Positions 1-64,000 of a DNA stretch of 64,000 nucleotides are shown here, piece after piece. Each line of letters opens with the position of its first letter. Positions within the stretch are counted from its first letter, which is position 1. Under the pieces are notes generated by a model. The model made no database searches, was not told where the DNA came from, and saw only the letters and a program-made list of their open reading frames with translations. Both the position numbers and the translations under genes were made by a program. Source of the stretch: Klugiella xanthotipulae (GTDB lineage Bacteria; Actinomycetota; Actinomycetes; Actinomycetales; Microbacteriaceae); NCBI RefSeq assembly GCF_006716695.1, contig NZ_VFPN01000002.1, positions 682,001 to 746,000 of the forward strand, given 5' to 3'.

Positions 1-248
1 TGGTGATTCCGCTGCTGCTGGTCGCCGTGGTCTGGTACGCGATCATCACGACGGTACTGAGCATCGCCCAGTTCTACATTGAGCGGTACTACGCGCGCGG
101 CTCGGTGCGAGTGCTGCCGCCCACCCCCCGGCAACGGTTCACCCGCTGGGTAACAACGCAGTGGGCCCGACTCGATGACCCCGAGCCGGACGCCGGGGCC
201 GGGGCGACCACCGCATCCACCACCCACACCGCAGGAGGAACCCGATGA
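1..248 (+). CDS. Polar amino-acid ABC transporter permease, C-terminal end only
   Basis: The reading frame is open from the left edge and runs about 81 codons, so only the C-terminus of a membrane protein is seen. It shows one last hydrophobic helix (residues about 1-24, with the run LLLVAVVWYAIITTVLS), then an amphipathic segment and a Pro/Thr/Ala-rich cytoplasmic tail. The helix followed by a motif like QFYIERYYARG is typical of HisM/GlnP-type permeases. The stop codon overlaps the start of the following ATPase (ATGA), so the two are translationally coupled. The role is inferred largely from that neighbour and the two binding proteins downstream. Confidence 0.75.
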   Translation, partial: VIPLLLVAVVWYAIITTVLSIAQFYIERYYARGSVRVLPPTPRQRFTRWVTTQWARLDDPEPDAGAGATTASTTHTAGGTR

Positions 249-1072
249 GCAACACACTGACCCCCTCCTTTGACGGCGGCGTTTTCCTCGGCGCTGCCCC
301 GGCAGCCACAACCGGTCTCGTGGAGGTCTCGGGGGTGAGTAAGTCGTATGGGGGGATTGAGGTGCTGCACAACGTGACGCTCACGGTACAGCCCGGTGAG
401 GTGGTTGCCCTGCTCGGACCCTCCGGCTCGGGCAAGTCCACGCTGCTGCGCACGATCAACCACCTGGAGAGCGTAGACCGCGGCACCGTCACCATTGACG
501 GCACCTACATCGGCTACGAGCGGCGCGGCGACCGGCTCTACGAGCTGCACGAGCGGGAGGTGCTGCGTCGGCGCACACAGATTGGGATGGTGTTCCAAAA
601 CTTCAACCTCTTCCCACACCTCACGGCCATCGAGAACATCATCGAGGCCCCCGTTGCCCTCAAACGCGCCACCCGGGCCGAGGCTATCGAGCAGGCGAAG
701 ACGCTGCTCTCACGGGTGGGGCTTGCCGACAAGGCGGGACACTACCCGCGGCAGCTCTCGGGCGGGCAACAGCAGCGGGTGGCAATCGCTCGGGCGCTCG
801 CGTTGAAGCCGAAGGTGCTCCTCTTCGACGAGCCCACCTCGGCTCTCGACCCCGAACTTGTCGGTGAGGTACTCGACGTGATCCGGGACCTCGCCCGGGT
901 GGGCACCACGCTGATCATCGTGACCCACGAGATCGGCTTCGCCCGCGAGGTCGCCAACCGGGTGGTATTTCTCGACAAGGGGCACGTACTCGAACAGGGC
1001 ACACCCGGGCAGGTTCTTGGCACCCCCAGCCACCCCCGCACCCAGGAATTTCTGCGCAAGGTGCTCGCCTAG
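245..1072 (+). CDS. Polar amino-acid type ABC transporter ATP-binding protein
   Basis: This 275-residue ABC ATPase of the GlnQ/HisP class powers import by the adjoining permease. Visible motifs are Walker A (GPSGSGKST), the Q-loop (GMVFQNFNLFPH), the signature (LSGGQQQRV), Walker B with catalytic Glu (VLLFDEPTSALDPE) and the switch His (VTHEIGF). An N-terminal extension of about 30 residues precedes the nucleotide-binding domain. The ATG is preceded by a strong AGGAGG and overlaps the permease stop. A hairpin follows before the binding-protein genes. The substrate is probably an amino acid or a modified amino acid; the sequence cannot say which. Confidence 0.93.
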   Translation: MSNTLTPSFDGGVFLGAAPAATTGLVEVSGVSKSYGGIEVLHNVTLTVQPGEVVALLGPSGSGKSTLLRTINHLESVDRGTVTIDGTYIGYERRGDRLYELHEREVLRRRTQIGMVFQNFNLFPHLTAIENIIEAPVALKRATRAEAIEQAKTLLSRVGLADKAGHYPRQLSGGQQQRVAIARALALKPKVLLFDEPTSALDPELVGEVLDVIRDLARVGTTLIIVTHEIGFAREVANRVVFLDKGHVLEQGTPGQVLGTPSHPRTQEFLRKVLA

Positions 1073-1092
1073 CGGGCAGCCGCGCAGAAAAC

Positions 1093-1126
1093 GGTGTGGC
1101 GGGATGTTTGCCCATCCCGCCACACC
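1093..1126. terminator. Intercistronic hairpin between ATPase and binding-protein genes
   Basis: Arms of 14 bp (1093-1106 and 1113-1126, core GTGGCGGGATG) around a 6-nt loop, with no T-run. Placed between a transporter ATPase gene and two binding-protein genes, it may act as partial terminator or mRNA-stabilising hairpin, letting the binding proteins be made at a different level. Confidence 0.6.
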
Positions 1127-1179
1127 ACACCGATCGACCATATCCGGACATCGGTATACCCACCATAGAGAGGCATCCC

Positions 1180-2199
1180 GTGGCAATCAATTCGAAGAAA
1201 CTCGGCGTTATCGTCGGCGGCGCTGTCGCCGTTATTGTGGTCGGCGGCGTTGTGGCGTCGTTTGCCCTGGGTGGCGGCGGAAAGACCGACACCGGGCCCG
1301 CAGCGGCGAACGCGGTCGGCGACACCTCCGGCCTGATTAAGTTTGACCTGACCAGCACAAACGTGGAGGGGCGACCCACAATCGAGCCCGTGCCCGAGGC
1401 CGTTGCCGCGCTGAAGGCGAGCGGATTCACGCCCGCAACGCCCGGCGTGCTCACGGTGGTACACAGCCCGTACGTGGCCCCGCTCGGCTTCTACGCCGAG
1501 GATGACAACTCGACCCTGCTGGGCAGCGAGGCCGACTTCGGCCAGCTCATCGCCGACGGCCTGGGCCTCGACTATAAACCGGAGGCCGCGGCCTGGGCCG
1601 ACTGGCCGCTCGGCCTGCAATCGGGCAAGTACGACCTGATCACCTCCAATGTGACCGTGACCGAGGAGCGCAAAGACCTGTTTGACTTCGCAACCTACCG
1701 CGACGATATCCTCGGCTTCTACGTGCGCAGCGACAGCGACATCACCTCGATTAAGGAGGCGAAGGATGTTGCCGGGCTCAGCATCGTGGTCGGCTCCGGC
1801 ACCAACCAGGAGAAGATTCTGCTCGCCTGGAACGAGGAGAATGTGTCCGCGGGGCTCGACCCCGTGGACCTGCAGTACTACGAGGATGACGCCGCCGCGA
1901 CCCTCGCGGTGCAGTCCGGCCGCGTGGACGCCACCTTTGGCCCCAACGCGACCGCCGCGTACAAGGCGGCCGTTGACGGCAGGACCAAGCTCGTGGGCCT
2001 CAAAAACGGCGGCTATCCCGACACGGCCCAAATCGCGGCGGGAACGGCGAAGGGTAACGGCCTGATTGAGGCCGTCAATATCGTGCTCAACTCGGCCATC
2101 GAGAACGGCCAGTACACGGCCATCCTCGACCGCTGGGGACTCCAGGCCGAAGCAATCAGCACCTCCGAGGTCAACCCCGCGGGCCTCCCCCGCGAATAA
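1180..2199 (+). CDS. Extracellular solute-binding protein, family 3 (first of two paralogs)
   Basis: A 339-residue periplasmic-binding-protein type 2 protein that would deliver ligand to the permease. Family features include GKYDLITSNVTVTEER and IVVGSGTNQEKIL, both shared nearly exactly with the next gene. The N-terminus is a short basic stretch and one hydrophobic helix (VIVGGAVAVIVVGGVVA) with no Cys, so this is membrane-tethered or cleaved, not a lipoprotein. I chose GTG 1180 because it has an upstream AGAGAGG and matches the start context of the paralog; an upstream in-frame ATG at 1096 would lie inside the hairpin. The tandem duplication suggests two related ligands or recent amplification. 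Confidence 0.88.
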   Translation: MAINSKKLGVIVGGAVAVIVVGGVVASFALGGGGKTDTGPAAANAVGDTSGLIKFDLTSTNVEGRPTIEPVPEAVAALKASGFTPATPGVLTVVHSPYVAPLGFYAEDDNSTLLGSEADFGQLIADGLGLDYKPEAAAWADWPLGLQSGKYDLITSNVTVTEERKDLFDFATYRDDILGFYVRSDSDITSIKEAKDVAGLSIVVGSGTNQEKILLAWNEENVSAGLDPVDLQYYEDDAAATLAVQSGRVDATFGPNATAAYKAAVDGRTKLVGLKNGGYPDTAQIAAGTAKGNGLIEAVNIVLNSAIENGQYTAILDRWGLQAEAISTSEVNPAGLPRE

Positions 2200-2255
2200 C
2201 GCGGGCCGCCTGAACTCGCCCATTCCCAGCACACCGCATAGAGAGTAGACCCCCC

Positions 2256-3248
2256 GTGGCTAACAAAAAGAAAATCGCAGTAGTAGTGGCCGGAGTGGCC
2301 GCGTTTACCCTCGTGGGCGGGGGCATCTTTGCCGCCGTCTCCGCGGGCAGTCGCGGTGCCGACGCCCCCGCGACCACACCCCCGGCGGCGGAGTACAACC
2401 TCACCGCCGACCAGGACCGGGTGCGCAGCGACGCAATCCCCGCAGCCGTTGACCAGTTGGCCGCGAGCGGCTTCACCCCGATCACCCCGGGCACCCTCAC
2501 GGTCGCCGTCGCACCGTTCTCGCCGCCGCTCGCCTTCATAGCGGACGACGATTCCACCCTGGTGGGGAGTGAGACGGATATCGCCCAACTGATCGCCGAC
2601 GGGCTCGACCTCGACCTGAAACTTGTCACGGTCAACTGGGCCGACTGGCCGCTCGGGGTGCAATCGGGCAAATACGACCTGGTGACCTCCAATGTGGGGG
2701 TGACAGAGGAGCGCAAGGAGCTCTTCGACTTCGCCACCTACCGCCGCGGGCTGCACGCCTTCACGGTCGCCAATGACTCACCCATCGACTCCATCACGAC
2801 GGCGAAGGATGTTGCGGGACTACGCATCATCGTGGGTTCGGGAACCAACCAGGAGAAGATTCTCCAGGCGTGGAACGAGACGAATCTGGCGGCCGGTCTG
2901 AAGCCGGTGGAGTGTGTGTACTTCGACGACGAGGCCTCCGGCATCCTGGCGCTCACCTCGGGCCGCGTTGACGCGCTCCTCGGCCCCAACCCCCAGGGCG
3001 TGTACCGCGAGAAGACGGCAGGCAGCACACGGGTTGTGGGCACGGTCGAGGCCGGATGGCCCGCCATCTCGGACGTCGGGGCCGTCACCGCACGGGGAAA
3101 CGGCCTGATCGAGCCCGTGCACACGGTACTGGCGCAGCTGATCGCCGACGGAACGCTCGCCACAGCGATGGACCGCTGGGACCTGGCCGACGAGGTCCTG
3201 AGCGAGTCGCAGGTGAACCCGGCCGGGCTCCCCAAACCGACGACGTAA
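2256..3248 (+). CDS. Extracellular solute-binding protein, family 3 (second paralog)
   Basis: A 330-residue paralog of the preceding gene, 56 bp downstream. The two share the blocks WADWPLG, QSGKYDL, DLFDFATYR (here ELFDFATYR) and GSGTNQEKIL, and both end in a motif like EVNPAGLP. The start is GTG, after an ATAGAGAG context also seen before the first copy. The N-terminus has three lysines and a hydrophobic helix, again without a lipobox Cys. Ligand-facing stretches differ between the copies (for example the region around residues 90-110), so divergence in specificity is plausible. It converges on the DUF1905 gene. Confidence 0.88.
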   Translation: MANKKKIAVVVAGVAAFTLVGGGIFAAVSAGSRGADAPATTPPAAEYNLTADQDRVRSDAIPAAVDQLAASGFTPITPGTLTVAVAPFSPPLAFIADDDSTLVGSETDIAQLIADGLDLDLKLVTVNWADWPLGVQSGKYDLVTSNVGVTEERKELFDFATYRRGLHAFTVANDSPIDSITTAKDVAGLRIIVGSGTNQEKILQAWNETNLAAGLKPVECVYFDDEASGILALTSGRVDALLGPNPQGVYREKTAGSTRVVGTVEAGWPAISDVGAVTARGNGLIEPVHTVLAQLIADGTLATAMDRWDLADEVLSESQVNPAGLPKPTT

Positions 3249-3273
3249 GGGACCACGCGCCCAGCGGCACCAG

Positions 3274-3723
3274 CTACCCCTCGCCGCGCAGTATCGCGAG
3301 CGTCTTCTGCACCCGCCGGGCCCGGGTGTCGGCGGCCTTCGCCGCCGCGATGGGCTCCGCGTGCTGGCGCTGATGGGAGTAGGAGAGCGCGGCCCAGGCC
3401 TGAGCCGCGACCGGATCGGCCGCGAGCGCCTCCGCCAGTTCGGGGGGCACCTCGACCACGCGAGGCGCATCATCCACCTCAAGCGTCACCTCAACCGGAT
3501 CGCCCACCGCAAGGCCCGTCGCGGCCCGATGCGCGGCGCTCACACCCACCAGAAATTGTCCGCCCATGAACGCAATCGTGTTGCGAAACGTGTAGTCACC
3601 GTTGAGGGTAACCAGGACGGGGACGCGCCGCCCGCGGCCCAGGCCGAGGACGATATCCTCGGGAACGTGGATGCCGGAGGTGTTACCGCCGCCCGATATC
3701 AGAGTCGTGTGAAACGTCACCAT
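3274..3723 (-). CDS. DUF1905 / YdeI-OmpD-associated domain protein
   Basis: A 149-residue protein. The first 90 residues form the DUF1905 beta-barrel-like fold (GGGNTSGIHVPEDIV, then GQFLVGVSAAHR and VGDPVEVTLEVD), followed by a helical YdeI/OmpD-associated C-terminal region (LAEALAADPVAAQAW and the Arg-rich end). The biochemical role of this family is unknown to me. It is the last gene of the opposite-strand catabolic run, 9 bp after the M20 hydrolase stop, so it is probably co-transcribed, but nothing in it ties it to that pathway. Confidence 0.8.
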   Translation of the reverse strand: MVTFHTTLISGGGNTSGIHVPEDIVLGLGRGRRVPVLVTLNGDYTFRNTIAFMGGQFLVGVSAAHRAATGLAVGDPVEVTLEVDDAPRVVEVPPELAEALAADPVAAQAWAALSYSHQRQHAEPIAAAKAADTRARRVQKTLAILRGEG

Positions 3724-3732
3724 GCGGTAACG

Positions 3733-5058
3733 CTACTCGCCCAGAAAGCCGTGCACCACCCTCGTGAGGGTATCAACCGTGAGCCGCACCGATTCGAGGT
3801 CGATGCGCTCGTTGTGCGAGTGGATGACGGAACGATACCGCTCGTAGCTCCACGCATCACTCAGCACGCCAAACCCGTAGGCCACGGCCCCCCGGTACCG
3901 GTACAGGCGCGCATCCGAGCCACCGGCGGCAACAATGGGAACCACCTCGCGGCCGAGAGTCTCACCCAGGGCCTCCCCCAGCACCGTGTAGAGCGGCGAG
4001 TCGGTGGGGGAGGCGCTCGGTAGCCAGCCGTGCAACCGGGTAATCTCGGCGTCCTCGGCCAGGTCGCCGAGGGCGGCGCGCAGGTGGGCATCCACCTCGT
4101 CATCGGTCACACCGGGCAGGGTGCGCACATCGAGGTCGATGCTGCCGAGACCCGGGATGACGTTGTGGGCGGTGCCCGAGCGCAGTACGGTGGGCGCATA
4201 CGTCGTACGGGTCACGGCATGACCGTAACCGGCGAGCGCACCCAGCTCGGTCAGGGCTGCGTCCACCCGCTCGGGGTCACCCAAGCGCTCGGCGAGGGGG
4301 GAGCCGCCCGCGTAGGCTTCGACAAACGCGGGCCACTGGCCGCCCAGGGTCACGGGGGAGGGAAAATCGTTTAGGCGTCGCACGGCCTCGGCGATCAGCA
4401 CCGCCGCGTTGCGCGTGCCGTGGGGGGCCGAGGCGTGCCCCGGGGTGCCCCTGAGGGTGACGCGCCGACCGGCCGAGCCCTTCTCGGCGACCGCCACGAC
4501 AACCTTCTCGCCGATACGCATCCCGCCAGCCTCGGTGAGGACGTAGTCGGCGGCCACAACCTCCGGAACGTTCCTGAGCAGCCAGTCAAGGCCGTACCGG
4601 CTCCCGCCCTCCTCATCGGCAACCGCCACAAAAACCAGGTCGCCGCGCAGGGGCACGCCGCTGCGCGCCGCCTCGCGAAAGACGGTGGCGAAGGATGCCG
4701 TCAGGTACAGCATGTCCACCGCCCCACGCCCCCACACCTCGCCGTCGATGACGTCCGCGGCGAACGGGTCGTGTGCCCAGCCGGCCGGTTCGACGGGTAC
4801 CACATCAAGGTGGCCCACGAGCGCGAGGGAGGGCGCGTCGGGGTCGGTTCCGTGGAGGCGCGCCACGAGAGAGGCCCGCCCCGGGTGTGACTCGTACACC
4901 CCATACTCAATACCCACCCCGCCCAGGTAGCGTTCCAGCACTCGTACGGCCTGGATTTCCTGGCCGGAGTCGGGTGTTCCGTCGTTAACGCACTCCGTGC
5001 GGATGAGCGAGCGGAGCAGGTCAACGGTGTCGTCGTGGAGCGAAGTGGTCACCGTCAC
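3733..5058 (-). CDS. M20 family metallopeptidase (amidohydrolase/deacylase)
   Basis: A 441-residue zinc-dependent amidohydrolase. Metal and catalytic motifs are visible: GHLDVVPV (His and catalytic Asp), ADEEGGSRYG (Glu pair), VLTEAGG and a C-terminal HSHNER. The GHxDVVP form puts it nearer ArgE/DapE/aminoacylase-1 than hippurate hydrolase. It would cleave an N-acyl group or a peptide bond of an amino-acid derivative. The start was set at GTG 5058 because upstream sequence in frame lacks family similarity; GTG 5052 is an alternative. It lies between a GNAT acetyltransferase and the importer, fitting the deacetylation step of an acetylate/oxidise/deacetylate route. Confidence 0.88.
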   Translation of the reverse strand: MTVTTSLHDDTVDLLRSLIRTECVNDGTPDSGQEIQAVRVLERYLGGVGIEYGVYESHPGRASLVARLHGTDPDAPSLALVGHLDVVPVEPAGWAHDPFAADVIDGEVWGRGAVDMLYLTASFATVFREAARSGVPLRGDLVFVAVADEEGGSRYGLDWLLRNVPEVVAADYVLTEAGGMRIGEKVVVAVAEKGSAGRRVTLRGTPGHASAPHGTRNAAVLIAEAVRRLNDFPSPVTLGGQWPAFVEAYAGGSPLAERLGDPERVDAALTELGALAGYGHAVTRTTYAPTVLRSGTAHNVIPGLGSIDLDVRTLPGVTDDEVDAHLRAALGDLAEDAEITRLHGWLPSASPTDSPLYTVLGEALGETLGREVVPIVAAGGSDARLYRYRGAVAYGFGVLSDAWSYERYRSVIHSHNERIDLESVRLTVDTLTRVVHGFLGE

Positions 5059-5110
5059 ATCGTAGGGGAAAGTCGCGAAGCGACCGTTTCCGGGGCTGGG
5101 TGGCCCGGCC

Positions 5111-6184
5111 TCAGCCCAGATCGTAGGCGAAGGCCAGCAGGTGCACGATGCGCCCGTGGTCCCCGACAAACGAGGTCTCGCGCTCCGGGATGCGGGCGAA
5201 GCCCAGCTTGGCGTAGAGCCGGTGGGCGCCCACCATCTCGACACCGCTGTTCATCACGGCACGCGTGCACCCACGCTCGCGCCCCAGGGCGAGCACAAAC
5301 CGGGTGAGCAGTTCACCCACCCCGCGGCCGCGCGCGGCGGGGGCAACCGCCAGCAGACGAAAGTCGATCTCGCCGGGCAGCGCCAGCTCCGAGATCGCCC
5401 CACCCGCCCGGGGGGTTGCGACCGTGCCCAGCAGTTCGCCCGTTTCGGTATCAACCGCCACCCACACCTCGTGCTCCCGGGCGCGCGGGGCCACATCGCG
5501 GATGCTGTCGAGGTAGCCGGGTGACACCTCGTAGTCGCCCGTGTAGGCGGCAGCCGACAGGTCGGCTATTGCCGCGTACTCGACGGGCCGCGCCATCCGA
5601 ACCGTGACCGGGGGCAGATCGGTGAGCGGCCGCTCAAAGACCCACGCGGTGATCTCGGGTTTTTCGACCGACACGAGCGCGGCATCCCTGGCAGTGTTTC
5701 GGCTAAACCCGTGGCGGTAGTAGCTGCGCTGGGCGGCGTAATTCTGTGAGCCGGTGTCGAGAACCAGCCGTGCAGCCCCGGCGGCCCGGGCAAGGTCGAG
5801 GGATGCCTCCAGCAGGATGTCGGCCACGCCACGTCCCTGCCACGCCACGTCAACGGCCAGCAGGCGCAGCTCCACCTCGTCGGGGGTGGCCAGGCGGGCC
5901 GAACGCGCGCCAGAGCGCACCAGGGTGACCGTACCCACGAGGGTTCCGGAGGGGTCTTCACCCGCGGCAACCACCGCAACGAGCACGCTGCCCTCGGCGG
6001 CGCGCGCCGCAGTGTTGGCCATAAGATCCCGTCGCTCCGGCGACACCGGGAGGTGCCCGTAAGGTCCCGCGGCGAACGCGGCAACGACCAACTCGGCGAC
6101 CCGGGGATACTCCTCCGGCAGCGCCTCCCGAACGGTCAGGCTGGCGTCCCCTCTCGCCGGGGCGAGATTCACATCGTGGTTCAT
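5111..6184 (-). CDS. Tandem GNAT-domain N-acetyltransferase
   Basis: A 357-residue protein with two GNAT folds. Domain 1 (about residues 15-175) carries the acetyl-CoA binding loop VAWQGRGVADILL after ELRLLAVD; domain 2 (about 195-355) carries APAARGRGVGELL after DFRLLAV. Both have the Q/R-x-x-G-x-G/A pattern, so both may bind acetyl-CoA. Its ATG overlaps the stop of the FAD oxidase gene by 4 nt. In Bacillus pathways for S-succinyl- or S-alkyl-cysteine, a GNAT enzyme acetylates the amino group first; that role is inferred here from neighbours. A resistance-type acetyltransferase is the alternative. Confidence 0.87.
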   Translation of the reverse strand: MNHDVNLAPARGDASLTVREALPEEYPRVAELVVAAFAAGPYGHLPVSPERRDLMANTAARAAEGSVLVAVVAAGEDPSGTLVGTVTLVRSGARSARLATPDEVELRLLAVDVAWQGRGVADILLEASLDLARAAGAARLVLDTGSQNYAAQRSYYRHGFSRNTARDAALVSVEKPEITAWVFERPLTDLPPVTVRMARPVEYAAIADLSAAAYTGDYEVSPGYLDSIRDVAPRAREHEVWVAVDTETGELLGTVATPRAGGAISELALPGEIDFRLLAVAPAARGRGVGELLTRFVLALGRERGCTRAVMNSGVEMVGAHRLYAKLGFARIPERETSFVGDHGRIVHLLAFAYDLG

Positions 6185-7431
6185 GCGCCGCCCACCGTAG
6201 CACTCGTCGCCGGTTCAACCCTCCAGACCGACGCACCCCGCTCGGCGGGCACCATCTCACGGCCCAGGCTGAAGAAGGGGTCGGCCGCGCGGGTGCCGAG
6301 CGCCAGATCGGCGACCATCTCACCAATCGCGGGCACAAACTTGTAGCCGTGGCCGGAGAACCCTGCGGCAATGGTGAGCGGGCCCACCCGGTCGAGGATG
6401 AAGTTCTCATCGGGGGTGGTCGTGTAGGTGCAGCTAACCGCGGCCATCCGGTCGGCATCCGCACCGGGCAACCATTCGCGGACGTAGCGTTGCAGGGCCG
6501 CGAGTTGCACGGGCTCGGCCCGGTAGTCACGGTGATCCGGATCGACCTCCGTACCCACGCCGTGCCAGCCCGCCTTGACACCCTGGCCGGGGGTGTACAT
6601 GCCGTAGATTGGCGAATACCACCAGTCATCCTCGGGATGGGGGAGGTGGTTGAATCCGGGCCAGCGGGCCGAGGCCTCCGCCTCACGGCTGTCCTCCACC
6701 AGGAGGAAGTGTGCGGGCTGTTCCTGGCTCACGCGCAGCGCGGGCAGCGGTAGCAGGTGACCGACGAGCTTCTGCGTCCACGCACCGGCGGCGACCACGG
6801 CGCGGGTGGCAACGATCCGGTGGCCGTCGTCACAGGTGACGACCACGCGGTCATCCTCGCGTATCTGGATGTCCGTCACCCTGGTGTGGTAGCGCACCTC
6901 TGCCCCGCGGGCGGTCGCCGCCGCGTGCATCGCGACCCCGGCGGCGTCGGCGTTGAGACGACCACCCTGCGGGGTGAGCAGCACGTCTCCCTCGAAGCGC
7001 ATCCCCCACCAGCGACTCCGAGCCTCGACGGCGGGCAGAATCTCGGCGGCAAATCCGTGCGCGTGCAGGGCCTCACGCACCCGCGGCAGCCCGGGATGCC
7101 CACCGTGCGTAATCACACCCACCTCGTCGAAGAGGTGGGCCCCCGTCTCCCGTTCCAGCTCGCGCCACAGCGGGAGTGCGCGCTGCAGGAGCCGCAGGTA
7201 GCGCGGTTCGGCGTAGCTCAGGTTGAGGTTGCGGGAGGCACCGTGCGAGGCCCCCTCCTGATGCTCGGGGCCAAACCGGTCAAGCAGCAGCACCTCGGTG
7301 CCGCGAGTGGCGAGCTGCCAGGCGGCGGCCGACCCCATCGCACCACCGCCGATCACGATCGTGTCAACCTGCTCGGCCGTCCCCGGCGAGAAGACTTCGG
7401 AGCGCTGTGCGGCGGGCTCGTGCGTGGTCAA
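6181..7431 (-). CDS. FAD-dependent amine oxidase, sarcosine / N-methyltryptophan oxidase-like
   Basis: A 416-residue flavoprotein of the DadA/SolA class. The FAD-binding dinucleotide motif is VIGGGAMGSAAAWQL near residue 25, and a typical C-terminal flavin motif is AAGFSGHGYKFVPAIGE. Family members oxidise secondary amines or N-methyl amino acids, giving aldehyde/imine and hydrogen peroxide. TTG 7431 is the chosen start: CAGGAG precedes it by six bases, and upstream in-frame sequence looks non-coding. It overlaps the acetyltransferase start, placing it in the operon with the monooxygenases. The exact substrate cannot be named from sequence. Confidence 0.87.
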   Translation of the reverse strand: MTTHEPAAQRSEVFSPGTAEQVDTIVIGGGAMGSAAAWQLATRGTEVLLLDRFGPEHQEGASHGASRNLNLSYAEPRYLRLLQRALPLWRELERETGAHLFDEVGVITHGGHPGLPRVREALHAHGFAAEILPAVEARSRWWGMRFEGDVLLTPQGGRLNADAAGVAMHAAATARGAEVRYHTRVTDIQIREDDRVVVTCDDGHRIVATRAVVAAGAWTQKLVGHLLPLPALRVSQEQPAHFLLVEDSREAEASARWPGFNHLPHPEDDWWYSPIYGMYTPGQGVKAGWHGVGTEVDPDHRDYRAEPVQLAALQRYVREWLPGADADRMAAVSCTYTTTPDENFILDRVGPLTIAAGFSGHGYKFVPAIGEMVADLALGTRAADPFFSLGREMVPAERGASVWRVEPATSATVGGA

Positions 7432-7533
7432 TGGGTGCTCCTGAACTGTGTGGTGACGCGCGGTGACGCCGTGATGGCCCCAACGCGCATGTGATGCCAA
7501 CGCGTCAGGGTGACGGAGCGGCACCACGCTCCA

Positions 7534-8934
7534 TCACGCCAGGTGTCGCCGGGTGAGTGGGCGGCGCAGCCCCAGGTGCTCCCTGAGGGTCTCGCCGCGA
7601 TACTCGGTGGGGTAGATCCCGCGCTCCTGCAGCTCGGGAATCAACCCATTTACAATATCGTCTAGTCCTGAGGGCACCAAGTATGGGGTCACGTTGAACC
7701 CATCAACGACCCCGGCCTCCGCGTAGCGCAGGAGCTCATCGGCCACCCCCGAGTAGCTGCCAACGAAGCCGCGCCCCGAGGTGAGGTGGATGACCAGCTG
7801 ACGGATACTCAGCCCCTTCTCCTCACTCAGCGCACGCCACGACGCGATCTGCTCGGCCGCGCGATGACCGTGAAAACCCGTGCCGCGGGTCTCACTCGTC
7901 TGCTCGGCCACCGACGGGATATCGGGCAGCGGCCCCTCGGGATCGAACTCCCCCAGGCTCCGCCCCCACGTCTGTTCCAGGAAGGCGAGTGCCGTCTGCG
8001 GCGTCACCTGGCTCTCCCGCACCCAGCGCGCCTTATCGCGGGCCTCGGCCTCCGTGTCGGCCAGGATGAACTCCTGGCCGGGGAAAATTTTGAGGTCATC
8101 GGCGGGGCGACCCGCGGCCTCGGTGCGGTGGCGGATATCGGCGGCGAAGTCGGTCGCCGCCTCAAACGCCGAGTGCGTCGAGAAGATCACGTCGGCGTTG
8201 CGGGCCGCAAAGTCACGCCCCTCGGGCGAATCCCCGGCCTGGAAGAGCACGGGATGTTCCTGGGCGCTGCGTGGCACGCGCGAGACCGCGGCAACCGAGG
8301 TGTAGCGGTCGGCGGTCACCACGGACTCGGCCGTGCCGGGGGCCGACCAGGCGGCGGCATCCGGTGAGTCGGCGGGGGCGTCAGCAGGGTAGGAGTCCCA
8401 CAGCGCCTTCACCGTGTTCACGACGTACTCGGCGTGGGTGTAGCGGTCGGCATGGTCGAGGTAGCCACCGCGACGGAAGTTTTCGCCCGTCCACGCGTTG
8501 TCGGTTGTCACGATGTTCCACGCGGCCCGGCCCTCGCTCAGCAGATCGAGGGTGCCCAGCCGGTGCGCGAGCGCCGTCGGCTCGTGAAACGTGGTGTTCT
8601 GCGTGGCCACAAGACCGATGCGATGCGTGACGGCGGCGAGCGCGGCCAACTGGATACCGGCATCCGGCCGCCCCACCACGTCGAGTGCGTGGATGGCCCC
8701 CAAATGCTCGCGCAGGCGCAGCCCCTCCCCCAGAAAGAACGCGCTAAACAGGCCGCGCTCGGCGGTTTGGATCAGGCGGCGGAACGACTCAAACTCGGTC
8801 TGAGACCCGCTCTCGGCGGCGTTCCAGACGGTCGAGAAGTTGACCCCCTGAAAGAACACGCCCAAGTGAATCTGGCCGCGGGTCTGTGCCGCCTCCGCGT
8901 CAACAGTGGGGTGGGTGGATGTTGCGATGCTCAT
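7534..8934 (-). CDS. FMN-dependent monooxygenase, NtaA/SnaA/DszA family
   Basis: A 466-residue luciferase-like (LLM) TIM-barrel monooxygenase. Recognisable blocks are IHLGVFFQGVNFSTVW at the N-terminus, FLGEGL, THRIGLVATQNTTFHEP, GRAAWNIVTTDN, FQAGDSPEGRDFAA and VIFSTHSAFEA. Family members use reduced FMN supplied by a separate reductase to oxidise C-S or C-N bonds (sulfonates, chelators, N-acetyl S-alkyl cysteines). It overlaps the next LLM gene by 4 nt. The reductase at 17165-17830 is a plausible partner. Bacillus YtnJ/YxeK belong to this family. Confidence 0.92.
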   Translation of the reverse strand: MSIATSTHPTVDAEAAQTRGQIHLGVFFQGVNFSTVWNAAESGSQTEFESFRRLIQTAERGLFSAFFLGEGLRLREHLGAIHALDVVGRPDAGIQLAALAAVTHRIGLVATQNTTFHEPTALAHRLGTLDLLSEGRAAWNIVTTDNAWTGENFRRGGYLDHADRYTHAEYVVNTVKALWDSYPADAPADSPDAAAWSAPGTAESVVTADRYTSVAAVSRVPRSAQEHPVLFQAGDSPEGRDFAARNADVIFSTHSAFEAATDFAADIRHRTEAAGRPADDLKIFPGQEFILADTEAEARDKARWVRESQVTPQTALAFLEQTWGRSLGEFDPEGPLPDIPSVAEQTSETRGTGFHGHRAAEQIASWRALSEEKGLSIRQLVIHLTSGRGFVGSYSGVADELLRYAEAGVVDGFNVTPYLVPSGLDDIVNGLIPELQERGIYPTEYRGETLREHLGLRRPLTRRHLA

Positions 8935-10130
8935 CGGATTGCGGCCTCTCGCTCGGGGTGGGATGCGGGCTCCGCCGCGCGGGCCGCCTCAAAAGTGTTG
9001 GAGGGCCGGTCGAGGCCCAGGGTGTCGCGCAGGGTGTCGCCTGCGACGGGCGAGCGGAAGAGCCCGCGGCGGCGCAACTCGGGCAGCACGGCACGGGCAA
9101 TTTCGGGCAAGTCTACGTCGGTCACGGCGGGCAGTAGACGCACGCCGTGCACCACGTCGGCATACTCCGTCAGATGCTCCACGAGTCCCGCGGCGGTACC
9201 CACGAAGCGACCGCGAGCGGATACCCCCCCGGTGTGGTCAGGGGTGTGGGCAGGGGTGTGGGCATCGAGGCGGGCCAGGCGGGCGGCGGCGCGCTCACCC
9301 CGCGCATCCAGGACCACCTCCAGTTCGGCAACCACCCGCGGCACCTGGCCGGTGAGTTCGAGGGCGCGCTCGGCCACGATGGTGGGATGCGCGGCCGACA
9401 CGAAAGCCACTTCCAACTGGCGCGCGGCCACCCGGTCGGCTCGGCCGAAGACCACGGGATGGCCCTGTGTGGGTCGCGGCGTGATGCCCGGCCCGGTCAC
9501 CGAAAACCGTTCACCCCGGTAGCGCACATAGTGCAGCCGCTCGGGGTCGATGTAGTGACCCGTCTCTACGCTGCGAATAACGGCGTCATCTTGCCAGGAA
9601 TCCCAGATCAAGCGGGAAACAGCGGCAGTATCGGTGGCCTCCCGTGGTAGGTCGTCTCCCGCGGCGGGCAGCCAGCTGACGGCCTCCGCCGCACCGGGGA
9701 ACTCCTCCGCCAGCACCACCCAGCCAGCCCGACCCGCCGAGGCGATGTCGAGACTGGCCAGCTGGGCGGCCAGATGGAAGGGCTCCACATAGACGGCATC
9801 GGCAAACGGCACAAGACCAATCGAGCCCGTCAACGGGGCCACATAGGCTGCCCGCTGGAGGGCGTCGAGGCGGGCGGTGACGCCGGGCCGGGGGCTCAGC
9901 TGGGAGCCCGCCGGAGCATCCGGGGCTGCCGTCTCGGGGGTCACGGGGGCATCCTCCAGGGTGAGGAAGGAGAAGCCGGCGCGGTCGGCCTCGGCAGCCA
10001 CACGGGCCAGGTACCGCGGCGAGAGTGACTCGCGCGGCGAGATGGCGGCATCCCGCCACGCGGCCGGATGGGCCCCGGTTCCGTCGAGTTCAACGCCGAT
10101 CACAAACGGCGGGCGGGTGGATTCACTCAT
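8931..10130 (-). CDS. Second LLM-class flavin-dependent monooxygenase-like protein
   Basis: A 399-residue LLM-family protein more diverged than its neighbour. It keeps the N-terminal barrel strand (FVIGVELDGTGAHP), FSFLTLEDAPV, TGSIGLVPFADAVYVEPFHLA, GRAGWVVL and a VVFGRADRVAARQLEV block. An insert at about residues 280-300 (HTPAHTPDHTGG) is unusual. It overlaps both flanking genes by 4 nt, so three proteins are translationally coupled. Partnering of two LLM proteins suggests sequential oxidations or a heteromeric enzyme, like bacterial luciferase alpha/beta; this is inference. Confidence 0.88.
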   Translation of the reverse strand: MSESTRPPFVIGVELDGTGAHPAAWRDAAISPRESLSPRYLARVAAEADRAGFSFLTLEDAPVTPETAAPDAPAGSQLSPRPGVTARLDALQRAAYVAPLTGSIGLVPFADAVYVEPFHLAAQLASLDIASAGRAGWVVLAEEFPGAAEAVSWLPAAGDDLPREATDTAAVSRLIWDSWQDDAVIRSVETGHYIDPERLHYVRYRGERFSVTGPGITPRPTQGHPVVFGRADRVAARQLEVAFVSAAHPTIVAERALELTGQVPRVVAELEVVLDARGERAAARLARLDAHTPAHTPDHTGGVSARGRFVGTAAGLVEHLTEYADVVHGVRLLPAVTDVDLPEIARAVLPELRRRGLFRSPVAGDTLRDTLGLDRPSNTFEAARAAEPASHPEREAAIR

Positions 10131-11029
10131 GCGACACGTCTTTCCTTCGGGGTCTGCTCGCCAGCCTCAACGGCGACGGGCAAACGGTTTTCAGCGGGTG
10201 GGAGCGGGCACGTGGCGTTATCGGTGTAGGCACACGGCAGGTTGGTGGCACGGTTGAAATCGAGGAGCACGCTGCCCTCCGCGTCGGGCGGATCGAGGGC
10301 GAGCGAGCGATTGGCGGCGTAGGTGCTCACACCGCTCGTGGCGTCGGTAAAGAGAACAAAAAGCGAGCCGGGAGACGCACCGTTGAACGCGGTCAGGCTC
10401 AGCGGTTGACCCGCGACCTCGAACTCAATCTGCCCCGGGGCCGCGTAGACGTGCTCCAGACCGGGGGCCACCGAACCCACGGTTGTGGGGCGGGGCCGGG
10501 CGAACGGCACGTACCGACCGGCCACCCGCCACGCGGCGCTGGGCTCAAACGTGGGGGTTCCCGTGTAGTTCACCCGCAGCGGATTGCGCGGGTGACGCGG
10601 GCGCACAATGTAGCGACCACCCCGCCTGGCCACCTCGACCACGATATCCCCCGCACGGAGGTTCACTCCCGTGCCCTCGGCGAGTGGGTCCAGCGTGAGC
10701 GTGCCGCGCACGGCCACGCCGTTGCGAGACAGATCGGGAAGCGGCTCAGCGCTGGGCCTGTGATCCTCAGCGGGATCGACGGTGACGGTCACCCGCTCAG
10801 CAGCATCACCCGCACCCGTCACGGCACCATCCGCGCTACCGGTGCCGCCCGTGACGGCCCAGCGGCCGGGGATACCGGCGACCCGCACGGGATCCGGCCC
10901 CAGCCACACGAGGTCAGACACGGCCAGGAAGCCGTGCTCGCTGGCGCGCTGTGCCTCGTGCTGCTCATGCCATGCGGCCCAGTCACTCGCGAAGGAACCC
11001 GGGGTGGACGGTGCGATTATGTCGGTCAT
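10127..11029 (-). CDS. DUF1684 family protein
   Basis: A 300-residue DUF1684 protein: N-terminal WAAWHEQHEAQR and GFLAVSDLVWLGP, and the hallmark C-terminal block LDFNRATNLPCAYTDNATCP followed by LPPAENRLPV. It is predicted soluble with no signal peptide. The biochemical function of DUF1684 is not known to me. It is the first gene of the opposite-strand operon and overlaps the LLM gene by 4 nt, which argues for a direct part in the pathway. The conserved Cys pair in the C-terminal block could bind metal or act redoxly, but this is speculation. Confidence 0.87.
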   Translation of the reverse strand: MTDIIAPSTPGSFASDWAAWHEQHEAQRASEHGFLAVSDLVWLGPDPVRVAGIPGRWAVTGGTGSADGAVTGAGDAAERVTVTVDPAEDHRPSAEPLPDLSRNGVAVRGTLTLDPLAEGTGVNLRAGDIVVEVARRGGRYIVRPRHPRNPLRVNYTGTPTFEPSAAWRVAGRYVPFARPRPTTVGSVAPGLEHVYAAPGQIEFEVAGQPLSLTAFNGASPGSLFVLFTDATSGVSTYAANRSLALDPPDAEGSVLLDFNRATNLPCAYTDNATCPLPPAENRLPVAVEAGEQTPKERRVA

Positions 11030-11311
11030 GTATGGATGCTAGAGGGAACCTCCGACATCGGCCACGGCCCCGGAAACTTCGCGTTAATTCACGAAACATG
11101 CCGTAATACACGCGATAAAAACCTATTTGACACGCGCATTCTCCGAAACCCGTGTGAATGGAGAAACAGGGACCACATATCCATGGGTTGTGCAATAGAT
11201 TGATCAGCAACGTTGTTCACCGGCGGTTCACAGCACAGTTGACCGCCCTCAACACAATGGAGCAGTGGTGCCCCGGGGTGCTGTGCTGCGCCGAGAGAGG
11301 TTCACCCCCCC
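11030..11311. other. Divergent intergenic region between the monooxygenase operon and the efflux operon
   Basis: About 280 bp that must hold promoters for both directions. It is AT-richer than its surroundings around 11090-11135. A TTGACA at 11129 on the plus strand is a possible -35 for the rightward genes, but I see no convincing -10 at proper spacing. No clear operator palindrome was found. Confidence 0.4.
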
Positions 11312-12296
11312 ATGCGACACCCCCTGATATCCAGCGCGTCCATTGCCACCGCCGCCCTTCTGTTTCTGTCTGGATGCGCAAGCGACACCCCCGCCGAACC
11401 GCTCGACCCCGAGAAAAGCCCCCTGATGTCGATCAGCAACGCGCTGTATGGTGCCTACGACGAGAAAGAGTGGGTGGAGAAAACGAAGCAGCAGGAAGAG
11501 CTCATCGCCGAGTGCATGTCCGAGGCCGGGTTCGAGTACACCCCGGTTGATTACAGCACCACCACCGACTACTCGGAGGCCTACGAGGGCCAGGGCACCG
11601 AGAAGTGGGCCGCCACGTACGGCTACGGCATTAACACCGAGGTGATTCCCGCAGAAGAGATGGACAACACCGAGGACCCCAACTCGGAGTACGTTCAGTC
11701 ACTCTCCGAGAGCGAGTCAACCGCGTACTACTCCACCCTGTACGGCGACCAGACCTACACCGAGGAAACTCTCGACGAGAACGGCGACCCCATCGACGAT
11801 GGCGGGGGAGTCGCGATGGAGTACAACTGGGAAGAAAACGGCTGCTCAGGCCAGGCCAGCCACGAAATCTACGACTCCAAGAAGGGAGACCCGGCAGAGG
11901 ATCCCGAATTTAAGACCCTCATCGAAGAGATGAACTCTCTACGAGAAGTTTGCCAAGGAGTATTCCGCCAAGAAGGTTGCCGCCGAGTGGTCGGAGTGCA
12001 TGGCTGACGCCGGGTTCAGCGGATTTAAAGTTAGGGACGACGCTCAACAGTCCATCCAGGATGCCAACAGTGCCTTCTGGGAGGAGAACCCGGAATCGAA
12101 CGGCCCCACCGAGGAGCAGACCGAGGAGGCTAAGAAGCTGGAGATCGATACGGCCGTCGCCGATGCCCGGTGCGCGGCGAAGACCTCGTACGAGGAGACA
12201 CTCCTCCAGGCCCAGTTTGATGTCGAGCAGAAGTTTGTTGATAAGAACAAGGACATTCTCGATGCTCTGGTCGCCAAATACGGTGTCGATTCCTAA
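11312..12296 (+). pseudogene. Frameshifted periplasmic lipoprotein
   Basis: One lipoprotein gene split by a frameshift. The first part has a signal peptide with lipobox LFLSGCAS and runs in frame to about 11936. Coding sense then continues in the next frame (LYEKFAKEYSAKKVAAEW, then the C-terminal half to 12296), while the original frame soon ends at 12007. The break lies in a CTCTCT run (11935-11940): one extra base, or loss of one CT unit plus a base pair equivalent, explains it. A motif ECM(S/A)(E/D)AGF occurs in both halves, pointing to an internal duplication. The intact protein would be about 328 residues. It precedes the adaptor gene by 66 bp and is probably part of the same efflux locus. 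The function is unknown. Confidence 0.7.
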
Positions 12297-12362
12297 CCGT
12301 CCCCCTCACCCCGCACCCGTAGTACCCGCGGGCATTCCGACGACAGACCCTGGAAAGACCTC

Positions 12363-14039
12363 ATGAGCGACGTTCCCCGCAAGCGATTTTCCCGCACTCC
12401 ACGTCCCACACCGGAGGAGGCCACCACCGAGGTACTCACCACCACGGATGCCGTCACCGAGCTCCTCAGCACCACCGACGAGGGCACGGAGGAGAGCACG
12501 GAGTCAACGCGCCCGGCCAAGCGCACCCGCGCCGCGGGTGCGGGCCTCAGCGGACACCGCCTCATCTGGACGATTGCGGCCGTCGCCACCGTGTGCCTCG
12601 TCGCGGGTGTTGTCCTGAGCCGGTTCATCATCTCACCGGGCCAGGCAGCCGCGGACGCCAAGCCGCCCATTCCGGGCCTCATCACGGTACCCGTGGAGAG
12701 CCGGGTGATCGCCAACTCGGTCACCACGCGCGGCGATGTCACGTATGCCGACTCCGTGGAGGTCACCCTGGAGACCGGCGAGCTGGGCGGCTCACCCGTT
12801 GTCACCGGGCAGGTGCCCGAGCCCGGTGCCATTCTTGAGGCTGGCTCGGTCGCCCTTGAGGTGGTGGGCCGACCGGTGATTGTCCTTCCCGGCGAGTTAC
12901 CCGTGTACCGTTCGCTGTCGGTTGGCCTCTCCGGCCCGGATGTGCTCCAACTCAAGCAGGCCCTCAACGCCCTCGGTATCGGGGCCGGCAACCTGGAGTC
13001 GGATGTCTTCGACGCCAGCACCGCGGCGGGCGTGAAGGCGCTGTACCAGCGCGTGGGCTACGCTCCGCCGTCAAGCGACGCATCAGCCGAGGGCGGCGAC
13101 CCCGTCACGAGTGCGGAGGAGGGCCTCGCGAGCGCCCGCGATGCCCTCGCCCAGGCCAACGCTGCGCTGACAAGCGCGCAGAAAGGTCCGACCGGATCCG
13201 AGCGGATCGAGCAGGACAACCTGGTCCGCTCCGCCCAGCGCGATCTGCACGAGGCCCGCTCCTCGGGCAACTCGCGCGCCGTCTCCGACGCGCAGGATGC
13301 CCTCACGCTCGCTGAGGCGCGCCGCGAGGAGATCTACGCCCCGAAAGACACGAGAGCCGAGCAGTCAGCCGTCACAAGCGCACAGTCTCAGGTGGCGGGG
13401 GCCGAGCAGGCCCTCAGCTCCGCCCGCAACGGTGCCCTCACCTCGCTCCCCGCGAGCGAAGTGCTGTACCTCAATAATCTGCCGCGCCGGGTAGACAATG
13501 TCGCGGTTAAGCGCGGCGGCCTCCTCTCCGGGGCCGCGATGAGCGTCTCGGGAGCGACCATGCAGATTTCCGCCAACGTCTCCGAGGCGGATGCCCAGCT
13601 CATCTCCGCCGGGATGAAAGCCGAGTTCGCCGCCCCCGGCGGCGACACCATCAGCGCCGAGGTACTCTCCGTGGGAAAGAAGCAGGCCACCAAGGATGAG
13701 AACGGCGAAACCACCACCTCCGGTGCCACCCGCTATGAGGTACAGCTCAACCCCGGCTCCCTGACCGACGAACAGCGCTCAGCGCTCACCGACAGCAACG
13801 TCAAGATCACCATCCCGGTGTCCTCCACGAAGGGAGATGTGCTTGCCGTACCGCTCGCCGCTCTCACCGCGGGCGCGGGCGGTGAGAGCCGGGTAGAGAT
13901 CGTGACGGATGCACAGAAAGAAGAGACCGAACTCGTCGCGGTCACAACCGGGCTCGCCGCCGAGGGCTTCGTGGAGATCACCGCCGAGGGACGCTCCTCG
14001 TTACTCACCGAGGGCGCGCAGGTTGTGGTGGGTCGGTGA
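12363..14039 (+). CDS. Membrane-anchored periplasmic adaptor with peptidoglycan-binding domain
   Basis: A 558-residue protein linking an ABC exporter to the envelope. It has a cytoplasmic N-terminus with Thr/Glu-rich residues, one TM helix (about 63-82, AAVATVCLVAGVVLS), a lipoyl/barrel-sandwich region, a peptidoglycan-binding-like domain (LSGPDVLQLKQALNALG, about 187-225), a long alpha-helical hairpin with heptad-like Ala/Gln (about 240-350), and a C-terminal membrane-proximal barrel. This layout matches HlyD/MacA-like actinobacterial adaptors. It is intact, unlike its three neighbours. With a broken ATPase and shortened permease downstream, it may have no working partner. Confidence 0.85.
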   Translation: MSDVPRKRFSRTPRPTPEEATTEVLTTTDAVTELLSTTDEGTEESTESTRPAKRTRAAGAGLSGHRLIWTIAAVATVCLVAGVVLSRFIISPGQAAADAKPPIPGLITVPVESRVIANSVTTRGDVTYADSVEVTLETGELGGSPVVTGQVPEPGAILEAGSVALEVVGRPVIVLPGELPVYRSLSVGLSGPDVLQLKQALNALGIGAGNLESDVFDASTAAGVKALYQRVGYAPPSSDASAEGGDPVTSAEEGLASARDALAQANAALTSAQKGPTGSERIEQDNLVRSAQRDLHEARSSGNSRAVSDAQDALTLAEARREEIYAPKDTRAEQSAVTSAQSQVAGAEQALSSARNGALTSLPASEVLYLNNLPRRVDNVAVKRGGLLSGAAMSVSGATMQISANVSEADAQLISAGMKAEFAAPGGDTISAEVLSVGKKQATKDENGETTTSGATRYEVQLNPGSLTDEQRSALTDSNVKITIPVSSTKGDVLAVPLAALTAGAGGESRVEIVTDAQKEETELVAVTTGLAAEGFVEITAEGRSSLLTEGAQVVVGR

Positions 14040-14041
14040 CC

Positions 14042-14735
<694 letters not shown>

Positions 14736-14739
<4 letters not shown>

Positions 14740-15662
14740 GACGGCTCCGTGCACGTTTTCCGCGCATCCCGCGCATTTTGCCGAAGCGTCGGCGCACGAC
14801 GACCGTGCCGCGCAACAGCTTTAGCACGCGCGACCTCATCAACGAGGCCGTGCACGGCGTGGGGGCCCGACCCTCGCGGCTCGTGCTGACGCTCCTCGGC
14901 ACGGTTCTCGGTATCACGTCACTTGTCGTCACGGTCGGGCTCGCCCAGACCGCGGCGGCGGAGAGCCTCGGCATCAACCGGGTGGATACCCAGCCCTCCA
15001 TTTTCATCGGGGAGGAGAGCTACACCGTGATCGGCATTATCGACACGGTGAAGCGGCGCACGGACCTGCTGGATTCGGTCGTCATGCCCCTGGGCACGGC
15101 CCGGGCCGACTTCGCCCTGACCCGGCCCGAGGAGTTACAGATCCGCATCAACGTGGGGGCCGGCGAGGTCGTGGGCCACCAGGCCCCCATCGCCCTCGAC
15201 CCCAACGCCCCCGAGAACTTTGAGGTTGGCGCACCCGCAGCCGCCTCCGCGGTGCAAAAAAACGTGCAGGCCGACATCAACGTGATCTTCCTCGTGTTGG
15301 GGGCCATCGCACTTCTCGCGGGTGGGCTCGGCATCGCCAACGTCACGCTGTTGTCGGTGATGGAGCGCGTGGGCGAGATCGGCCTGCGCCGGGCACTCGG
15401 TGCCACGGGCCGACAGATCGCCGGGCAGTTTGTCCTCGAATCCGTGGCCACGGGCCTGCTCGGCGGTTTGATCGGGGCCGCGGTGGGGGTGTTCACCGTC
15501 GTGGGTATCTCGCTCGCGCAGGAGTGGACGCCCGTACTCGATATCTGGGTGGCTATCGGTGGGGCCGCACTCGGCGGGGTGGTGGGGCTCGTCTCGGGCA
15601 CCTACCCGGCGATCAAGGCGTCCCGGATTGAACCCATCACGGCGCTGCGCGGGGGCGTGTAA
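14736..15662 (+). CDS. MacB-type ABC permease with apparent internal deletion
   Basis: A 308-residue FtsX/MacB-like permease; family members of this type are usually about 400 residues. TM1 (RLVLTLLGTVLGITSLVVTVG) is followed almost directly by SLGINRVDTQPSIFIGE, a block that in relatives lies late in the large extracellular domain. About 90-110 residues of that domain therefore seem missing, with the junction near codon 75 (around 14958-14970). The C-terminal half is normal: TM2 with IANVTLLSVMERVGEIGLRRALGA, then TM3 and TM4. The start ATG overlaps the ATPase stop. It is probably non-functional or altered in adaptor binding. Confidence 0.78.
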
Positions 15663-15784
15663 CCAGCCCTCCCCGTCAATGACGAATTGCTACGGCCCGC
15701 CGCGCAGCGACCGGGCAGGCGGCATACTCTGGGTGTCTAGCGCGCCGCTTCACGGCGAACCGATTGACCGCAGAGACGAGCATC

Positions 15785-17122
15785 ATGACCACGATCACCC
15801 AGCACCGCCCCACGCAGCCACTGCTCCCCGTGACCGGCGCCGAGCTCATGGTGCCCCTGCTCGACGGGTCTACCACGCGCTACGTCAACCTCGACTACGC
15901 GGCGAGTTCACCGGCACTGTCGAGCGTCGCCGCGCATGTGGGCGAGGCACTGGGCCTCTACGCGAGCGTGCACCGCGGGGCGGGTTACGCCTCGGATATC
16001 AGCACGACCGCCTACGAGAATGCTCGGGATACCGTGGCCCGCTTTGTCGGCGCCCGCCCCGGTAACCCCGTCATCTTCACCCGCAACACGACCGACTCGC
16101 TCAACCTGCTCGCCTCGGCGGTCCCCGGCGACACGGTTGTCCTGGACATCGAGCACCACGCCAATCTGCTGCCCTGGCAGGAGCACGGCCGCCGCGTGCT
16201 GCCCGCCGGAAACACGATCGAGGAGACCCTGGGGCTCCTGGCCGCAGAACTTGACCGCGCCCCCGCCGCCCTCGTCGCGGTGACCGGGGCCAGCAACGTC
16301 ACGGGGGAGACCCTGCCGCTGCGGCGCATCGCGGATATTGCCCACCGGCGGGGCACGCGCCTCGCGGTTGACGGCGCCCAGCTGGTCCCCCACCGCCGGG
16401 TGAACATGCGCGAGCAGGGCATCGACTACCTGGCATTCTCGGGTCACAAAACCTACGCCCCCTTCGGGGCTGGGGTGCTCGTGGGTCGCCGCGACTGGCT
16501 GGACCGAGCCGCGCCTTACCTGCGCGGCGGCGGCGCGGTCACCACGGTGGGCACCGCGAGCGAGGTGTGGCGCACCGGCCCGTCCCGGCACGAGGGCGGT
16601 TCACCCAATGTGCTCGGTGTGCTCGCGCTGGCCCGTGCGGTTGACGAGTTGGCCCAGCTCAACACGCGCGATTGGTACGCGCACGAGGCCCAACTGCGCG
16701 GGGCGCTCGTGGCGGGGCTGCTGCGGATTCCGCAGGCGCGCATCCACCACATTTTTCCAGACTCCGAGGCGCCCGTTGGCGTGGTGAGCTTTGTCCTCGA
16801 CGGGGTTGACTCCCGCCACCTGGCACTCGTGCTCGCCGCCGAGTACGGCATCGGCGTGCGCGACGGAAAGTTCTGTGCCCACCCGCTGCTGGAACGCCTG
16901 CAACAGCAGGGTCCGGCCCTGCGCGCAAGCTTCGGCGTGGGCTCCACCATGGAGGATGTCACGGCACTCCTCGAGGCCATCACCGCGTACCTGGAGCACG
17001 GCCCCCGCGGCAGCTACACCGAGGCTGACGGCGTCTGGTCCCTCGTGGCCGACCCCCGCCCCCGCCCCGACTGGGCCCAACTCCCCAACGAGGACCGCGA
17101 GTACCTGGGCTGCGCGGGCTAA
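15785..17122 (+). CDS. Class V aminotransferase, cysteine desulfurase-like (SufS/CsdA type)
   Basis: A 445-residue PLP enzyme. The Schiff-base lysine lies in FSGHKTYAPFGAGV; the phosphate-binding and substrate regions include TRNTTDSLNLLAS, DIEHHANLLPWQ and DGAQLVPHR. A probable catalytic Cys sits in the motif GVRDGKFCAHP near the C-terminus, where group II desulfurases carry theirs. I prefer ATG 15785; a TTG 21 bases upstream is in frame. It is a single gene, not in a suf operon, so a role releasing sulfur from cysteine or an S-substituted derivative next to the monooxygenase cluster is plausible but inferred. Confidence 0.85.
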   Translation: MTTITQHRPTQPLLPVTGAELMVPLLDGSTTRYVNLDYAASSPALSSVAAHVGEALGLYASVHRGAGYASDISTTAYENARDTVARFVGARPGNPVIFTRNTTDSLNLLASAVPGDTVVLDIEHHANLLPWQEHGRRVLPAGNTIEETLGLLAAELDRAPAALVAVTGASNVTGETLPLRRIADIAHRRGTRLAVDGAQLVPHRRVNMREQGIDYLAFSGHKTYAPFGAGVLVGRRDWLDRAAPYLRGGGAVTTVGTASEVWRTGPSRHEGGSPNVLGVLALARAVDELAQLNTRDWYAHEAQLRGALVAGLLRIPQARIHHIFPDSEAPVGVVSFVLDGVDSRHLALVLAAEYGIGVRDGKFCAHPLLERLQQQGPALRASFGVGSTMEDVTALLEAITAYLEHGPRGSYTEADGVWSLVADPRPRPDWAQLPNEDREYLGCAG

Positions 17123-17124
17123 AG

Positions 17125-17158
17125 CGTTCGCCCCCGCCACACTCGGTGGGGGCGAACG
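17125..17158. terminator. Bidirectional terminator between converging genes
   Basis: A stem of 14 bp (17125-17138 with 17145-17158, one G-T pair) and a 6-nt loop, containing CGTTCGCCCCC in the left arm. It sits right after the aminotransferase stop and just before the end of the converging reductase gene. Confidence 0.75.
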
Positions 17159-17164
17159 GGGGCG

Positions 17165-17830
17165 CTACGAGTAGAGCCGTACCGGGGTTGTCGGGTCAAC
17201 CGGCTGCGGGATGTTGATGGTTGCGGTATCTGTCGCCACACCGTCCACCCCCACACCGCCGAGCACCCGCCGCTTTTCCACCGCACTCGACCGGATCAGT
17301 GGCAGGCCGTGCGTGATGGCCTTCTCGATGCGGGCAGCGAGCAACTGGCTGGTCAACTCGTAGTGGGTGAAGTCGGAGTTGTGCGCGTAGACGCCCAGCG
17401 GCAGTGTGAGCGCCTGAAAGAACGAGAATAGCGGCCGAAACTGGTGCTCGATGATGAGCGCGTGCCGCTCGCTACCGCCCGTCGCCGCGAGGAAGACGGG
17501 CGTGTCGGCGAGGGCGTACTGGTCCACAAAGTCGAAGAGGTGCTTGAAGAGCCCGGTGAAGGATGCCCGGTAGACGGGACTGCCCACGATCAGCACGTCG
17601 GCCGTCTCGATCCGGCGCAGCTCGGCCTCCACCTCGGCCGACACCTCGTCGCGGGTGAGGGCACCGGCGAGCGAGGGCCCCAACTCGTTCACCCGGATCA
17701 GGTGCTCCGTGATGGGAAGATGCTCCCCCAGCCGTCGGCTGATCTCACGCACCAAAACGGTGGTCTTCGACGGGTCATTCAGGCTGCCCGAGACGGCAAC
17801 GACGTTGAGAGCTGTATCACTCACGGGCAT
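17165..17830 (-). CDS. NADPH-dependent FMN reductase, SsuE/MsuE type
   Basis: A 221-residue flavodoxin-fold reductase. The FMN phosphate loop is AVSGSLNDPSKT, and a second flavin contact is IVGSPVYRASFTGLFKHLFD, diagnostic for the SsuE/MsuE family. It would supply reduced FMN to two-component monooxygenases; two LLM monooxygenases lie about 7 kb away in this window. The start at ATG 17830 has GAAAG five bases upstream. A C-terminal tail of about 40 residues extends beyond the core fold. No closer partner is visible. Confidence 0.88.
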   Translation of the reverse strand: MPVSDTALNVVAVSGSLNDPSKTTVLVREISRRLGEHLPITEHLIRVNELGPSLAGALTRDEVSAEVEAELRRIETADVLIVGSPVYRASFTGLFKHLFDFVDQYALADTPVFLAATGGSERHALIIEHQFRPLFSFFQALTLPLGVYAHNSDFTHYELTSQLLAARIEKAITHGLPLIRSSAVEKRRVLGGVGVDGVATDTATINIPQPVDPTTPVRLYS

Positions 17831-17962
17831 CCTCACTTTCGTTATAAAACGAGCGTAGGCAGTGCGCCGTCGATTAGACAGCCGGGCGGTCACACTCCGC
17901 AATCTGTGGGGATGCAGCGGGGTCGTGCCCTCTGCGTGCCAACGGTGGGTTCTGCCACGCAG

Positions 17963-18877
17963 TCAGTGCCACCGCCGCAGGCCCGCCGACCAGATCTTTC
18001 CGTGGACCTCACCTACGAGCGCGGGATCGATCAGCCGAGATGCCACTTCTGCAGCCAGCTCCACCGTGGAGTAGTCAGCGCAATGTGGCACGGGCTTGCT
18101 CTGCCTCATGTAGCCGGTTCCCCACGTTGCTGGAACAACGAACCGTTCGAAGGGTTCCATCCCGCGGCAATGACGTTCAGTTTCGATCGCGAGACTCAAC
18201 GCAGCCCCGTCGATATCCTGCGTGACGGCGAAGACAACGATGTCAACGAGATCTTTCTCACGGCTGGAGGGGCGGCCATCGTAGTCAGCCATCGTTGCGC
18301 AGACCTTGTCTGCGATCTGATCCACGACCGGATATAGGCGGTACCGATTGTTGATGAGCCGTGGAAGGTCGAGCGCCGTCACCGGGAGGGATGTCTGGAC
18401 CTCATCAGTCATACCCGTGCCGACGGCGAGGTCGATCTGCACCGAGCCCTTCGTGGCCACTCCTATGAAGATGTTGAAGACGACTCGATACCCATCGGTA
18501 TACGGCTGAGCATCCGCTGCGATGGATGCTTCGTGACTGGCGTACTCGAATCGAAAATGATCGCCGAGGTCTACTGCTGCCAACTGCTTAAGGTCCTCCA
18601 ATGCCTGGTCGAGCGTGAATCCCCGACGGTAGAGGTCAAGGTCTCGGGTAGAACGCGTTGACGGGATCCGTGCAAGGATACTTGCGCCGCCTTTCAGTAC
18701 CCACTCTGAGTCTTCACCCTCGGAGAAGATGCGGCTCAGGAAGCGGTTGAAGTACTCCAGTTGAATGCGTTTGTGCGTGTCGAGCGAAGGGTCAGCTGTG
18801 GCTGCCTTCTTCGCGGCGTCCTTGATCGCTGCCTCGACACCGCGGGCGGTTGAGTATGGCTCGGGTGAAGGCATCAA
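17963..18877 (-). CDS. AbiEii/AbiGii-type nucleotidyltransferase toxin
   Basis: A 304-residue protein of the AbiEii nucleotidyltransferase family, the toxin of type IV abortive-infection systems. The GS-like/DxD motif reads LKGGASIL then STRDLDLYRRG; a later metal/substrate Asp is in VQIDLAVG, and the motif SSREKDLVDIVVFA matches the conserved Lys-Asp motif. It overlaps the AbiEi-like antitoxin stop by 4 nt. The region is visibly less GC-rich than its surroundings, suggesting acquisition. The C-terminus (about 230-304) is variable. Family membership is well supported; anti-phage activity is not shown by sequence. Confidence 0.87.
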   Translation of the reverse strand: MMPSPEPYSTARGVEAAIKDAAKKAATADPSLDTHKRIQLEYFNRFLSRIFSEGEDSEWVLKGGASILARIPSTRSTRDLDLYRRGFTLDQALEDLKQLAAVDLGDHFRFEYASHEASIAADAQPYTDGYRVVFNIFIGVATKGSVQIDLAVGTGMTDEVQTSLPVTALDLPRLINNRYRLYPVVDQIADKVCATMADYDGRPSSREKDLVDIVVFAVTQDIDGAALSLAIETERHCRGMEPFERFVVPATWGTGYMRQSKPVPHCADYSTVELAAEVASRLIDPALVGEVHGKIWSAGLRRWH

Positions 18878-19716
18878 TCTTCAGACTCCTGGCTTGCGCG
18901 CGCTGTACCCCGTGAAGTTGTCGCAGCAGGAAGCGCAGCGAGGTGGGGCCGCATCGCTTCCAGGAGCCCCCGCGCAACATCCTCTGGCACAGCATGTTGC
19001 AGGTAGTTGGCGAGGATTCGCGAGCTGAGCGTCGGGTCGGCTGAGATCCGGCGTGCGATAGAGTCCAGATCGAGCCCTGCGGCCTCAAGGAGATACTCCA
19101 ACACGGCATTACCGTCGCCGCGCTTGAAGCCGTTTCGCCCGGCAAGCGGACTGAACAGTTCTCGCAGACGATCACGGTCCAGCGACCGCTTCTTTACCGC
19201 CGAACCCAGCGCATCAGCGACAAGGCTCAGCTCCCCCAGGTCGTCAAGAAGATCAGCCAGGGTACGCTCCAACGTCATCACCGGAAGCCCCTCAACCAGG
19301 GTGACGTCGCGGTCTTCAAGGAGGCGCTGCCGGTAGCGAATCTCAGAGCGCTGAGTTTGACGACGCTGAGCAGCCACGAACTCATGACGGTTTGCCCACA
19401 GATCTCCGACACCGTGAAGCAGCGCCGCCGAAGCGCTCGCCACCACGACCCCATCCACCAGATCACCCAGCCGCTCTTCAGCCAGAAGCTGAGGCTCGGT
19501 ACTGAGCCAAGCAGCACGAAGATCTTCAAACTCATCACTCGGAGCACCGGCATCCCGATACACACCATGCGCGAGCCGCTCCAGATGCCCCGCCTCCGCC
19601 AGGCGAGACAACGCGAGGCGGGTAACCCCGAGCATGTTGGCTTGCGCCGCGGTCACCATTCCCCACTGCGAGGCGGTGACGTCAGCGATCTCTCGAAGTG
19701 CGCCAATCAGTTTCAT
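18874..19716 (-). CDS. AbiEi-like antitoxin / transcriptional repressor
   Basis: A 280-residue partner of AbiEii. The N-terminal winged-helix AbiEi_4-like domain is VTASQWGMVTAAQANMLGV and LSRLAEAGHLERLAHGVYRD; a middle domain has SASAALLHGVGDLW and LPVMTLERTLADLLDD. AbiEi proteins neutralise AbiEii and repress their own promoter by binding inverted repeats. ATG 19716 was chosen because a near-consensus promoter ends six bases before it (leaderless), whereas upstream in-frame codons lack coding character. It is translationally coupled to the toxin gene. Confidence 0.85.
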   Translation of the reverse strand: MKLIGALREIADVTASQWGMVTAAQANMLGVTRLALSRLAEAGHLERLAHGVYRDAGAPSDEFEDLRAAWLSTEPQLLAEERLGDLVDGVVVASASAALLHGVGDLWANRHEFVAAQRRQTQRSEIRYRQRLLEDRDVTLVEGLPVMTLERTLADLLDDLGELSLVADALGSAVKKRSLDRDRLRELFSPLAGRNGFKRGDGNAVLEYLLEAAGLDLDSIARRISADPTLSSRILANYLQHAVPEDVARGLLEAMRPHLAALPAATTSRGTARASQESED

Positions 19717-19722
19717 ACTTGT

Positions 19723-19751
19723 ATTGTATACAAATATAGGAAACAATCCAA
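19723..19751 (-). promoter_or_regulatory. Promoter and candidate operator of the AbiE-like operon
   Basis: On the minus strand TTGGAT (19746-19751) and TACAAT (19723-19728) are separated by exactly 17 bp; six bases later comes the ATG, so the transcript should be leaderless. A perfect 10-bp palindrome, TTGTATACAA (19724-19733), covers the -10 and is a natural site for AbiEi autorepression. Confidence 0.7.
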
Positions 19752-20000
19752 GCATTATATCCACCACAAGGATTCGCGCCCAAAACACGCTACTCGGAAG
19801 TGAAGCGCTAATGCACGTCGAGACCCACACCAGGCACAACCTCTGTCAGTAATGGCAGGCCGCCGAGTCCGCAGAAGAACACGCGCCCAGGACTGTCACC
19901 GATGTCCTGAGACATCACATCCTTGTATAAAGATCGGAACAAAACCCGGGCCAAACCGATTACCCTGGCGATTCATACCAGGTTTGAGCATCATTGACGA
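19752..20000. other. Intergenic region, possible IS remnant
   Basis: No gene seen between the AbiE-like promoter and the nrdF terminator. A short inverted repeat GATGTCctgaGACATC (19902-19917) with flanking GACTGTCACC resembles sequence often seen beside IS481-type elements in actinobacteria, from memory only. It may mark an old insertion near the acquired AbiE pair. Confidence 0.35.
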
Positions 20001-20048
20001 TTGAAGGCCATTTCCTCATGCATATGCATGAGGAAATGGCCTTCAATA
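20001..20048. terminator. 48-bp perfect palindrome downstream of nrdF
   Basis: Two 24-base arms with no spacer; the centre is TGCATATGCA and both outer ends carry ATTGAAGGCC or its complement. As RNA this makes a stem of roughly 22 bp with a minimal loop. It starts 17 bp after the nrdF stop, so it most likely ends nrdHIEF transcription, although no T-run follows. Confidence 0.7.
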
Positions 20049-20064
20049 AGCGGGAATAGTAGCC

Positions 20065-21081
<1,017 letters not shown>

Positions 21082-21107
21082 TCAAAACCGGGGGATGCGG
21101 CCGCACG

Positions 21108-23213
21108 CTACAGCATGCAGCTCACGCAGCCCTCAACCTCGGTGCCCTCCAGCGCCAACTGGCGCAGGCGGATGTAGTAGATGGTCTTGATACCCTTGCG
21201 CCACGCGTAGATCTGCGCCTTGTTGATGTCGCGCGTGGTGGCGGTGTCCTTGAAGAACAGCGTGAGCGAGAGGCCCTGGTCGACGTGCTGGGTGGCCGCC
21301 GCATAGGTGTCGATGACCTTCTCAGCCCCAATCTCGTAGGCATCCTGGTAGTACTCCAGGTTGTCGTTGGTCATGAACGGCGCGGGGTAGTAGACCCGGC
21401 CAATCTTGCCCTCCTTACGGATCTCAATCTTCGACGCCACCGGGTGAATCGAGGAGGTGGAGTAGTTGATGTAGGAGATCGACCCCGTGGGCGGCACAGC
21501 CTGCAGGTTCTGGTTGTAGATTCCGTGCTCCTGGATGCTCGCCTTCAGCGCGCTCCAATCCTCCTGGGTGGGGATGTGCACACCACTCGTCTCAAACAGC
21601 TCCGCCACGCGGGCGGTGGCCGGCACCCACTGCTGATCCGTGTACTTATCGAAGTACTCACCCGAGGCGTAGGTGGAATCCTCAAAGCCCACGAACGTCT
21701 CGCCGCGCTCAATCGCGATGAGGTTGGAGGCGCGCAGGGCGTGGTACACCACCGTGTAGAAGTAGATATTCGTGAAATCGATGCCCTCATCGGAGCCGTA
21801 GAAGATTCGCTCGCGGGCCAGATAGCCGTGCAGATTCATCTGACCGAGGCCAATCGCGTGTGACATATCGTTACCGTTCTCGATTGACGGCACCGAACTG
21901 ATGTGGCTCATATTACTCACGGCGGTCAGGCCACGAATGGCCGTCTCGACCGTCTGGCCCAGGTTGTCGCCATCCATTGCGGCCGCGATATTCATCGAGC
22001 CCAGGTTGCACGAGATGTCTTTGCCGATCACGTCGTAGCCGAGGTCGGCCGTGTACGTGGTGGGCGTGTTCACCTGGAGGATCTCCGAGCAGAGATTGGA
22101 CATGTTCACCCGCCCCTTGATGGGGTTGGCTCGGTTCACGGTGTCTTCGTACATGATGTACGGATAGCCCGACTCGAACTGGATCTCGGCGAGCGTCTGA
22201 AAGAACTCCCGCGCGTTGATTTTGGTCTTGTGGATGCGCGCATCATCCACCATCTCCCGGTACTTCTCGGTAACCGAGATGTCCGAGAACGGTAGCCCGT
22301 AGACTCGCTCCACATCGTAGGGCGAGAAGAGGTACATATCTTCATCGTTCTTGGCCAGCTCAAAAGCGATATCGGGCACCACAACACCCAGCGAGAGCGT
22401 CTTAATGCGGATCTTCTCGTCGGCGTTCTCGCGCTTGGTATCCAGGAAGCGCATGATGTCAGGGTGGTGCGCACTCAGGTATACGGCACCGGCACCCTGA
22501 CGGGCACCCAACTGGTTGGCGTAGCTGAAGCTGTCTTCAAGCAGCTTCATGATCGGGATGATCCCGCTCGACTGGTTCTCAATCTTCTTGATCGGGGCCC
22601 CAGCCTCACGGATGTTGGTGAGGGCAAACGCCACCCCACCGCCACGTTTAGACAGCTGGAGCGCGGAGTTGATCGAGCGACCTATCGACTCCATATTGTC
22701 TTCGATGCGCAGCAAGAAACAGGAAACGAGTTCGCCGCGCTGTTTCTTTCCTGAGTTCAGGAAGGTGGGCGTCGCGGGCTGGAAACGCCCGGAGATGATC
22801 TCGTCAACGAGGTTGGTGGCCAGCTTCTCGTCGCCCTGGGCGAGCGCCAGGCCAACCATGACAACGCGATCCTCGTAACGCTCCAGGTAGCGCTTACCGT
22901 CAAACGTCTTGAGGGTGTACGAGGTGTAGAACTTAAACGCACCCAGGAAGGTGGGGAAGCGGAACTTCTTTGCGTAGGCCCGGTCGTACAGCGACGAGAT
23001 GAACTCGAAGGAGTACTGGTCAAGCACGGCCTTCTCGTAGTACTCGTTCTCGATCAGGTACTCCAGCTTCTCGGCCAGCGAGTGAAAGAAGACGGTGTTC
23101 TGGTTGACATGCTGGAGGAAAAATTGGCGCGCGGCCTCACGATCTTTCTCGAACTGGATCTCCCCATTCGGGCCGTAGAGGTTGAGCATCGCGTTGAGCG
23201 AGTGGTAATCCAT
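21108..23213 (-). CDS. nrdE: Ribonucleotide reductase class Ib, alpha subunit
   Basis: A 701-residue catalytic subunit. Key blocks are [19 protein letters not shown] (first active-site Cys), NLCSEI (radical-chain Cys-Glu), [25 protein letters not shown] and the C-terminal redox pair CVSCML that is reduced by NrdH. It lacks the ATP-cone, as class Ib enzymes do. The start at ATG 23213 gives [14 protein letters not shown]; a TTG 36 bases upstream, overlapping the end of nrdI, is the alternative, so translational coupling to nrdI is possible. Confidence 0.97.
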
Positions 23214-23236
23214 CTGCCCGCTCTGCGGGGCATCGA

Positions 23237-23638
23237 TTACTGTTGCATCCAAAATTGTTCCAATCCATTGTGAACGATCTCTACGTCGTCCGGTGTTCCA
23301 AAAACTTCGAAGCGGTACATGTGGGGTACCGCGCATTTTCTGCTGATGATGTCTCCAGCCAAACAGTAGGCCTCACCAAAGTTGGTGTTACCCGCGCCAA
23401 TCACCCCCCGGATCAGGGCGCGGTTCCCCACATCGTTCAGAAAACGGATGACCTGCTTCGGCACGGCAGCCTTGGAGGGGCCGCCACCGTAGGTGGGGAC
23501 GATCAGTACGTAGGGTTCCACCATCTGCAGAGGCTCGTCCCGCGGGTACAGGGGGATGCGATCGGCCGCTACGCCGAGCTTGCCGACAAACCGGCGAGTG
23601 TTACCCGAGACACTCGAAAAGTAGACCAGGTTGCTCAC
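23237..23638 (-). CDS. nrdI: Flavodoxin-like activator of class Ib RNR
   Basis: A 133-residue flavodoxin-fold protein that generates the oxidant for assembling the Mn2-tyrosyl radical in NrdF. FMN loop: [13 protein letters not shown]; further flavin contacts in VPTYGGG and [15 protein letters not shown]. It sits between nrdH and nrdE, the standard order, 17 bp after the nrdH stop. Length and start are typical. Confidence 0.96.
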
Positions 23639-23655
23639 GGTTCATCAACCGCGCA

Positions 23656-23889
23656 CTACACGAGGCGACCGGCGAGTTCGTCGATCTTGTCCGGGCGGAA
23701 GCCGGACCAGTGCTCATCATCGGCGACAACAACGGGAGCCTGTAGATAGCCCAGCTCCTTGACCGTTTCAAGCGCCTTCTCGTCCACGGAGAGATCGAGG
23801 ATTTCGTAGTCGATGCCCTTGCTATCGAGGGCACGGTACGTCGCGGTGCACTGCACGCACGACGGCTTGGTATAAACAGTAATCGCCAT
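23656..23889 (-). CDS. nrdH: Glutaredoxin-like electron donor NrdH
   Basis: A 77-residue redoxin with active site CVQC and the NrdH-specific C-terminal motif WSGFRPDKIDEL. It accepts electrons from thioredoxin reductase and reduces the NrdE C-terminal disulfide. The ATG has AGGGG six bases upstream. It is the first gene of the operon; regulatory boxes begin about 120 bp upstream. Confidence 0.96.
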   Translation of the reverse strand: MAITVYTKPSCVQCTATYRALDSKGIDYEILDLSVDEKALETVKELGYLQAPVVVADDEHWSGFRPDKIDELAGRLV

Positions 23890-24009
23890 GATGACCCCTT
23901 AAAAAGTGTGTTGAGAGTAAGCCAAAATACCGAGGATAATCCCGCCCCCCGTTGGAACCGAATCTCTCTCAGATTCTACGATATGCCGTACCACCGACAT
24001 CGTCCTTCA

Positions 24010-24057
24010 ATACTACATATAGGTTCCAGCAAAGGGAACGACCACTAGATGATGTAG
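24010..24057 (-). promoter_or_regulatory. Pair of NrdR boxes
   Basis: Two 16-bp sites match the NrdR box consensus acaCwAtATaTwGtgt: box 1 at 24010-24025 (core CTACATATAG) and box 2 at 24042-24057 (core CTAGATGATGTAG). They start 32 bp apart, three helical turns, which is the usual spacing for NrdR pairs upstream of ribonucleotide reductase operons. Confidence 0.75.
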
Positions 24058-24071
24058 TTACATCTCTGTAG

Positions 24072-24113
24072 TTTTCCACCTGTTATCCACGAGTTATCCA
24101 CCAGTTATGAACA
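24072..24113 (+). promoter_or_regulatory. Array of four DnaA-like boxes at 11-bp spacing
   Basis: Nonamers TTTTCCACC (24072), TTATCCACG (24083), TTATCCACC (24094) and TTATGAACA (24105) are in the same orientation and exactly 11 bp apart. The consensus is TTATCCACA. A fifth, CTATCCACA, lies at 24160-24168. The array lies 15 bp beyond the NrdR boxes, so it may couple nrd expression to replication initiation. Confidence 0.65.
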
Positions 24114-24254
24114 GGTCGCGACCTGTCAAAACGGCATCAAATCAACGCAGTTTTCAGAACTATCCACAGGCTCCCCCGGGAAGAAGAATTTGCAACCTGT
24201 TTGATGACCCGGCGTGTCGCCACCACCACCCTTCGTGGTGCCGCGAGGGCACTA

Positions 24255-24270
24255 CCACTACATGTAGTAG
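24255..24270. promoter_or_regulatory. Third NrdR-like palindrome
   Basis: Contains the perfect 12-bp palindrome ACTACATGTAGT and matches most fixed positions of the NrdR consensus, but is alone and about 200 bp from the pair. It could be an auxiliary site or chance. Confidence 0.4.
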
Positions 24271-24480
24271 ATAGCCGTATTGAGCGTCCGGCGAGCCGCC
24301 GCCAACACCCCCAACCAGACGCGCAACAGTGGCCGAATGCGCGCGAGTGGCACACGGATATCCCCCGTGCACACCGTATTTTCGGGAAAAATTACCGGGC
24401 ACGGTGGGAGGAATTGCGGGGCACGGCGAGTACACACTGCACACAAACCCGGTGGAACCCACCCCTCACTCGTGGAATAC

Positions 24481-24499
24481 TTAGGTTATGCTCACCTCT
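24481..24499 (+). promoter_or_regulatory. DtxR/IdeR-like iron box over the siderophore-gene start
   Basis: TTAGGTTATGCTCACCTCT matches 15 of 19 positions of the IdeR/DmdR consensus TTAGGTTAGGCTAACCTAA. It covers the start codon of the following gene and adjoins a possible -10, AATACT, six bases before the ATG. Iron-bound repressor here would block a leaderless transcript. Confidence 0.75.
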
Positions 24500-25492
24500 C
24501 CCGCTCCGCTCCGCGTGGAGCGCGACGACCGCCCGGCCTACCGCCCCTTCCCGGTGACGGTAGCCCGCGTCACCGAGCTGAGCCCCCACTTTGTCCGGGT
24601 AACCCTGACCGACCCGGGGCTGGCCACCTTTGGTCGTGACGGGCTCGACCAGCGCATCAAAATCTTCTTTCCCCTCCCCGACGGGTCGATCAGCGACCTC
24701 GGCGAGGACACCTCAGAGACCCGGCCCGCGGGCGATTGGTACGGCCGCTGGCGCGCCCTGCCACCCGAGCGGCAGAGCCCCTTCCGCACCTACACCGTGC
24801 GGGCGATCCGCCCCGACGAGCGCGAACTGGACGTGGACTTTGTCCGGCATCCCGCCGACGAGACTCCCGCCGACGCCCCCGCCGCACGCTGGCTCACTAC
24901 GGCAGCCCCCGGTAATCGGCTGACGGTCGCGGGGCCGGATGCCCGCAGCCTCCACTCGCGCACCGGCATCGACTGGAAGCCGGGGAACGCCCGGCAGCTC
25001 CTCCTCGTGGGGGACGAGACGGCGGCACCGGCCATCCTGAGCATCCTCGAGTCGCTGCCACCTGGCCGCGAGGCGCACGCGATGATTGAGGTCCCCCACG
25101 AGGCGGATGCCGCGGCCCTGGCCACCGACTACCGCCCCGGTATCACCGTTAGCTGGCTGGCCCGAGCGGGCCAGGAGAACCCGGCTGGTGATATCCCGCC
25201 GCACGGCGACCTCCTCGACGCGGCCGTCACCCGCTGGCTCGACGCGCACCCCGAACTGATCGCCGAAGCGGCCGCGCCGCGCCGCCAGCGGCTCGACGAT
25301 ATTAACGTGGATATTGAGACGCTCTGGGACTCCCCCGCCCCGGCAGGCGGCAACTTCTACGCCTGGATCGCGGGCGAATCTGCCGTGGTCAAAAAACTGC
25401 GCCGCCAACTGGTCACCGAGCGCGGCGTTGACCGCGGGCGCGTGGCCTTCATGGGATATTGGCGGCGAGGCCAGGCAGAGAAGCAGGGATGA
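24488..25492 (+). CDS. Siderophore-interacting protein (ferric-siderophore reductase)
   Basis: A 334-residue FAD-binding siderophore-interacting protein of the ViuB type, which releases iron from imported ferric siderophores in the cytoplasm. Motifs: N-terminal FAD barrel with FRTYTVRAIRP (R-x-Y-T/S) and DVDFVRH, the NAD(P)-like domain LLLVGDETAAPAI, and the C-terminal FYAWIAGESAVVKKLRRQL with GVDRGRVAFMGYWRRG. It overlaps the first permease gene (ATGA), so the four import genes follow in one operon. Iron control is indicated by the box at its start. Confidence 0.94.
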   Translation: MLTSPAPLRVERDDRPAYRPFPVTVARVTELSPHFVRVTLTDPGLATFGRDGLDQRIKIFFPLPDGSISDLGEDTSETRPAGDWYGRWRALPPERQSPFRTYTVRAIRPDERELDVDFVRHPADETPADAPAARWLTTAAPGNRLTVAGPDARSLHSRTGIDWKPGNARQLLLVGDETAAPAILSILESLPPGREAHAMIEVPHEADAAALATDYRPGITVSWLARAGQENPAGDIPPHGDLLDAAVTRWLDAHPELIAEAAAPRRQRLDDINVDIETLWDSPAPAGGNFYAWIAGESAVVKKLRRQLVTERGVDRGRVAFMGYWRRGQAEKQG

Positions 25493-26532
25493 GCACCACC
25501 GCCCCGGCGACCGCCGCAACGGCTACCCGCCACCGGCCCGCCCCCCGCTGGCTGTGGCTGATCGCCGCCTACGCCGCACTCGCGGTCGCGGTGCTGCTGA
25601 GCCTCGCGCTCGGCGCGCGGGACATCCCCTTCGGCACGGTCCTCGACGCGCTCCTACACCCCCACCCCACCACAACAGATCACACGGTGGTGCTCGACCT
25701 GCGCCTGCCGCGCACCCTCATCGGGGTGCTCGCCGGGGCGGCACTCGCGGTCGCGGGCACGCTCATGCAGGGTCTCACCCGCAACCCACTCGCCGACCCG
25801 GGTCTGCTCGGCATTAACGCCGGTGCCTCGCTGTGTGTGCTGATTGCAATCAGCGTGTTCGGCATCACCCAACCGGCAGGGTTTGTGTGGTTCGCTTTCA
25901 CGGGGGCCGCGCTCGCCGCCGTGGTTGTCTACGCGGTGGGTTCGCTCGGCCGCGGCGGGGCAACCCCGCTCACCCTGGCGCTGGCCGGTGCGGCGCTCAC
26001 GGCCGGCCTCACCTCACTCATCATGCTCGTGCTCCTGACCGACCTGGGCACCTTCGACTCGTATCGTTTCTGGTCCGTCGGCTCGCTGAGCGGACGCGAC
26101 CTCACGACGGCCGCCACGCTCCTACCGTTTATTCTGGCGGGTATCCTGCTCGCGCTCACCACGGGCCGGATGCTCAACACGCTCAGCCTGGGCGACGACA
26201 TTGCGCGCGGGCTTGGCCAAAACGTGACCCTCACGCGCGTGCTCGTGGCCACGGCGGTTGTTCTACTGTGCGGGTCGGCGACCGCCCTGGCCGGGCCCAT
26301 CGTGTTTGTGGGGCTCGTGGTGCCGCACATCATCCGTCCGCTCAGTGGCCCCGATCACCGTTGGCTGATTGCCTACTCCCTGCCGCTCGGCCCCGTGCTG
26401 CTGCTGGCCGCGGATATCCTGGGCCGCGTGATCGCCCGCCCCGGCGAGATCGAGGCCGGTCTCGTCGTCGCGTTCCTCGGTGCGCCCGTGATGATTGCGC
26501 TCCTCCAGCGGAGGAGGCTGACCTCCCTATGA
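25489..26532 (+). CDS. FecCD-family siderophore ABC permease, first subunit
   Basis: A 347-residue permease with about nine to ten TM helices. The FecCD hallmarks are LRLPRTLIGVLAGAALAVAG, QGLTRNPLADPGLLGINAGA, and the coupling segment LGDDIARGLGQNV; FVGLVVPHIIRPLSGPDHR is near the C-terminus. It pairs with the next gene to form the channel of a ferric-siderophore importer. ATGA overlaps on both sides. Confidence 0.94.
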   Translation: MSTTAPATAATATRHRPAPRWLWLIAAYAALAVAVLLSLALGARDIPFGTVLDALLHPHPTTTDHTVVLDLRLPRTLIGVLAGAALAVAGTLMQGLTRNPLADPGLLGINAGASLCVLIAISVFGITQPAGFVWFAFTGAALAAVVVYAVGSLGRGGATPLTLALAGAALTAGLTSLIMLVLLTDLGTFDSYRFWSVGSLSGRDLTTAATLLPFILAGILLALTTGRMLNTLSLGDDIARGLGQNVTLTRVLVATAVVLLCGSATALAGPIVFVGLVVPHIIRPLSGPDHRWLIAYSLPLGPVLLLAADILGRVIARPGEIEAGLVVAFLGAPVMIALLQRRRLTSL

Positions 26533-27557
26533 CCTCCGCCCACCTCATTCGCGCCGCCCGCCACCGCCGGGGCTCGCGCGAACTCCGCGTTGTCGGTATC
26601 CTGACAGCCGCGGTGCTCGCCCTGGCGGCGCTCACCCTCAGCCTGGGCGACTACGGCCTGAACCCCGCCGAGGTGCTGAACACCCTGATCGGGCGGGGCG
26701 ACACCGGCAGCGAGTTTGTCATCCTTCAATTGCGGCTCCCCGGTCTCACGCTGGCCGTGCTCGCCGGAGCCTGCCTCGCCCTCTCGGGTGCACTCTTCCA
26801 GACCCTCCTGGGCAACCCGCTCGCGAGCCCCGACATCATGGGCATCACGGGCGGGGCGAGCGTGGCCGCGGTCTACACCACGCTCATCCTGGGCCTCACG
26901 GGGGTGCTCGTCTCGGTGAGCGCCTTCATCGGAGCGGTCGTTATTGCGGGCCTCATTCTGCTGCTCTCCCGCGACCAGAACGGCACGGGTTACCGCTTTG
27001 TGCTCACGGGGGTGGGAATTGCGTTCATGTGCACGGGCGTCATCGGCTTCCTGCTCACTCGGGCACAGGCTCGGGATGCGCAGGCCGCCCTGGTCTGGGT
27101 CGTGGGCAGTATCGGCACCGCCCGCTGGCGCGACATCCTCGTACTCGCGCTCGGATTGGCCGTGCTCCTCCCCCTCATTCTGCTGCTCACCCCGCGCCTG
27201 CGCGTACTCCAGCTCGGCCACCTCAGCGCCACGGGGCTCGGCGTGCGCGTGACCGGCACCCGCACGCTGGTGCTCGTTGTCGCCGTGGCCCTGGCCGCCG
27301 TGGCCACCGCCGCGGTGGGGCCCGTCCCGTTTGTGGCGCTGTGCTCGGCACCAATCGCCCGCCGGGTGGTGGGCACGGGGGCGCTCTCCCTCGCGGCGAG
27401 CGCGGGGGTGGGTGCCGTGTTGATGCTCGTCGCCAACCTGATCGCCCAGAACATCATCCCCACCGCACACGTCCCGGTGGGCATCGTCACGGGGGCTGTT
27501 GGCGCTCCCTATCTACTGTGGCTGCTGGCCACCTCGTCCACAGGAGCCAAGGCATGA
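26529..27557 (+). CDS. FecCD-family siderophore ABC permease, second subunit
   Basis: A 342-residue partner permease. Hallmarks: LRLPGLTLAVLAGACLALSG, QTLLGNPLASPDIMGITGGA, HLSATGLGVRVTGTR and VPFVALCSAPIARRVVGTG. It lacks the usual VPHIAR form of the C-terminal motif, having a Cys-Ser-Ala-Pro variant, but is otherwise regular. ATG 26529 overlaps the stop of the first subunit; its own stop overlaps the ATPase start. Confidence 0.93.
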   Translation: MTSAHLIRAARHRRGSRELRVVGILTAAVLALAALTLSLGDYGLNPAEVLNTLIGRGDTGSEFVILQLRLPGLTLAVLAGACLALSGALFQTLLGNPLASPDIMGITGGASVAAVYTTLILGLTGVLVSVSAFIGAVVIAGLILLLSRDQNGTGYRFVLTGVGIAFMCTGVIGFLLTRAQARDAQAALVWVVGSIGTARWRDILVLALGLAVLLPLILLLTPRLRVLQLGHLSATGLGVRVTGTRTLVLVVAVALAAVATAAVGPVPFVALCSAPIARRVVGTGALSLAASAGVGAVLMLVANLIAQNIIPTAHVPVGIVTGAVGAPYLLWLLATSSTGAKA

Positions 27558-28396
27558 GTACTCCCGCCGTCCGATCCGAGCGCACGACCCCCGCCCCCGT
27601 GCTGCGCGCCGAGGGGGTGCGTGTGGGGTACGACGCGGCACCCGTCATCCCCGACCTGTCGGTTGAGATTCCCGAGGGCCGTGTGACCGTCATTGTGGGG
27701 GCCAATGCGTGCGGCAAGTCCACGCTGCTGAAGACGCTCGCCCGGCTGCTCAAGCCGCGTGCGGGGCGCGTGATGCTGGACGACCGCGATATCGCCGCGA
27801 TCCCGGGCCGGGAGCTGGCCCGGGTGGTGGGCCTGCTGCCCCAGCATCCGGAGGCCCCCGAGGGCATCACCGTGAGCGACCTGGTGGGCCGCGGACGCTA
27901 TCCACACCAGGGCTGGATGCGACGCTGGTCGGCGGAGGATGACCGGGTGGTGGCCGAGGCCCTCAGTGCGACGGAGACCGCAACGCTGGCCGACCGCTCG
28001 GTGGGGGAACTCTCGGGCGGGCAGCGGCAGCGCGTGTGGATCGCGCTCGCGCTGGCACAGGACCCGAGCATCCTGCTGCTGGACGAACCCACAACCTTTC
28101 TCGATCTCGCCCATCAGCTCGATATCCTCGACCTGCTCGACACCCTCAACCGCACGCAGGGCAGCACGATTGTGATGGTATTGCACGACCTCAACCTGGC
28201 CGCGCGCTACGCGGACCACCTGATCGTGATGGCCGGGGGGCGCATCATCGCCGAGGGCGCACCCGCGGCGGTGATCACCGCCGATACCGTGCGGGAGGCC
28301 TTTGGCCTGGACTGCCTCGTGATCGCCGACCCGGTTACCGGGTCACCGCTCGTCATCCCCCGCGGGAGATTGCGTGAGGGCCCCACCACCCCCTAG
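27554..28396 (+). CDS. Ferric-siderophore ABC transporter ATPase (FepC type)
   Basis: A 280-residue ATPase. Walker A is GANACGKST, with Ala-Cys replacing the commoner Gly or Asn-Gly pattern; the Q-loop is LLPQHPEAPEGITV, the FepC-specific GRYPHQGW follows, then the signature LSGGQRQRVWIA, Walker B ILLLDEPTTFLD and switch VLHDLNLAARYAD. It energises import by the two permeases with which it overlaps. The last gene of the operon, the binding protein, has its own upstream iron box. Confidence 0.94.
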   Translation: MSTPAVRSERTTPAPVLRAEGVRVGYDAAPVIPDLSVEIPEGRVTVIVGANACGKSTLLKTLARLLKPRAGRVMLDDRDIAAIPGRELARVVGLLPQHPEAPEGITVSDLVGRGRYPHQGWMRRWSAEDDRVVAEALSATETATLADRSVGELSGGQRQRVWIALALAQDPSILLLDEPTTFLDLAHQLDILDLLDTLNRTQGSTIVMVLHDLNLAARYADHLIVMAGGRIIAEGAPAAVITADTVREAFGLDCLVIADPVTGSPLVIPRGRLREGPTTP

Positions 28397-28400
28397 TCTA

Positions 28401-28419
28401 TTAGGCAAGGCAATCCTTA
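28401..28419 (+). promoter_or_regulatory. Second DtxR/IdeR-like iron box
   Basis: TTAGGCAAGGCAATCCTTA matches 14 of 19 positions of the IdeR consensus and is itself roughly symmetrical. It lies 55 bp upstream of the siderophore-binding protein start, suggesting that gene also has an iron-repressed promoter. Confidence 0.65.
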
Positions 28420-28473
28420 CTCGTTGCTCTTGCCGTCGAGACCTCGTCTCGGCCCCGTCTGATGGAGACCCGC

Positions 28474-29499
28474 ATGTCACACCGCCCCCTCACCCGCGCC
28501 CTACTCGCGGTTGCCACCGTGGCCGCCCTCGCCCTCAGCGGCTGTGCGGCCAGTCCCAGCGAGCAGGCCAGCAGCACACCGACGGAGAACTCGGCGAGTT
28601 CATTTCCCGTCACCATCGAGCACGCCTTCGGCGAAACCGTGATCCCCGAGAAGCCCCAGCGCGTGGTGGCCTGGGGCTGGGCCAGTGCGGACGCCGCCCT
28701 CGCCCTCGGCGTGATCCCCGTCGCCATCCCCTTCCAGGCCTACGGTGCCGACGCGAACGGCGTGCTGCCCTGGATCGCCGAGAAGATTGACGAGCTGGGT
28801 GCCGACACGCCCACGGTTCTCCCCGACGCCACCGAGGCCCCCCTGGAGGCGATTGCGGCGGCCAAGCCCGACGTAATCCTGGCCAGCTACTCCGGTATCA
28901 CCCAGGACGAGTACGATCTGCTCAGCCTGATCGCCCCCGTCGTGGCCTACCCGGACCAGCCCTGGTCCACCCCGTGGCGAGACGTGATCACCACAACGGG
29001 AACAGCCCTCGGCCAGGCCGATGAGGCCCGGACGGTTGTGGCGGATATCGACGCCCAGGTCGCCGAGCAGGCCGCCGCGCATCCCGAATTTCAGGGGGTA
29101 ACCATCGCCCAGGTCTGGGACTTCTCCGGCACCTTCTACGTCTACTCCCCCACCGACCCGCGCGTGGAGTTCACGGAGGCCCTCGGCTTCACCACCGCCC
29201 CGAGCGTCACCGAGCTCAACACGGACGACTCCAGCTTCTCCTACACGCTCAGCCACGAGAAACTGGATGCGCTGTCGAGCGACCTACTCATCAGCTACTC
29301 CAACACCCAGGAGGAGGCCGACACATTCTTCGCCTCGGCCCCGGCCCAAACCATGCAGCAGGTGAAAGACGGTGCCTACGCCCAGATCATCGGGCCGGAC
29401 TTCATCGCCTCCGTCTCACCGCCCACCGCCCTCTCACTCACCTGGGGTCTCAGCGACTACGTTGACACCCTCGCGAAGGCCGTTGCCGGACTGAAATAG
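28474..29499 (+). CDS. Ferric-siderophore substrate-binding lipoprotein
   Basis: A 341-residue class III binding protein. Lipobox LALSGCAA after a basic N-terminus anchors it outside the membrane. FepB/FhuD-like blocks: HAFGETVIPEKPQRVVAWGW, PDVILASYSGITQDEYDLL, IAPVVAYP and TGTALGQADEA. ATG 28474 is chosen because GATGGAG lies seven bases upstream; the ATG at 28462 is part of that ribosome site. It captures the ferric siderophore for the preceding permease/ATPase set. Confidence 0.93.
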   Translation: MSHRPLTRALLAVATVAALALSGCAASPSEQASSTPTENSASSFPVTIEHAFGETVIPEKPQRVVAWGWASADAALALGVIPVAIPFQAYGADANGVLPWIAEKIDELGADTPTVLPDATEAPLEAIAAAKPDVILASYSGITQDEYDLLSLIAPVVAYPDQPWSTPWRDVITTTGTALGQADEARTVVADIDAQVAEQAAAHPEFQGVTIAQVWDFSGTFYVYSPTDPRVEFTEALGFTTAPSVTELNTDDSSFSYTLSHEKLDALSSDLLISYSNTQEEADTFFASAPAQTMQQVKDGAYAQIIGPDFIASVSPPTALSLTWGLSDYVDTLAKAVAGLK

Positions 29500-29512
29500 C
29501 ACCCCCGATCCG

Positions 29513-29549
29513 CCTGCCCGCCCCACCACCCGCCCGCCGGGCGGGCAGG
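29513..29549 (+). terminator. Terminator after siderophore operon
   Basis: GC-rich stem of 11 bp (29513-29523 with 29539-29549; arms CCTGCCCGCCC and its complement), loop 15 nt, 13 bp after the binding-protein stop; no T-run. Confidence 0.65.
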
Positions 29550-29646
29550 TCGCAACACACAGCCCCTACGATGCAAATACTCGGGTAACGATCACATAAC
29601 GACGATAGGTTTCTCGGCAGGTACAGCAAAACCGCGAGGGAGGCCC

Positions 29647-30843
29647 ATGTCCGTGGCACGGAATACACAGGTTCAGAGCCAAACGCACGATCATCCGACC
29701 CGCACCCCGCCCGAGCCATCCAGCCGCTGCACCCGCATCACCTCGCTCGACGGCCTCCGCGGCCTCGCCGCCCTCGTGGTGGTGCTCTCGCACTGCTTCT
29801 GGGCCTACGGTACCACCGTCAAGACCGTCACCATCGGGTCCTACACCGAGGCCAACCCCGCCCAGTGGCTCACCGCCTACACCCCGGCGCACCTCGTCTG
29901 GTTGCAGGTGCAACCCGTGCTCGTGTTCTTCATCCTGTCGGGCTACGTTCTCACCCGCCCCTACCTGCGGACGCCCCGCCCCACATACCGGGCCTACTAC
30001 GGCTCCCGCTTCCTGCGGCTCCTGCTGCCGAGCATGATCGCCCTGCTCCTCGCGTTTTGGGTCGCCCTACTCTGGGTACACCAGGTAGATGGACACACCG
30101 ACTCGTTCTGGCTCAACCAGTACCTGCGACAAGACCTCTCACCCGCGGCCCTCAACAACATCCTGATCGTCACGGGCACCCCCGAGGTGCTGCCCGTGCT
30201 GTGGTCGCTGAAGTGGGAGATCCTGTTCTCCCTGCTGCTACCGCTCTACGTGCTCGCCGCGCGCCTCTGCACACACCGGGTGGTGTGGATACTCGCAGCC
30301 CTCCTTACGCTCGGGATGTTCACGGCAGGCACCGTCACGCACAGCCTGCCCCTGGCCATGCTTCCCGTGTTTTTCCTCGGCAGCCTGCTCGCCGCTCGCG
30401 AGGACGCCCTCCGCAACCTCGCCACGCGTATCCCCCGCCTGGTTCAGCTACCCCTCGTCATCGCCACGGTGCTGGCCCTCGGCACCGAGTGGTACGTGCG
30501 CGGGTTCACGGCCGAGCGCATCCCCCTCTGGACCGGCCACGTCATCTCGCTCGTGGCCTGCGCGGCCCTCGTCGTGGCCGCAATCGCCTACCGCCCGTTT
30601 GCGAATTTCCTCAACACCCGGTGGATGTCCTGGCTAGGTTCGCGCTCCTTCAGCCTCTACCTGGTGCACTTCCCTTTCGTGGTGGGCGTCGGCGCGTGGG
30701 CACACGGCCGCAGCCTCTGGCTGGTGCTCGGCCTGGCCATCCCCCTCAGCCTGCTGGCCACCGAGGTCTTCTACCGCGCAATCGAGCGGCCCAGCACCGC
30801 CCTCTCACAACGTGTCAAGCGGGCGCTGAGAACGACGGGCTAG
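29647..30843 (+). CDS. Membrane acyltransferase, OafA/YrhL (acyltransferase 3) family
   Basis: A 398-residue integral membrane protein with about ten TM helices. Family motifs: SLDGLRGLAALVVVLSHCFW with the catalytic-type His, an FFILSGYVLTRPY block, GSRFLRLLLPSMIA and the C-terminal RSFSLYLVHFPFVVGVG. Such proteins transfer acetyl or other acyl groups to cell-surface glycans, lipids or secreted metabolites. It has a strong GAGGGAGG ribosome site. It follows the siderophore operon after a terminator, so it is probably separate; the acceptor is unknown. Confidence 0.9.
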   Translation: MSVARNTQVQSQTHDHPTRTPPEPSSRCTRITSLDGLRGLAALVVVLSHCFWAYGTTVKTVTIGSYTEANPAQWLTAYTPAHLVWLQVQPVLVFFILSGYVLTRPYLRTPRPTYRAYYGSRFLRLLLPSMIALLLAFWVALLWVHQVDGHTDSFWLNQYLRQDLSPAALNNILIVTGTPEVLPVLWSLKWEILFSLLLPLYVLAARLCTHRVVWILAALLTLGMFTAGTVTHSLPLAMLPVFFLGSLLAAREDALRNLATRIPRLVQLPLVIATVLALGTEWYVRGFTAERIPLWTGHVISLVACAALVVAAIAYRPFANFLNTRWMSWLGSRSFSLYLVHFPFVVGVGAWAHGRSLWLVLGLAIPLSLLATEVFYRAIERPSTALSQRVKRALRTTG

Positions 30844-30850
30844 ATGGTGG

Positions 30851-32218
30851 CTACTCCCCGCGGGAGATACGCGTCATCTCGTCGCGCGGGACCACCTTGA
30901 TCCGCGGGCGGCCCACAGCCTCACCACGGGCGATCTCGTGCTCGTCGAGCAGCCGCCAGCCCTCCACCGTGGTGTACTCCACGCCGCGCTCAACGAGCAG
31001 GCCCGTGACACTCTCCTCGGCCGGGTCCGCGGGAGTCCACCAATTGGCCTGATCATGGGTGAGGTGCTGCAGCGTCTCCATCGCGTCCGACTTGGTGTGG
31101 CCAATCAGGCCCACCGGGCCGCGCTTAATCCAGCCGGTCGCGTACACGCCGGGGATGACCTCACCCGCGGCATCCAGCACCTGACCCTCGTTGTTGGGAA
31201 TGACGCCACGCACCTGGTCAAACGGGATGCCGTCCACCGGCGAGCCGAAGTAGCCCACCGCGCGGTAGATCGCCTGAATCGGAATCTCGCGCACCTCACC
31301 CGTGCCTACCACACCGCCCTCGCCATCGGGCGCGGTGCGCTCGTAGCGAATGGCGCTCACCACGGGACCGTTACCCGTGTCGGTGCCCATCACCTCGAGC
31401 GGCTTGGCGTAGAAATGCAGGTGCAGGCGGCGGGAGGCTCCACCCACCTCGCGGTCACGCCACTGGTTCATCACACGGTTAATCACCATCACCTGCTTGT
31501 TGCTGGCGATGGCGGCCTCCGCGGCCGGGTCGTGCACCTCAAAGTCTTCGTCGTAGACGATCATGTCCACGTCGCGCACCTCACCGAGTTCGCGCAGCTC
31601 CAGCGGCGTGAACTTGACGTGCGCGGGGCCGCGGCGACCAAAAATGTGCACATCGGTCACGGGGTTGGTCTTCAGACCCTCGTACACATTGTCGGGCACC
31701 TCGGTGGGCAGCAGATCGTCGGCGTGCTTGACGAGTATCCGAGCGATATCGAGCGCCACATTGCCGTTACCGATTACGGCGATGGACTCGGCGTCGAGCG
31801 GCCAGGTGCGCGGAACATCCGGGTGACCATCAAACCAGCTCACAAAATCGGCCGCGCCGTACGAACCGGGCAACTCAATTCCGGGGATGTTCAGCTCGGC
31901 ATCCCGGATCGCACCCGTCGCGAAGATCACCGCGTTGTAGTGCTTCTTGAGATCTTCCAGCGTGATGTCGGTGCCGTAGCGCACGTTACCGAAGTAGCGG
32001 ATATCCCCACCATCAAGTACCTCGCGCAGCGCGTTAATGATGCCCTTGATTCGGGGATGGTCGGGAGAGACTCCGTAACGTACAAGCCCGTAGGGTGCGG
32101 GCAGGTGATCGAAGAGGTCGATCGACACGTCAAAGTGACGCTCCGCCTTCACGAGAAGGTCGGCAGCGTAGATTCCGGCCGGTCCGGCTCCAACAATGGC
32201 AAGCCTGAGCTGTGTCAT
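30851..32218 (-). CDS. Ferredoxin/adrenodoxin-NADP+ reductase (FprA-like)
   Basis: A 455-residue flavoenzyme transferring electrons between NADPH and ferredoxin. FAD motif: AIVGAGPAGIYAADLL; conserved DHLPAPYGLVRYGVSPDHP; NADP-binding VIGNGNVALDIARIL; C-terminal GVYATGWIKRGPVGLIGHTKSD. All are typical of the adrenodoxin reductase-like FprA group. The ATG has AGGAAA upstream. It stands just downstream of the quinone-tail synthase on the same strand, 73 bp apart, but a shared function is not evident. Confidence 0.94.
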   Translation of the reverse strand: MTQLRLAIVGAGPAGIYAADLLVKAERHFDVSIDLFDHLPAPYGLVRYGVSPDHPRIKGIINALREVLDGGDIRYFGNVRYGTDITLEDLKKHYNAVIFATGAIRDAELNIPGIELPGSYGAADFVSWFDGHPDVPRTWPLDAESIAVIGNGNVALDIARILVKHADDLLPTEVPDNVYEGLKTNPVTDVHIFGRRGPAHVKFTPLELRELGEVRDVDMIVYDEDFEVHDPAAEAAIASNKQVMVINRVMNQWRDREVGGASRRLHLHFYAKPLEVMGTDTGNGPVVSAIRYERTAPDGEGGVVGTGEVREIPIQAIYRAVGYFGSPVDGIPFDQVRGVIPNNEGQVLDAAGEVIPGVYATGWIKRGPVGLIGHTKSDAMETLQHLTHDQANWWTPADPAEESVTGLLVERGVEYTTVEGWRLLDEHEIARGEAVGRPRIKVVPRDEMTRISRGE

Positions 32219-32291
32219 ATTTTCCTTTTACTCGTGGTGTGGGCCCGCCCACGCGGGGCGTGCATCTCGGGGGATGTACGGGGTTCGAGGG

Positions 32292-33353
32292 CTAGCGGGT
32301 GCGATTAATAACCGCGTCGGCCAGTCGAACCAGGGAGGCCCGGATCTGGCCGTCCGGGAGGGGGTCAAGCGCCGACACGGCACCGTCAGCCCACTCCCGA
32401 GCCACCCGCTCAGTTTCGGCGGTCACGGGATGCTCACGCAACTCGACCACCAGGTCGTCAACGCCCGCATCGTCACCCTCATCAGCCAGCAGAACGGCCT
32501 CCTCAATACGGGCTAGCAGGTCGGCATCCGCGGGAGTGGTGGACGCGCTCTGGCGCAGCAGCAGCAGGGGCAGGGTGACCACGCCAGCGCGTAGGTCGGT
32601 GCCCGCCACCTTGCCGGTCTCCTCGCCGGGTAACAGGTCGATGACATCGTCAATCAGTTGGAAGGCCACACCGAGCCGGTCGCCAAAATCCACAACCGGC
32701 TGTTCGTAGGCGCTCGGGGCGTCCGAAAACACCACACCCATCTGGGCCGCGGTCGAGATGAGCGAGCCGGTCTTATCGGCCAGCACCCGGAGGTAGTGCT
32801 CGATCGGGTCCTCACCGTCAACAGGGCCGACGGTCTCGTGCAGCTGACCGAGGCACAGCCGCTCAAAGGTGTCGGCCTGGAGGCGAATGGCGCGCTCGCC
32901 TAGAGCCGAGATGATCTTACTGGCGCGGGCAAAAAGCAGATCGCCGGCAAGAATCGCCACGCTATTTGACCACGTCGTGTGGGCGGCGGCCACCCCGCGG
33001 CGCATATCGGCCTCATCCATCACGTCATCGTGGTAGAGCGAGGCCAGGTGGGTCAATTCGATTGCACGGGCCGCGGCCAGCACATTGTCGTTGGGGCCGG
33101 TACCCAGTTCGGCCGTGAGAAGGGTGAGCCGGGGCCGCACCCGCTTGCCGCCAGCCTCCAGCAGGTAGCGGGCCATGGCATCCACGACGGGTGAGGCGAA
33201 GGCGACATCCTCGCTCAGCATCCGCTCGATCGTATCGAGCTGCCGGTCCACACGGTCGGAGAGCTCCTGCTCCTCCGCCGAGAGGGTGGGAAGGCTTCCC
33301 GCGGGCTCCCGGTCGGAGCTATCGAGTGCTGGCACCTGATCCACGTTACTCAT
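32292..33353 (-). CDS. Polyprenyl diphosphate synthase (menaquinone side chain)
   Basis: A 353-residue trans-isoprenyl diphosphate synthase. First Asp-rich motif: ASLYHDDVMDEADMRRG; second: AFQLIDDVIDLLPGEETGK. Also GGKRVRPRLTLLTAELG. The residues before the first motif are consistent with long-chain (C35-C50) products, the tail of menaquinone. Its start overlaps the end of menG by 8 bp, so quinone methylation and tail synthesis are co-expressed. Whether the product is hepta-, octa- or longer prenyl cannot be told. Confidence 0.92.
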   Translation of the reverse strand: MSNVDQVPALDSSDREPAGSLPTLSAEEQELSDRVDRQLDTIERMLSEDVAFASPVVDAMARYLLEAGGKRVRPRLTLLTAELGTGPNDNVLAAARAIELTHLASLYHDDVMDEADMRRGVAAAHTTWSNSVAILAGDLLFARASKIISALGERAIRLQADTFERLCLGQLHETVGPVDGEDPIEHYLRVLADKTGSLISTAAQMGVVFSDAPSAYEQPVVDFGDRLGVAFQLIDDVIDLLPGEETGKVAGTDLRAGVVTLPLLLLRQSASTTPADADLLARIEEAVLLADEGDDAGVDDLVVELREHPVTAETERVAREWADGAVSALDPLPDGQIRASLVRLADAVINRTR

Positions 33354-34089
33354 CTACTCTCGCGCCGGCGGACGTTGTGTGCGCGTCAGCCGACACAAAC
33401 CCCCGGTGCAGGGCAACAAGACCACCCGTGAGGTTGCGGTACTCCACCGCGTTGAACCCGGCATCGCGCAGCCAGCCCGCGAGCGTCAGCTGGTCCGGCC
33501 ACTCCCGGATGGAATCGTTCAGGTAGTCGTAGGCCTCACCCGCACCGTTGATGAAACCGGCCACCCGGGGCAGCACATGCTTGGTGTAGGCGTAGTAGGG
33601 TTCGCGGACAATCGCGAGGGGCGGCCGCGAAAACTCGCAGATCACCACGCGTCCACCCGGCTTGGTGACCCGGTACATCTCGGCGAGGGCGACCTGCGGC
33701 CGGTCCACATTGCGCAGACCAAATGAGATCGTGGTTGCGTCAAAGCTGTCGTCGTCGAAGGGCAGCTGCGTGGCATCCGCCTCAACAAACTCGATATTGG
33801 GCACGCGCGCGTTGCGTCGGCGACCCACCGCGAGCATCCCGGGCGAGAAATCCGCCGCCACCACCTGGGCCCCGCTGCGCGCAAAAGCGGCGCTCGATGT
33901 GCCCGTACCGGCGGCGATATCGAGGATGCGCATTCCCTTGCGCGGCTGCACCGCGCGGGTGGTGGTGACCCGCCACAGCCGGGAGTTACCGAGAGAGAGG
34001 ATGTCGTTGGTGAGGTCATACCGAGGGGACACCTCATCGAACATGCGGGATACCAGTCCCGAATCCTTAGTACTGTCTGGGCGAATCAC
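33346..34089 (-). CDS. menG: Demethylmenaquinone methyltransferase
   Basis: A 247-residue SAM-dependent methyltransferase of the UbiE/COQ5 family, performing the last step of menaquinone synthesis. SAM motif: ILDIAAGTGTSSAAFA; UbiE signatures: FDEVSPRYDLTND, ISFGLRNVDRP and KPGGRVVICEFSRPP. GTG 34089 has AGGGA just upstream and matches the usual family length; a longer ATG-start frame to 34227 adds Arg-rich residues without similarity. It is divergent from menF across about 150 bp. Confidence 0.93.
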   Translation of the reverse strand: MIRPDSTKDSGLVSRMFDEVSPRYDLTNDILSLGNSRLWRVTTTRAVQPRKGMRILDIAAGTGTSSAAFARSGAQVVAADFSPGMLAVGRRRNARVPNIEFVEADATQLPFDDDSFDATTISFGLRNVDRPQVALAEMYRVTKPGGRVVICEFSRPPLAIVREPYYAYTKHVLPRVAGFINGAGEAYDYLNDSIREWPDQLTLAGWLRDAGFNAVEYRNLTGGLVALHRGFVSADAHTTSAGARVDE

Positions 34090-34243
34090 ACTCCCTATGT
34101 TAGCGCCCGCCCCGGGCCGCGACCGGCTGCGGGCCTGAGCGCGGGGCGAATACACAGGGCAGCGGGCCCCACCGCGCCGCCGCGCCGCTGGAACCCTGAA
34201 TGAACCCTGAATGCCTCCCTGCGTCACGGAGTACAGTTATCTG

Positions 34244-35491
34244 GTGACTTCTTCCGGACATCCCACGTCGCAGTTGCGGGTACACACAACTGCGTTGAGC
34301 GTCCCCCTCAACCTCATTTCTCACCTCGACCCCAGCGACCCCCAGCTGTGGATGCGCGAGGGCAACGGCATCGCGGGCAACGGCACCGCCCTGCGCCTGG
34401 AGTTCTCCGGCCCCACCCGCTTCCGGGATGCCGCGGAGACCTGGCGCCGTATCGCCGCGGCAGCCCACGTGACCGACGAGGTCCGGGCCACCGGAACGGG
34501 CCTCATCGCGCTAGGCACATTCACCTTTGCGGACGCCTCCGCCACCACGAGCGTGCTGCGCGTACCCCGCACCATCATCGGCCGTTCGGACGGAGCCGCC
34601 TGGGTCACCCGCATCCGCACGGCTGACGACACCGAGTTTGATCCCCTCCCCACGGCCAGCGCACTCGGCAGCGAGTACCGTCTCAGCCTGCGCGCCGGGC
34701 AGATGTCCCCGGATGCCTTCCGTTCGGCTGTGGCCGACGCAACCGCCCGTATCCAGACCGGTGAGCTGAGCAAGGTGGTGCTCGCGCGCGACCTCGTGGG
34801 CCGCGTTCCGGTGGGGGCCGACCTCCGCCGCCCCCTGGTTGACCTCTCGCTCGGCTACCCCAGCTGCTGGACCTTCGCGGTTGACGGCCTCTTTGGGGCC
34901 AGCCCCGAGACCCTCATCCGCTCCGAGAACGGTGTCGCCAACGCCCGCGTCCTCGCCGGCACTATCTCGCGCGGCAGCGACGGTGAACGAGACGAGATCG
35001 CCTCGATTGCGCTCGCCACGAGCGATAAGAACCTGGGCGAGCACGAGTTTGCGATACGAAGTGTCCGCGAGACCCTCGCCCCCTTTGTCTCCGACCTGGA
35101 GTGGAGCGAACAACCGTTCGCCCTTAAGCTGCCCAACCTCTGGCACCTGGCCACGGATGTCCGCGCCACCCTGAGCGGTTCGGCCACCTCGCTCGACCTG
35201 GTCGCCGCCCTGCACCCCACGGCCGCTGTGGCGGGCACGCCCACGCCGGATGCCCTCCGCCTGATTGCAGAGTGTGAGCCCGGCGACCGCGGGCGTTACG
35301 CCGGCGCGGTTGGTTGGCTCAATGCGACGGGTGACGGCCAGTGGGCGGTCGCGCTGCGCTGCGCCCAGATCACCCCCAACAACACCGTGACCGCGTGGGC
35401 GGGCTGCGGGATTGTCGCGGGCAGCGACCCGGATGCCGAGCTGGCTGAGACCGACATCAAGTTTCGCCCCATTATCGACGCCCTCGGGTAA
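34244..35491 (+). CDS. menF: Menaquinone-specific isochorismate synthase
   Basis: A chorismate-utilising enzyme of 415 residues converting chorismate to isochorismate, the first committed step. Motifs: GELSKVVLARDLVG, LFGASPETLIR, RVLAGTISRGSDGERDE, LHPTAAVAGTP and GRYAGAVGWLNATGDGQWAVALR, including the catalytic Lys and Mg-binding Glu residues. GTG 34244 lies six bases after TACAGT and could be leaderless; an in-frame ATG at 34211 is the alternative. It is followed by a bidirectional terminator. Confidence 0.92.
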   Translation: MTSSGHPTSQLRVHTTALSVPLNLISHLDPSDPQLWMREGNGIAGNGTALRLEFSGPTRFRDAAETWRRIAAAAHVTDEVRATGTGLIALGTFTFADASATTSVLRVPRTIIGRSDGAAWVTRIRTADDTEFDPLPTASALGSEYRLSLRAGQMSPDAFRSAVADATARIQTGELSKVVLARDLVGRVPVGADLRRPLVDLSLGYPSCWTFAVDGLFGASPETLIRSENGVANARVLAGTISRGSDGERDEIASIALATSDKNLGEHEFAIRSVRETLAPFVSDLEWSEQPFALKLPNLWHLATDVRATLSGSATSLDLVAALHPTAAVAGTPTPDALRLIAECEPGDRGRYAGAVGWLNATGDGQWAVALRCAQITPNNTVTAWAGCGIVAGSDPDAELAETDIKFRPIIDALG

Positions 35492-35516
35492 CGGAGCACC
35501 CCCGTTAATTAACCAA

Positions 35517-35555
35517 CGCACCCCCGGTGGCAGGTGAGGTGCCACCGGGGGTGCG
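35517..35555. terminator. Bidirectional terminator between menF and LRR protein gene
   Basis: A perfect 16-bp stem (35517-35532 with 35540-35555, arm CGCACCCCCGGTGGCA) and a 7-nt loop, between converging genes. Confidence 0.82.
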
Positions 35556-35617
35556 CAGGTTAAGCGGTGTGGCTGCGTGTCCGGCACGCCGGGTGGCGGG
35601 CCGGACACACGGTCACG

Positions 35618-37810
35618 CTATTTCGCGGACTCGTCCGAGGTCGCAGAATCCGTCGAGTCGGTGGACTCGGTGGGAACTACGGGGTCGGTGGGCTCCTCGG
35701 TGGGTTCGGGCTCGACCGTGGGCTCGACCGTGGGCTCCTCGGTGGGCTCGGGCTCGACCGTGGGCTCGACCGTGGGCTCCTCGGTGGGCTCGGGCGCAGC
35801 ATCGACTGACGTCTGCACGACGGTACCGGAGAAGTAGCTGAGGAACGCCGAACCGGGGTTAAGCGCAACACGCCAGGTGAGCGTGTTGTTACCGGCAGCA
35901 GCGAAGGTCCAGCCACCCGTTGCGGCGTCAACAGTGGCGGTGCTGGATGTGGAAACCACAAACTTACCGTCGAGGTTGAACAGCGGGTTGTTCTGCACCG
36001 CACCGACGGCGAGGTCGCCGAGAGTAACGGTCTGGCCTTCAATCCAGAGCCGGTCGAGGGTCAGGCTCTTCAGCGGTGACACATCGGCGATGTTGTTGGT
36101 CCAGGCGTAGAGCCAGCTGAGCTTGCTCAGGCCGGCCAGCGGCGACAGGTCGCTCACCTGGTTCTGCTGGATTTCCAGGGTCTTCAGGTGTGACAGACCG
36201 GCCAGATCGCTCAGACTGGTGATCGCCGTGTGCGCCAGGCTCAGCTCGGTCAGCGCGGTCAGGTTCTTCAGCGGCGACAGATCGCTCACCTGGTTGTTGG
36301 CCAGGTTCAGCGAGGTGAGCTTGGTGAAATCTTGCAGCCCAGAGAGGGTGGTCACACCCGCGCCGGAGCAGTCAAGAAGGGTCACCGAACGGGCCTGTGT
36401 CTTGGTGATAACCGCGTTGGCGTCCTGCTTCAGCACGGAATTGATGCAGGTGCGCAGAGCCTGGTCCTCAATCACAACGCCCGATCCCTCGGAGGCCTGG
36501 TTGATGGTTCCCGAGAAGTAGTCGCCTACCGTCTCAAGCGCCCGCACGGGGGCCCGCCAGGTGAGTGTGTTGTTGGGGGCCACCTCGTCAAAGCTCCAGG
36601 TATTCGCGGCGGCATCGATCGTTGCGGTGCTCGACGCGGGCTGGACAGCAACACCGTCAGCATCCTTCAGGGGGTTGGCCTGTGCCTCGCCGACGGCGAG
36701 CGTCGGCAGGGCAGCGGTCTGACCCTCAATCCACAGACGCTCCAGCGACAGGTTCTTCAGGGCCGAGAGGTCGGTGACCTGGTTGGTCCACAGGTAGAGC
36801 CAGTTCAGCTCGGTCAGACCGGCCAGCGGCGTGAGATTGCTCACCTTGTTCTGCTGCAACTGCAACTGCGTGAGCTTGGTCAGACCGGCCAGCGGCGTGA
36901 GGTCGGAGATGGTGTTCTGGCCCAGCGAGAAGGAGGTCAGGTTGACCAGCGACTCCGCGCCACCCAGGTTGTTGATGCCCGCGTTGGTGCAGTCGAGCGA
37001 GGTCACGCTGGCCGCCTGAACGGCGCTCACGGGAGCCTGCTGGTCCCCACCGCGACCGATGGCACGGTTCACACAGCTCCGAAGGTAGTCGCTCGCGAAG
37101 ACGACGGGCGTGCCCTCCACCGTCTGCTTCAACGTGCCCGAGAAGTATCCACTCACGGGTGTCGCGTCCAGCGGCGCACGCCACTGAAGCGTCTGGTCAC
37201 CAAACGCGCTAAACGTCCAGGTGTTCGTGGTGGCGTTGACCACAGCCGTGCTCGAAACCGGGGTGACCATCTGGCCGCGGAAGTTCTTCACGGGGTTGGC
37301 CTGAACAACACCGGGCTGGATAGCGGGCAGGGTGACAACCTGGCCCTCAATCCAGAGGCGCTCCAGCGAGTTCGTCAGGGATGACAGATCGGCGATCTGG
37401 TTGGTCCACAGGTAGAGCCACTTCAGCCTGGGCAGCGCGCTGAGGGGCGCAACATCGCTGATCTTGTTCTCCTGCAGCTGCAGCGTGGATAGCGTCGTCA
37501 ACCCGGCGAGCGGGGTGACATCAACAATTGCGTTGCTGGCCAGGGAGAGATTGACGATGCCCGTAAGGCTCTCGATTCCGCCCAGGCTCACGATGCCCTG
37601 GGAGTCACAGTTCAGCGACGTGATCGTCGCCGCCTCCGCCACCGTGACGATGGCGTCTGGAGCCAGGCCGAGGCTCGATGTCACGCAGGACGCCAGCTTG
37701 GCGTCGGCAAATGCAACCGGGGTTACGATTACCGCCGATGCCGGCTGGGCCAGCAGAACCGACCCGGCAGCAAGTGCCGAGACGGTCAGTAGTGTGAGTA
37801 GTTTTTTCAC
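35618..37810 (-). CDS. Secreted leucine-rich-repeat protein with three LRR modules and a P/T/E-rich tail
   Basis: A 730-residue secreted protein. Signal peptide: VKKLLTLLTVSALAAG then AQPASA. Three similar modules of about 210 residues follow; each begins with a Cys-containing cap (ASCVTSSLGL, RSCVNRAIGR, RTCINSVLKQ), continues with 22-residue internalin-like LRRs (LTSLNLANNQVSDLSPLKNL type) and ends in a beta-rich segment closing with YFSGT-V/L/I-x-Q. The C-terminal 60 residues are Pro/Thr/Glu-rich with a 14-residue repeat. There is no LPxTG or terminal hydrophobic anchor. GTG 37810 has AAAGG six bases upstream. It is likely a surface-associated or released adhesin/binding protein; the ligand is unknown. 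Confidence 0.86.
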   Translation of the reverse strand: MKKLLTLLTVSALAAGSVLLAQPASAVIVTPVAFADAKLASCVTSSLGLAPDAIVTVAEAATITSLNCDSQGIVSLGGIESLTGIVNLSLASNAIVDVTPLAGLTTLSTLQLQENKISDVAPLSALPRLKWLYLWTNQIADLSSLTNSLERLWIEGQVVTLPAIQPGVVQANPVKNFRGQMVTPVSSTAVVNATTNTWTFSAFGDQTLQWRAPLDATPVSGYFSGTLKQTVEGTPVVFASDYLRSCVNRAIGRGGDQQAPVSAVQAASVTSLDCTNAGINNLGGAESLVNLTSFSLGQNTISDLTPLAGLTKLTQLQLQQNKVSNLTPLAGLTELNWLYLWTNQVTDLSALKNLSLERLWIEGQTAALPTLAVGEAQANPLKDADGVAVQPASSTATIDAAANTWSFDEVAPNNTLTWRAPVRALETVGDYFSGTINQASEGSGVVIEDQALRTCINSVLKQDANAVITKTQARSVTLLDCSGAGVTTLSGLQDFTKLTSLNLANNQVSDLSPLKNLTALTELSLAHTAITSLSDLAGLSHLKTLEIQQNQVSDLSPLAGLSKLSWLYAWTNNIADVSPLKSLTLDRLWIEGQTVTLGDLAVGAVQNNPLFNLDGKFVVSTSSTATVDAATGGWTFAAAGNNTLTWRVALNPGSAFLSYFSGTVVQTSVDAAPEPTEEPTVEPTVEPEPTEEPTVEPTVEPEPTEEPTDPVVPTESTDSTDSATSDESAK
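35691..35795 (-). repeat. 42-bp tandem repeat in the LRR protein tail
   Basis: Two and a half nearly exact copies of a 42-bp unit (units at 35691-35732 and 35733-35774, partial third), encoding EPTEEPTVEPTVEP. Only isolated base differences separate the copies, so length may vary between strains. It is coding sequence, not CRISPR. Confidence 0.85.
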
Positions 37811-38087
37811 AGTTACCTTTCTTAAATAGTTGGGGTGGGTTGTCTCCCGGTGGGTGAACACCGGTGAATCGTGGAGGGCTATCGGGAGCGCATGAGGGAA
37901 CTCCGACGGCCCAGGCGAGGGGATTGCGCCGGGATACCGTGAGATACCTACCGGGTGTGGGATGGGGATGGGGAAGATGAACCGTGCGTCAATTAAAAAC
38001 GAATAAAACGGTATTTATAAGTGTATGGGAGAAACCTTCCGACATCAAGGTTTCTCTAAACTGATCGGAGCGACCAGAGGCGCACCG
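37811..38087. other. Intergenic region with AT-rich block upstream of first LRR gene
   Basis: No gene is seen here or up to the end of the second LRR gene at 38146. The stretch around 37985-38045 is strikingly AT-rich for this genome and is the probable promoter area of the leftward LRR gene. The start-proximal part carries the AAAGG ribosome site. Confidence 0.45.
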
Positions 38088-38129
38088 CGGGATGAGGGTG
38101 GAGTGGCGTACCAGCCCACCCTCATCCCG
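38088..38129 (-). terminator. Terminator of the second LRR gene
   Basis: A perfect 14-bp stem (38088-38101 with 38116-38129, arm CGGGATGAGGGTGG) with a 14-nt loop, 17 bp after the stop of the leftward gene. Confidence 0.75.
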
Positions 38130-38145
38130 GTGTGAAACCGAAAGG

Positions 38146-40334
38146 CTACCCAATGGTGTCGGAGTCCGTCGGCTCAGTTGCCTCGGGTGTCGGCTCGGTC
38201 ACCGGAGGGGTGACCACGGGCACCTCACGGGCTGCACTTGCATCCTGCACAATGGTGCCGGAGAAGTACTGCTCCACCGGGAGGGTGCCCGAGGCAATCA
38301 GCACACGCCAGCTGAGGGTGTGCACACCGACCACGGGCAGAATCCACTCGCTCCCGGTCGCACCAACCTCGGCCGTGGCAGAGGTCACGGCAATCGCGCT
38401 GCCGTCGGCGTTCACGAGCGGACCGGTCTGCGTCTCCCCGGCCACGATGCGCGGCAGGGTCACCGCCTGTCCCTCCGCCCACAAACGGGTGATCGAGGTC
38501 AGCCCCGAGAGCGGCGAGATATCTGCAATCCGGTTCGAATACAGGTACAACCACTCCAGCTGGGTGAGCCCGGCCAGCGGCGAGATATCGCTCAGAGCGT
38601 TCTGCTGGAGTTGCAGCACCCGGAGATGTGTCAGCTCCGAGAGCGGCGAGATATCACTGAGTGAGTTACCGGACAGGTTGAGCGTGGTGAGATTCGTGAA
38701 CGCCTCCACGCCGCGCAGATCGGCAATACCTAAGTTGGCGAGGTGCAACTTGGTCACCAGTCGGGCCTGGCTCTCGGAGATCGCCGAATCAGCCGCCTGG
38801 CCCAGTACGGAGTTGGCCGCCGCACGAAGGCGAGCATCCGCGATGGAGACCTGAACCGAATCCGTCTCATCCGCATACTGACTGACCGTTCCCGAGAAGA
38901 ACTGACCGGTTAGGGTGCCACCGAGCGGTGCCCGCCAGGTCAGCGTGTGCTCGCCAACTGTTCCCAGGGTCCAGGAAGTACCCGACTCGGCCACAACGGC
39001 GGTATTCGAGGCGAGCGCCGGAGCGGACCCGTCTGCGTTCGCCAGGGCGAGGCTCTGCTCGACACCGACACTGGTTGCCGGCATCCGAATTGTCTGGCCC
39101 TCAGCCCAGAACGAACCGGACGGAAGGACACCGGCCAGCGGCGACAAGTCTGCGATTTTATTGCCCGCAAGGCGGAGATCAACCAGTTGAGTAAGCCCCT
39201 GTAGGGGCGTCACCTCGCTGATGTTGTTGCTATTGGCGTAGAAGACCCGCACATTGGCAAGCGTGTCGATCCCCTCCAGGGAATCAAGACCCCTCGAGGA
39301 GCAGTCCAGGACGGTGATCCGCAGGACATCCGCCTCCACGAGGGGCGCGTCCTCAGCAAGACCCAGGCGATCAGCTACGCACCCCCGCAACACGGGGTTA
39401 CCCAGCATGAGGTTGGTGCGGCCAGAAGATTGCGAGACAGTGCCCGAGAAGTAGGTCTCCACGGGGGTCTCGGTGCCCATCGGGCCACGCCACGAGAGCG
39501 AGTTTTTCCCGGGTGCGGTGTAGGACCACGACGAGGTTGCCGGGTCGAGGGTAACCGTGTCGTTCGCGACGGGCAGCAGCGTGGTACCGGCCCAGTTGAC
39601 GATGGGGCTCGATTGCACGGCACCCACCGCAACGTTGTCAAGGGTGACCGTCTGCCCCTCCATCCACAGGCGCTCCAACTGGATGTAGTTGGCCAGCGGG
39701 GAGACATCCGAAATCTGGTTACGCCACAGGTACAGCCAGGAGATTCCCACCAGATCCTTCAGTGGCGTCAGATCCGAAATCTGGTTCTCGGCGAGGTCAA
39801 CGTGATACAGAATGCCGGGGGTCGCCAGCGGCGTCAGATCCGAAATCTGGTTGTGACGCAGCGAGAGGTCGGCCAGCTTACGCAGCCCAGACAGTGGGGT
39901 CAGGTCGGAAACCTTCGCGTTGTTGATGCTCAGGTCGGCGAGGTTGGAGAGCTCTTCCAGCCCGGTGAGGTCGCTCAGGTAGGTGTCATTGAGGCTCAGC
40001 GTGGTGAGCTTCTGTAGGTCGGCCAGACCCGTCAGATCGGTCACATACGTCTTGTTCAGGCTGAGCGAGGTCAGGTTGGTGAAGTAGTGGAAATCCGCGG
40101 TGCTCTGAATCGCCAACCCGTCACAGTTGAGAGTTTTCATCCGGGCCAGACCGGTGATGTTGACGGTCTGCTCCCACGGAACGCCCAGGGCATCCCGCAC
40201 GCACGTTTCCAGATACTTATCGGTAAAGACGGCGACATTGTCGTCGGTGGCGGCCGAGGCCGACTGCGGGCTGGATGTCACCAGTCCGCCAGCCGCCAGT
40301 GCAGCGGCAACGCTCACAGCAAGTAGTTTTTCAC
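38146..40334 (-). pseudogene. Second secreted LRR protein, with frameshift in the signal-peptide codons
   Basis: A paralog of the LRR protein at 35618-37810: three modules with Cys caps (ETCVRDALG, RGCVADRLGL), internalin-like repeats (LTTLSLNDTYLSDLTGL) and closing YFSGT-V/I-x-Q blocks, then a P/T/E-rich tail without an anchor. The natural GTG at 40334 (GAAAG seven bases upstream) is followed by five A residues and then reads into a stop after six codons. With six A residues, as in the paralog, it would read VKKLLAVSVAAALAAGG, a perfect signal peptide. As given, only GTG 40317 (no basic N-region) opens the long frame of 723 codons. It is either an off-phase variant, an inactive gene or a sequence error. 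Confidence 0.78.
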
Positions 40335-40703
40335 GCGCAACTTTCGGTTGATTTTTCGATAAGAGCGTGCGTATTCCACACGGAGATGCCGGGTGCGACA
40401 GGTCTATTTCCCCAGATAGAGCCGTTTAGCGGAAACTTTTAGGACCGACAGCCACCGCACCCCCAACCGGTACGATATCGACGGCCACGCTAAACGGATG
40501 GCACCCGCTCAGCGTATGGCTTAAGTCTTTTGGGTACCACCCAGCCCACCCTCAATAACGACGCCAGCACCGATTCTCCGCAGCTGGCAGCATCAAAAAT
40601 GCAGATGGGACATAAGAAACCCACAAATCCGTGTTTATTCTCCACCTGATAACGTTTCGCTAACGCGGCGGGAGGAAGCGTGTACCCGGCGTGATTGCCC
40701 CCG
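40335..40703. other. Intergenic region between second LRR gene and menD
   Basis: No gene seen. It must contain the promoter of the leftward LRR gene and the end of menD transcription. A 10-bp inverted repeat, CCGTTTAGCG (40422-40431) with CGCTAAACGG (40488-40497), has a 56-bp gap and could be a regulator site. The segment 40590-40665 is AT-rich. Confidence 0.4.
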
Positions 40704-42437
40704 CTACCGGGCGAGCGGAACCTCGACAATGCTGGGCCCCGTCACCGGAACCGTGAGGAGCCGGTCGAGTTCACCACGGGTCGCCGCGCGGCTATAGGCC
40801 CAGCCGTAGGCCGCCGCGAGAGACTCGATAGCGGCGGAGTGGGGGGTGAACATGACGCGGTCGAAGAGTCGCGCCTCCGCCGAACCGGCCACCTCCAGGT
40901 CGTCAAAGATCGTGCCGCCGCCGTCATTACCCACGAAGATTTGGATGCGCGGGCGCGTCTCACCGGGCGTGAGCAGCAGCGAACCCACATCGTGTAGAAA
41001 GGCCAGGTCGCCCAGGAGAACCCGGGTAACGCCGGGTTGGTCATCCGCCTGGCTGGCCTGGGCAATACCCATCGCGGTGGCGAGAGTGCCGTCAATACCG
41101 GCCAGGCCCCGGTTGGCGTAGACGCGGATGTTACGGCCGGGCGCCAACCCGTCCAGCGCGCGGATCAGGCGGGAAGCCCCCAGCACCAGGCGATCGTGCG
41201 GCCAGGTGGCGCGCCACACCGACTCGCCCACCATGCCGCGGGTAACAGGCTCGCGCAGGGCGGCGACCTCGGCCTTGGCATAGTCGGAGCGTTCCCGGTA
41301 ACCGGTCTCGCGCGCGGCCGCCAGATCGGACACGTGGGCGGTTGTGTGCTCGGCGAGCAACTCCCGGTCACGCACCACCCACCCACCCAGCCACGAGCGG
41401 TCGAGCACCCCCCCCGGCTCCGGGGCGTCAACCCGAATAGCCCGAGTAAAGCGGGTCACCCGGTGGCCGGGGTTGTAGAGTTCGGCACCCACGGGGGCGA
41501 CCACCGTGGTCTCCACGTCGGCCCCCACGATCAGCGCCGGAATCTCGCGGCTCAGGGTTGGATGCCCAAAAACAATTACTCGCCGCACCCGCCCGCCGCA
41601 CCCGGGGTCGGTCAGCAACTCGCGGTAGTTCACGATGAGTTCGCGGCCGAAGTGGGCACCACTGGCCACCTCGGCCAACAACGGCAAGCCAGCCGCGTGG
41701 GCAAATCGCTCGGCGTCCGGGCCAGCCCCCGTGCCCGCGACCACCACCGCACCCTCGCGCAAGTCGAGAGTCCAGGAATCGGTGCGCGGATCGGCGGGGT
41801 CGCCCGCGGGCGCGGGATCCGTGGCCGCGTGGTGGCGGTCCTCCCGGAAGCTGGCCAGCAGCGGGTCCAGATCGGGCAGATCGCCCGAGAGGGGCTCGGT
41901 AAAGGCGAGATTCAACTGGACCGGTCCGGCATTACGGGTGACCGTTCCCGCGGCGACCGCCACAGCCCTGGCCGCAAGCTCCTGGGCGCGGAGGCACTCA
42001 CCGGGGAGCCCCGTGGGGGCCGGAACGTCAACGCTCAGACGCGTGGCCGCACCAAAAAGGTGGGCCTGCTCGGTGGTCTGGTTACTGCGGATGCCGCGCA
42101 GCTCTGGCGGTCGATCGGCCGTCAACAGGATGAGGGGCACCAGCGAGTGGTGCGCCTCCAGCACGGCCGGGTGCAGATTAGCCACGGCGGTGCCACTCGT
42201 GGTGATGACAACAACGGGGCGATCCGACTCACGGGCGAGGCCGAGGGCACAGAACCCGGCGGAGCGTTCATCCACTCGCACGTGCAGGCGCAGCAGGCCA
42301 CGCCTCTCCATCTCGGCGACCACGAGGGCGAGCGCCTGGGAGCGGGATCCGGGGCACAGGACAACATCCTGTACCCCCTCAACGATCAGGGAGACGCAGA
42401 GCGCGGCAGCGGCTGCGGTGGAAGGAGCCTCAGTCAT
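40704..42437 (-). CDS. menD: SEPHCHC synthase (2-succinyl-5-enolpyruvyl-6-hydroxy-3-cyclohexene-1-carboxylate synthase)
   Basis: A 577-residue thiamine-diphosphate enzyme adding a succinyl-semialdehyde unit from 2-oxoglutarate to isochorismate. Motifs: VVLCPGSRSQALAL, VRVDERSAGFCALGLA (catalytic Glu), ITTSGTAVANLHPAVLEA, TADRPPELRG, NQTTEQAHLFG and the ThDP/Mg motif GDLAFLHDVGSLL with NDGGGTIFDDL. ATG 42437 gives normal family length; it overlaps the upstream gene by 8 bp. Confidence 0.95.
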   Translation of the reverse strand: MTEAPSTAAAAALCVSLIVEGVQDVVLCPGSRSQALALVVAEMERRGLLRLHVRVDERSAGFCALGLARESDRPVVVITTSGTAVANLHPAVLEAHHSLVPLILLTADRPPELRGIRSNQTTEQAHLFGAATRLSVDVPAPTGLPGECLRAQELAARAVAVAAGTVTRNAGPVQLNLAFTEPLSGDLPDLDPLLASFREDRHHAATDPAPAGDPADPRTDSWTLDLREGAVVVAGTGAGPDAERFAHAAGLPLLAEVASGAHFGRELIVNYRELLTDPGCGGRVRRVIVFGHPTLSREIPALIVGADVETTVVAPVGAELYNPGHRVTRFTRAIRVDAPEPGGVLDRSWLGGWVVRDRELLAEHTTAHVSDLAAARETGYRERSDYAKAEVAALREPVTRGMVGESVWRATWPHDRLVLGASRLIRALDGLAPGRNIRVYANRGLAGIDGTLATAMGIAQASQADDQPGVTRVLLGDLAFLHDVGSLLLTPGETRPRIQIFVGNDGGGTIFDDLEVAGSAEARLFDRVMFTPHSAAIESLAAAYGWAYSRAATRGELDRLLTVPVTGPSIVEVPLAR

Positions 42438-42894
42438 TCGACGTGCGCGGCCCCCCGGGGCGACCCGGCTCGGGGTCGGTTCCCGTCTCACTCTGGGGAA
42501 GATCGCCGCGGTCGGTCTCGTCGGGGGTGCCCTGCGCATCGCCGACGGTGGGGGCGTCGCCGTGCGGACGATCACCCGGGTACACCTCCGAGTCAAGCTC
42601 GGCGAGCTCTCGCTCGATATCCTGGATGCGCTTGTCAAGTTCTGCATCCCGGACGGTCGTACGCGTAAAAGCGGGGTCGTCATCCGGGGCCAGCGGACGA
42701 GCGCTGTGGATCTGCCCCCGGCCCATCGTAAACCAGAGGATACCGCCCACGACGGGGAGCACGGCAATCACCACCACCCAGATGGATTTATTCACACCCC
42801 GGGCACGTTTGGGATCGGACATTGCGGCATCAACCAGCGCGTAGAGCGTAAAAATAACGCCCACCACAGCACCCACGAATAACAGCCGGATCAT
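42430..42894 (-). CDS. PLDc_N domain membrane protein
   Basis: A 154-residue protein with two TM helices (FVGAVVGVIFTLYALVDAA and SIWVVVIAVLPVVGGILWF) forming a PLDc_N (cardiolipin-synthase N-terminal-like) domain ending in GRGQ, then a charged tail with a short coiled coil (LDKRIQDIERELAELDSE) and an acidic/Pro end. Such small PLDc_N proteins are often found beside men genes in actinobacteria; their role is unknown. It overlaps menD by 8 bp. Confidence 0.85.
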   Translation of the reverse strand: MIRLLFVGAVVGVIFTLYALVDAAMSDPKRARGVNKSIWVVVIAVLPVVGGILWFTMGRGQIHSARPLAPDDDPAFTRTTVRDAELDKRIQDIERELAELDSEVYPGDRPHGDAPTVGDAQGTPDETDRGDLPQSETGTDPEPGRPGGPRTSND

Positions 42895-42946
42895 CCCACT
42901 ATGCTACCCGGCCCGGATGTGAGCGGGGGCGAGTTACACTGGGACG

Positions 42947-43306
42947 GTGAATTCGCGAAAAACCTGGGTCCTGTACACGTTTGCCCGTTTAGCGTTTTTT
43001 GTTGTGCCGCTGCTCGTACTCAACTATGTTGTGGGCTTCCAGCTCTGGGTCGCGGCTATCGTGGCCACGATTATTGCGACGGCACTCTCCGTTATTTTCC
43101 TGCGCCGGGTGCGCGAGGATGCCTCGGCAAGCATTTACGAGTGGCGCAACCGGGATCGCACCGAAGACGATATCGCCGAGGACGACATCCTGGACGCCAC
43201 GGGCGTTGAACGCATCACGATCTCTGACGATGAAGAAGTCGGCTCCGCGGCCCTGCGTTCGGCCGCCGCGCGCGACTCTTCGACGGACCCGGCAGACGAG
43301 CGCTAA
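42947..43306 (+). CDS. DUF4229 family membrane protein
   Basis: A 119-residue protein with two TM segments (YTFARLAFFVVPLLVLNYVVG and LWVAAIVATIIATALSVIFL) then RRVREDASASIYEWRNR and an acidic tail, matching DUF4229. The GTG start lies exactly six bases after TACACT (42935-42940), implying a leaderless transcript. It is divergent from the PLDc_N gene. The function is unknown. Confidence 0.85.
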   Translation: MNSRKTWVLYTFARLAFFVVPLLVLNYVVGFQLWVAAIVATIIATALSVIFLRRVREDASASIYEWRNRDRTEDDIAEDDILDATGVERITISDDEEVGSAALRSAAARDSSTDPADER

Positions 43307-43345
43307 GCGCCCGACATATCCGCTCTACCGTTCGCGGCAGAAGGC

Positions 43346-44116
43346 CTAGGCCGCCTGCGCCCGAATGAAGACCTCAATACCGTCGATGAGGCGCGCCAGG
43401 CCAAACGCAAACGAGGCGGGCGGGTCGCTCTCCTCGTCGTAGGCGTCTCCGGCGGCCGCACCCACACGCCCAGAAATCGGGTAGCGTGAACCGTCCATCA
43501 CGCGCTGAAGCACGGGGGTGTTGATCTCCCACCACCCCGCGTCATCCATCCCAGACTCCTCATCGACCGTTTCAGCGTCCTCGGTACTGCGCGCAGCGCC
43601 AGCCACGAAACCCGTGATCATGGTGACAACCCGGTCCATCTCGACATCGTTCAGGCCAACGCCATCCACAGAGGCCAGCTGCCACTCGTAGCGGTCGGAG
43701 ATGTGGGGGCCGAGCCAGGAGCGGGTCGTGTCCACGCGGAGGAGCCAGGGGTGGCGTCGGTATTCCTCCCAGAGCTGCATCGCGACGGCCGTGATGCGGG
43801 CACGCAGGTCACCCTCGTGTGGCGGGAGGGGCGACTCACCGGCAACCTGATCAACCATGAGGCCAATCAGCTCGGCGCGACCGGGCACGTAGGTGTAGAC
43901 GGACATAGCCCCCAAGCCGAGACGGTCGGCGACGCGACGCATGGAGAAGGTGTCGATGCCGTCGGCATCCGCCAGCTCAATCGCCGCGGTTACCACGGCA
44001 TCCACGGTGGTCTTCTGCTTGGGCCCTCTGGTTCCCTGCGGGTCGCCGAGAACATGACGCCACAGGAGGACGAGGGTGCGGTCGGTGTGATCGACTGCCG
44101 AAGTTTCACGAGCCAT
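43346..44116 (-). CDS. TetR/AcrR family transcriptional regulator
   Basis: A 256-residue repressor. The HTH is near residues 38-85 (TTVDAVVTAAIELADADG, FSMRRVADRLGLGAMSVYTYV), and the C-terminal ligand domain resembles TetR_C (VDGVGLNDVEMDRVVTMITGFVAG). About 28 residues precede the HTH. No target gene lies divergently close by; menA follows on the same strand upstream. An inverted repeat just upstream of its start suggests autoregulation. The ligand is unknown. Confidence 0.9.
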   Translation of the reverse strand: MARETSAVDHTDRTLVLLWRHVLGDPQGTRGPKQKTTVDAVVTAAIELADADGIDTFSMRRVADRLGLGAMSVYTYVPGRAELIGLMVDQVAGESPLPPHEGDLRARITAVAMQLWEEYRRHPWLLRVDTTRSWLGPHISDRYEWQLASVDGVGLNDVEMDRVVTMITGFVAGAARSTEDAETVDEESGMDDAGWWEINTPVLQRVMDGSRYPISGRVGAAAGDAYDEESDPPASFAFGLARLIDGIEVFIRAQAA

Positions 44117-44136
44117 ACGGCTAGCTTAGCTAGTTC

Positions 44137-44147
44137 GTACGCCGTAC
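44137..44147. promoter_or_regulatory. Candidate TetR-family operator
   Basis: GTACGCCGTAC, two GTAC half-sites separated by 3 bp, lies 21 bp upstream of the regulator start. Such GTAC-type inverted repeats are common operators for this class. A nearby TAGCTTAGCTA may widen the site. Confidence 0.55.
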
Positions 44148-44176
44148 TTTATTTCACCCCGTTTCGTCCCGGCCGG

Positions 44177-45235
44177 TTAGAAGGCGATCGCTGCGCCCTG
44201 CGCGATCGCGTAGAGCAGCGCCGTCAGCGTGGTGAGCTTGAGCACCAAGATAAGCTCCTGCGGTGTCTTCGCCAACAGCATGATGGCACAGGCGGGCAGA
44301 GCCGCAAGCAACACGAAGAAAACAAACACCGTAATCGGGTAGAAGAGCGCAAAGACAATCGCACACACAAACGGCAGCAGCATAAAGATGCAGTACAGAA
44401 CGCGCGAGGCCAGGTCACCAATGCGCACCGACAGGGTGTGTTTACCGGCCAAACGATCGGTGGGGATATCCCGGATATTGTTGGCAAGCAGGGTCGCGAC
44501 GGCGAGGAAGCCGATGGCGGCACCGGCGAGCCAGGCCTCCTGAGGGATGACATCCGACTGAATGTAAACCGTGCCGACGGTGGCGACCAGGCCAAAGAAA
44601 ATAAAGACCATGAGCTCGCCCAGGCCCGCGTATCCGTACGGCTTCTTACCACCCGTGTAGAACCAGGCGGCCAGCAGGGCAACCACGCCAACGGCGAGCA
44701 GCCACCAGCGCTCGCTGAGAATAACGATGACGAGGCCCGCAACCGCGGCGACCCCAAACCAGGACAGCGCCACAATCAGCACCGTGCGGGGGCGGGCCTT
44801 CCCCGAGGCGGTCAGGCGTTGCGGGCCGACGCGAAACTCGTCGGTACCACGGATGCCGTCTGAGTAGTCGTTCGCAAAGTTGACGCCGACCTGTAGCGCG
44901 AGGGCAACGATGAGGGCAAGGATGCTGAGCGTGAGGTCAAACTCACGCAGCATCTGGGCGATCCCAGCACCCAGGATAACGGGGGCAATCGCGAGCGGGA
45001 GGGTGCGGACACGCAGGCCAGACATCCAGTCACCGAAGGTGGCCGGAGTGACCCGAACCCGGTCTTTTTTGGCGGGGTTACCGGATCGTCCGGCACCGGA
45101 GGATCTCTTCGCGGGGGTACCCGATGCGGCCGGGCTTTTACCCGCCCCGCCCGCTGCGCGCTTCGCCGCCCGCTCGTCTCTCTGCCGTTTCTCGATGGCT
45201 CGTGCCGGGTCGAGACGCTGTGCCTTGGCTGCCAC
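44177..45235 (-). CDS. menA: 1,4-dihydroxy-2-naphthoate polyprenyltransferase
   Basis: A 352-residue UbiA-family prenyltransferase attaching the polyprenyl tail to DHNA in the membrane. Asp-rich motif 1: NFANDYSDGIRGTD; motif 2: LANNIRDIPTDRLAGKHTL; also GPQRLTASG. About eight TM helices follow an unusual Lys/Ala/Arg-rich N-terminal extension of about 60 residues (KRQRDERAAKRAAGG). GTG 45235 has GGGAGAA five bases upstream. Confidence 0.94.
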   Translation of the reverse strand: MAAKAQRLDPARAIEKRQRDERAAKRAAGGAGKSPAASGTPAKRSSGAGRSGNPAKKDRVRVTPATFGDWMSGLRVRTLPLAIAPVILGAGIAQMLREFDLTLSILALIVALALQVGVNFANDYSDGIRGTDEFRVGPQRLTASGKARPRTVLIVALSWFGVAAVAGLVIVILSERWWLLAVGVVALLAAWFYTGGKKPYGYAGLGELMVFIFFGLVATVGTVYIQSDVIPQEAWLAGAAIGFLAVATLLANNIRDIPTDRLAGKHTLSVRIGDLASRVLYCIFMLLPFVCAIVFALFYPITVFVFFVLLAALPACAIMLLAKTPQELILVLKLTTLTALLYAIAQGAAIAF

Positions 45236-45363
45236 GGTGTTTCTCCCAAAATGTTGTGATGTGAGGCGGGCGGTAACCTCCACCCGTTCGCGCGCAAAAT
45301 CGCTGAGTTCATTCTAGGCTGCCGACGCAGAAACGTAACGGGCGGGACGGGGCATTGTGCGTG

Positions 45364-46689
45364 TTAGCCCCAGAGGCCGCGGGGCTTCTTCCGCGCCTCC
45401 ACCTCAGCCTCCTCCCGACCCTTCCGCATCGCCTCCTGCCACTGCGCAAACAACGGACTCTCCGGATCCCGCGACCCCACACCCAACAACGCAGAACGCG
45501 CCACCGGCCCCTCCTCCTCCGGCACCCTCGGCGCAATCAAACCACGCGTCGTCTTCTTCCGCTCAGAACCGCCAGCACCCGCACCAGCACCACCGCCACC
45601 GCCACCCATTACACCCATACCACCACGCGCACCCGCCGCACCCGAGCCAGAACCACCAGCACCGGCACCACCAGCACCGGCAGCACCACCGGCTGCACCC
45701 GACACACCCGCACCACCGGCCACCGCAGAACCCACACCTCCAGCACCGACCCGCGCAGCACCCGCCGCCAACCCAGCACCCACAACACCACCAGCACCAG
45801 CGGTCACGCCACTCCCCCCATCATCCGCAACCGGACCCACACCCGGAACATGACCCACCCCAATCGGTACCTCAACTTCACCAATAGGAACCGGAACAGC
45901 CGGAACAACCGGATACGGCTCACCCGGCTCAACCGGAAGATGCCGAAAAATCGGCCCACGTGGAGGAGCCGGAAAAATCGGCCCACCCGGATACGGCTCA
46001 ACCGGAACGACCGGCTCAACACCACCGCGACCGTCACCCGGCACAACAACACCACCGTCATCACCCGGCACAACCTGATCTGCCCAATCACCACCATCCG
46101 TCACGAAACCATCCGTCCAGGTGTCATCGTCTCGCTCATCCTTCACCGGATCTGGTAGCGAACTCGCCCCAACGGGAGGAATCCAGATATCGCCGCCCCT
46201 CGCCTCCAGGTCTTTTGAGTAGCCTCTGGCGGCATATCGAAGCGTTTTCAAGGCTTTTTCGGCAGCATCTTCACGCGCCTGGGACATTGCCCTCTGTGCA
46301 AGTTCCAGACCAGCCACACTTGCGATTGTGCCAAAAAACGGCAAAACAGCTGAACCGCCGGCAATAATAGCTGCCTGTGCTGCCGAACTAATCTCCGCAT
46401 CAGGAAGCGCCTCGTAAGCGTTTGCAGCATCATCCATGGCTCTGTTCATACTCATCATCGCCTTCATAACAGACCCAATAACGTCGTTGTTCTTCAGGAA
46501 ATTCTTAGAGTCCTGATAAAAAGCCTCTGCGGCAGAATCGGCCGATTTACCATCCCACCCGGGTCGAAAAGCAAGTTTTCGTATGGTCTCACCAGATGAT
46601 TCAACTACAACCTTCAGTCTGCGAAACTCAGCTAGTTCACAGCGAGGACCGTACCCGACTCGTCGTAATTCATCTTCAAAAACGCCCAC
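45364..46689 (-). CDS. WXG100-like secreted protein with long Gly/Ala-rich C-terminal region
   Basis: A 441-residue protein with a helical N-terminal domain carrying a WxG-type turn (RPGWDGKSADSAAEAF) and a hydrophobic helix (about 105-130), then a Pro/Val-rich linker (about 190-290), a Gly/Ala-rich low-complexity stretch (about 290-390) and a charged C-terminus (QWQEAMRKGREEAEVEAR). The design resembles type VII (ESX) secretion substrates. Its first residues M-G-x-FEDEL recur in the damaged gene ending at 51676. GTG 46689 has GAGAGG upstream. A nested IS insertion lies directly before it, separating it from its probable partner at 49403. No ESX machinery is in the window. Confidence 0.65.
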   Translation of the reverse strand: MGVFEDELRRVGYGPRCELAEFRRLKVVVESSGETIRKLAFRPGWDGKSADSAAEAFYQDSKNFLKNNDVIGSVMKAMMSMNRAMDDAANAYEALPDAEISSAAQAAIIAGGSAVLPFFGTIASVAGLELAQRAMSQAREDAAEKALKTLRYAARGYSKDLEARGGDIWIPPVGASSLPDPVKDERDDDTWTDGFVTDGGDWADQVVPGDDGGVVVPGDGRGGVEPVVPVEPYPGGPIFPAPPRGPIFRHLPVEPGEPYPVVPAVPVPIGEVEVPIGVGHVPGVGPVADDGGSGVTAGAGGVVGAGLAAGAARVGAGGVGSAVAGGAGVSGAAGGAAGAGGAGAGGSGSGAAGARGGMGVMGGGGGGAGAGAGGSERKKTTRGLIAPRVPEEEGPVARSALLGVGSRDPESPLFAQWQEAMRKGREEAEVEARKKPRGLWG

Positions 46690-46745
46690 AGCGCTTACCT
46701 CTCGGTGGTGTCATAGCGTGGTAGCAACAGGGAGGGGTGTTGCTG

Positions 46746-47613
46746 ATGTTTCCGCGACGGCAGTTAACGTTTCAGGACAGGGCAGAGAACGCGGTTGGGC
46801 TCAAGCGTGGGTTGAGTGATCGTGAGATTGGTGAGTTGATCGGTCGTGACCGGTCCGTGGTTTGGCGTGAGCGTTCCCGGAACTCGTTGGAAAGCGGCCG
46901 GTATCGCCCCCGTGAGCGCGGATGTGCGGGCGCAGCGTCGGCGTTCCCGTCCGCAACAGCATCGTATTGACGCGGTACCAGCATTACGGGCCCGGGTGCG
47001 GGCTGATCTTTGGGCGTCCAGGACGCCGCGTCAGATCGCGGGGAGGTTGCGTGTGGAGGTCAGGAACGGTTGTGTGGGACTCATGGAAAACTCACCCACC
47101 GCTGAGGGACTAACGGTGTCTCACGAAGCGATCTACCGCTGGATTTATGCTCATCCGAAAGGCGAGCTCGCCAGAGAGGGCATCCTCCTGCGATCGAAAC
47201 AGACGAGGCGGAAGCGGCGGGTTCCGCCCGGTGAACGCACCGGAGGGCGCATTATCGGGATGGTATCCATAGATGACCGGCCCGAGGCGGCTTCTGACCG
47301 GCGGGTGCCCGGCGCGTGGGAAGGAGACCTCATTATCGGAGCACACGGTTCAACCGCAGCCGTCACGTTAGTGGAGCGTCACTCCCGATACGTCATCATC
47401 CTCGGGCTTCCCGAGGGAAAGAACGCTGACGGAGTCGCTGACGTCCTCATCGACCGGGTGAGTGATCTCCCGAAGCATTTACGGGGCTCGCTGACCTGGG
47501 ACCAAGGAACCGAGATGGCCCGCCACGCGCAACTCACACTCGCGACCGAACTCCCCGTGTACTTCGCGCATCCCCGGTCACCCTGGGAACGCCCGAGTAA
47601 CGAGAACACGAAC
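46746..47613 (+). pseudogene. IS30-family transposase, 5' part (frameshifted and interrupted)
   Basis: N-terminal HTH (LTFQDRAENAVGLKRGLSD and IGELIGRDRSVVWRE) is in one frame to a C5 run at 46907-46911; the rest (VSADVRAQRRRSRP onward) is one frame away, so removing one C restores the gene. Then come TVSHEAIYRWIYAHP, the DDE residues in GAWEGDLIIGAHG and LTWDQGTEMARH, and YFAHPRSPWERPSNENTN, where the IS3 insertion cuts it. The transposase is therefore inactive twice over. Confidence 0.85.
47611..47613 (+). repeat. Target site duplication of the IS3-family insertion (left copy)
   Basis: AAC occurs immediately before the element and again at 48946-48948 immediately after it. Keeping one copy rejoins the IS30 reading frame perfectly (NENTN then GLIREYLPKG). 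Confidence 0.85.
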
Positions 47614-47628
47614 TGAATCGCCCCGGGT

Positions 47629-48573
47629 TTAGTGGAGGGCGAGTTCTCCCGGCGCCGGCTGGCGCTGGGAGTTCATCTCACGGTAGTACGCGTTCTCTTT
47701 CTCGATGGGTGTGAGGTATCCGATCGAGGAATGCAGCCGGTTCTCGTTGAACCAGTGCACCCAGGACAAGGTAGCGAGTTCGAGGTCGTCGGCGCTGCGG
47801 AACGGGCCGTCGATTTTCACGCACTCGGTCTTGTAGAGGCCGACGACGCTCTCGGCGAGGGCATTGTCGTAGCTGTCGCCGACGGTTCCGATCGACGCGA
47901 TCGCACCAACTTCAGCGAGCCGCTCGGTGTAGCGCAGAGCCGTGTATTGAGAGCCAGCGTCCGAGTGTTGAATGACTCCCGTGACGTCCTCGCCAGCCTG
48001 GTCCCGAACCCACAGCGCCATCTCGAGCGCGTCCAGCGGCAGATCGGTCGACATCTTCGACATTGTCCGCCAGCCGACGATGCGACGGGAGAACACGTCG
48101 GTGACGAACGCGGTGAACGCCATCCCCGACCACGTCGGCACATATGTAAAGTCGACCACCCAGAGTTCGTTCGGCCGATCAGCGTGAAACTCGCGCTTGA
48201 CGTGATCCTCTGCCCGCGGCGAAGAGTCATCGGGACGGGTAATGATGAACTACCGGCCCCTGCGAATGCCGCGCAGCCCCTGCTGACGCATGAGGCACTC
48301 GACCGTGCAACGGGCGACAGTGATGCCCTCACGGCGTAGCAGCCGCCAAACTTTGCGCGCGCCGCTGATCCCGCGACCGAATTTGCCGTCCCAGAACACC
48401 CGCTCGATCTGGACCACCAACTCGGCATCGGAGACCGCTCTGGCCGAGGCTGGCCGCTTCTTGAAAGCGTAGTAACCGGACGGAGCGATCTTCACCCCGT
48501 GCTCGGAGAGCACGCGGCAGATCGGCTCGGCCCCGTGCTGGTCACGATGGTCATCGATGAACTGAACTACCAC
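47629..48573 (-). pseudogene. IS3-family transposase OrfB with internal stop codon
   Basis: Catalytic DDE integrase. The N-terminal HTH_21 part (FIDDHRDQHGAEPICRVL to MRQQGLRGIRRGR) ends at TAG 48250-48252; the same frame then continues FIITRPDDSSPRAEDHVKRE and the catalytic domain with D in WVVDFTYVP, D in IQHSDAGSQY and E in NALAESVVGLYKTE. A single CAG-to-TAG change would explain the break, as relatives usually have Gln or Lys here. Unless suppressed, no full transposase is made. Confidence 0.85.
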
Positions 48574-48893
48574 GGCAGTCGCGGGTCGAGCTCCCGCGCG
48601 AAGAAACTCGACGCAGCGAGCAAGATCTCGTTCGCCCGCTTCAGCTCACGCACTTCCGCCTCGAGCTGCTTGATCCGCTGTCCATCGTCTGTCGTCGTGC
48701 CCAGGCGTTCGCCCGCGTCGATCTGAGCCTGTTTGACCCAACCACGCAACGTGTCTGGATTCACCCCGACGCGCTGCCCGATCCGGATCACTGCCTGGTT
48801 CACAGACAGCTCGGGGTCTTCCTTTCGCGCCTCCTGCACGAGCCGCGTAGCTCGCTCCCGCAACTCCTGCGGATACTTCCTCAAAGCTGGCAT
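48567..48893 (-). CDS. IS3-family transposase OrfA (HTH protein)
   Basis: A protein of about 108 residues with an HTH_Tnp_1 fold (RKYPQELRERATRLVQEAR, VNPDTLRGWVKQAQ) and a C-terminal leucine-zipper-like coil (QLEAEVRELKRANEILLAAS). It overlaps orfB by a few bases in the -1 frame, the usual arrangement for programmed frameshifting to an OrfAB fusion. ATG 48893 has GAGAGG upstream. Confidence 0.9.
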   Translation of the reverse strand: MPALRKYPQELRERATRLVQEARKEDPELSVNQAVIRIGQRVGVNPDTLRGWVKQAQIDAGERLGTTTDDGQRIKQLEAEVRELKRANEILLAASSFFARELDPRLPW

Positions 48894-48945
48894 AGATCTC
48901 ATCCTCTCGGAATTTCAGACCCTCCACGAAACCCGGGGCGATTCA

Positions 48946-49122
48946 AACGGACTCATCAGAGAATATCTCCCCAAAGGCACCGAGATCACCTCGCACCAAC
49001 CCTACCTAGACGCGATCGCTGACGAGCTAAACAACCGACCCCGACAAACGCTCGGGTTCTACACACCCAAAGAAATCTTCCAACAGCTACTCACCAAACC
49101 AGTTGTTGCTACCACGAATTGA
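48946..49122 (+). pseudogene. IS30-family transposase, 3' remnant
   Basis: After the right AAC duplication the frame continues GLIREYLPKGTEITSHQPYL then LNNRPRQTLGFYTPKEIF, the conserved end of IS30 transposases including the final catalytic Glu region. The stop lies inside the right terminal inverted repeat. Confidence 0.88.
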
Positions 49123-49127
49123 CACCA

Positions 49128-49403
49128 CCCAGCCTCAAGAGCCTCTAAATCACGCATCGTCTCTCGAACATCTATCGCCCGCACCGCGATGAACTCAGGG
49201 GCACACTGAGTAAAATGCGCCAAAAGATCAGCCACCCAGCTCAGCTTCGATACAAACGGCGCAAGGGCTTCCGAGGTGACCTCGCCGAACTCGGGCGGGC
49301 GAGCCACCGAGAGACCCGTGCCGCTCAGATCATCAGCGGCCATATGAAGCTTGTTAAGAGTGGCCTCGACCTCTTCCGGGTCAAGACTGATCGTGTCTGT
49401 CAT
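49128..49403 (-). CDS. Small WXG100-like protein, 3' end cut by IS30
   Basis: About 92 native residues of a helical protein (ISLDPEEVEATLNKLHMAAD, then EALAPFVSKLSWVADLLAHF and FIAVRAIDVRETMRDLEALE), the size and helix-turn-helix plan of WXG100/EspC-like type VII substrates though the WxG itself is absent. At about 49128 native sequence stops and the frame runs on through the IS end to 49059. The lost part was probably only a few codons: the DNA on the other side of the element (46690-46705) would read into a TAA just before the next start. ATG 49403 has AAAGGG upstream. Confidence 0.6.
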
Positions 49404-49607
49404 GAAGGGAACCCTTTCGCTGCGTGCAGGGGGAACAAACAACGGTGAAACAGAACGAGGCGCCGTCACAGCGTGACAATGCCCCCACATCCGCTGGCCT
49501 CCGAATCATCCCTAACGAGACCAACAATATGTTTTACGCTAAAGGAGACCCACCCCCAACGCAAACCGACACAACGACACCGAGCACCCGCACAAGAAAG
49601 AGTTCAT

Positions 49608-50831
49608 CTAAAGCCCATGAGAAGAACCGAGACCGAGCAGCCGACGGAGAGCCTGACGGTCAGGTTTACCGCCCGGAAGAAGAGGAACCTCATCGACGCG
49701 CCAGAGTTCAGCGGGGACAGCCGCACGCCCCAGCTCAGCAACCACGGCAACACGAACGGTTTCGAGCATGGCCCGTCCGGCATCCGCGGGAACGAGGCCG
49801 GGAACCACCACCCCCCCAGCAGGAAGAACGAGCACGGGTACGGTACCCCAGCGCTCACTCGGTCGCGACAAGACAACCGCCGACGCGCACCCGGGCACCC
49901 CACGGATGACCTGCTCAACCCGATCAAGGGAGACGTTGACCCCACCACTCACGATCACATTGTCGAGACGACCCAGAATCGACAGGACCCCGCCCATCAA
50001 TTCACCGGCATCTCCCGTGCGGTACCAGCGGGTGTCGCCGTCGCGGATGAAGTGGCGGGCGGTCTGCTCCGGGTCGCCCAGGTAACCCTCGGCGAGGGTG
50101 GGGCCAGAAACCTGCACCTCGCCGCCACGGATGCGCACACGGGTATCGCCAATCCCGACGCCGTCGTAAACACAACCACCGGACGTCTCGGTGGAACCGT
50201 AGCTGCGACGCAGCGGCAGGCCCAGCACGTGGGCGCGCTCGCGCCAGACATGCGGCACGCCCTGACCCCCCACCAGGATGGCACCGAACGACTGGAGGGC
50301 GGGAAGGTCCGCGGGAACGGCATCCGCGTGGTCCAGGATGACGCGCAACTGGGCCGGAACGAGAGAAACGTTGAGCCGAGCATCGGGGGCCGTGCGGATC
50401 AGAGCGGCGACCGCGGCTGGGTCGAACGGTCCGGGCGGGAGAATCAGCGGCTCGGCACCGGCGAGCTGTGAGCGCACCAGCGTGTGGATACCGGAGATCA
50501 GGTGGGTGGGCAGGGCCGTGACCCAGCGGGCAGGGCCGCCGAGGGCATCCGCGGTGGCGGTGGCGCTCGCGCGCAGGGCCGCCGCGCTGATCGCGACAGA
50601 CTTGGGGATTCCGGTAGAGCCGGAGGTGTGGACGACAACCGCCGTGCCCGCGGGCACCGTTCGGGGCAGGCTCGGCGGCAGGACCGTGCCAGAAGCGTAT
50701 GGCAGGACAGCGTGGATGCCTGCGAGCGCACCGCGGAGTTCGGCGAATAACACGGCCGGGTCAGCCGTGGAGACGCGGTGGAGGGGGATACCCGACGCTG
50801 CGGGCGGAGTGCGGGGCGACGGGGTACTCAC
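49608..50831 (-). CDS. menE: o-Succinylbenzoate-CoA ligase
   Basis: A 407-residue adenylate-forming enzyme activating o-succinylbenzoate with ATP and CoA. Motifs: VVVHTSGSTGIPKSVAIS (ATP loop), GSTETSGGCVYDG, RWYRTGDAGEL, GRLDNVIVSGGVNVSL and the C-terminal catalytic Lys in PLLPGGKPDRQAL. It is short compared with typical acyl-CoA ligases, normal for actinobacterial MenE. GTG 50831 fits the conserved length. It is flanked on both sides by WXG100-like accessory genes. Confidence 0.94.
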   Translation of the reverse strand: MSTPSPRTPPAASGIPLHRVSTADPAVLFAELRGALAGIHAVLPYASGTVLPPSLPRTVPAGTAVVVHTSGSTGIPKSVAISAAALRASATATADALGGPARWVTALPTHLISGIHTLVRSQLAGAEPLILPPGPFDPAAVAALIRTAPDARLNVSLVPAQLRVILDHADAVPADLPALQSFGAILVGGQGVPHVWRERAHVLGLPLRRSYGSTETSGGCVYDGVGIGDTRVRIRGGEVQVSGPTLAEGYLGDPEQTARHFIRDGDTRWYRTGDAGELMGGVLSILGRLDNVIVSGGVNVSLDRVEQVIRGVPGCASAVVLSRPSERWGTVPVLVLPAGGVVVPGLVPADAGRAMLETVRVAVVAELGRAAVPAELWRVDEVPLLPGGKPDRQALRRLLGLGSSHGL

Positions 50832-50879
50832 GGGAAACAGCCTACGCCGGGGCTGCCCCGGAATCACCGTCTTTGCCGA

Positions 50880-51371
50880 CTATCGACCATCCTGAGGTGC
50901 GACATCGGCAAGCTGCACCCATCCGCGCTCATTCACCTCGAGCGCCCCTGGATACGGCACGGTGTCAGGGCCGCGGGTATCTCCGGACAATTCCTCGGCA
51001 GAGAGGGTCACCGCCCGCACCGTCTCGCCACCTTGTTGAAAAACGAGAAGCCCCCTCGTGAGGAAGAAAGAGTCGGTGACCTGCGGGTGGGAGTATCCGG
51101 TTTCGGCCCGAACACGTTCCGCGGTCGAGTACGGCGGAAAATAGGACACCTCGTCCCAGGCCCAGTCAGTAGCCTGCGAGAGGGTACCGGCAGGTGCTGC
51201 GGAGTCAGCCGATTCCCGCAGGAGAGTGGTGACCCGAGTCACGTCCTCTGGGGCAGGTGTTGCGGTGGCCACCGAACATCCGCTGATCAGGATGACGACA
51301 GCGCCTGCCGCCCCCACCATCCGGAGAAGTCCCGCGAACCATCGTCTCGACGGTGAAGGCTGCGGGTTCAC
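50880..51371 (-). CDS. Predicted lipoprotein
   Basis: A 163-residue lipoprotein: basic N-terminus, hydrophobic stretch and lipobox VVILISGCSVA. The mature part has WAWDEVSYFPPYSTAERVRAE and a beta-rich end; no known domain is recognised. GTG 51371 overlaps the stop of one frame of the preceding damaged WXG-like gene (GTGA), suggesting they were one transcription unit. It may be an accessory of the WXG100-like pair, since the second locus duplicates the same order without it. Confidence 0.7.
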   Translation of the reverse strand: MNPQPSPSRRWFAGLLRMVGAAGAVVILISGCSVATATPAPEDVTRVTTLLRESADSAAPAGTLSQATDWAWDEVSYFPPYSTAERVRAETGYSHPQVTDSFFLTRGLLVFQQGGETVRAVTLSAEELSGDTRGPDTVPYPGALEVNERGWVQLADVAPQDGR

Positions 51372-51676
51372 GAGAAACGCTCCTGTCTGGGCCGATCACG
51401 AGGAGCTCGCCACTCTTCACAGCAGCCCGAATCTCTGCCGCGAGTTCCTCCCGGCTTGCATCTGGATGTTCCGCGAGCCCCATCAACCCCAGCAAAATAC
51501 TGAAACTGGCCGATAGCAGCGTTGGCGGAAACCCCCGCCCAGCCCGGTTCACCTGCGACCTTCGCCCAGACACGATTCGATGCATCACGTGTCCGGGAGG
51601 ACACCCGGCACGCCTCCCCCAGATCGTATCGAGGGGCAATGGCTATCTGTGCTAGCTCATCTTCGAACCGACCCAT
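51368..51676 (-). pseudogene. Shortened, probably frameshifted paralog of the WXG100-like protein at 45364-46689
   Basis: The ATG start at 51676 with GAAAGGAAA upstream gives M-G-R-FEDELAQI, an R-Y-D-L-G-E-A context and EPGWAGVSANAA, aligning with the first 55 residues of the larger protein. After about residue 64 this frame turns Arg/Gly-rich, while the adjacent frame becomes sensible (GLAEHPDASREELAAEI, VKSGELLVIGPD). One extra base in the G4 tracts near 51480-51490 would explain it. The rest of the long protein is absent. It lies 60 bp after a small WXG100-like gene, mirroring the other locus. Confidence 0.55.
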
Positions 51677-51736
51677 AGGGGTTTCCTTTCAGTGGGAGTG
51701 CAGCACAACAGGGGGACAGCAAGATTGGGGCGAAAC

Positions 51737-52063
51737 CTAGAGCGCGAAATCGGGGTCGAGACCACGCAACTCTGAGGCGTTCTCCTCGTCAATCACACTC
51801 AGATCATTTATCGTATCTGCCACGTTTTGGGCGGCGATGACACCCCGCTCGGAAGCGACCCGAAAGACTTCTTCCGCGACTGAAGCAAAGGATTTCAATG
51901 CCCGGTCGAAGGGTAACGTTGAGCCTTCGCCCACACACGTCACACACCCAAATGAACTCTGACGGGCAGCGAGATCCGCGCCGTTTTCACGCAGATTGCG
52001 GATGCGAACCTGGACAACGTCGGGCTCACTTGAAATTTCCTGAGACAGGGGACCTCCGCACAT
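51737..52063 (-). CDS. Small WXG100/EspC-like protein
   Basis: A 108-residue helical protein (VRIRNLRENGADLAA, LKSFASVAEEVFRVA, VIAAQNVADTINDLSVI). It aligns loosely with the small gene at 49403: the A-D-L segment, a hydrophobic mid-helix and an I/V-A-x-x-x-x-D-x-I/M-x-D-L motif are shared. It stands directly upstream of the M-G-R-FEDEL gene. ATG 52063 has no ribosome site but follows a TAnnnT (TAACGT) six bases earlier, so it may be leaderless. Likely a type VII-type secreted or partner protein; no secretion genes are present. Confidence 0.55.
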   Translation of the reverse strand: MCGGPLSQEISSEPDVVQVRIRNLRENGADLAARQSSFGCVTCVGEGSTLPFDRALKSFASVAEEVFRVASERGVIAAQNVADTINDLSVIDEENASELRGLDPDFAL

Positions 52064-52137
52064 AAATAAACGTTATCACCATACTGTAAAGCCGGAGCGG
52101 AGATAAACACCCGGGACTCCCCGGCTCCTCACCCCCT

Positions 52138-53046
52138 CTAGTAGTGGTACGGAAACGCGCTCCAATCCGGGTCTCGCTTCTCCAGGAACGAGTCCCGCCC
52201 CTCGACGGCCTCGTCCGTGCCGTAGGCCAGTCGGGTGGCCTCCCCCGCAAAAATCTGCTGGCCAACAAGCCCGTCATCCACCGCGTTAAAGGCGTACTTC
52301 AACATCCGGATGGCCGTCGGGGATTTGCCCAGGATCTCACGCGCCCACTCCAGGCCCGTGCTCTCCAGTTCGGCGTGCGGCACCACCGCGTTCACGGCAC
52401 CCATCTCGTAGGCGCGCTGGGCGCTGTACTCACGCGCGAGGAAGAAAATCTCGCGGGCATTCTTCTGCCCGATCTGGCGGGCGAAGTAGGCACTGCCGTA
52501 ACCGGCGTCAAAGGAGCCGACATCGGCATCCGTCTGCTTAAACTTGGCGTGCTCCGCGCTCGCGATACTCAGGTCGCACACCACGTTGAGCGAGTGGCCG
52601 CCTCCGGCCGCCCAGCCCGGCACAAGCGCGATGACCACCTTGGGCATAAACCGGATCAACCGCTGCACCTCCAGGATGTGCAGGCGACCGCCGCGGGCCG
52701 TGTCAATACCCGTGGCCGTGAGGTCATCGGAGTACTTATAACCGTCGCGGCCGCGGATGCGTTGGTCACCACCGCTGCAAAAGGCCCAGCCGCCATCCTT
52801 CGGGCTCGGCCCGTTACCGGTGAGCAGCACCACGCCGATGCGCGGGTTGGTGCGGGCATCTTCCAGAGCGGTGTACAGCTCGTCAACGGTGTGCGGGCGG
52901 AACGCGTTGCGCACCTCGGGCCGGTTGAATGCCACCCGCGCAATGCGCCCGGTCGTGTCGTGGTGGTAGGTGATGTCGGTAAGATTCTGGCTACCGGGGG
53001 CATCCGCCCACTGTGCGGGGTCAAAGATTTCAGATACGACAGACAT
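52138..53046 (-). CDS. menB: 1,4-dihydroxy-2-naphthoyl-CoA synthase
   Basis: A 302-residue crotonase-fold enzyme cyclising OSB-CoA. Signatures: ITYHHDTTGRIARVAFNRPE, VLLTGNGPSPKDGGWAFCSG, QRIRGRDGY, VIALVPGWAAGGGHSLNVVCDL and DVGSFDAGYGSAYFAR, including the Asp and Tyr active-site residues. Length and start (ATG) are as usual. Placed between menE and menC, it is preceded by an unrelated membrane protein gene. Confidence 0.96.
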   Translation of the reverse strand: MSVVSEIFDPAQWADAPGSQNLTDITYHHDTTGRIARVAFNRPEVRNAFRPHTVDELYTALEDARTNPRIGVVLLTGNGPSPKDGGWAFCSGGDQRIRGRDGYKYSDDLTATGIDTARGGRLHILEVQRLIRFMPKVVIALVPGWAAGGGHSLNVVCDLSIASAEHAKFKQTDADVGSFDAGYGSAYFARQIGQKNAREIFFLAREYSAQRAYEMGAVNAVVPHAELESTGLEWAREILGKSPTAIRMLKYAFNAVDDGLVGQQIFAGEATRLAYGTDEAVEGRDSFLEKRDPDWSAFPYHY

Positions 53047-53114
53047 GACGCCTAGCCTACGGCCAGTGCAGCCCGCCGGCAGCAGGCCCCCACCGGGGGA
53101 ACCTCCGCGGTGAT

Positions 53115-54215
53115 CTACGCCCCCCCGTACGGGGCCATTGCCTGAATGAAGGAGCCGCGAATCTGATCGCTCAGTAGGCCCTTGCCCCTGAACGTAAGCG
53201 TAATACCCTCCCGTGGTGTACCGTATTGGGCGACCAGGGCATCCTGCTTGGCGGCAAAATCTCCCGTCGTGTCTTTCGAGAGGTCGATGATACCAGCCCA
53301 GAAATCACCAGGCTCACCGTCCAGATATGCGCTGTACCAGGACCACTCCACCTGGGTTGCCGGGTCGGCGCTGCCAAAGAACTTGGTCAGGTAGTCGTCC
53401 TCGATACCCGCGCTCGGCTCATTGATGGCGCTCGGTGTCCACATCCCGTTCTTCACCAGAACACCCGAAACGATACTCATCACGCGCTTCTTGTCGGTCA
53501 TGCTCGTGACGGTTGAGGTGGTGTACCACTCCTCCGCGTTGTAATCCACGAGCATCGCCTCACCACCGTAGCCGTTGCGGGCCGGGGTGAGCGACTCGGG
53601 CACGGGGGTGGCCCACTTAAAACCAAACTCATCCGTGAGCGCCGTACGGATCTCCGCCATCATGGCGTCAACGTTGTCCCGGGTGTCCTCCAGGCTGGGC
53701 TGATCCAGGATGACCTGGGGGTCCACATCCTTAATACCGGGATAGGCTTCCCAGAATTTCTGGTCGGCAGACTTCTTCTCGTCATAGTTGCCGGTCGCCG
53801 CGGCGTTGACCGCCGAGAAACCGCCCACCGTAAAGGAGTTCACCAGGAGCGCGAGGACAAGCGCACCGGCACCGAGAGCCCGGCCGCGCTTGGTAGCAAA
53901 CGCCGCAATCGCGAGACCCAGCACTACCATCTGGATGGCCAGCATATTGATGCCGTAAAACTGACTGCTGCCCTGACCAAAGAAGGCCAGTAACACGAGC
54001 ACAACCGCAAAAAGCGCGGAGACCGAGAGGGCGGCAATGCTCAACCAGTTGGGGCGCACCCGCTCCCGCTTGCGGGGCGTGACGGTGACGCCCTCGACGT
54101 CCCGGGCCTCCCGAGCCGCGGCCTCGTCGGCGCTGCGCCAGGAGGACATGGTACGGGTGGCACCGCGGTAACCGCCGGGCGGGGGGACGGGCGGGGCACC
54201 ATCGGGTAAAGACAC
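53115..54215 (-). CDS. Membrane protein of unknown function
   Basis: A 366-residue protein: Pro/Gly- and Arg-rich cytoplasmic start, three hydrophobic helices (about 57-140: LSIAALSVSALFAVVLVLLAF, IQMVVLGLAIAAFA, GAGALVLALLVNSFTVGGF) and an extracellular domain of about 220 residues with many Trp/Tyr/Asp (WEAYPGIKDVDPQ, EEWYTTSTVTSM, WSWYSAYLDGEPGDFW). I do not recognise a family for the outer domain. It is 68 bp upstream of menB on the same strand. Unlike a typical sensor it has no kinase or HTH part. Confidence 0.7.
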   Translation of the reverse strand: MSLPDGAPPVPPPGGYRGATRTMSSWRSADEAAAREARDVEGVTVTPRKRERVRPNWLSIAALSVSALFAVVLVLLAFFGQGSSQFYGINMLAIQMVVLGLAIAAFATKRGRALGAGALVLALLVNSFTVGGFSAVNAAATGNYDEKKSADQKFWEAYPGIKDVDPQVILDQPSLEDTRDNVDAMMAEIRTALTDEFGFKWATPVPESLTPARNGYGGEAMLVDYNAEEWYTTSTVTSMTDKKRVMSIVSGVLVKNGMWTPSAINEPSAGIEDDYLTKFFGSADPATQVEWSWYSAYLDGEPGDFWAGIIDLSKDTTGDFAAKQDALVAQYGTPREGITLTFRGKGLLSDQIRGSFIQAMAPYGGA

Positions 54216-54370
54216 GAAAGTGTCCTCCTCACAAAAATCTCGCGCGGATACACGAACTCAGGGGGCTGGTCGCGCCAGCAACCTCTCAATTGTGCCACGC
54301 ATTACTGAGACTCGGCTCCAGGAAGACGCGTGGGGTCACCGGCACCGCACAGAAACCGCCCTGAGGGAGA

Positions 54371-55372
54371 ATGGCAGGTATGGACATCCCGCTGAGCGAC
54401 ATCCTGCGCGCACTGCGCGTGGTGAGCATCCCCACCCGCACCCGTTTCCGCGGAATCACCACCCGCGAGGCGGCCCTCGTGCGGGGCCCCGAGGGGTGGA
54501 GCGAGTTCTCGCCCTTCCCCGAGTATTCGGATGCCGAGGCCGCCACCTGGCTGGCCGCCGCGATCAACTTTGGCTGGCACCCACAACCCGCCCCCCTGCG
54601 CGACACCGTGGCGGTGAACGCAACCGTTCCGGCGATTGCGGCCGACCGGGTTGCCGAGCTGCTGGCGCGTTTCCCCGGCTGCCACACCGTGAAGGTGAAG
54701 GTGGCCGAGGCCGGGCACACCCGTGATGACGACTACGCGCGCGTCCTCGCCGTGCGCAGGGCGCTCGGCGAGGACGGCAATGTGCGCGTGGACGCCAACG
54801 GTGGCTGGTCGGTGGCCGAGGCCGAGGCGGCGCTCACCCGGCTCGCCCCGCTGCGGCTCGAATACGCCGAACAGCCCGTGGCCACCGTGGCCGGGTTGGA
54901 GGCGTTGCGCGCCCGGCTCGCGGGCAGCGGCCTGCTGATCGCGGCTGACGAGAGCGTGCGCAAGGCGAGCGACCCACTCGACGTGGCCCGGCGCAGGGCC
55001 GCCGACATCCTCGTGGTGAAGGCGCAACCGCTGGGAGGCATCCGCGCGGCCCTCCGCATCGCCGAGCAAGCGGGGCTGCCTATCGTGGTGTCGAGTGCCC
55101 TCGACACCTCGGTGGGACTGTCGATGGGGGCTCTGCTCGCGGCCAGCCTCCCGACACAAGACTTTGCGGCCGGGCTGGGCACAGCGGCGCTGCTCGCGGG
55201 GGACGTGACCGAGCATCCCCTGCTGCCCGTGGGCGGCGAGATCCCCGTGTCGCGGGTGACCCCCAGCGAGCGGATGCTCGACCGCTTCGCTGCGACGCCC
55301 GAGCGGTCCCTGTGGTGGCGTGAGCGCATCGTGCGCTGCTACACAGTCCTGGCCGAACGACCCGCCGGTTAA
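54371..55372 (+). CDS. menC: o-Succinylbenzoate synthase
   Basis: A 333-residue enolase-superfamily enzyme dehydrating SHCHC. Catalytic Lys pair in TVKVKVAE; metal ligands in VDANGGW, EYAEQPVA and AADESVR; second Lys in LVVKAQPLGG; GLSMGALLAA near the end. Two starts are close (54371 and 54380); a GAGGGAG lies just before. It is divergent from the membrane gene and ends with a strong hairpin, completing menF, menD, menC, menE, menB and menA in this window (no MenH recognised). Confidence 0.94.
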   Translation: MAGMDIPLSDILRALRVVSIPTRTRFRGITTREAALVRGPEGWSEFSPFPEYSDAEAATWLAAAINFGWHPQPAPLRDTVAVNATVPAIAADRVAELLARFPGCHTVKVKVAEAGHTRDDDYARVLAVRRALGEDGNVRVDANGGWSVAEAEAALTRLAPLRLEYAEQPVATVAGLEALRARLAGSGLLIAADESVRKASDPLDVARRRAADILVVKAQPLGGIRAALRIAEQAGLPIVVSSALDTSVGLSMGALLAASLPTQDFAAGLGTAALLAGDVTEHPLLPVGGEIPVSRVTPSERMLDRFAATPERSLWWRERIVRCYTVLAERPAG

Positions 55373-55379
55373 CGGGGAA

Positions 55380-55421
55380 GCGGCGTGTGGGATGTTCCCC
55401 CCGGATCATCCCGCACGCCGC
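55380..55421. terminator. Bidirectional terminator between menC and ccsA
   Basis: A 15-bp stem (55380-55394 with 55407-55421; one T-G pair; arm GCGGCGTGTGGGATG), 12-nt loop, a few bases after menC and facing ccsA from the other side. Confidence 0.75.
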
Positions 55422-55537
55422 GGTCTATGTGCCCTACCCCTTTTAATGCCAGCACGGACAAGACTTCGATTATACACGCCCCAACAGCCTTCCTCACCGG
55501 CGGTGAGGTCCAGAGCGGGCCGTCACTCATTCTCCGG

Positions 55538-56632
55538 CTACAGGCCAGAGTAGGCGTGCAACCCCTTAAAGAAGAGGTTCACAATCGTGAAGTTAAAAAT
55601 TACGGTCGAGTAGGCGATGATGCAGAGCCACGCGGAACGCGAACCGCGCCAACCGCGGGTCGCACGGGCGTGAATGTACCCGGCATAGAGCACCCAAATG
55701 ATGAAGGTCCAGACCTCCTTGGTATCCCAGCCCCAGTATCGACCCCACGCGTGCTCAGCCCAGATGGATCCGGCGATGAGCGTGAACGTCCAAAACACAA
55801 AACCGATGATGACCATGCGGTAGCTCAGATTTTCGAGCGAGTCGGCGTTGGGGAAGCTCCGCAGGAAAGCAAACGGTGCCCGGGGCGGCGTGCCGGAACC
55901 ATCAGCCGGGGCCCGAGTAAGAGTGGCGGTGGAGCCGCCAGCAGCAGCGCCTGACTCGGAGGCCGACCATCCCGAGCCGAGATCGGAGGCCGCGGCCGTC
56001 GTCGCCAACCCCTGCGCCCCGAGAATCCGCTCACGCCGCGCCTGCATCAGCTGCGCGATCGACAGGCCCAGGCTGAGGGTCAGGAACCCCACAGCCACCA
56101 CGGCCACCATGATGTGGATCACGAGCCAATACGAGTCAAGGGCCGGCGGCAGGGGCATGGAGGCCCGAAAAAAGTTGACCCGGGCGACACCGAGGAAGAC
56201 GAGCGTGAGCCCCGTGACGAGCGTCCCCAAAAAACGCATATCGTAGAAAAACTGGATGATGATGAACACGGCAACAATCGCCAGGGTGGCGGTGAGGGCA
56301 AACTCGTACATATTCGCCCACGGCACCCGGCCAGCATCAATACCGCGCACCACGGTTGCCGCGAGGTGGAAGAGCCAACCAAGAACGGTCAGCGAGAAGC
56401 CGATACGCTCGGCCCGGGAACGCACCCGAACTCCACCGTCACCGACAACGGGCTCGGCGTCGCTACCGGCCCGATTGGCAAGGTCTACCGCAAAGAAGAT
56501 GAATGCCAAGGCGTACACGAGCAGAGCCGAGAATAACGACATCTGCGAGTACTGCTCAAAAGTCTCCAACACAGTCGTTGAGTCTACCGCGAATTCTGCG
56601 GCGACGCGGGGCAACGGGAGGGTTACCCCCAC
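55538..56632 (-). CDS. ccsA: Cytochrome c biogenesis protein CcsA/CcsB (ResC)
   Basis: A membrane protein of 364 residues (or 344 from GTG 56572, which aligns better with the family start) and about eight TM helices. The tryptophan-rich heme-handling motif is HAWGRYWGWDTKEVW, with conserved His in the VIHIMV and GYIHAR regions. With ResB it forms the System II heme-delivery and ligation complex. A loop of about 70 residues (Ala/Ser/Gly-rich) between TM segments is longer than usual. It directly follows resB. Confidence 0.93.
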   Translation of the reverse strand: MGVTLPLPRVAAEFAVDSTTVLETFEQYSQMSLFSALLVYALAFIFFAVDLANRAGSDAEPVVGDGGVRVRSRAERIGFSLTVLGWLFHLAATVVRGIDAGRVPWANMYEFALTATLAIVAVFIIIQFFYDMRFLGTLVTGLTLVFLGVARVNFFRASMPLPPALDSYWLVIHIMVAVVAVGFLTLSLGLSIAQLMQARRERILGAQGLATTAAASDLGSGWSASESGAAAGGSTATLTRAPADGSGTPPRAPFAFLRSFPNADSLENLSYRMVIIGFVFWTFTLIAGSIWAEHAWGRYWGWDTKEVWTFIIWVLYAGYIHARATRGWRGSRSAWLCIIAYSTVIFNFTIVNLFFKGLHAYSGL

Positions 56633-56635
56633 CGC

Positions 56636-58264
56636 CTACCCGAGCGACTCACGGTGTTTGGCCACCAGGTCGGCGACGGCACCCTCAAGCGTCGGGTCGT
56701 CGCCGCGGGCAAGCGCCGCATACTCGATGCGCACACCACCCTCGACGGGGGTCGCCTTCACCCACACCCGACGGCGCGGGATAAACAGCGAGGTCAGCAG
56801 GCCGGTGGTGGCCAGCAACGCGAAGAACAGCACCCAACCCTGAGCCGGGTTCTGATGCAGGTCAAACGAGACAAAACGAGGAACCGCGTCGAGCGTCACG
56901 GTACCCAATCCGTTGGGCAGATCAACGGTATCGCCGATGCGCAACTCCAGCGACTTCTTCTCGGTACCACGACCCGTCAACTTGGTGAGCTTGTCCTGGT
57001 TGAGCGAGTACACCGACTGGGGCACGCCGTCGTTGATGCCAAGATCACCGGTGAACACGTCGAGGGTGAGTAGCGGGTTGATGAGATCCGGATAGTTCGA
57101 GGAGTAGGCCCCCGATTCGAGCTCCACCTGGGTGGGGTAGAAGAAGCCCATCATCCCCACCTGCTCCTCCCCGAGCCCGTAAGGGATTTTTAGCACACCG
57201 AGCGAGGTGAGGTCGGCTCCCTGCGGCAAAAACGGCACCGACTCGTGGAACACCGACACCCCCTCCGCGTTGCGCACCGTGATGGTGGGGGCGTAGCCGT
57301 TGCCCAGCAGGTAAATATTGGTGCCGTTAATGCGTAGCGGTTGGTTAACCTTAACGGTCTCTTTTCGCTCGGTACCGTCGGTATCAAACACCGTGACGTG
57401 GGCGGTGAAATCGGTGGCCTGGCCGAGGGCGGCCGGCTTGCCATCATCCGGGGTCACGTAGGTGACGTCAAACGTATCGAGACGAACGCTGAACGGCGGA
57501 AGGGAGCTATCGTCAAAAAACCGACCGGGGGTGAAGGAGTCGTAGTCGATCAGCGCGTTGACATTGGTCTCGCCCTCCACGAGCGTCCGTTGACCCTGGT
57601 AACCAAAACCGCCGCCCAGGCCCACCGTAATCAGGACGCCAACAAGCGCGCCGTGAAACACCAGGTTTCCGGTTTCGCGCAGATAGCCCCGCTCGGCCGA
57701 GACCGACACGCTCTGCCCCTGCCGGTACACCTCGGTGCGGTATCGCTGACGTTTCAGGAGGCCGCGGGCCTGCTCCACCGCCTGCTCGGCAACCTGCGCG
57801 GCCTCCGCCGCCGTGGCCTCGTCGTTGCGCAGTTCCGTCTCCGTGAAACCGGCCATCCGGCCCAAACGGGAAGGGGTGCGCGGCGGGCGCGAGCGCATCG
57901 CCTGCCAGTGGTGCTTGGTGCGCGGCAGCACGCAGCCGATCAGCGAGACGAAGAGCAGCAGGTAGATCGCGGAAAACCAGACGGAACTGTAGACGTCAAA
58001 CGCCTGAATGGGGAAGGCGTCCAAGACCTTAAAGAGGTCGGGGTTCTGCGATTGGTACTGCGTCACACCGTTGGGGTCGGCCCCGCGCTGCGGCAGAATC
58101 GAGCCCGGGATGGCCGCGACGGCCAGCAACAGCAGCAACAGGATCGCCACCCGCATACTCGTCAGCTGGCGCCAGAACCAGCGCAGGTAACCGCCAAAAC
58201 CCAGACCCACCGGCGACGCGTTGCTACCGGGGGTGCTGTCAATGTGATCAGAGGGGCGCGTCAT
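56636..58264 (-). CDS. resB: Cytochrome c biogenesis protein ResB (Ccs1)
   Basis: A 542-residue System II component. TM helices near 40-58, 90-110, about 200 and about 475; a large extracellular domain between. Motifs: RWFWRQLTSMRVAILLLLLLA, AIPGSILPQRG, NLVFHGALVGVLITVG and VNQPLRINGTNIYLLGNGYA. It overlaps ccdA by 17 bp and precedes ccsA by 3 bp, so the four maturation genes form one unit. Confidence 0.95.
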   Translation of the reverse strand: MTRPSDHIDSTPGSNASPVGLGFGGYLRWFWRQLTSMRVAILLLLLLAVAAIPGSILPQRGADPNGVTQYQSQNPDLFKVLDAFPIQAFDVYSSVWFSAIYLLLFVSLIGCVLPRTKHHWQAMRSRPPRTPSRLGRMAGFTETELRNDEATAAEAAQVAEQAVEQARGLLKRQRYRTEVYRQGQSVSVSAERGYLRETGNLVFHGALVGVLITVGLGGGFGYQGQRTLVEGETNVNALIDYDSFTPGRFFDDSSLPPFSVRLDTFDVTYVTPDDGKPAALGQATDFTAHVTVFDTDGTERKETVKVNQPLRINGTNIYLLGNGYAPTITVRNAEGVSVFHESVPFLPQGADLTSLGVLKIPYGLGEEQVGMMGFFYPTQVELESGAYSSNYPDLINPLLTLDVFTGDLGINDGVPQSVYSLNQDKLTKLTGRGTEKKSLELRIGDTVDLPNGLGTVTLDAVPRFVSFDLHQNPAQGWVLFFALLATTGLLTSLFIPRRRVWVKATPVEGGVRIEYAALARGDDPTLEGAVADLVAKHRESLG

Positions 58265-59009
58265 AACTTCCCATCACCGCCGCGAGGGCGAACATAATCT
58301 GTGACCAAATTCCGGTGACCATCAGCAGGCCGATAACCACCAGAAATGCGCCACCAACGATGTTGATCGCGCGAATATGCCGCCGCAGGAATGTGGTGGA
58401 TGTCGAGACCCAGCCAAATCCGAGGGCGACCAGAAGAAACGGAATACCGAGGCCGAGGCAGTAAAAAATACCCAGAATCCCGGCGCGTGCGGCCGAACCC
58501 GATTGCACACTCAGGCCCATAATTACCGTGAGGGTTGGGCCCATACACGGCGTCCAGCCGATGGCGAAGACGGCCCCGAGCAGGGGCGCACCGATCAGGC
58601 CCGTGCGGGGCTGCCAGGTGGATTTCATGGTGCGCTGCATCCAGGAGAACTGGCCGACAAAAACGAGACCCATGATGATAACGATCACGCCCATGACCCG
58701 CGTAATCAGGTTCTCCCACTCCACCAAGAACGAGCCCACCGTCCCGGCCAGCACCATGATCATCACGAAGACCACGGTGAAGCCGAGGACGAAAAAAGCT
58801 ACCCCGAGTAGCAGACGGCCGCGGGCACGGCGGGCGGCACGCGGATCCTCGTCACCCTCGGCGACCGTGCCGAAGCCACCCACGTAGGCGAGATATCCGG
58901 GCACGAGTGGCAGCACGCAGGGTGAGGCGAACGAGAGCAGACCCGCGAGCATCGCGATGGGCGCAACGGCCCACAACTGTCCGCTGTATACGAGCTCCTG
59001 GATATCCAC
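58248..59009 (-). CDS. ccdA: Cytochrome c biogenesis thiol transporter CcdA
   Basis: A 253-residue membrane protein with six TM helices relaying electrons from cytoplasmic thioredoxin to ResA outside. The two essential Cys are in SFASPCVLPLVPGYL and IGWTPCMGPTLT. Length and start (ATG) are normal. A charged loop (EGDEDPRAARRARGR) separates TM1 and TM2. It lies 7 bp after resA and overlaps resB. Confidence 0.95.
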   Translation of the reverse strand: MDIQELVYSGQLWAVAPIAMLAGLLSFASPCVLPLVPGYLAYVGGFGTVAEGDEDPRAARRARGRLLLGVAFFVLGFTVVFVMIMVLAGTVGSFLVEWENLITRVMGVIVIIMGLVFVGQFSWMQRTMKSTWQPRTGLIGAPLLGAVFAIGWTPCMGPTLTVIMGLSVQSGSAARAGILGIFYCLGLGIPFLLVALGFGWVSTSTTFLRRHIRAINIVGGAFLVVIGLLMVTGIWSQIMFALAAVMGSYDAPL

Positions 59010-59016
59010 CGAGCGA

Positions 59017-59631
59017 TTACTTCTCGGCCAGGGTGTCGGAGACGAGCGTCGTCAAGATTGAGGCATCCTGCAACTGGCCCAGGATGCGCACGGCCACGCG
59101 ACCCTCGGTGTCCAACACGAGGGTTGTGGGCACGGCGTTGAGCGGGATGCTGCCAGCAAAGGCCCGCTGCACCGATCGGTTATCGGCCGTATCCATGATC
59201 GACGGGTAGGTGACGCCAAACTCATCCGCAAACTGGACCGCCTGGTCACTCTGATCGCGGGTGTTGACGCCCAGAAAAATGACGCCCTGGTCGGCGAACG
59301 TGGTGTGCACCGTCTCCAGATCCGGGGCCTCCACGCGGCACGGGGCGCAGCCCGCGTACCAGAAGTTCACCACCGTGACGCTCCCCGCGAAATCTTCGGA
59401 GGAGACCGCCGCACCCTTCTCGTCGGTACCGGCAAAGACCACGGGCTCACCGCGCTGGGCCTCGGGAATCTCGGTGATGGTGCCGTCACCACCGATGTAG
59501 CCCGTGTCACCCCCGGAATTCCACTGCTGGGCGAGGGAATCCCCCGCACCACAACCGGCGAGGCTGAGGCTGACCGCGGTCATAACGGCAATAACGGCGG
59601 CGCTGCGCAGGCCGCGGCTGGTGCGGTTCAT
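59017..59631 (-). CDS. resA: Thiol-disulfide oxidoreductase ResA, lipoprotein
   Basis: A 204-residue thioredoxin-fold lipoprotein: lipobox SLSLAGCGA, active site WYAGCAPCRVEAP, cis-Pro in LNAVPTTLVLD. It keeps apocytochrome c heme-binding cysteines reduced for heme attachment. ATG 59631 overlaps the stop of the phosphatase gene by 4 nt. A typical linker of about 40 residues follows the anchor. Confidence 0.94.
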   Translation of the reverse strand: MNRTSRGLRSAAVIAVMTAVSLSLAGCGAGDSLAQQWNSGGDTGYIGGDGTITEIPEAQRGEPVVFAGTDEKGAAVSSEDFAGSVTVVNFWYAGCAPCRVEAPDLETVHTTFADQGVIFLGVNTRDQSDQAVQFADEFGVTYPSIMDTADNRSVQRAFAGSIPLNAVPTTLVLDTEGRVAVRILGQLQDASILTTLVSDTLAEK

Positions 59632-60269
59632 ACCGCCCCCACATCCACGGCGTCGGCCATCAGCGGCGCGGCCGGCGTGGTGTAGCCCACCTCCACCCAC
59701 TCATCGCCACGCTTCACAAACGAGGTGATACTACTGAGCTCACAGCGACGGCTACGCGGGTCGTGAAACAGGGCCTTACCGGCAATGTCGAGGTGCGCCA
59801 TCCAGATGGGCGACTGGTGGCTAACGATCACGGTGTCTCCCTCGGAGCGGGCATACGCGTCGTCCATCGCCGCGCGCATCCGCCGGGCGACGGAACGGTA
59901 CGGCTCCCCCCAACTGGGCCGGAACGGGTTCCAAAATCGGTGCCAGTAGCGGGGCTTACGGAACGCGGCATCTTTACCGTTGTTCGGCAGGCCCTCGAAG
60001 GAGTTGGTGGGCTCGATCACACGCGGTTCGGTGATGATGGGCACCTTGAGTGCCGCGGCAATCGGCGCGGCGGATTCCTGGGCCCGTTGCAGTGGCGAGG
60101 CCAGCAACTGGCTCACGGTGCGACCGCGTGCGGCGAGATCCTCTGCGGCGGCGGCGGCCATCCGGTGGCCGAGGTCTGAGAGATGAAAGCCGGGAATGCG
60201 ACCGTACAGCACACCGTCGGGGTTGTGGACCTCCCCGTGGCGCACGAGATGAAGCTGTTTTTCTGGCAC
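59628..60269 (-). CDS. Histidine phosphatase (phosphoglycerate mutase family) protein
   Basis: A 213-residue branch-1 histidine phosphatase. Catalytic motif LVRHGEVHNPDG; further active-site residues in LLASPLQRAQESA and the second His in VIVSHQSPIWM. Its substrate is unknown. It overlaps resA by 4 nt and is the first gene of the cytochrome c maturation operon, an arrangement I recall as common in actinobacteria. The ATG is chosen by family length. Confidence 0.9.
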   Translation of the reverse strand: MPEKQLHLVRHGEVHNPDGVLYGRIPGFHLSDLGHRMAAAAAEDLAARGRTVSQLLASPLQRAQESAAPIAAALKVPIITEPRVIEPTNSFEGLPNNGKDAAFRKPRYWHRFWNPFRPSWGEPYRSVARRMRAAMDDAYARSEGDTVIVSHQSPIWMAHLDIAGKALFHDPRSRRCELSSITSFVKRGDEWVEVGYTTPAAPLMADAVDVGAV

Positions 60270-60351
60270 CCGTCCATTCTAGGTACCTTTTCGTGAACAT
60301 TCTCTCCCCGCCTCCGCGCCGTGATTCCGCGGGAGAGGATAGGATTACCGG

Positions 60352-61692
60352 GTGACCGAACGCATCCTGATTAAGAACCTGTCCGCCCGCGAAGACGGCC
60401 CCGTTACGGTGGCCGGGTGGGTGGAAACCGTCCGCGACCAGAAGAAGGTCCAGTTCATCGTGCTGCGCGATGAGACCGGTGCCGTGCAGTTGGTCAACCC
60501 GGCCGTGCGTGAACTCACCGATGAGAATGCTGGTTCCGCTCACACACTCGCCGTCACCGAGACTATCTCGGGTCTGGCCCACGGCACGTTCCTCTCGATT
60601 ACCGGCGAACTCAAGCACGATGAGCGGGTAAAACTCGGCGGCCTTGAGGTGAAGATCGGATCGCTGGAGGTCGCGGCCGAGGCCATCCCCGAGACTCCCA
60701 TTACGAGCGAGTCCAGCCTCGACAAGCGCATGGATTGGCGTTTCCTTGACCTGCGCCGACCGGAGCAGAACCTCATCTTCCGCATCCAGACCACGTTTGA
60801 GCACGCACTGCGCACGTACTGGGTGGAGAACGACTTTATTGAGGTGCACACCCCCAAGCTCATGGCTTCGGCGAGCGAGTCGCGCGCCGAACTCTTTGAG
60901 CTCGACTACTTTGAGACCAAGGCCTACCTGGCGCAGAGCCCGCAGTTCTTTAAGCAGATGGCTCAATCGGCCGGCTTCGGCAAGATCTTCGAGATCGCCC
61001 CGGCCTTCCGCGCCGACCCGTCCTTCACCTCGCGCCACTCCACCGAGTTCACCTCGGTGGATGCCGAAATCAGCTGGGTAGACAGTCACGAAGACGTCAT
61101 GAAGCTGCACGAGGAGTTGCTCGTCGCCGGGTTCACCGCGGTAAAAGAGAAGCACGGGGCCGCTATCGCTGAGCTCTTCGGCATTGACCTTGAGGTGCCC
61201 ACGGTGCCCTTCCCGCGCATCCCGCTGGCCGAGGCCAAGCAGATCGTGGCCGACCGTGGCTACGTGATCCCGCGTGCCGACGACGATATGGACCCGGAAG
61301 GCGAGCGCCAGATCTCGGCCTACGTGAAGGAAAAGTACGGACACGACTTTGTCTTCCTGACCGACTACGCATCGAGCATTCGCCCGTTCTACCACAGGCG
61401 CCACGAGGGTGATCCCTCGCTCACCAACAGCTACGACCTGATCTACAACGGCACCGAGATCTCCACGGGAGCACAGCGCGAGCACCGGATCGACGTGCTG
61501 ATCGAGCAGGCCCGCGACAAGGGTATGGAGCCCGAAGAACTGGAGTTTTACCTCGACTTCTTCCGCTACGGCGTCCCCCCACACGGCGGCTTCGGTATGG
61601 GCCTGGCCCGCGTGCTGATGCTGATGCTCCAGCAGCAGTCGATCCGCGAGGTGACCTACCTCTTCCGCGGCCCAACCCGCCTGCTGCCCTAG
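60352..61692 (+). CDS. aspS: Aspartyl-tRNA synthetase, archaeal/non-discriminating type
   Basis: A 446-residue class IIb synthetase. N-terminal OB fold (VTVAGWVETVRDQKKVQFIVL), motif 2 in FEIAPAFRADPSFTSRHSTEF, flipping loop TPKLMASASESRAELF, motif 3 GGFGMGLARVLMLML. It lacks the roughly 120-residue GAD insertion of typical bacterial AspRS. This type often also charges tRNA-Asn, with GatCAB correcting to Asn; that is inferred. The GTG start is six bases after TAGGAT, so it may be leaderless, though a purine-rich GGGAGAGGA could also serve as a ribosome site. Confidence 0.94.
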   Translation: MTERILIKNLSAREDGPVTVAGWVETVRDQKKVQFIVLRDETGAVQLVNPAVRELTDENAGSAHTLAVTETISGLAHGTFLSITGELKHDERVKLGGLEVKIGSLEVAAEAIPETPITSESSLDKRMDWRFLDLRRPEQNLIFRIQTTFEHALRTYWVENDFIEVHTPKLMASASESRAELFELDYFETKAYLAQSPQFFKQMAQSAGFGKIFEIAPAFRADPSFTSRHSTEFTSVDAEISWVDSHEDVMKLHEELLVAGFTAVKEKHGAAIAELFGIDLEVPTVPFPRIPLAEAKQIVADRGYVIPRADDDMDPEGERQISAYVKEKYGHDFVFLTDYASSIRPFYHRRHEGDPSLTNSYDLIYNGTEISTGAQREHRIDVLIEQARDKGMEPEELEFYLDFFRYGVPPHGGFGMGLARVLMLMLQQQSIREVTYLFRGPTRLLP

Positions 61693-61778
61693 ACCACCAC
61701 CCAGGGTGACTTTTCCTCACAGATCGACGTTTTAAACCTCGTTTTCTGCTGAAAACTCACCCGAGGCGTACGACACGG

Positions 61779-61825
61779 GGAGGCCCGGTGCAGGCGAAGC
61801 TCCCACTCGCCGACACCGGGCCTCC
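61779..61825. terminator. Bidirectional terminator between aspS and sugar ABC permease
   Basis: A 12-bp stem (61779-61790 with 61814-61825, arm GGAGGCCCGGTG) around a 23-nt loop, between converging genes. Confidence 0.7.
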
Positions 61826-61843
61826 GGTCTGTGTATCGGGACC

Positions 61844-62848
61844 CTACCCCTTCGTTGACCCGGCAAGTAGGCCGCGGACAAAGTAGCGTTGCAGCGCAAA
61901 GAACACGATCAGCGGCACAATGATCGACACAAACGCACCCGCCGGGAGCAGATGCTCATTGCGACCAAAATTACCGGCCATATTCGCGAGCTTGGCCGTC
62001 AACGGTGCGACCTCCGCGGTTCCGCCAGAGAACACCAACGCCACGAGCAGGTCGTTCCACACCCAGAGGAACTGGAAAATCGCGATGCTCGCAATCGCAG
62101 GCAACGACAGCGGGATGATAATGCGGAAGAAAATCTGCGTCTGGCTCGCGCCATCCACCCGGGCAGCCTCGATCAACTCCGGCGGGATCTGGGCCACAAA
62201 ATTGTGCAGCAGGAAGATCCCGAGCGGCAGCCCAAAGATCGTGTGCGCAATCCACACCGCGGGGAACGTGCCGCCGATACCGATGCCGTTAAAGAACTGC
62301 AGCAGCGGGATGAGTGCCATCTGCAACGGCACAATCTGTAGCGCAAAAACCAGCACAAAAAGCGTTCCCCGTCCGCGGAACGGGATCCACGCAAACGCGT
62401 AGGCCGCCATCAGAGCCAGCAGCAGCGGAAACAGTGTGCCCGGGATCGTGATCACAAACGAGTTAATGAAGTACGACGCCAGGTTGTTGTTCGCCGTGCT
62501 CGACCCCACCAGCACGGTGCTGTAATTATCGAGTGTCGGCTGCCACTGGGTGAAAATCGTCCACCAGCCATCACGCTTATCCGCGGCCGGCCGCAGCGAG
62601 GCCACAAACAGACCAAACGTGGGCACGGTCCACAGGAACGCAATAATGATGGCCGCAACGGTCGCCCACGGCGAGGTCAGCCTCTGCTTCACCCGGTCGG
62701 CCTTGCCGCCACCGGATGAGCCCACGCCACCACGCCGACCGCGACCGCCGCCCCTGCCGGTGAGGATTGCCTCGGTGTGGGTTCCGGTACCGTGGCGGCC
62801 CGGCCCCTCGGTGGGGTCGGGGAGCACGTCGATTGCTGGATTACTCAT
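61844..62848 (-). CDS. Carbohydrate ABC transporter permease, MalG type
   Basis: A 334-residue permease with six TM helices and the ATPase-coupling EAA loop IEAARVDGASQTQIFFRII. The N-terminus is an unusual Gly/Arg-rich cytoplasmic extension of about 55 residues. The C-terminal QRYFVRGLLAGSTKG is typical of alpha-glucoside-type (AglG-like) permeases. ATG overlaps the stop of the MalF-type gene. The substrate is likely an oligosaccharide; no regulator or hydrolase is in view. Confidence 0.93.
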   Translation of the reverse strand: MSNPAIDVLPDPTEGPGRHGTGTHTEAILTGRGGGRGRRGGVGSSGGGKADRVKQRLTSPWATVAAIIIAFLWTVPTFGLFVASLRPAADKRDGWWTIFTQWQPTLDNYSTVLVGSSTANNNLASYFINSFVITIPGTLFPLLLALMAAYAFAWIPFRGRGTLFVLVFALQIVPLQMALIPLLQFFNGIGIGGTFPAVWIAHTIFGLPLGIFLLHNFVAQIPPELIEAARVDGASQTQIFFRIIIPLSLPAIASIAIFQFLWVWNDLLVALVFSGGTAEVAPLTAKLANMAGNFGRNEHLLPAGAFVSIIVPLIVFFALQRYFVRGLLAGSTKG

Positions 62849-63894
62849 CGGATTTCCCTCTGCTTCCGCATCACACGCACGTTGTAAATCACGACGGGCA
62901 ACACCATGATGAACAGGATGAGGGCGAGGGCCGCACCGTGGCCCACCTCGCCAAATCGGAACGCCTGGTCGTACATGTCGAGCGCGATCACGCTCGTCTT
63001 GTTGTTACCGCTCGTCATGGTCTTGACAATGTCAAACACCTTGAGCGTCGCGATGGAGATCGTGGTGATCACCACCACAAGCGACCCGCGGATCCCCGGG
63101 ATCGTCACGTTTCGGAACACCTGCCATCCGCTCGCCCCGTCCAGACGCGCGGCCTCCACCTGCTCGGTGGGAATGGCCTTGATGGAGGCCGAGAGCACCA
63201 CCATCGCAAACCCGGTCTGTATCCAAATCAGAACCACGATCAAGAAAAACGTGTTCCAGGGCGGGGTATTCAAGAACTGCACGGGCTCCAGCCCAATCCA
63301 GACGAGAATCTGGTTGAGGAGCCCGGTCTGAGCAAAACCCTTCGACCGGTAGGCGTACATGAAGCTCCAGATGATGCCAGCCCCCACAAAGGAGATAGCC
63401 ATGGGCATGAACACGAGCGACTTGAGCGCCTTCTCACCGCGCGATTTATCAATGAAGACGGCGTAGGTCAGGCCAATCGCGGTTGCGAAGAACGGCACAC
63501 ACAGCACCCAAATCAGCGTGTTCAGCAGGCTAACGAGCATCTCGCCGGAGGTGAAAATCCAGACAAAGTTATCCACACCGACAAAGTTGTCCTTGCCATC
63601 CGTGAAAGCCTGGTAACCCGTGCGAAGGGCGGGGTAGATCAGGCCGATGCCGAGCAGGATCAGACCCGGGGCGACAAACGCGATCAGCTGCCAGACATCC
63701 CGAGACCTTTTGGGTGCCCGGTCAGCGAGAAAGAGGATGAGTCCCACCACGGCGAGGAACGCCGCGATACCAACAAACATGGTGCCAAACTTCTGCCACA
63801 GGTCGTTCCAGAAACTGGTTTTACGGGCGGTGTTCAGCAGGCCAGGATGGGCCGCAAGAGGTGCGGCGACGGAATACAGCAGCGTACTAAGCAT
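62845..63894 (-). CDS. Carbohydrate ABC transporter permease, MalF type
   Basis: A 349-residue permease with an extra N-terminal TM helix and six core helices. EAA loop: VEAARLDGASGWQVFRNV; other conserved blocks VFMPMAISFVGAGIIWSFMY and LNTPPWNTFFLIVVLIW point to AglF-like proteins. It forms the channel with the MalG-type partner, with which it overlaps by 4 nt. An apparent binding-protein gene lies upstream. Confidence 0.93.
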   Translation of the reverse strand: MLSTLLYSVAAPLAAHPGLLNTARKTSFWNDLWQKFGTMFVGIAAFLAVVGLILFLADRAPKRSRDVWQLIAFVAPGLILLGIGLIYPALRTGYQAFTDGKDNFVGVDNFVWIFTSGEMLVSLLNTLIWVLCVPFFATAIGLTYAVFIDKSRGEKALKSLVFMPMAISFVGAGIIWSFMYAYRSKGFAQTGLLNQILVWIGLEPVQFLNTPPWNTFFLIVVLIWIQTGFAMVVLSASIKAIPTEQVEAARLDGASGWQVFRNVTIPGIRGSLVVVITTISIATLKVFDIVKTMTSGNNKTSVIALDMYDQAFRFGEVGHGAALALILFIMVLPVVIYNVRVMRKQREIR

Positions 63895-63929
63895 GGGAGC
63901 CAGGCCTTTCAGAAGGGAGTGAGGTAGGA

Positions 63930-63970
63930 GGGCTTCGGGCCCGGCGGCTCAGCCACCGGACCCGAAGCCC
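63930..63970 (-). terminator. Intercistronic hairpin after the sugar-binding protein gene
   Basis: A 15-bp stem with one mismatch (63930-63944 with 63956-63970, arm GGGCTTCGGGCCCGG) between the end of the probable binding protein gene and the MalF-type permease. As in malE-malF, it could protect the upstream message and give more binding protein than permease. Confidence 0.65.
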
Positions 63971-63984
63971 TCACCTGCGCCGAC

Positions 63985-64000
63985 TTACGGCCAGGTCTTG
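63985..64000 (-). CDS. Probable sugar-binding protein, last codons only
   Basis: At the right edge the minus strand reads Lys-Thr-Trp-Pro followed by TAA, a C-terminus common in family-1 solute-binding proteins of AglE type. Its position upstream of the two permeases and the hairpin supports this, but only five codons are visible. Confidence 0.4.

Follow-up and report, generated by a model that had tools for sequence, protein, structure and literature searches.

Upstream of the nrdHIEF operon of Klugiella xanthotipulae, we observe a row of DnaA boxes that all lie on one strand and in one helical phase, and whose near end runs into a palindrome that also accompanies DnaA boxes at oriC and in the gap between the convergent rhomboid and crgA genes. 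Judged from its sequence, this region is quite probably a replication-linked promoter of nrdHIEF that is controlled by DnaA and NrdR and has a module in common with the origin. The window, by which we mean the whole stretch of 64,000 nucleotides analysed here (G000:C2:682001-746000), is part of a genome of 2.98 Mb and carries the operon on its minus strand (Table 1). The best 80 matches to NrdE are 83-87% identical to it over the best segment and come from Leifsonia, Cryobacterium, Agromyces, Agrococcus, Microbacterium, Arthrobacter and others, which places the organism in or beside the Microbacteriaceae, a family of bacteria from soil and plants. By a PF02867 search, nrdHIEF is the only locus found for a ribonucleotide reductase (RNR) large subunit, and because the same search gave no match in the control, Corynebacterium glutamicum, a species that has a class Ib RNR, a second enzyme in the organism's own genome may have been missed. 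Elsewhere in the window, there is an Rfam match to the ALIL pseudoknot (48481-48608, minus strand).

Table 1. Features of the nrdHIEF operon and its upstream region, in window coordinates
Feature	Position	Strand	Remark
nrdF, class Ib RNR small subunit	20065..21039	-	name from sequence and gene order
nrdE, class Ib RNR large subunit	21108..23213	-	sole PF02867 match found in the genome
nrdI, flavodoxin-like	23237..23638	-	name from sequence and gene order
nrdH, glutaredoxin-like protein	23656..23889	-	77 aa
Putative -10 TAGTAT	24010-24015	-	inside NrdR-like box 1; presumed promoter
NrdR-like box 1	24010..24025		12/16 positions; holds the putative -10; block conserved in the relatives' alignment
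NrdR-like box 2	24042..24057		11/16 positions; 16-bp spacer from box 1
Palindrome AGTTACA-TCTC-TGTAGTT (other strand AACTACA-GAGA-TGTAACT)	24056..24073		also at oriC and in the rhomboid/crgA gap
DnaA box 1 TTTTCCACC	24072..24080	+	nearest nrdH; overlaps the palindrome by 2 bases; box at the same place in relatives
DnaA box 2 TTATCCACG	24083..24091	+	read from sequence
DnaA box 3 TTATCCACC	24094..24102	+	read from sequence
Weak DnaA-box-like nonamer TTATGAACA	24105..24113	+	two mismatches to TTATCCACA; altered in G003 and G023
Distal DnaA box CTATCCACA	24160..24168	+	88 bp (8 x 11) from box 1; ninth base A
CGACACGCC motif	24211..24219	-	enriched upstream of nrdH in relatives
Distal third NrdR-like box CCACTACATGTAGTAG	24255..24270		13/16 positions; ~245 bp upstream of NrdR-like box 1

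A phased row of boxes on one strand

The five nonamers lie on the plus strand, antisense to nrdHIEF, at offsets of 0, 11, 22, 33 and 88 bp, and their steps of 11, 11, 11 and 55 bp place all five in a single helical phase. Four like-oriented nonamers at 11-bp steps and a further one at 24160 had been claimed in an earlier note on this DNA, and both direct reading and shuffling bear this out. None of 335 dinucleotide shuffles of the window contained a three-box 11-bp array with at most one mismatch per box to TTNTCCAC, and none contained a four-box array with at most two mismatches per box; a looser three-box array, with up to two mismatches per box, appeared in 36 of the 335. The description of the row as a regular four-in-a-row array holds for three good boxes, but the nonamer at 24105 is weak and the strict spacing is not general across the family. 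An exact match to TTNTCCAC is seen in three of the four tandem boxes, and one or two positions separate the nrd boxes from TTATCCACA. Since the organism's own oriC stretch carries TTATCCACA twice and TTTTCCACA once, the nrd boxes are of the type that the organism uses. The pair TTATCCACnnGTTATCCAC has a single exact occurrence in the genome, in the nrd control region. DnaA of Escherichia coli favours boxes 2-3 bp apart, including those at nrdA and nrdD (PMC11317965, in excerpt), a pairing that is present in the window as 11-bp steps and in 16 pairs of relatives as steps of 10-12 bp.

The boxes are kept in orientation and helical phase in related nrd promoters of the Microbacteriaceae, so the conservation on which the earlier note had made its claim depend is found. 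From 80 named loci we counted 58 of Microbacteriaceae type and 19 of Arthrobacter type, having dropped L068 and L087 for their short upstream stretches and L078, in which no nrdH was found. Between -350 and -100 of the 58 Microbacteriaceae-type nrdH promoters, exact boxes number 112 antisense to nrd versus 7 sense, where 0.5 per strand would be expected from the remainder of the same loci; 56 of the 58 promoters have at least one exact antisense box and 39 have at least two. Box-to-box distances follow a period of 10.8-10.9 bp, with R = 0.87 for 50 pairs (chiefly one from each genus) and R = 0.85 for 73 pairs from all these loci and the window; none of 5000 uniform-distance controls reached this strength for either set, and related species in these counts are not independent. 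The ninth base is A in 25 of 39 distal boxes, as in the organism's own oriC boxes, and C in 27 of 39 proximal boxes, a split that suggests one strong site and several weaker ones. A divergent siderophore-interacting gene in the window was also considered as the target of the row and was rejected, as it has no match in the 80 named loci.

Only the window's clade has the consecutive 11-bp run: G000, G003 and, apart from one altered box, G023. Upstream of nrdH, a tandem 11-bp pair (one mismatch allowed) is present in ten genomes of the family, from 60 genomes of which 32 had an nrdH match that was used, and other family members have boxes that are phased at varying multiples of about 11 bp. Exact boxes near nrdH are absent from the family members G010, G013, G026, G039 and G040. 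The 19 Arthrobacter-type promoters contain 6 exact antisense boxes (0.4 expected), and the looser TNNTCCAC occurs in them 23 times antisense versus 10 times sense (2.1 expected). In the distant family f22, none of 14 promoters has an exact DnaA box within 600 bp and all 14 have an NrdR-like box; the second copies L259 and L260, with neither boxes nor NrdR-like sites, were left out of the promoter counts for f22 and for the family. An NrdH match was present in 24 of 197 genomes drawn from the class. The few boxes of Arthrobacter type and their absence from the f22 promoters indicate that control by DnaA would be lineage-specific.

Across 99 genomes, the tandem pair TTNTCCACnnnTTNTCCAC, allowing one mismatch, occurs at 113 places versus 29 for its reversed control. 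The 70 places that fall within the family comprise 24 on the 3' side of dnaA (oriC), 13 upstream of nrdH in the ten genomes above, 2 upstream of dnaA and 31 elsewhere. This classification used 54 of 83 nrdH matches, the weaker ones being left out, and 83 of 99 dnaA matches, with the family members G005, G013 and G015 left out; contig ends were unjoined, so that the others may include a few misassigned places, such as in G010 and G013.

The palindrome at nrdHIEF, oriC and the rhomboid/crgA gap

In an alignment of 21 promoters, a block AACTACA-N4-TGTAAC stands directly at the proximal box, and a similar block occupies the oriC spacer of relatives. The exact palindrome pattern AACTACAnnnnTGTnAC occurs 36 times in the 99 genomes versus 7 times for its reversed control; the 31 family places are 13 nrdH promoters, 11 origins and 7 sites elsewhere. 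The organism's own genome holds two exact occurrences, at oriC and at nrd, and one mismatch adds 7 further matches versus 7 in the control. The best match is exact in 54 of 96 nrd promoters and has one mismatch in 22, two in 14, three in 4 and four in 2, whereas the reversed pattern comes below two mismatches in none of them and reaches two in 2. For 38 oriC loci, the corresponding counts are 9 exact, 23 with one mismatch, 4 with two and 2 with three, versus none below two and 7 with two for the reversed pattern. Upstream stretches shorter than 130 bases were dropped from this survey, and matches inside the dnaA coding sequence were removed from the oriC count. The named loci centred on nrd amount to 919 kb, and every one of their 77 palindromes with at most two mismatches lies within 800 bp upstream of nrdH. 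The window together with 200 kb around the organism's own oriC yields matches at nrd, at oriC, in the rhomboid/crgA gap and at C1:1222825, the last with two mismatches and without a DnaA box. In two f6 genomes, which are probably Micrococcaceae, a TTATCCACA box is joined to a relative of the palindrome with two mismatches, and this fusion apparently lies upstream of dnaA (L151:176 and L161:177).

Tracing the other places of the patterns led to the gap between the convergent rhomboid and crgA genes, which in the organism's own genome lies about 12.6 kb from oriC (C1:1239679-1239728; L326). It contains TTATCCACA, TTATCCCCA 12 bp further on, an inverted weaker box and the perfect palindrome GAACTACACCGGTGTAGTTC. 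A sample of 13 genomes was chosen regardless of any prior match, and 12 of them were judged, crgA lying outside the stretch used for G032; a TTATCCACA box together with the palindrome (at most two mismatches) is present in the gap in 10 of the 12 and absent in G010 and G013. Five further genomes that had been found through the patterns (L221, L306, L307, L308 and L311) were excluded from this count. Since the genes converge and no promoter is expected between them, a role like that of datA or DARS is a reasonable guess for this module. Those E. coli sites are likewise non-coding clusters of DnaA boxes; the rhomboid/crgA module, a candidate by its sequence, differs from them in that sequence and in its partner site. 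DARS2 of E. coli also requires IHF and Fis sites (PMC4585315, in excerpt).

A further cluster of DnaA boxes precedes dnaB in the organism's own genome (C1:1186744-1186977; L323). At least four boxes with at most one mismatch occupy the 420 bp upstream of dnaB in all eight genomes in which the gene was found, a number that 2.4% of 1800 random windows of that length reach. Five of the eight count as unbiased, since G019 and G029 were met through the pair pattern and the organism's own cluster through a box scan. The cluster of G025 has no exact box, and the stretches used from G032, G049, G014, G006, G046 and G033 yielded no dnaB. One more small cluster lies at C1:1128634-1128791 (L321). An extra-origin cluster of DnaA boxes is also known in Streptomyces. 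The earlier note missed the clusters at rhomboid/crgA and before dnaB, as it did the oriC-shared palindrome and the NrdR-like boxes.

The nrd boxes might mainly titrate DnaA or alter its nucleotide state, in the manner of datA or DARS, with any regulation of nrd incidental. Five boxes within 97 bp and the related module between convergent genes, where no promoter is expected, would suit such a sink. However, the nrd row in relatives abuts the palindrome and the NrdR-like boxes, much as a promoter element would, and the divergent siderophore-interacting gene of the window is unmatched in the named loci. We thus regard a sink as an unlikely primary function, and titration by the nrd boxes as possible but secondary to a role in the nrd promoter.

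Slightly less likely still is that another regulator binds the boxes or the palindrome. For the boxes, their likeness to those of the organism's own oriC speaks against this. For the palindrome we considered MtrA, which is encoded in the genome and which binds oriC in Mycobacterium tuberculosis and Streptomyces venezuelae (PMC5487470, in excerpt). The nrd and oriC copies of the palindrome contain one GTnAC half-site each, and binding of MtrA to a single half-site has been detected by SPR (PMC13189361, available part); moreover, G015, which has no MtrA over the cut-off and no nrdH, is without the oriC palindrome at two mismatches. On the other side, MtrA sites are described in the same available part as direct repeats (PMC13189361), but no direct repeat of GTnAC is seen here. 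A direct-repeat scan of 21 mtrA promoters gave a match in one and weighs on neither side. The other exception among the 16 genomes searched, 14 of which have MtrA over the cut-off, is the fragmented draft G037, and it keeps the oriC palindrome with one mismatch, so that the presence of MtrA is no guide to its role here. The organism's own rhomboid/crgA copy is a perfect palindrome without GTnAC, and this symmetry favours a symmetric dimer and disfavours MtrA. NrdR itself is a poor candidate for the binder: the half-site ACTACA resembles that of NrdR, but the 4-bp insert speaks against it. We tentatively suggest, giving it somewhat less than even credence, that a putative dimeric DNA-binding protein partners DnaA at oriC, at the datA- or DARS-like rhomboid/crgA site and at the nrdHIEF promoter in Microbacteriaceae.

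The DnaA boxes and palindrome in common with oriC could also mark a second replication origin or a remnant of one. This is very improbable, as dnaA and dnaN are not adjacent to the row, the single dnaA match of the genome and oriC are on another contig than the nrd region, and similar boxes precede nrdH in many genera. Chance or a low-complexity repeat, which the short and similar tandem units might bring to mind, has a negligible likelihood given the shuffles, the conservation, the one-strand bias and the periodicity.

NrdR-like boxes and a proposed mode of control

Twin NrdR boxes separated by 15-16 bp are the rule in the RNR operons of Streptomyces coelicolor (PMC12051234, in excerpt), and the two NrdR-like boxes next to nrdH follow this spacing. 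Against a set of consensus forms they show 4 and 5 mismatches; box 2 scores weakly, with 20 matches of equal or better quality in the window, and is backed by its position and by the relatives' alignment. The genome contains an nrdR gene (TIGR00244 over cut-off). NrdR-like boxes at 4 mismatches are absent from 7 of 78 promoters, and in L034 the site taken as NrdR box 1 sits at -360. A distal NrdR-like site is present in 22 of the 78 promoters, and in 15 of these (7 of Agromyces type, 7 of Arthrobacter type and the window) it lies 233-246 bp upstream of NrdR box 1; at the background rate, 0.163 per kb, about 0.2 such sites would be expected in this 14-bp span. Of the four consensus forms in this search, one had been shaped on distal boxes known beforehand. 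A DNA loop between the distal and proximal NrdR-like boxes is conceivable as a speculation.

The CGACACGCC motif at 24211-24219 is enriched before nrdH in relatives: CGACACGC occurs there 79 times sense versus 6 times antisense in the 58 loci, with 1.07 expected per strand, and 34 times sense versus 0 antisense in the 19 Arthrobacter-type loci. WhiA, with its GACAC motif, is a candidate binder.

In the mechanism that we propose, DnaA would first occupy the distal, consensus-like box at 24160. ATP-DnaA would probably then fill the lower-affinity in-phase boxes from 24105 to 24072 cooperatively, along one helix face. The end of the row abuts the palindrome, which would be bound by a symmetric protein acting also at oriC and at rhomboid/crgA, and the DnaA row and this protein would jointly set the strength of the nrd promoter. 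From the putative -10 we infer a start near 24003. Relative to it, the palindrome would span about -53 to -70 and the row about -69 to -110, and the distal box would cover about -157 to -165. In general, NrdR shuts its promoters when dATP is plentiful. Here it would repress through the twin boxes over the promoter, possibly helped by the distal box, and would likewise shut the promoter at plentiful dATP. We lean slightly toward activation of the nrd promoter by moderate DnaA occupancy, because the row, with the distal box (about -70 to -165), leaves the presumed promoter uncovered; as this depends on the presumed start site, activation versus repression is uncertain. Such activation is described for nrdAB of E. 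coli, where DnaA can activate or repress, and high ATP-DnaA represses (PMC8203912, in excerpt).

Relation to known systems and meaning

The region combines elements that are known separately from other RNR operons. The NrdR-regulated operons of S. coelicolor have the same twin boxes and spacer (PMC12051234, available part), and unlike them the region described here adds a DnaA row and a palindrome. At E. coli nrdD, a region bound by DnaA holds two boxes 2 bp apart (PMC11317965, available part), but this gene encodes a class III RNR and has one pair only. The parallel with the DnaA-controlled nrdAB operon of E. coli that the earlier note drew is sound (PMC11317965 and PMC8203912, both in excerpt): a close pair of DnaA boxes upstream of that operon is bound by DnaA in ChIP-seq (PMC11317965), and NrdR boxes are also there (PMC12176259, in excerpt). 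Unlike nrdAB, the operon here is a class Ib nrdHIEF. Its in-phase row is longer, with up to five boxes, and is fused to a palindrome that oriC also carries, and a distal third NrdR-like box is present. Bacillus subtilis and Caulobacter belong to different phyla, and we know of no oriC-shared palindrome in their RNR control. The same logic applies to them, in that DnaA control of RNR genes, already known in E. coli, has been proposed in both (PMC8203912, available part).

Among the open-access papers listed, with subscription papers mostly missing, none dealt with DnaA boxes ahead of an actinobacterial nrdHIEF operon, with this palindrome or with the module in the rhomboid/crgA gap; within that literature, the phased row at an actinobacterial class Ib operon, the oriC-shared palindrome and the rhomboid/crgA module appear to be new. 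In our judgement from these papers, little is known of how Actinobacteria couple dNTP supply to the initiation of replication. In this organism, nrdHIEF, oriC and a third locus near oriC have DnaA boxes and the palindrome in common, a pattern that suggests that the supply of building blocks is wired to replication control. If the proposed mechanism is true, the control of RNR by DnaA would extend to the class Ib enzymes of an actinobacterial family, and candidate accessory sites would be at hand for an actinobacterial origin. Should the putative dimeric partner of DnaA also prove true, then initiation, DnaA control and dNTP supply would be coupled in the Microbacteriaceae through one common module.
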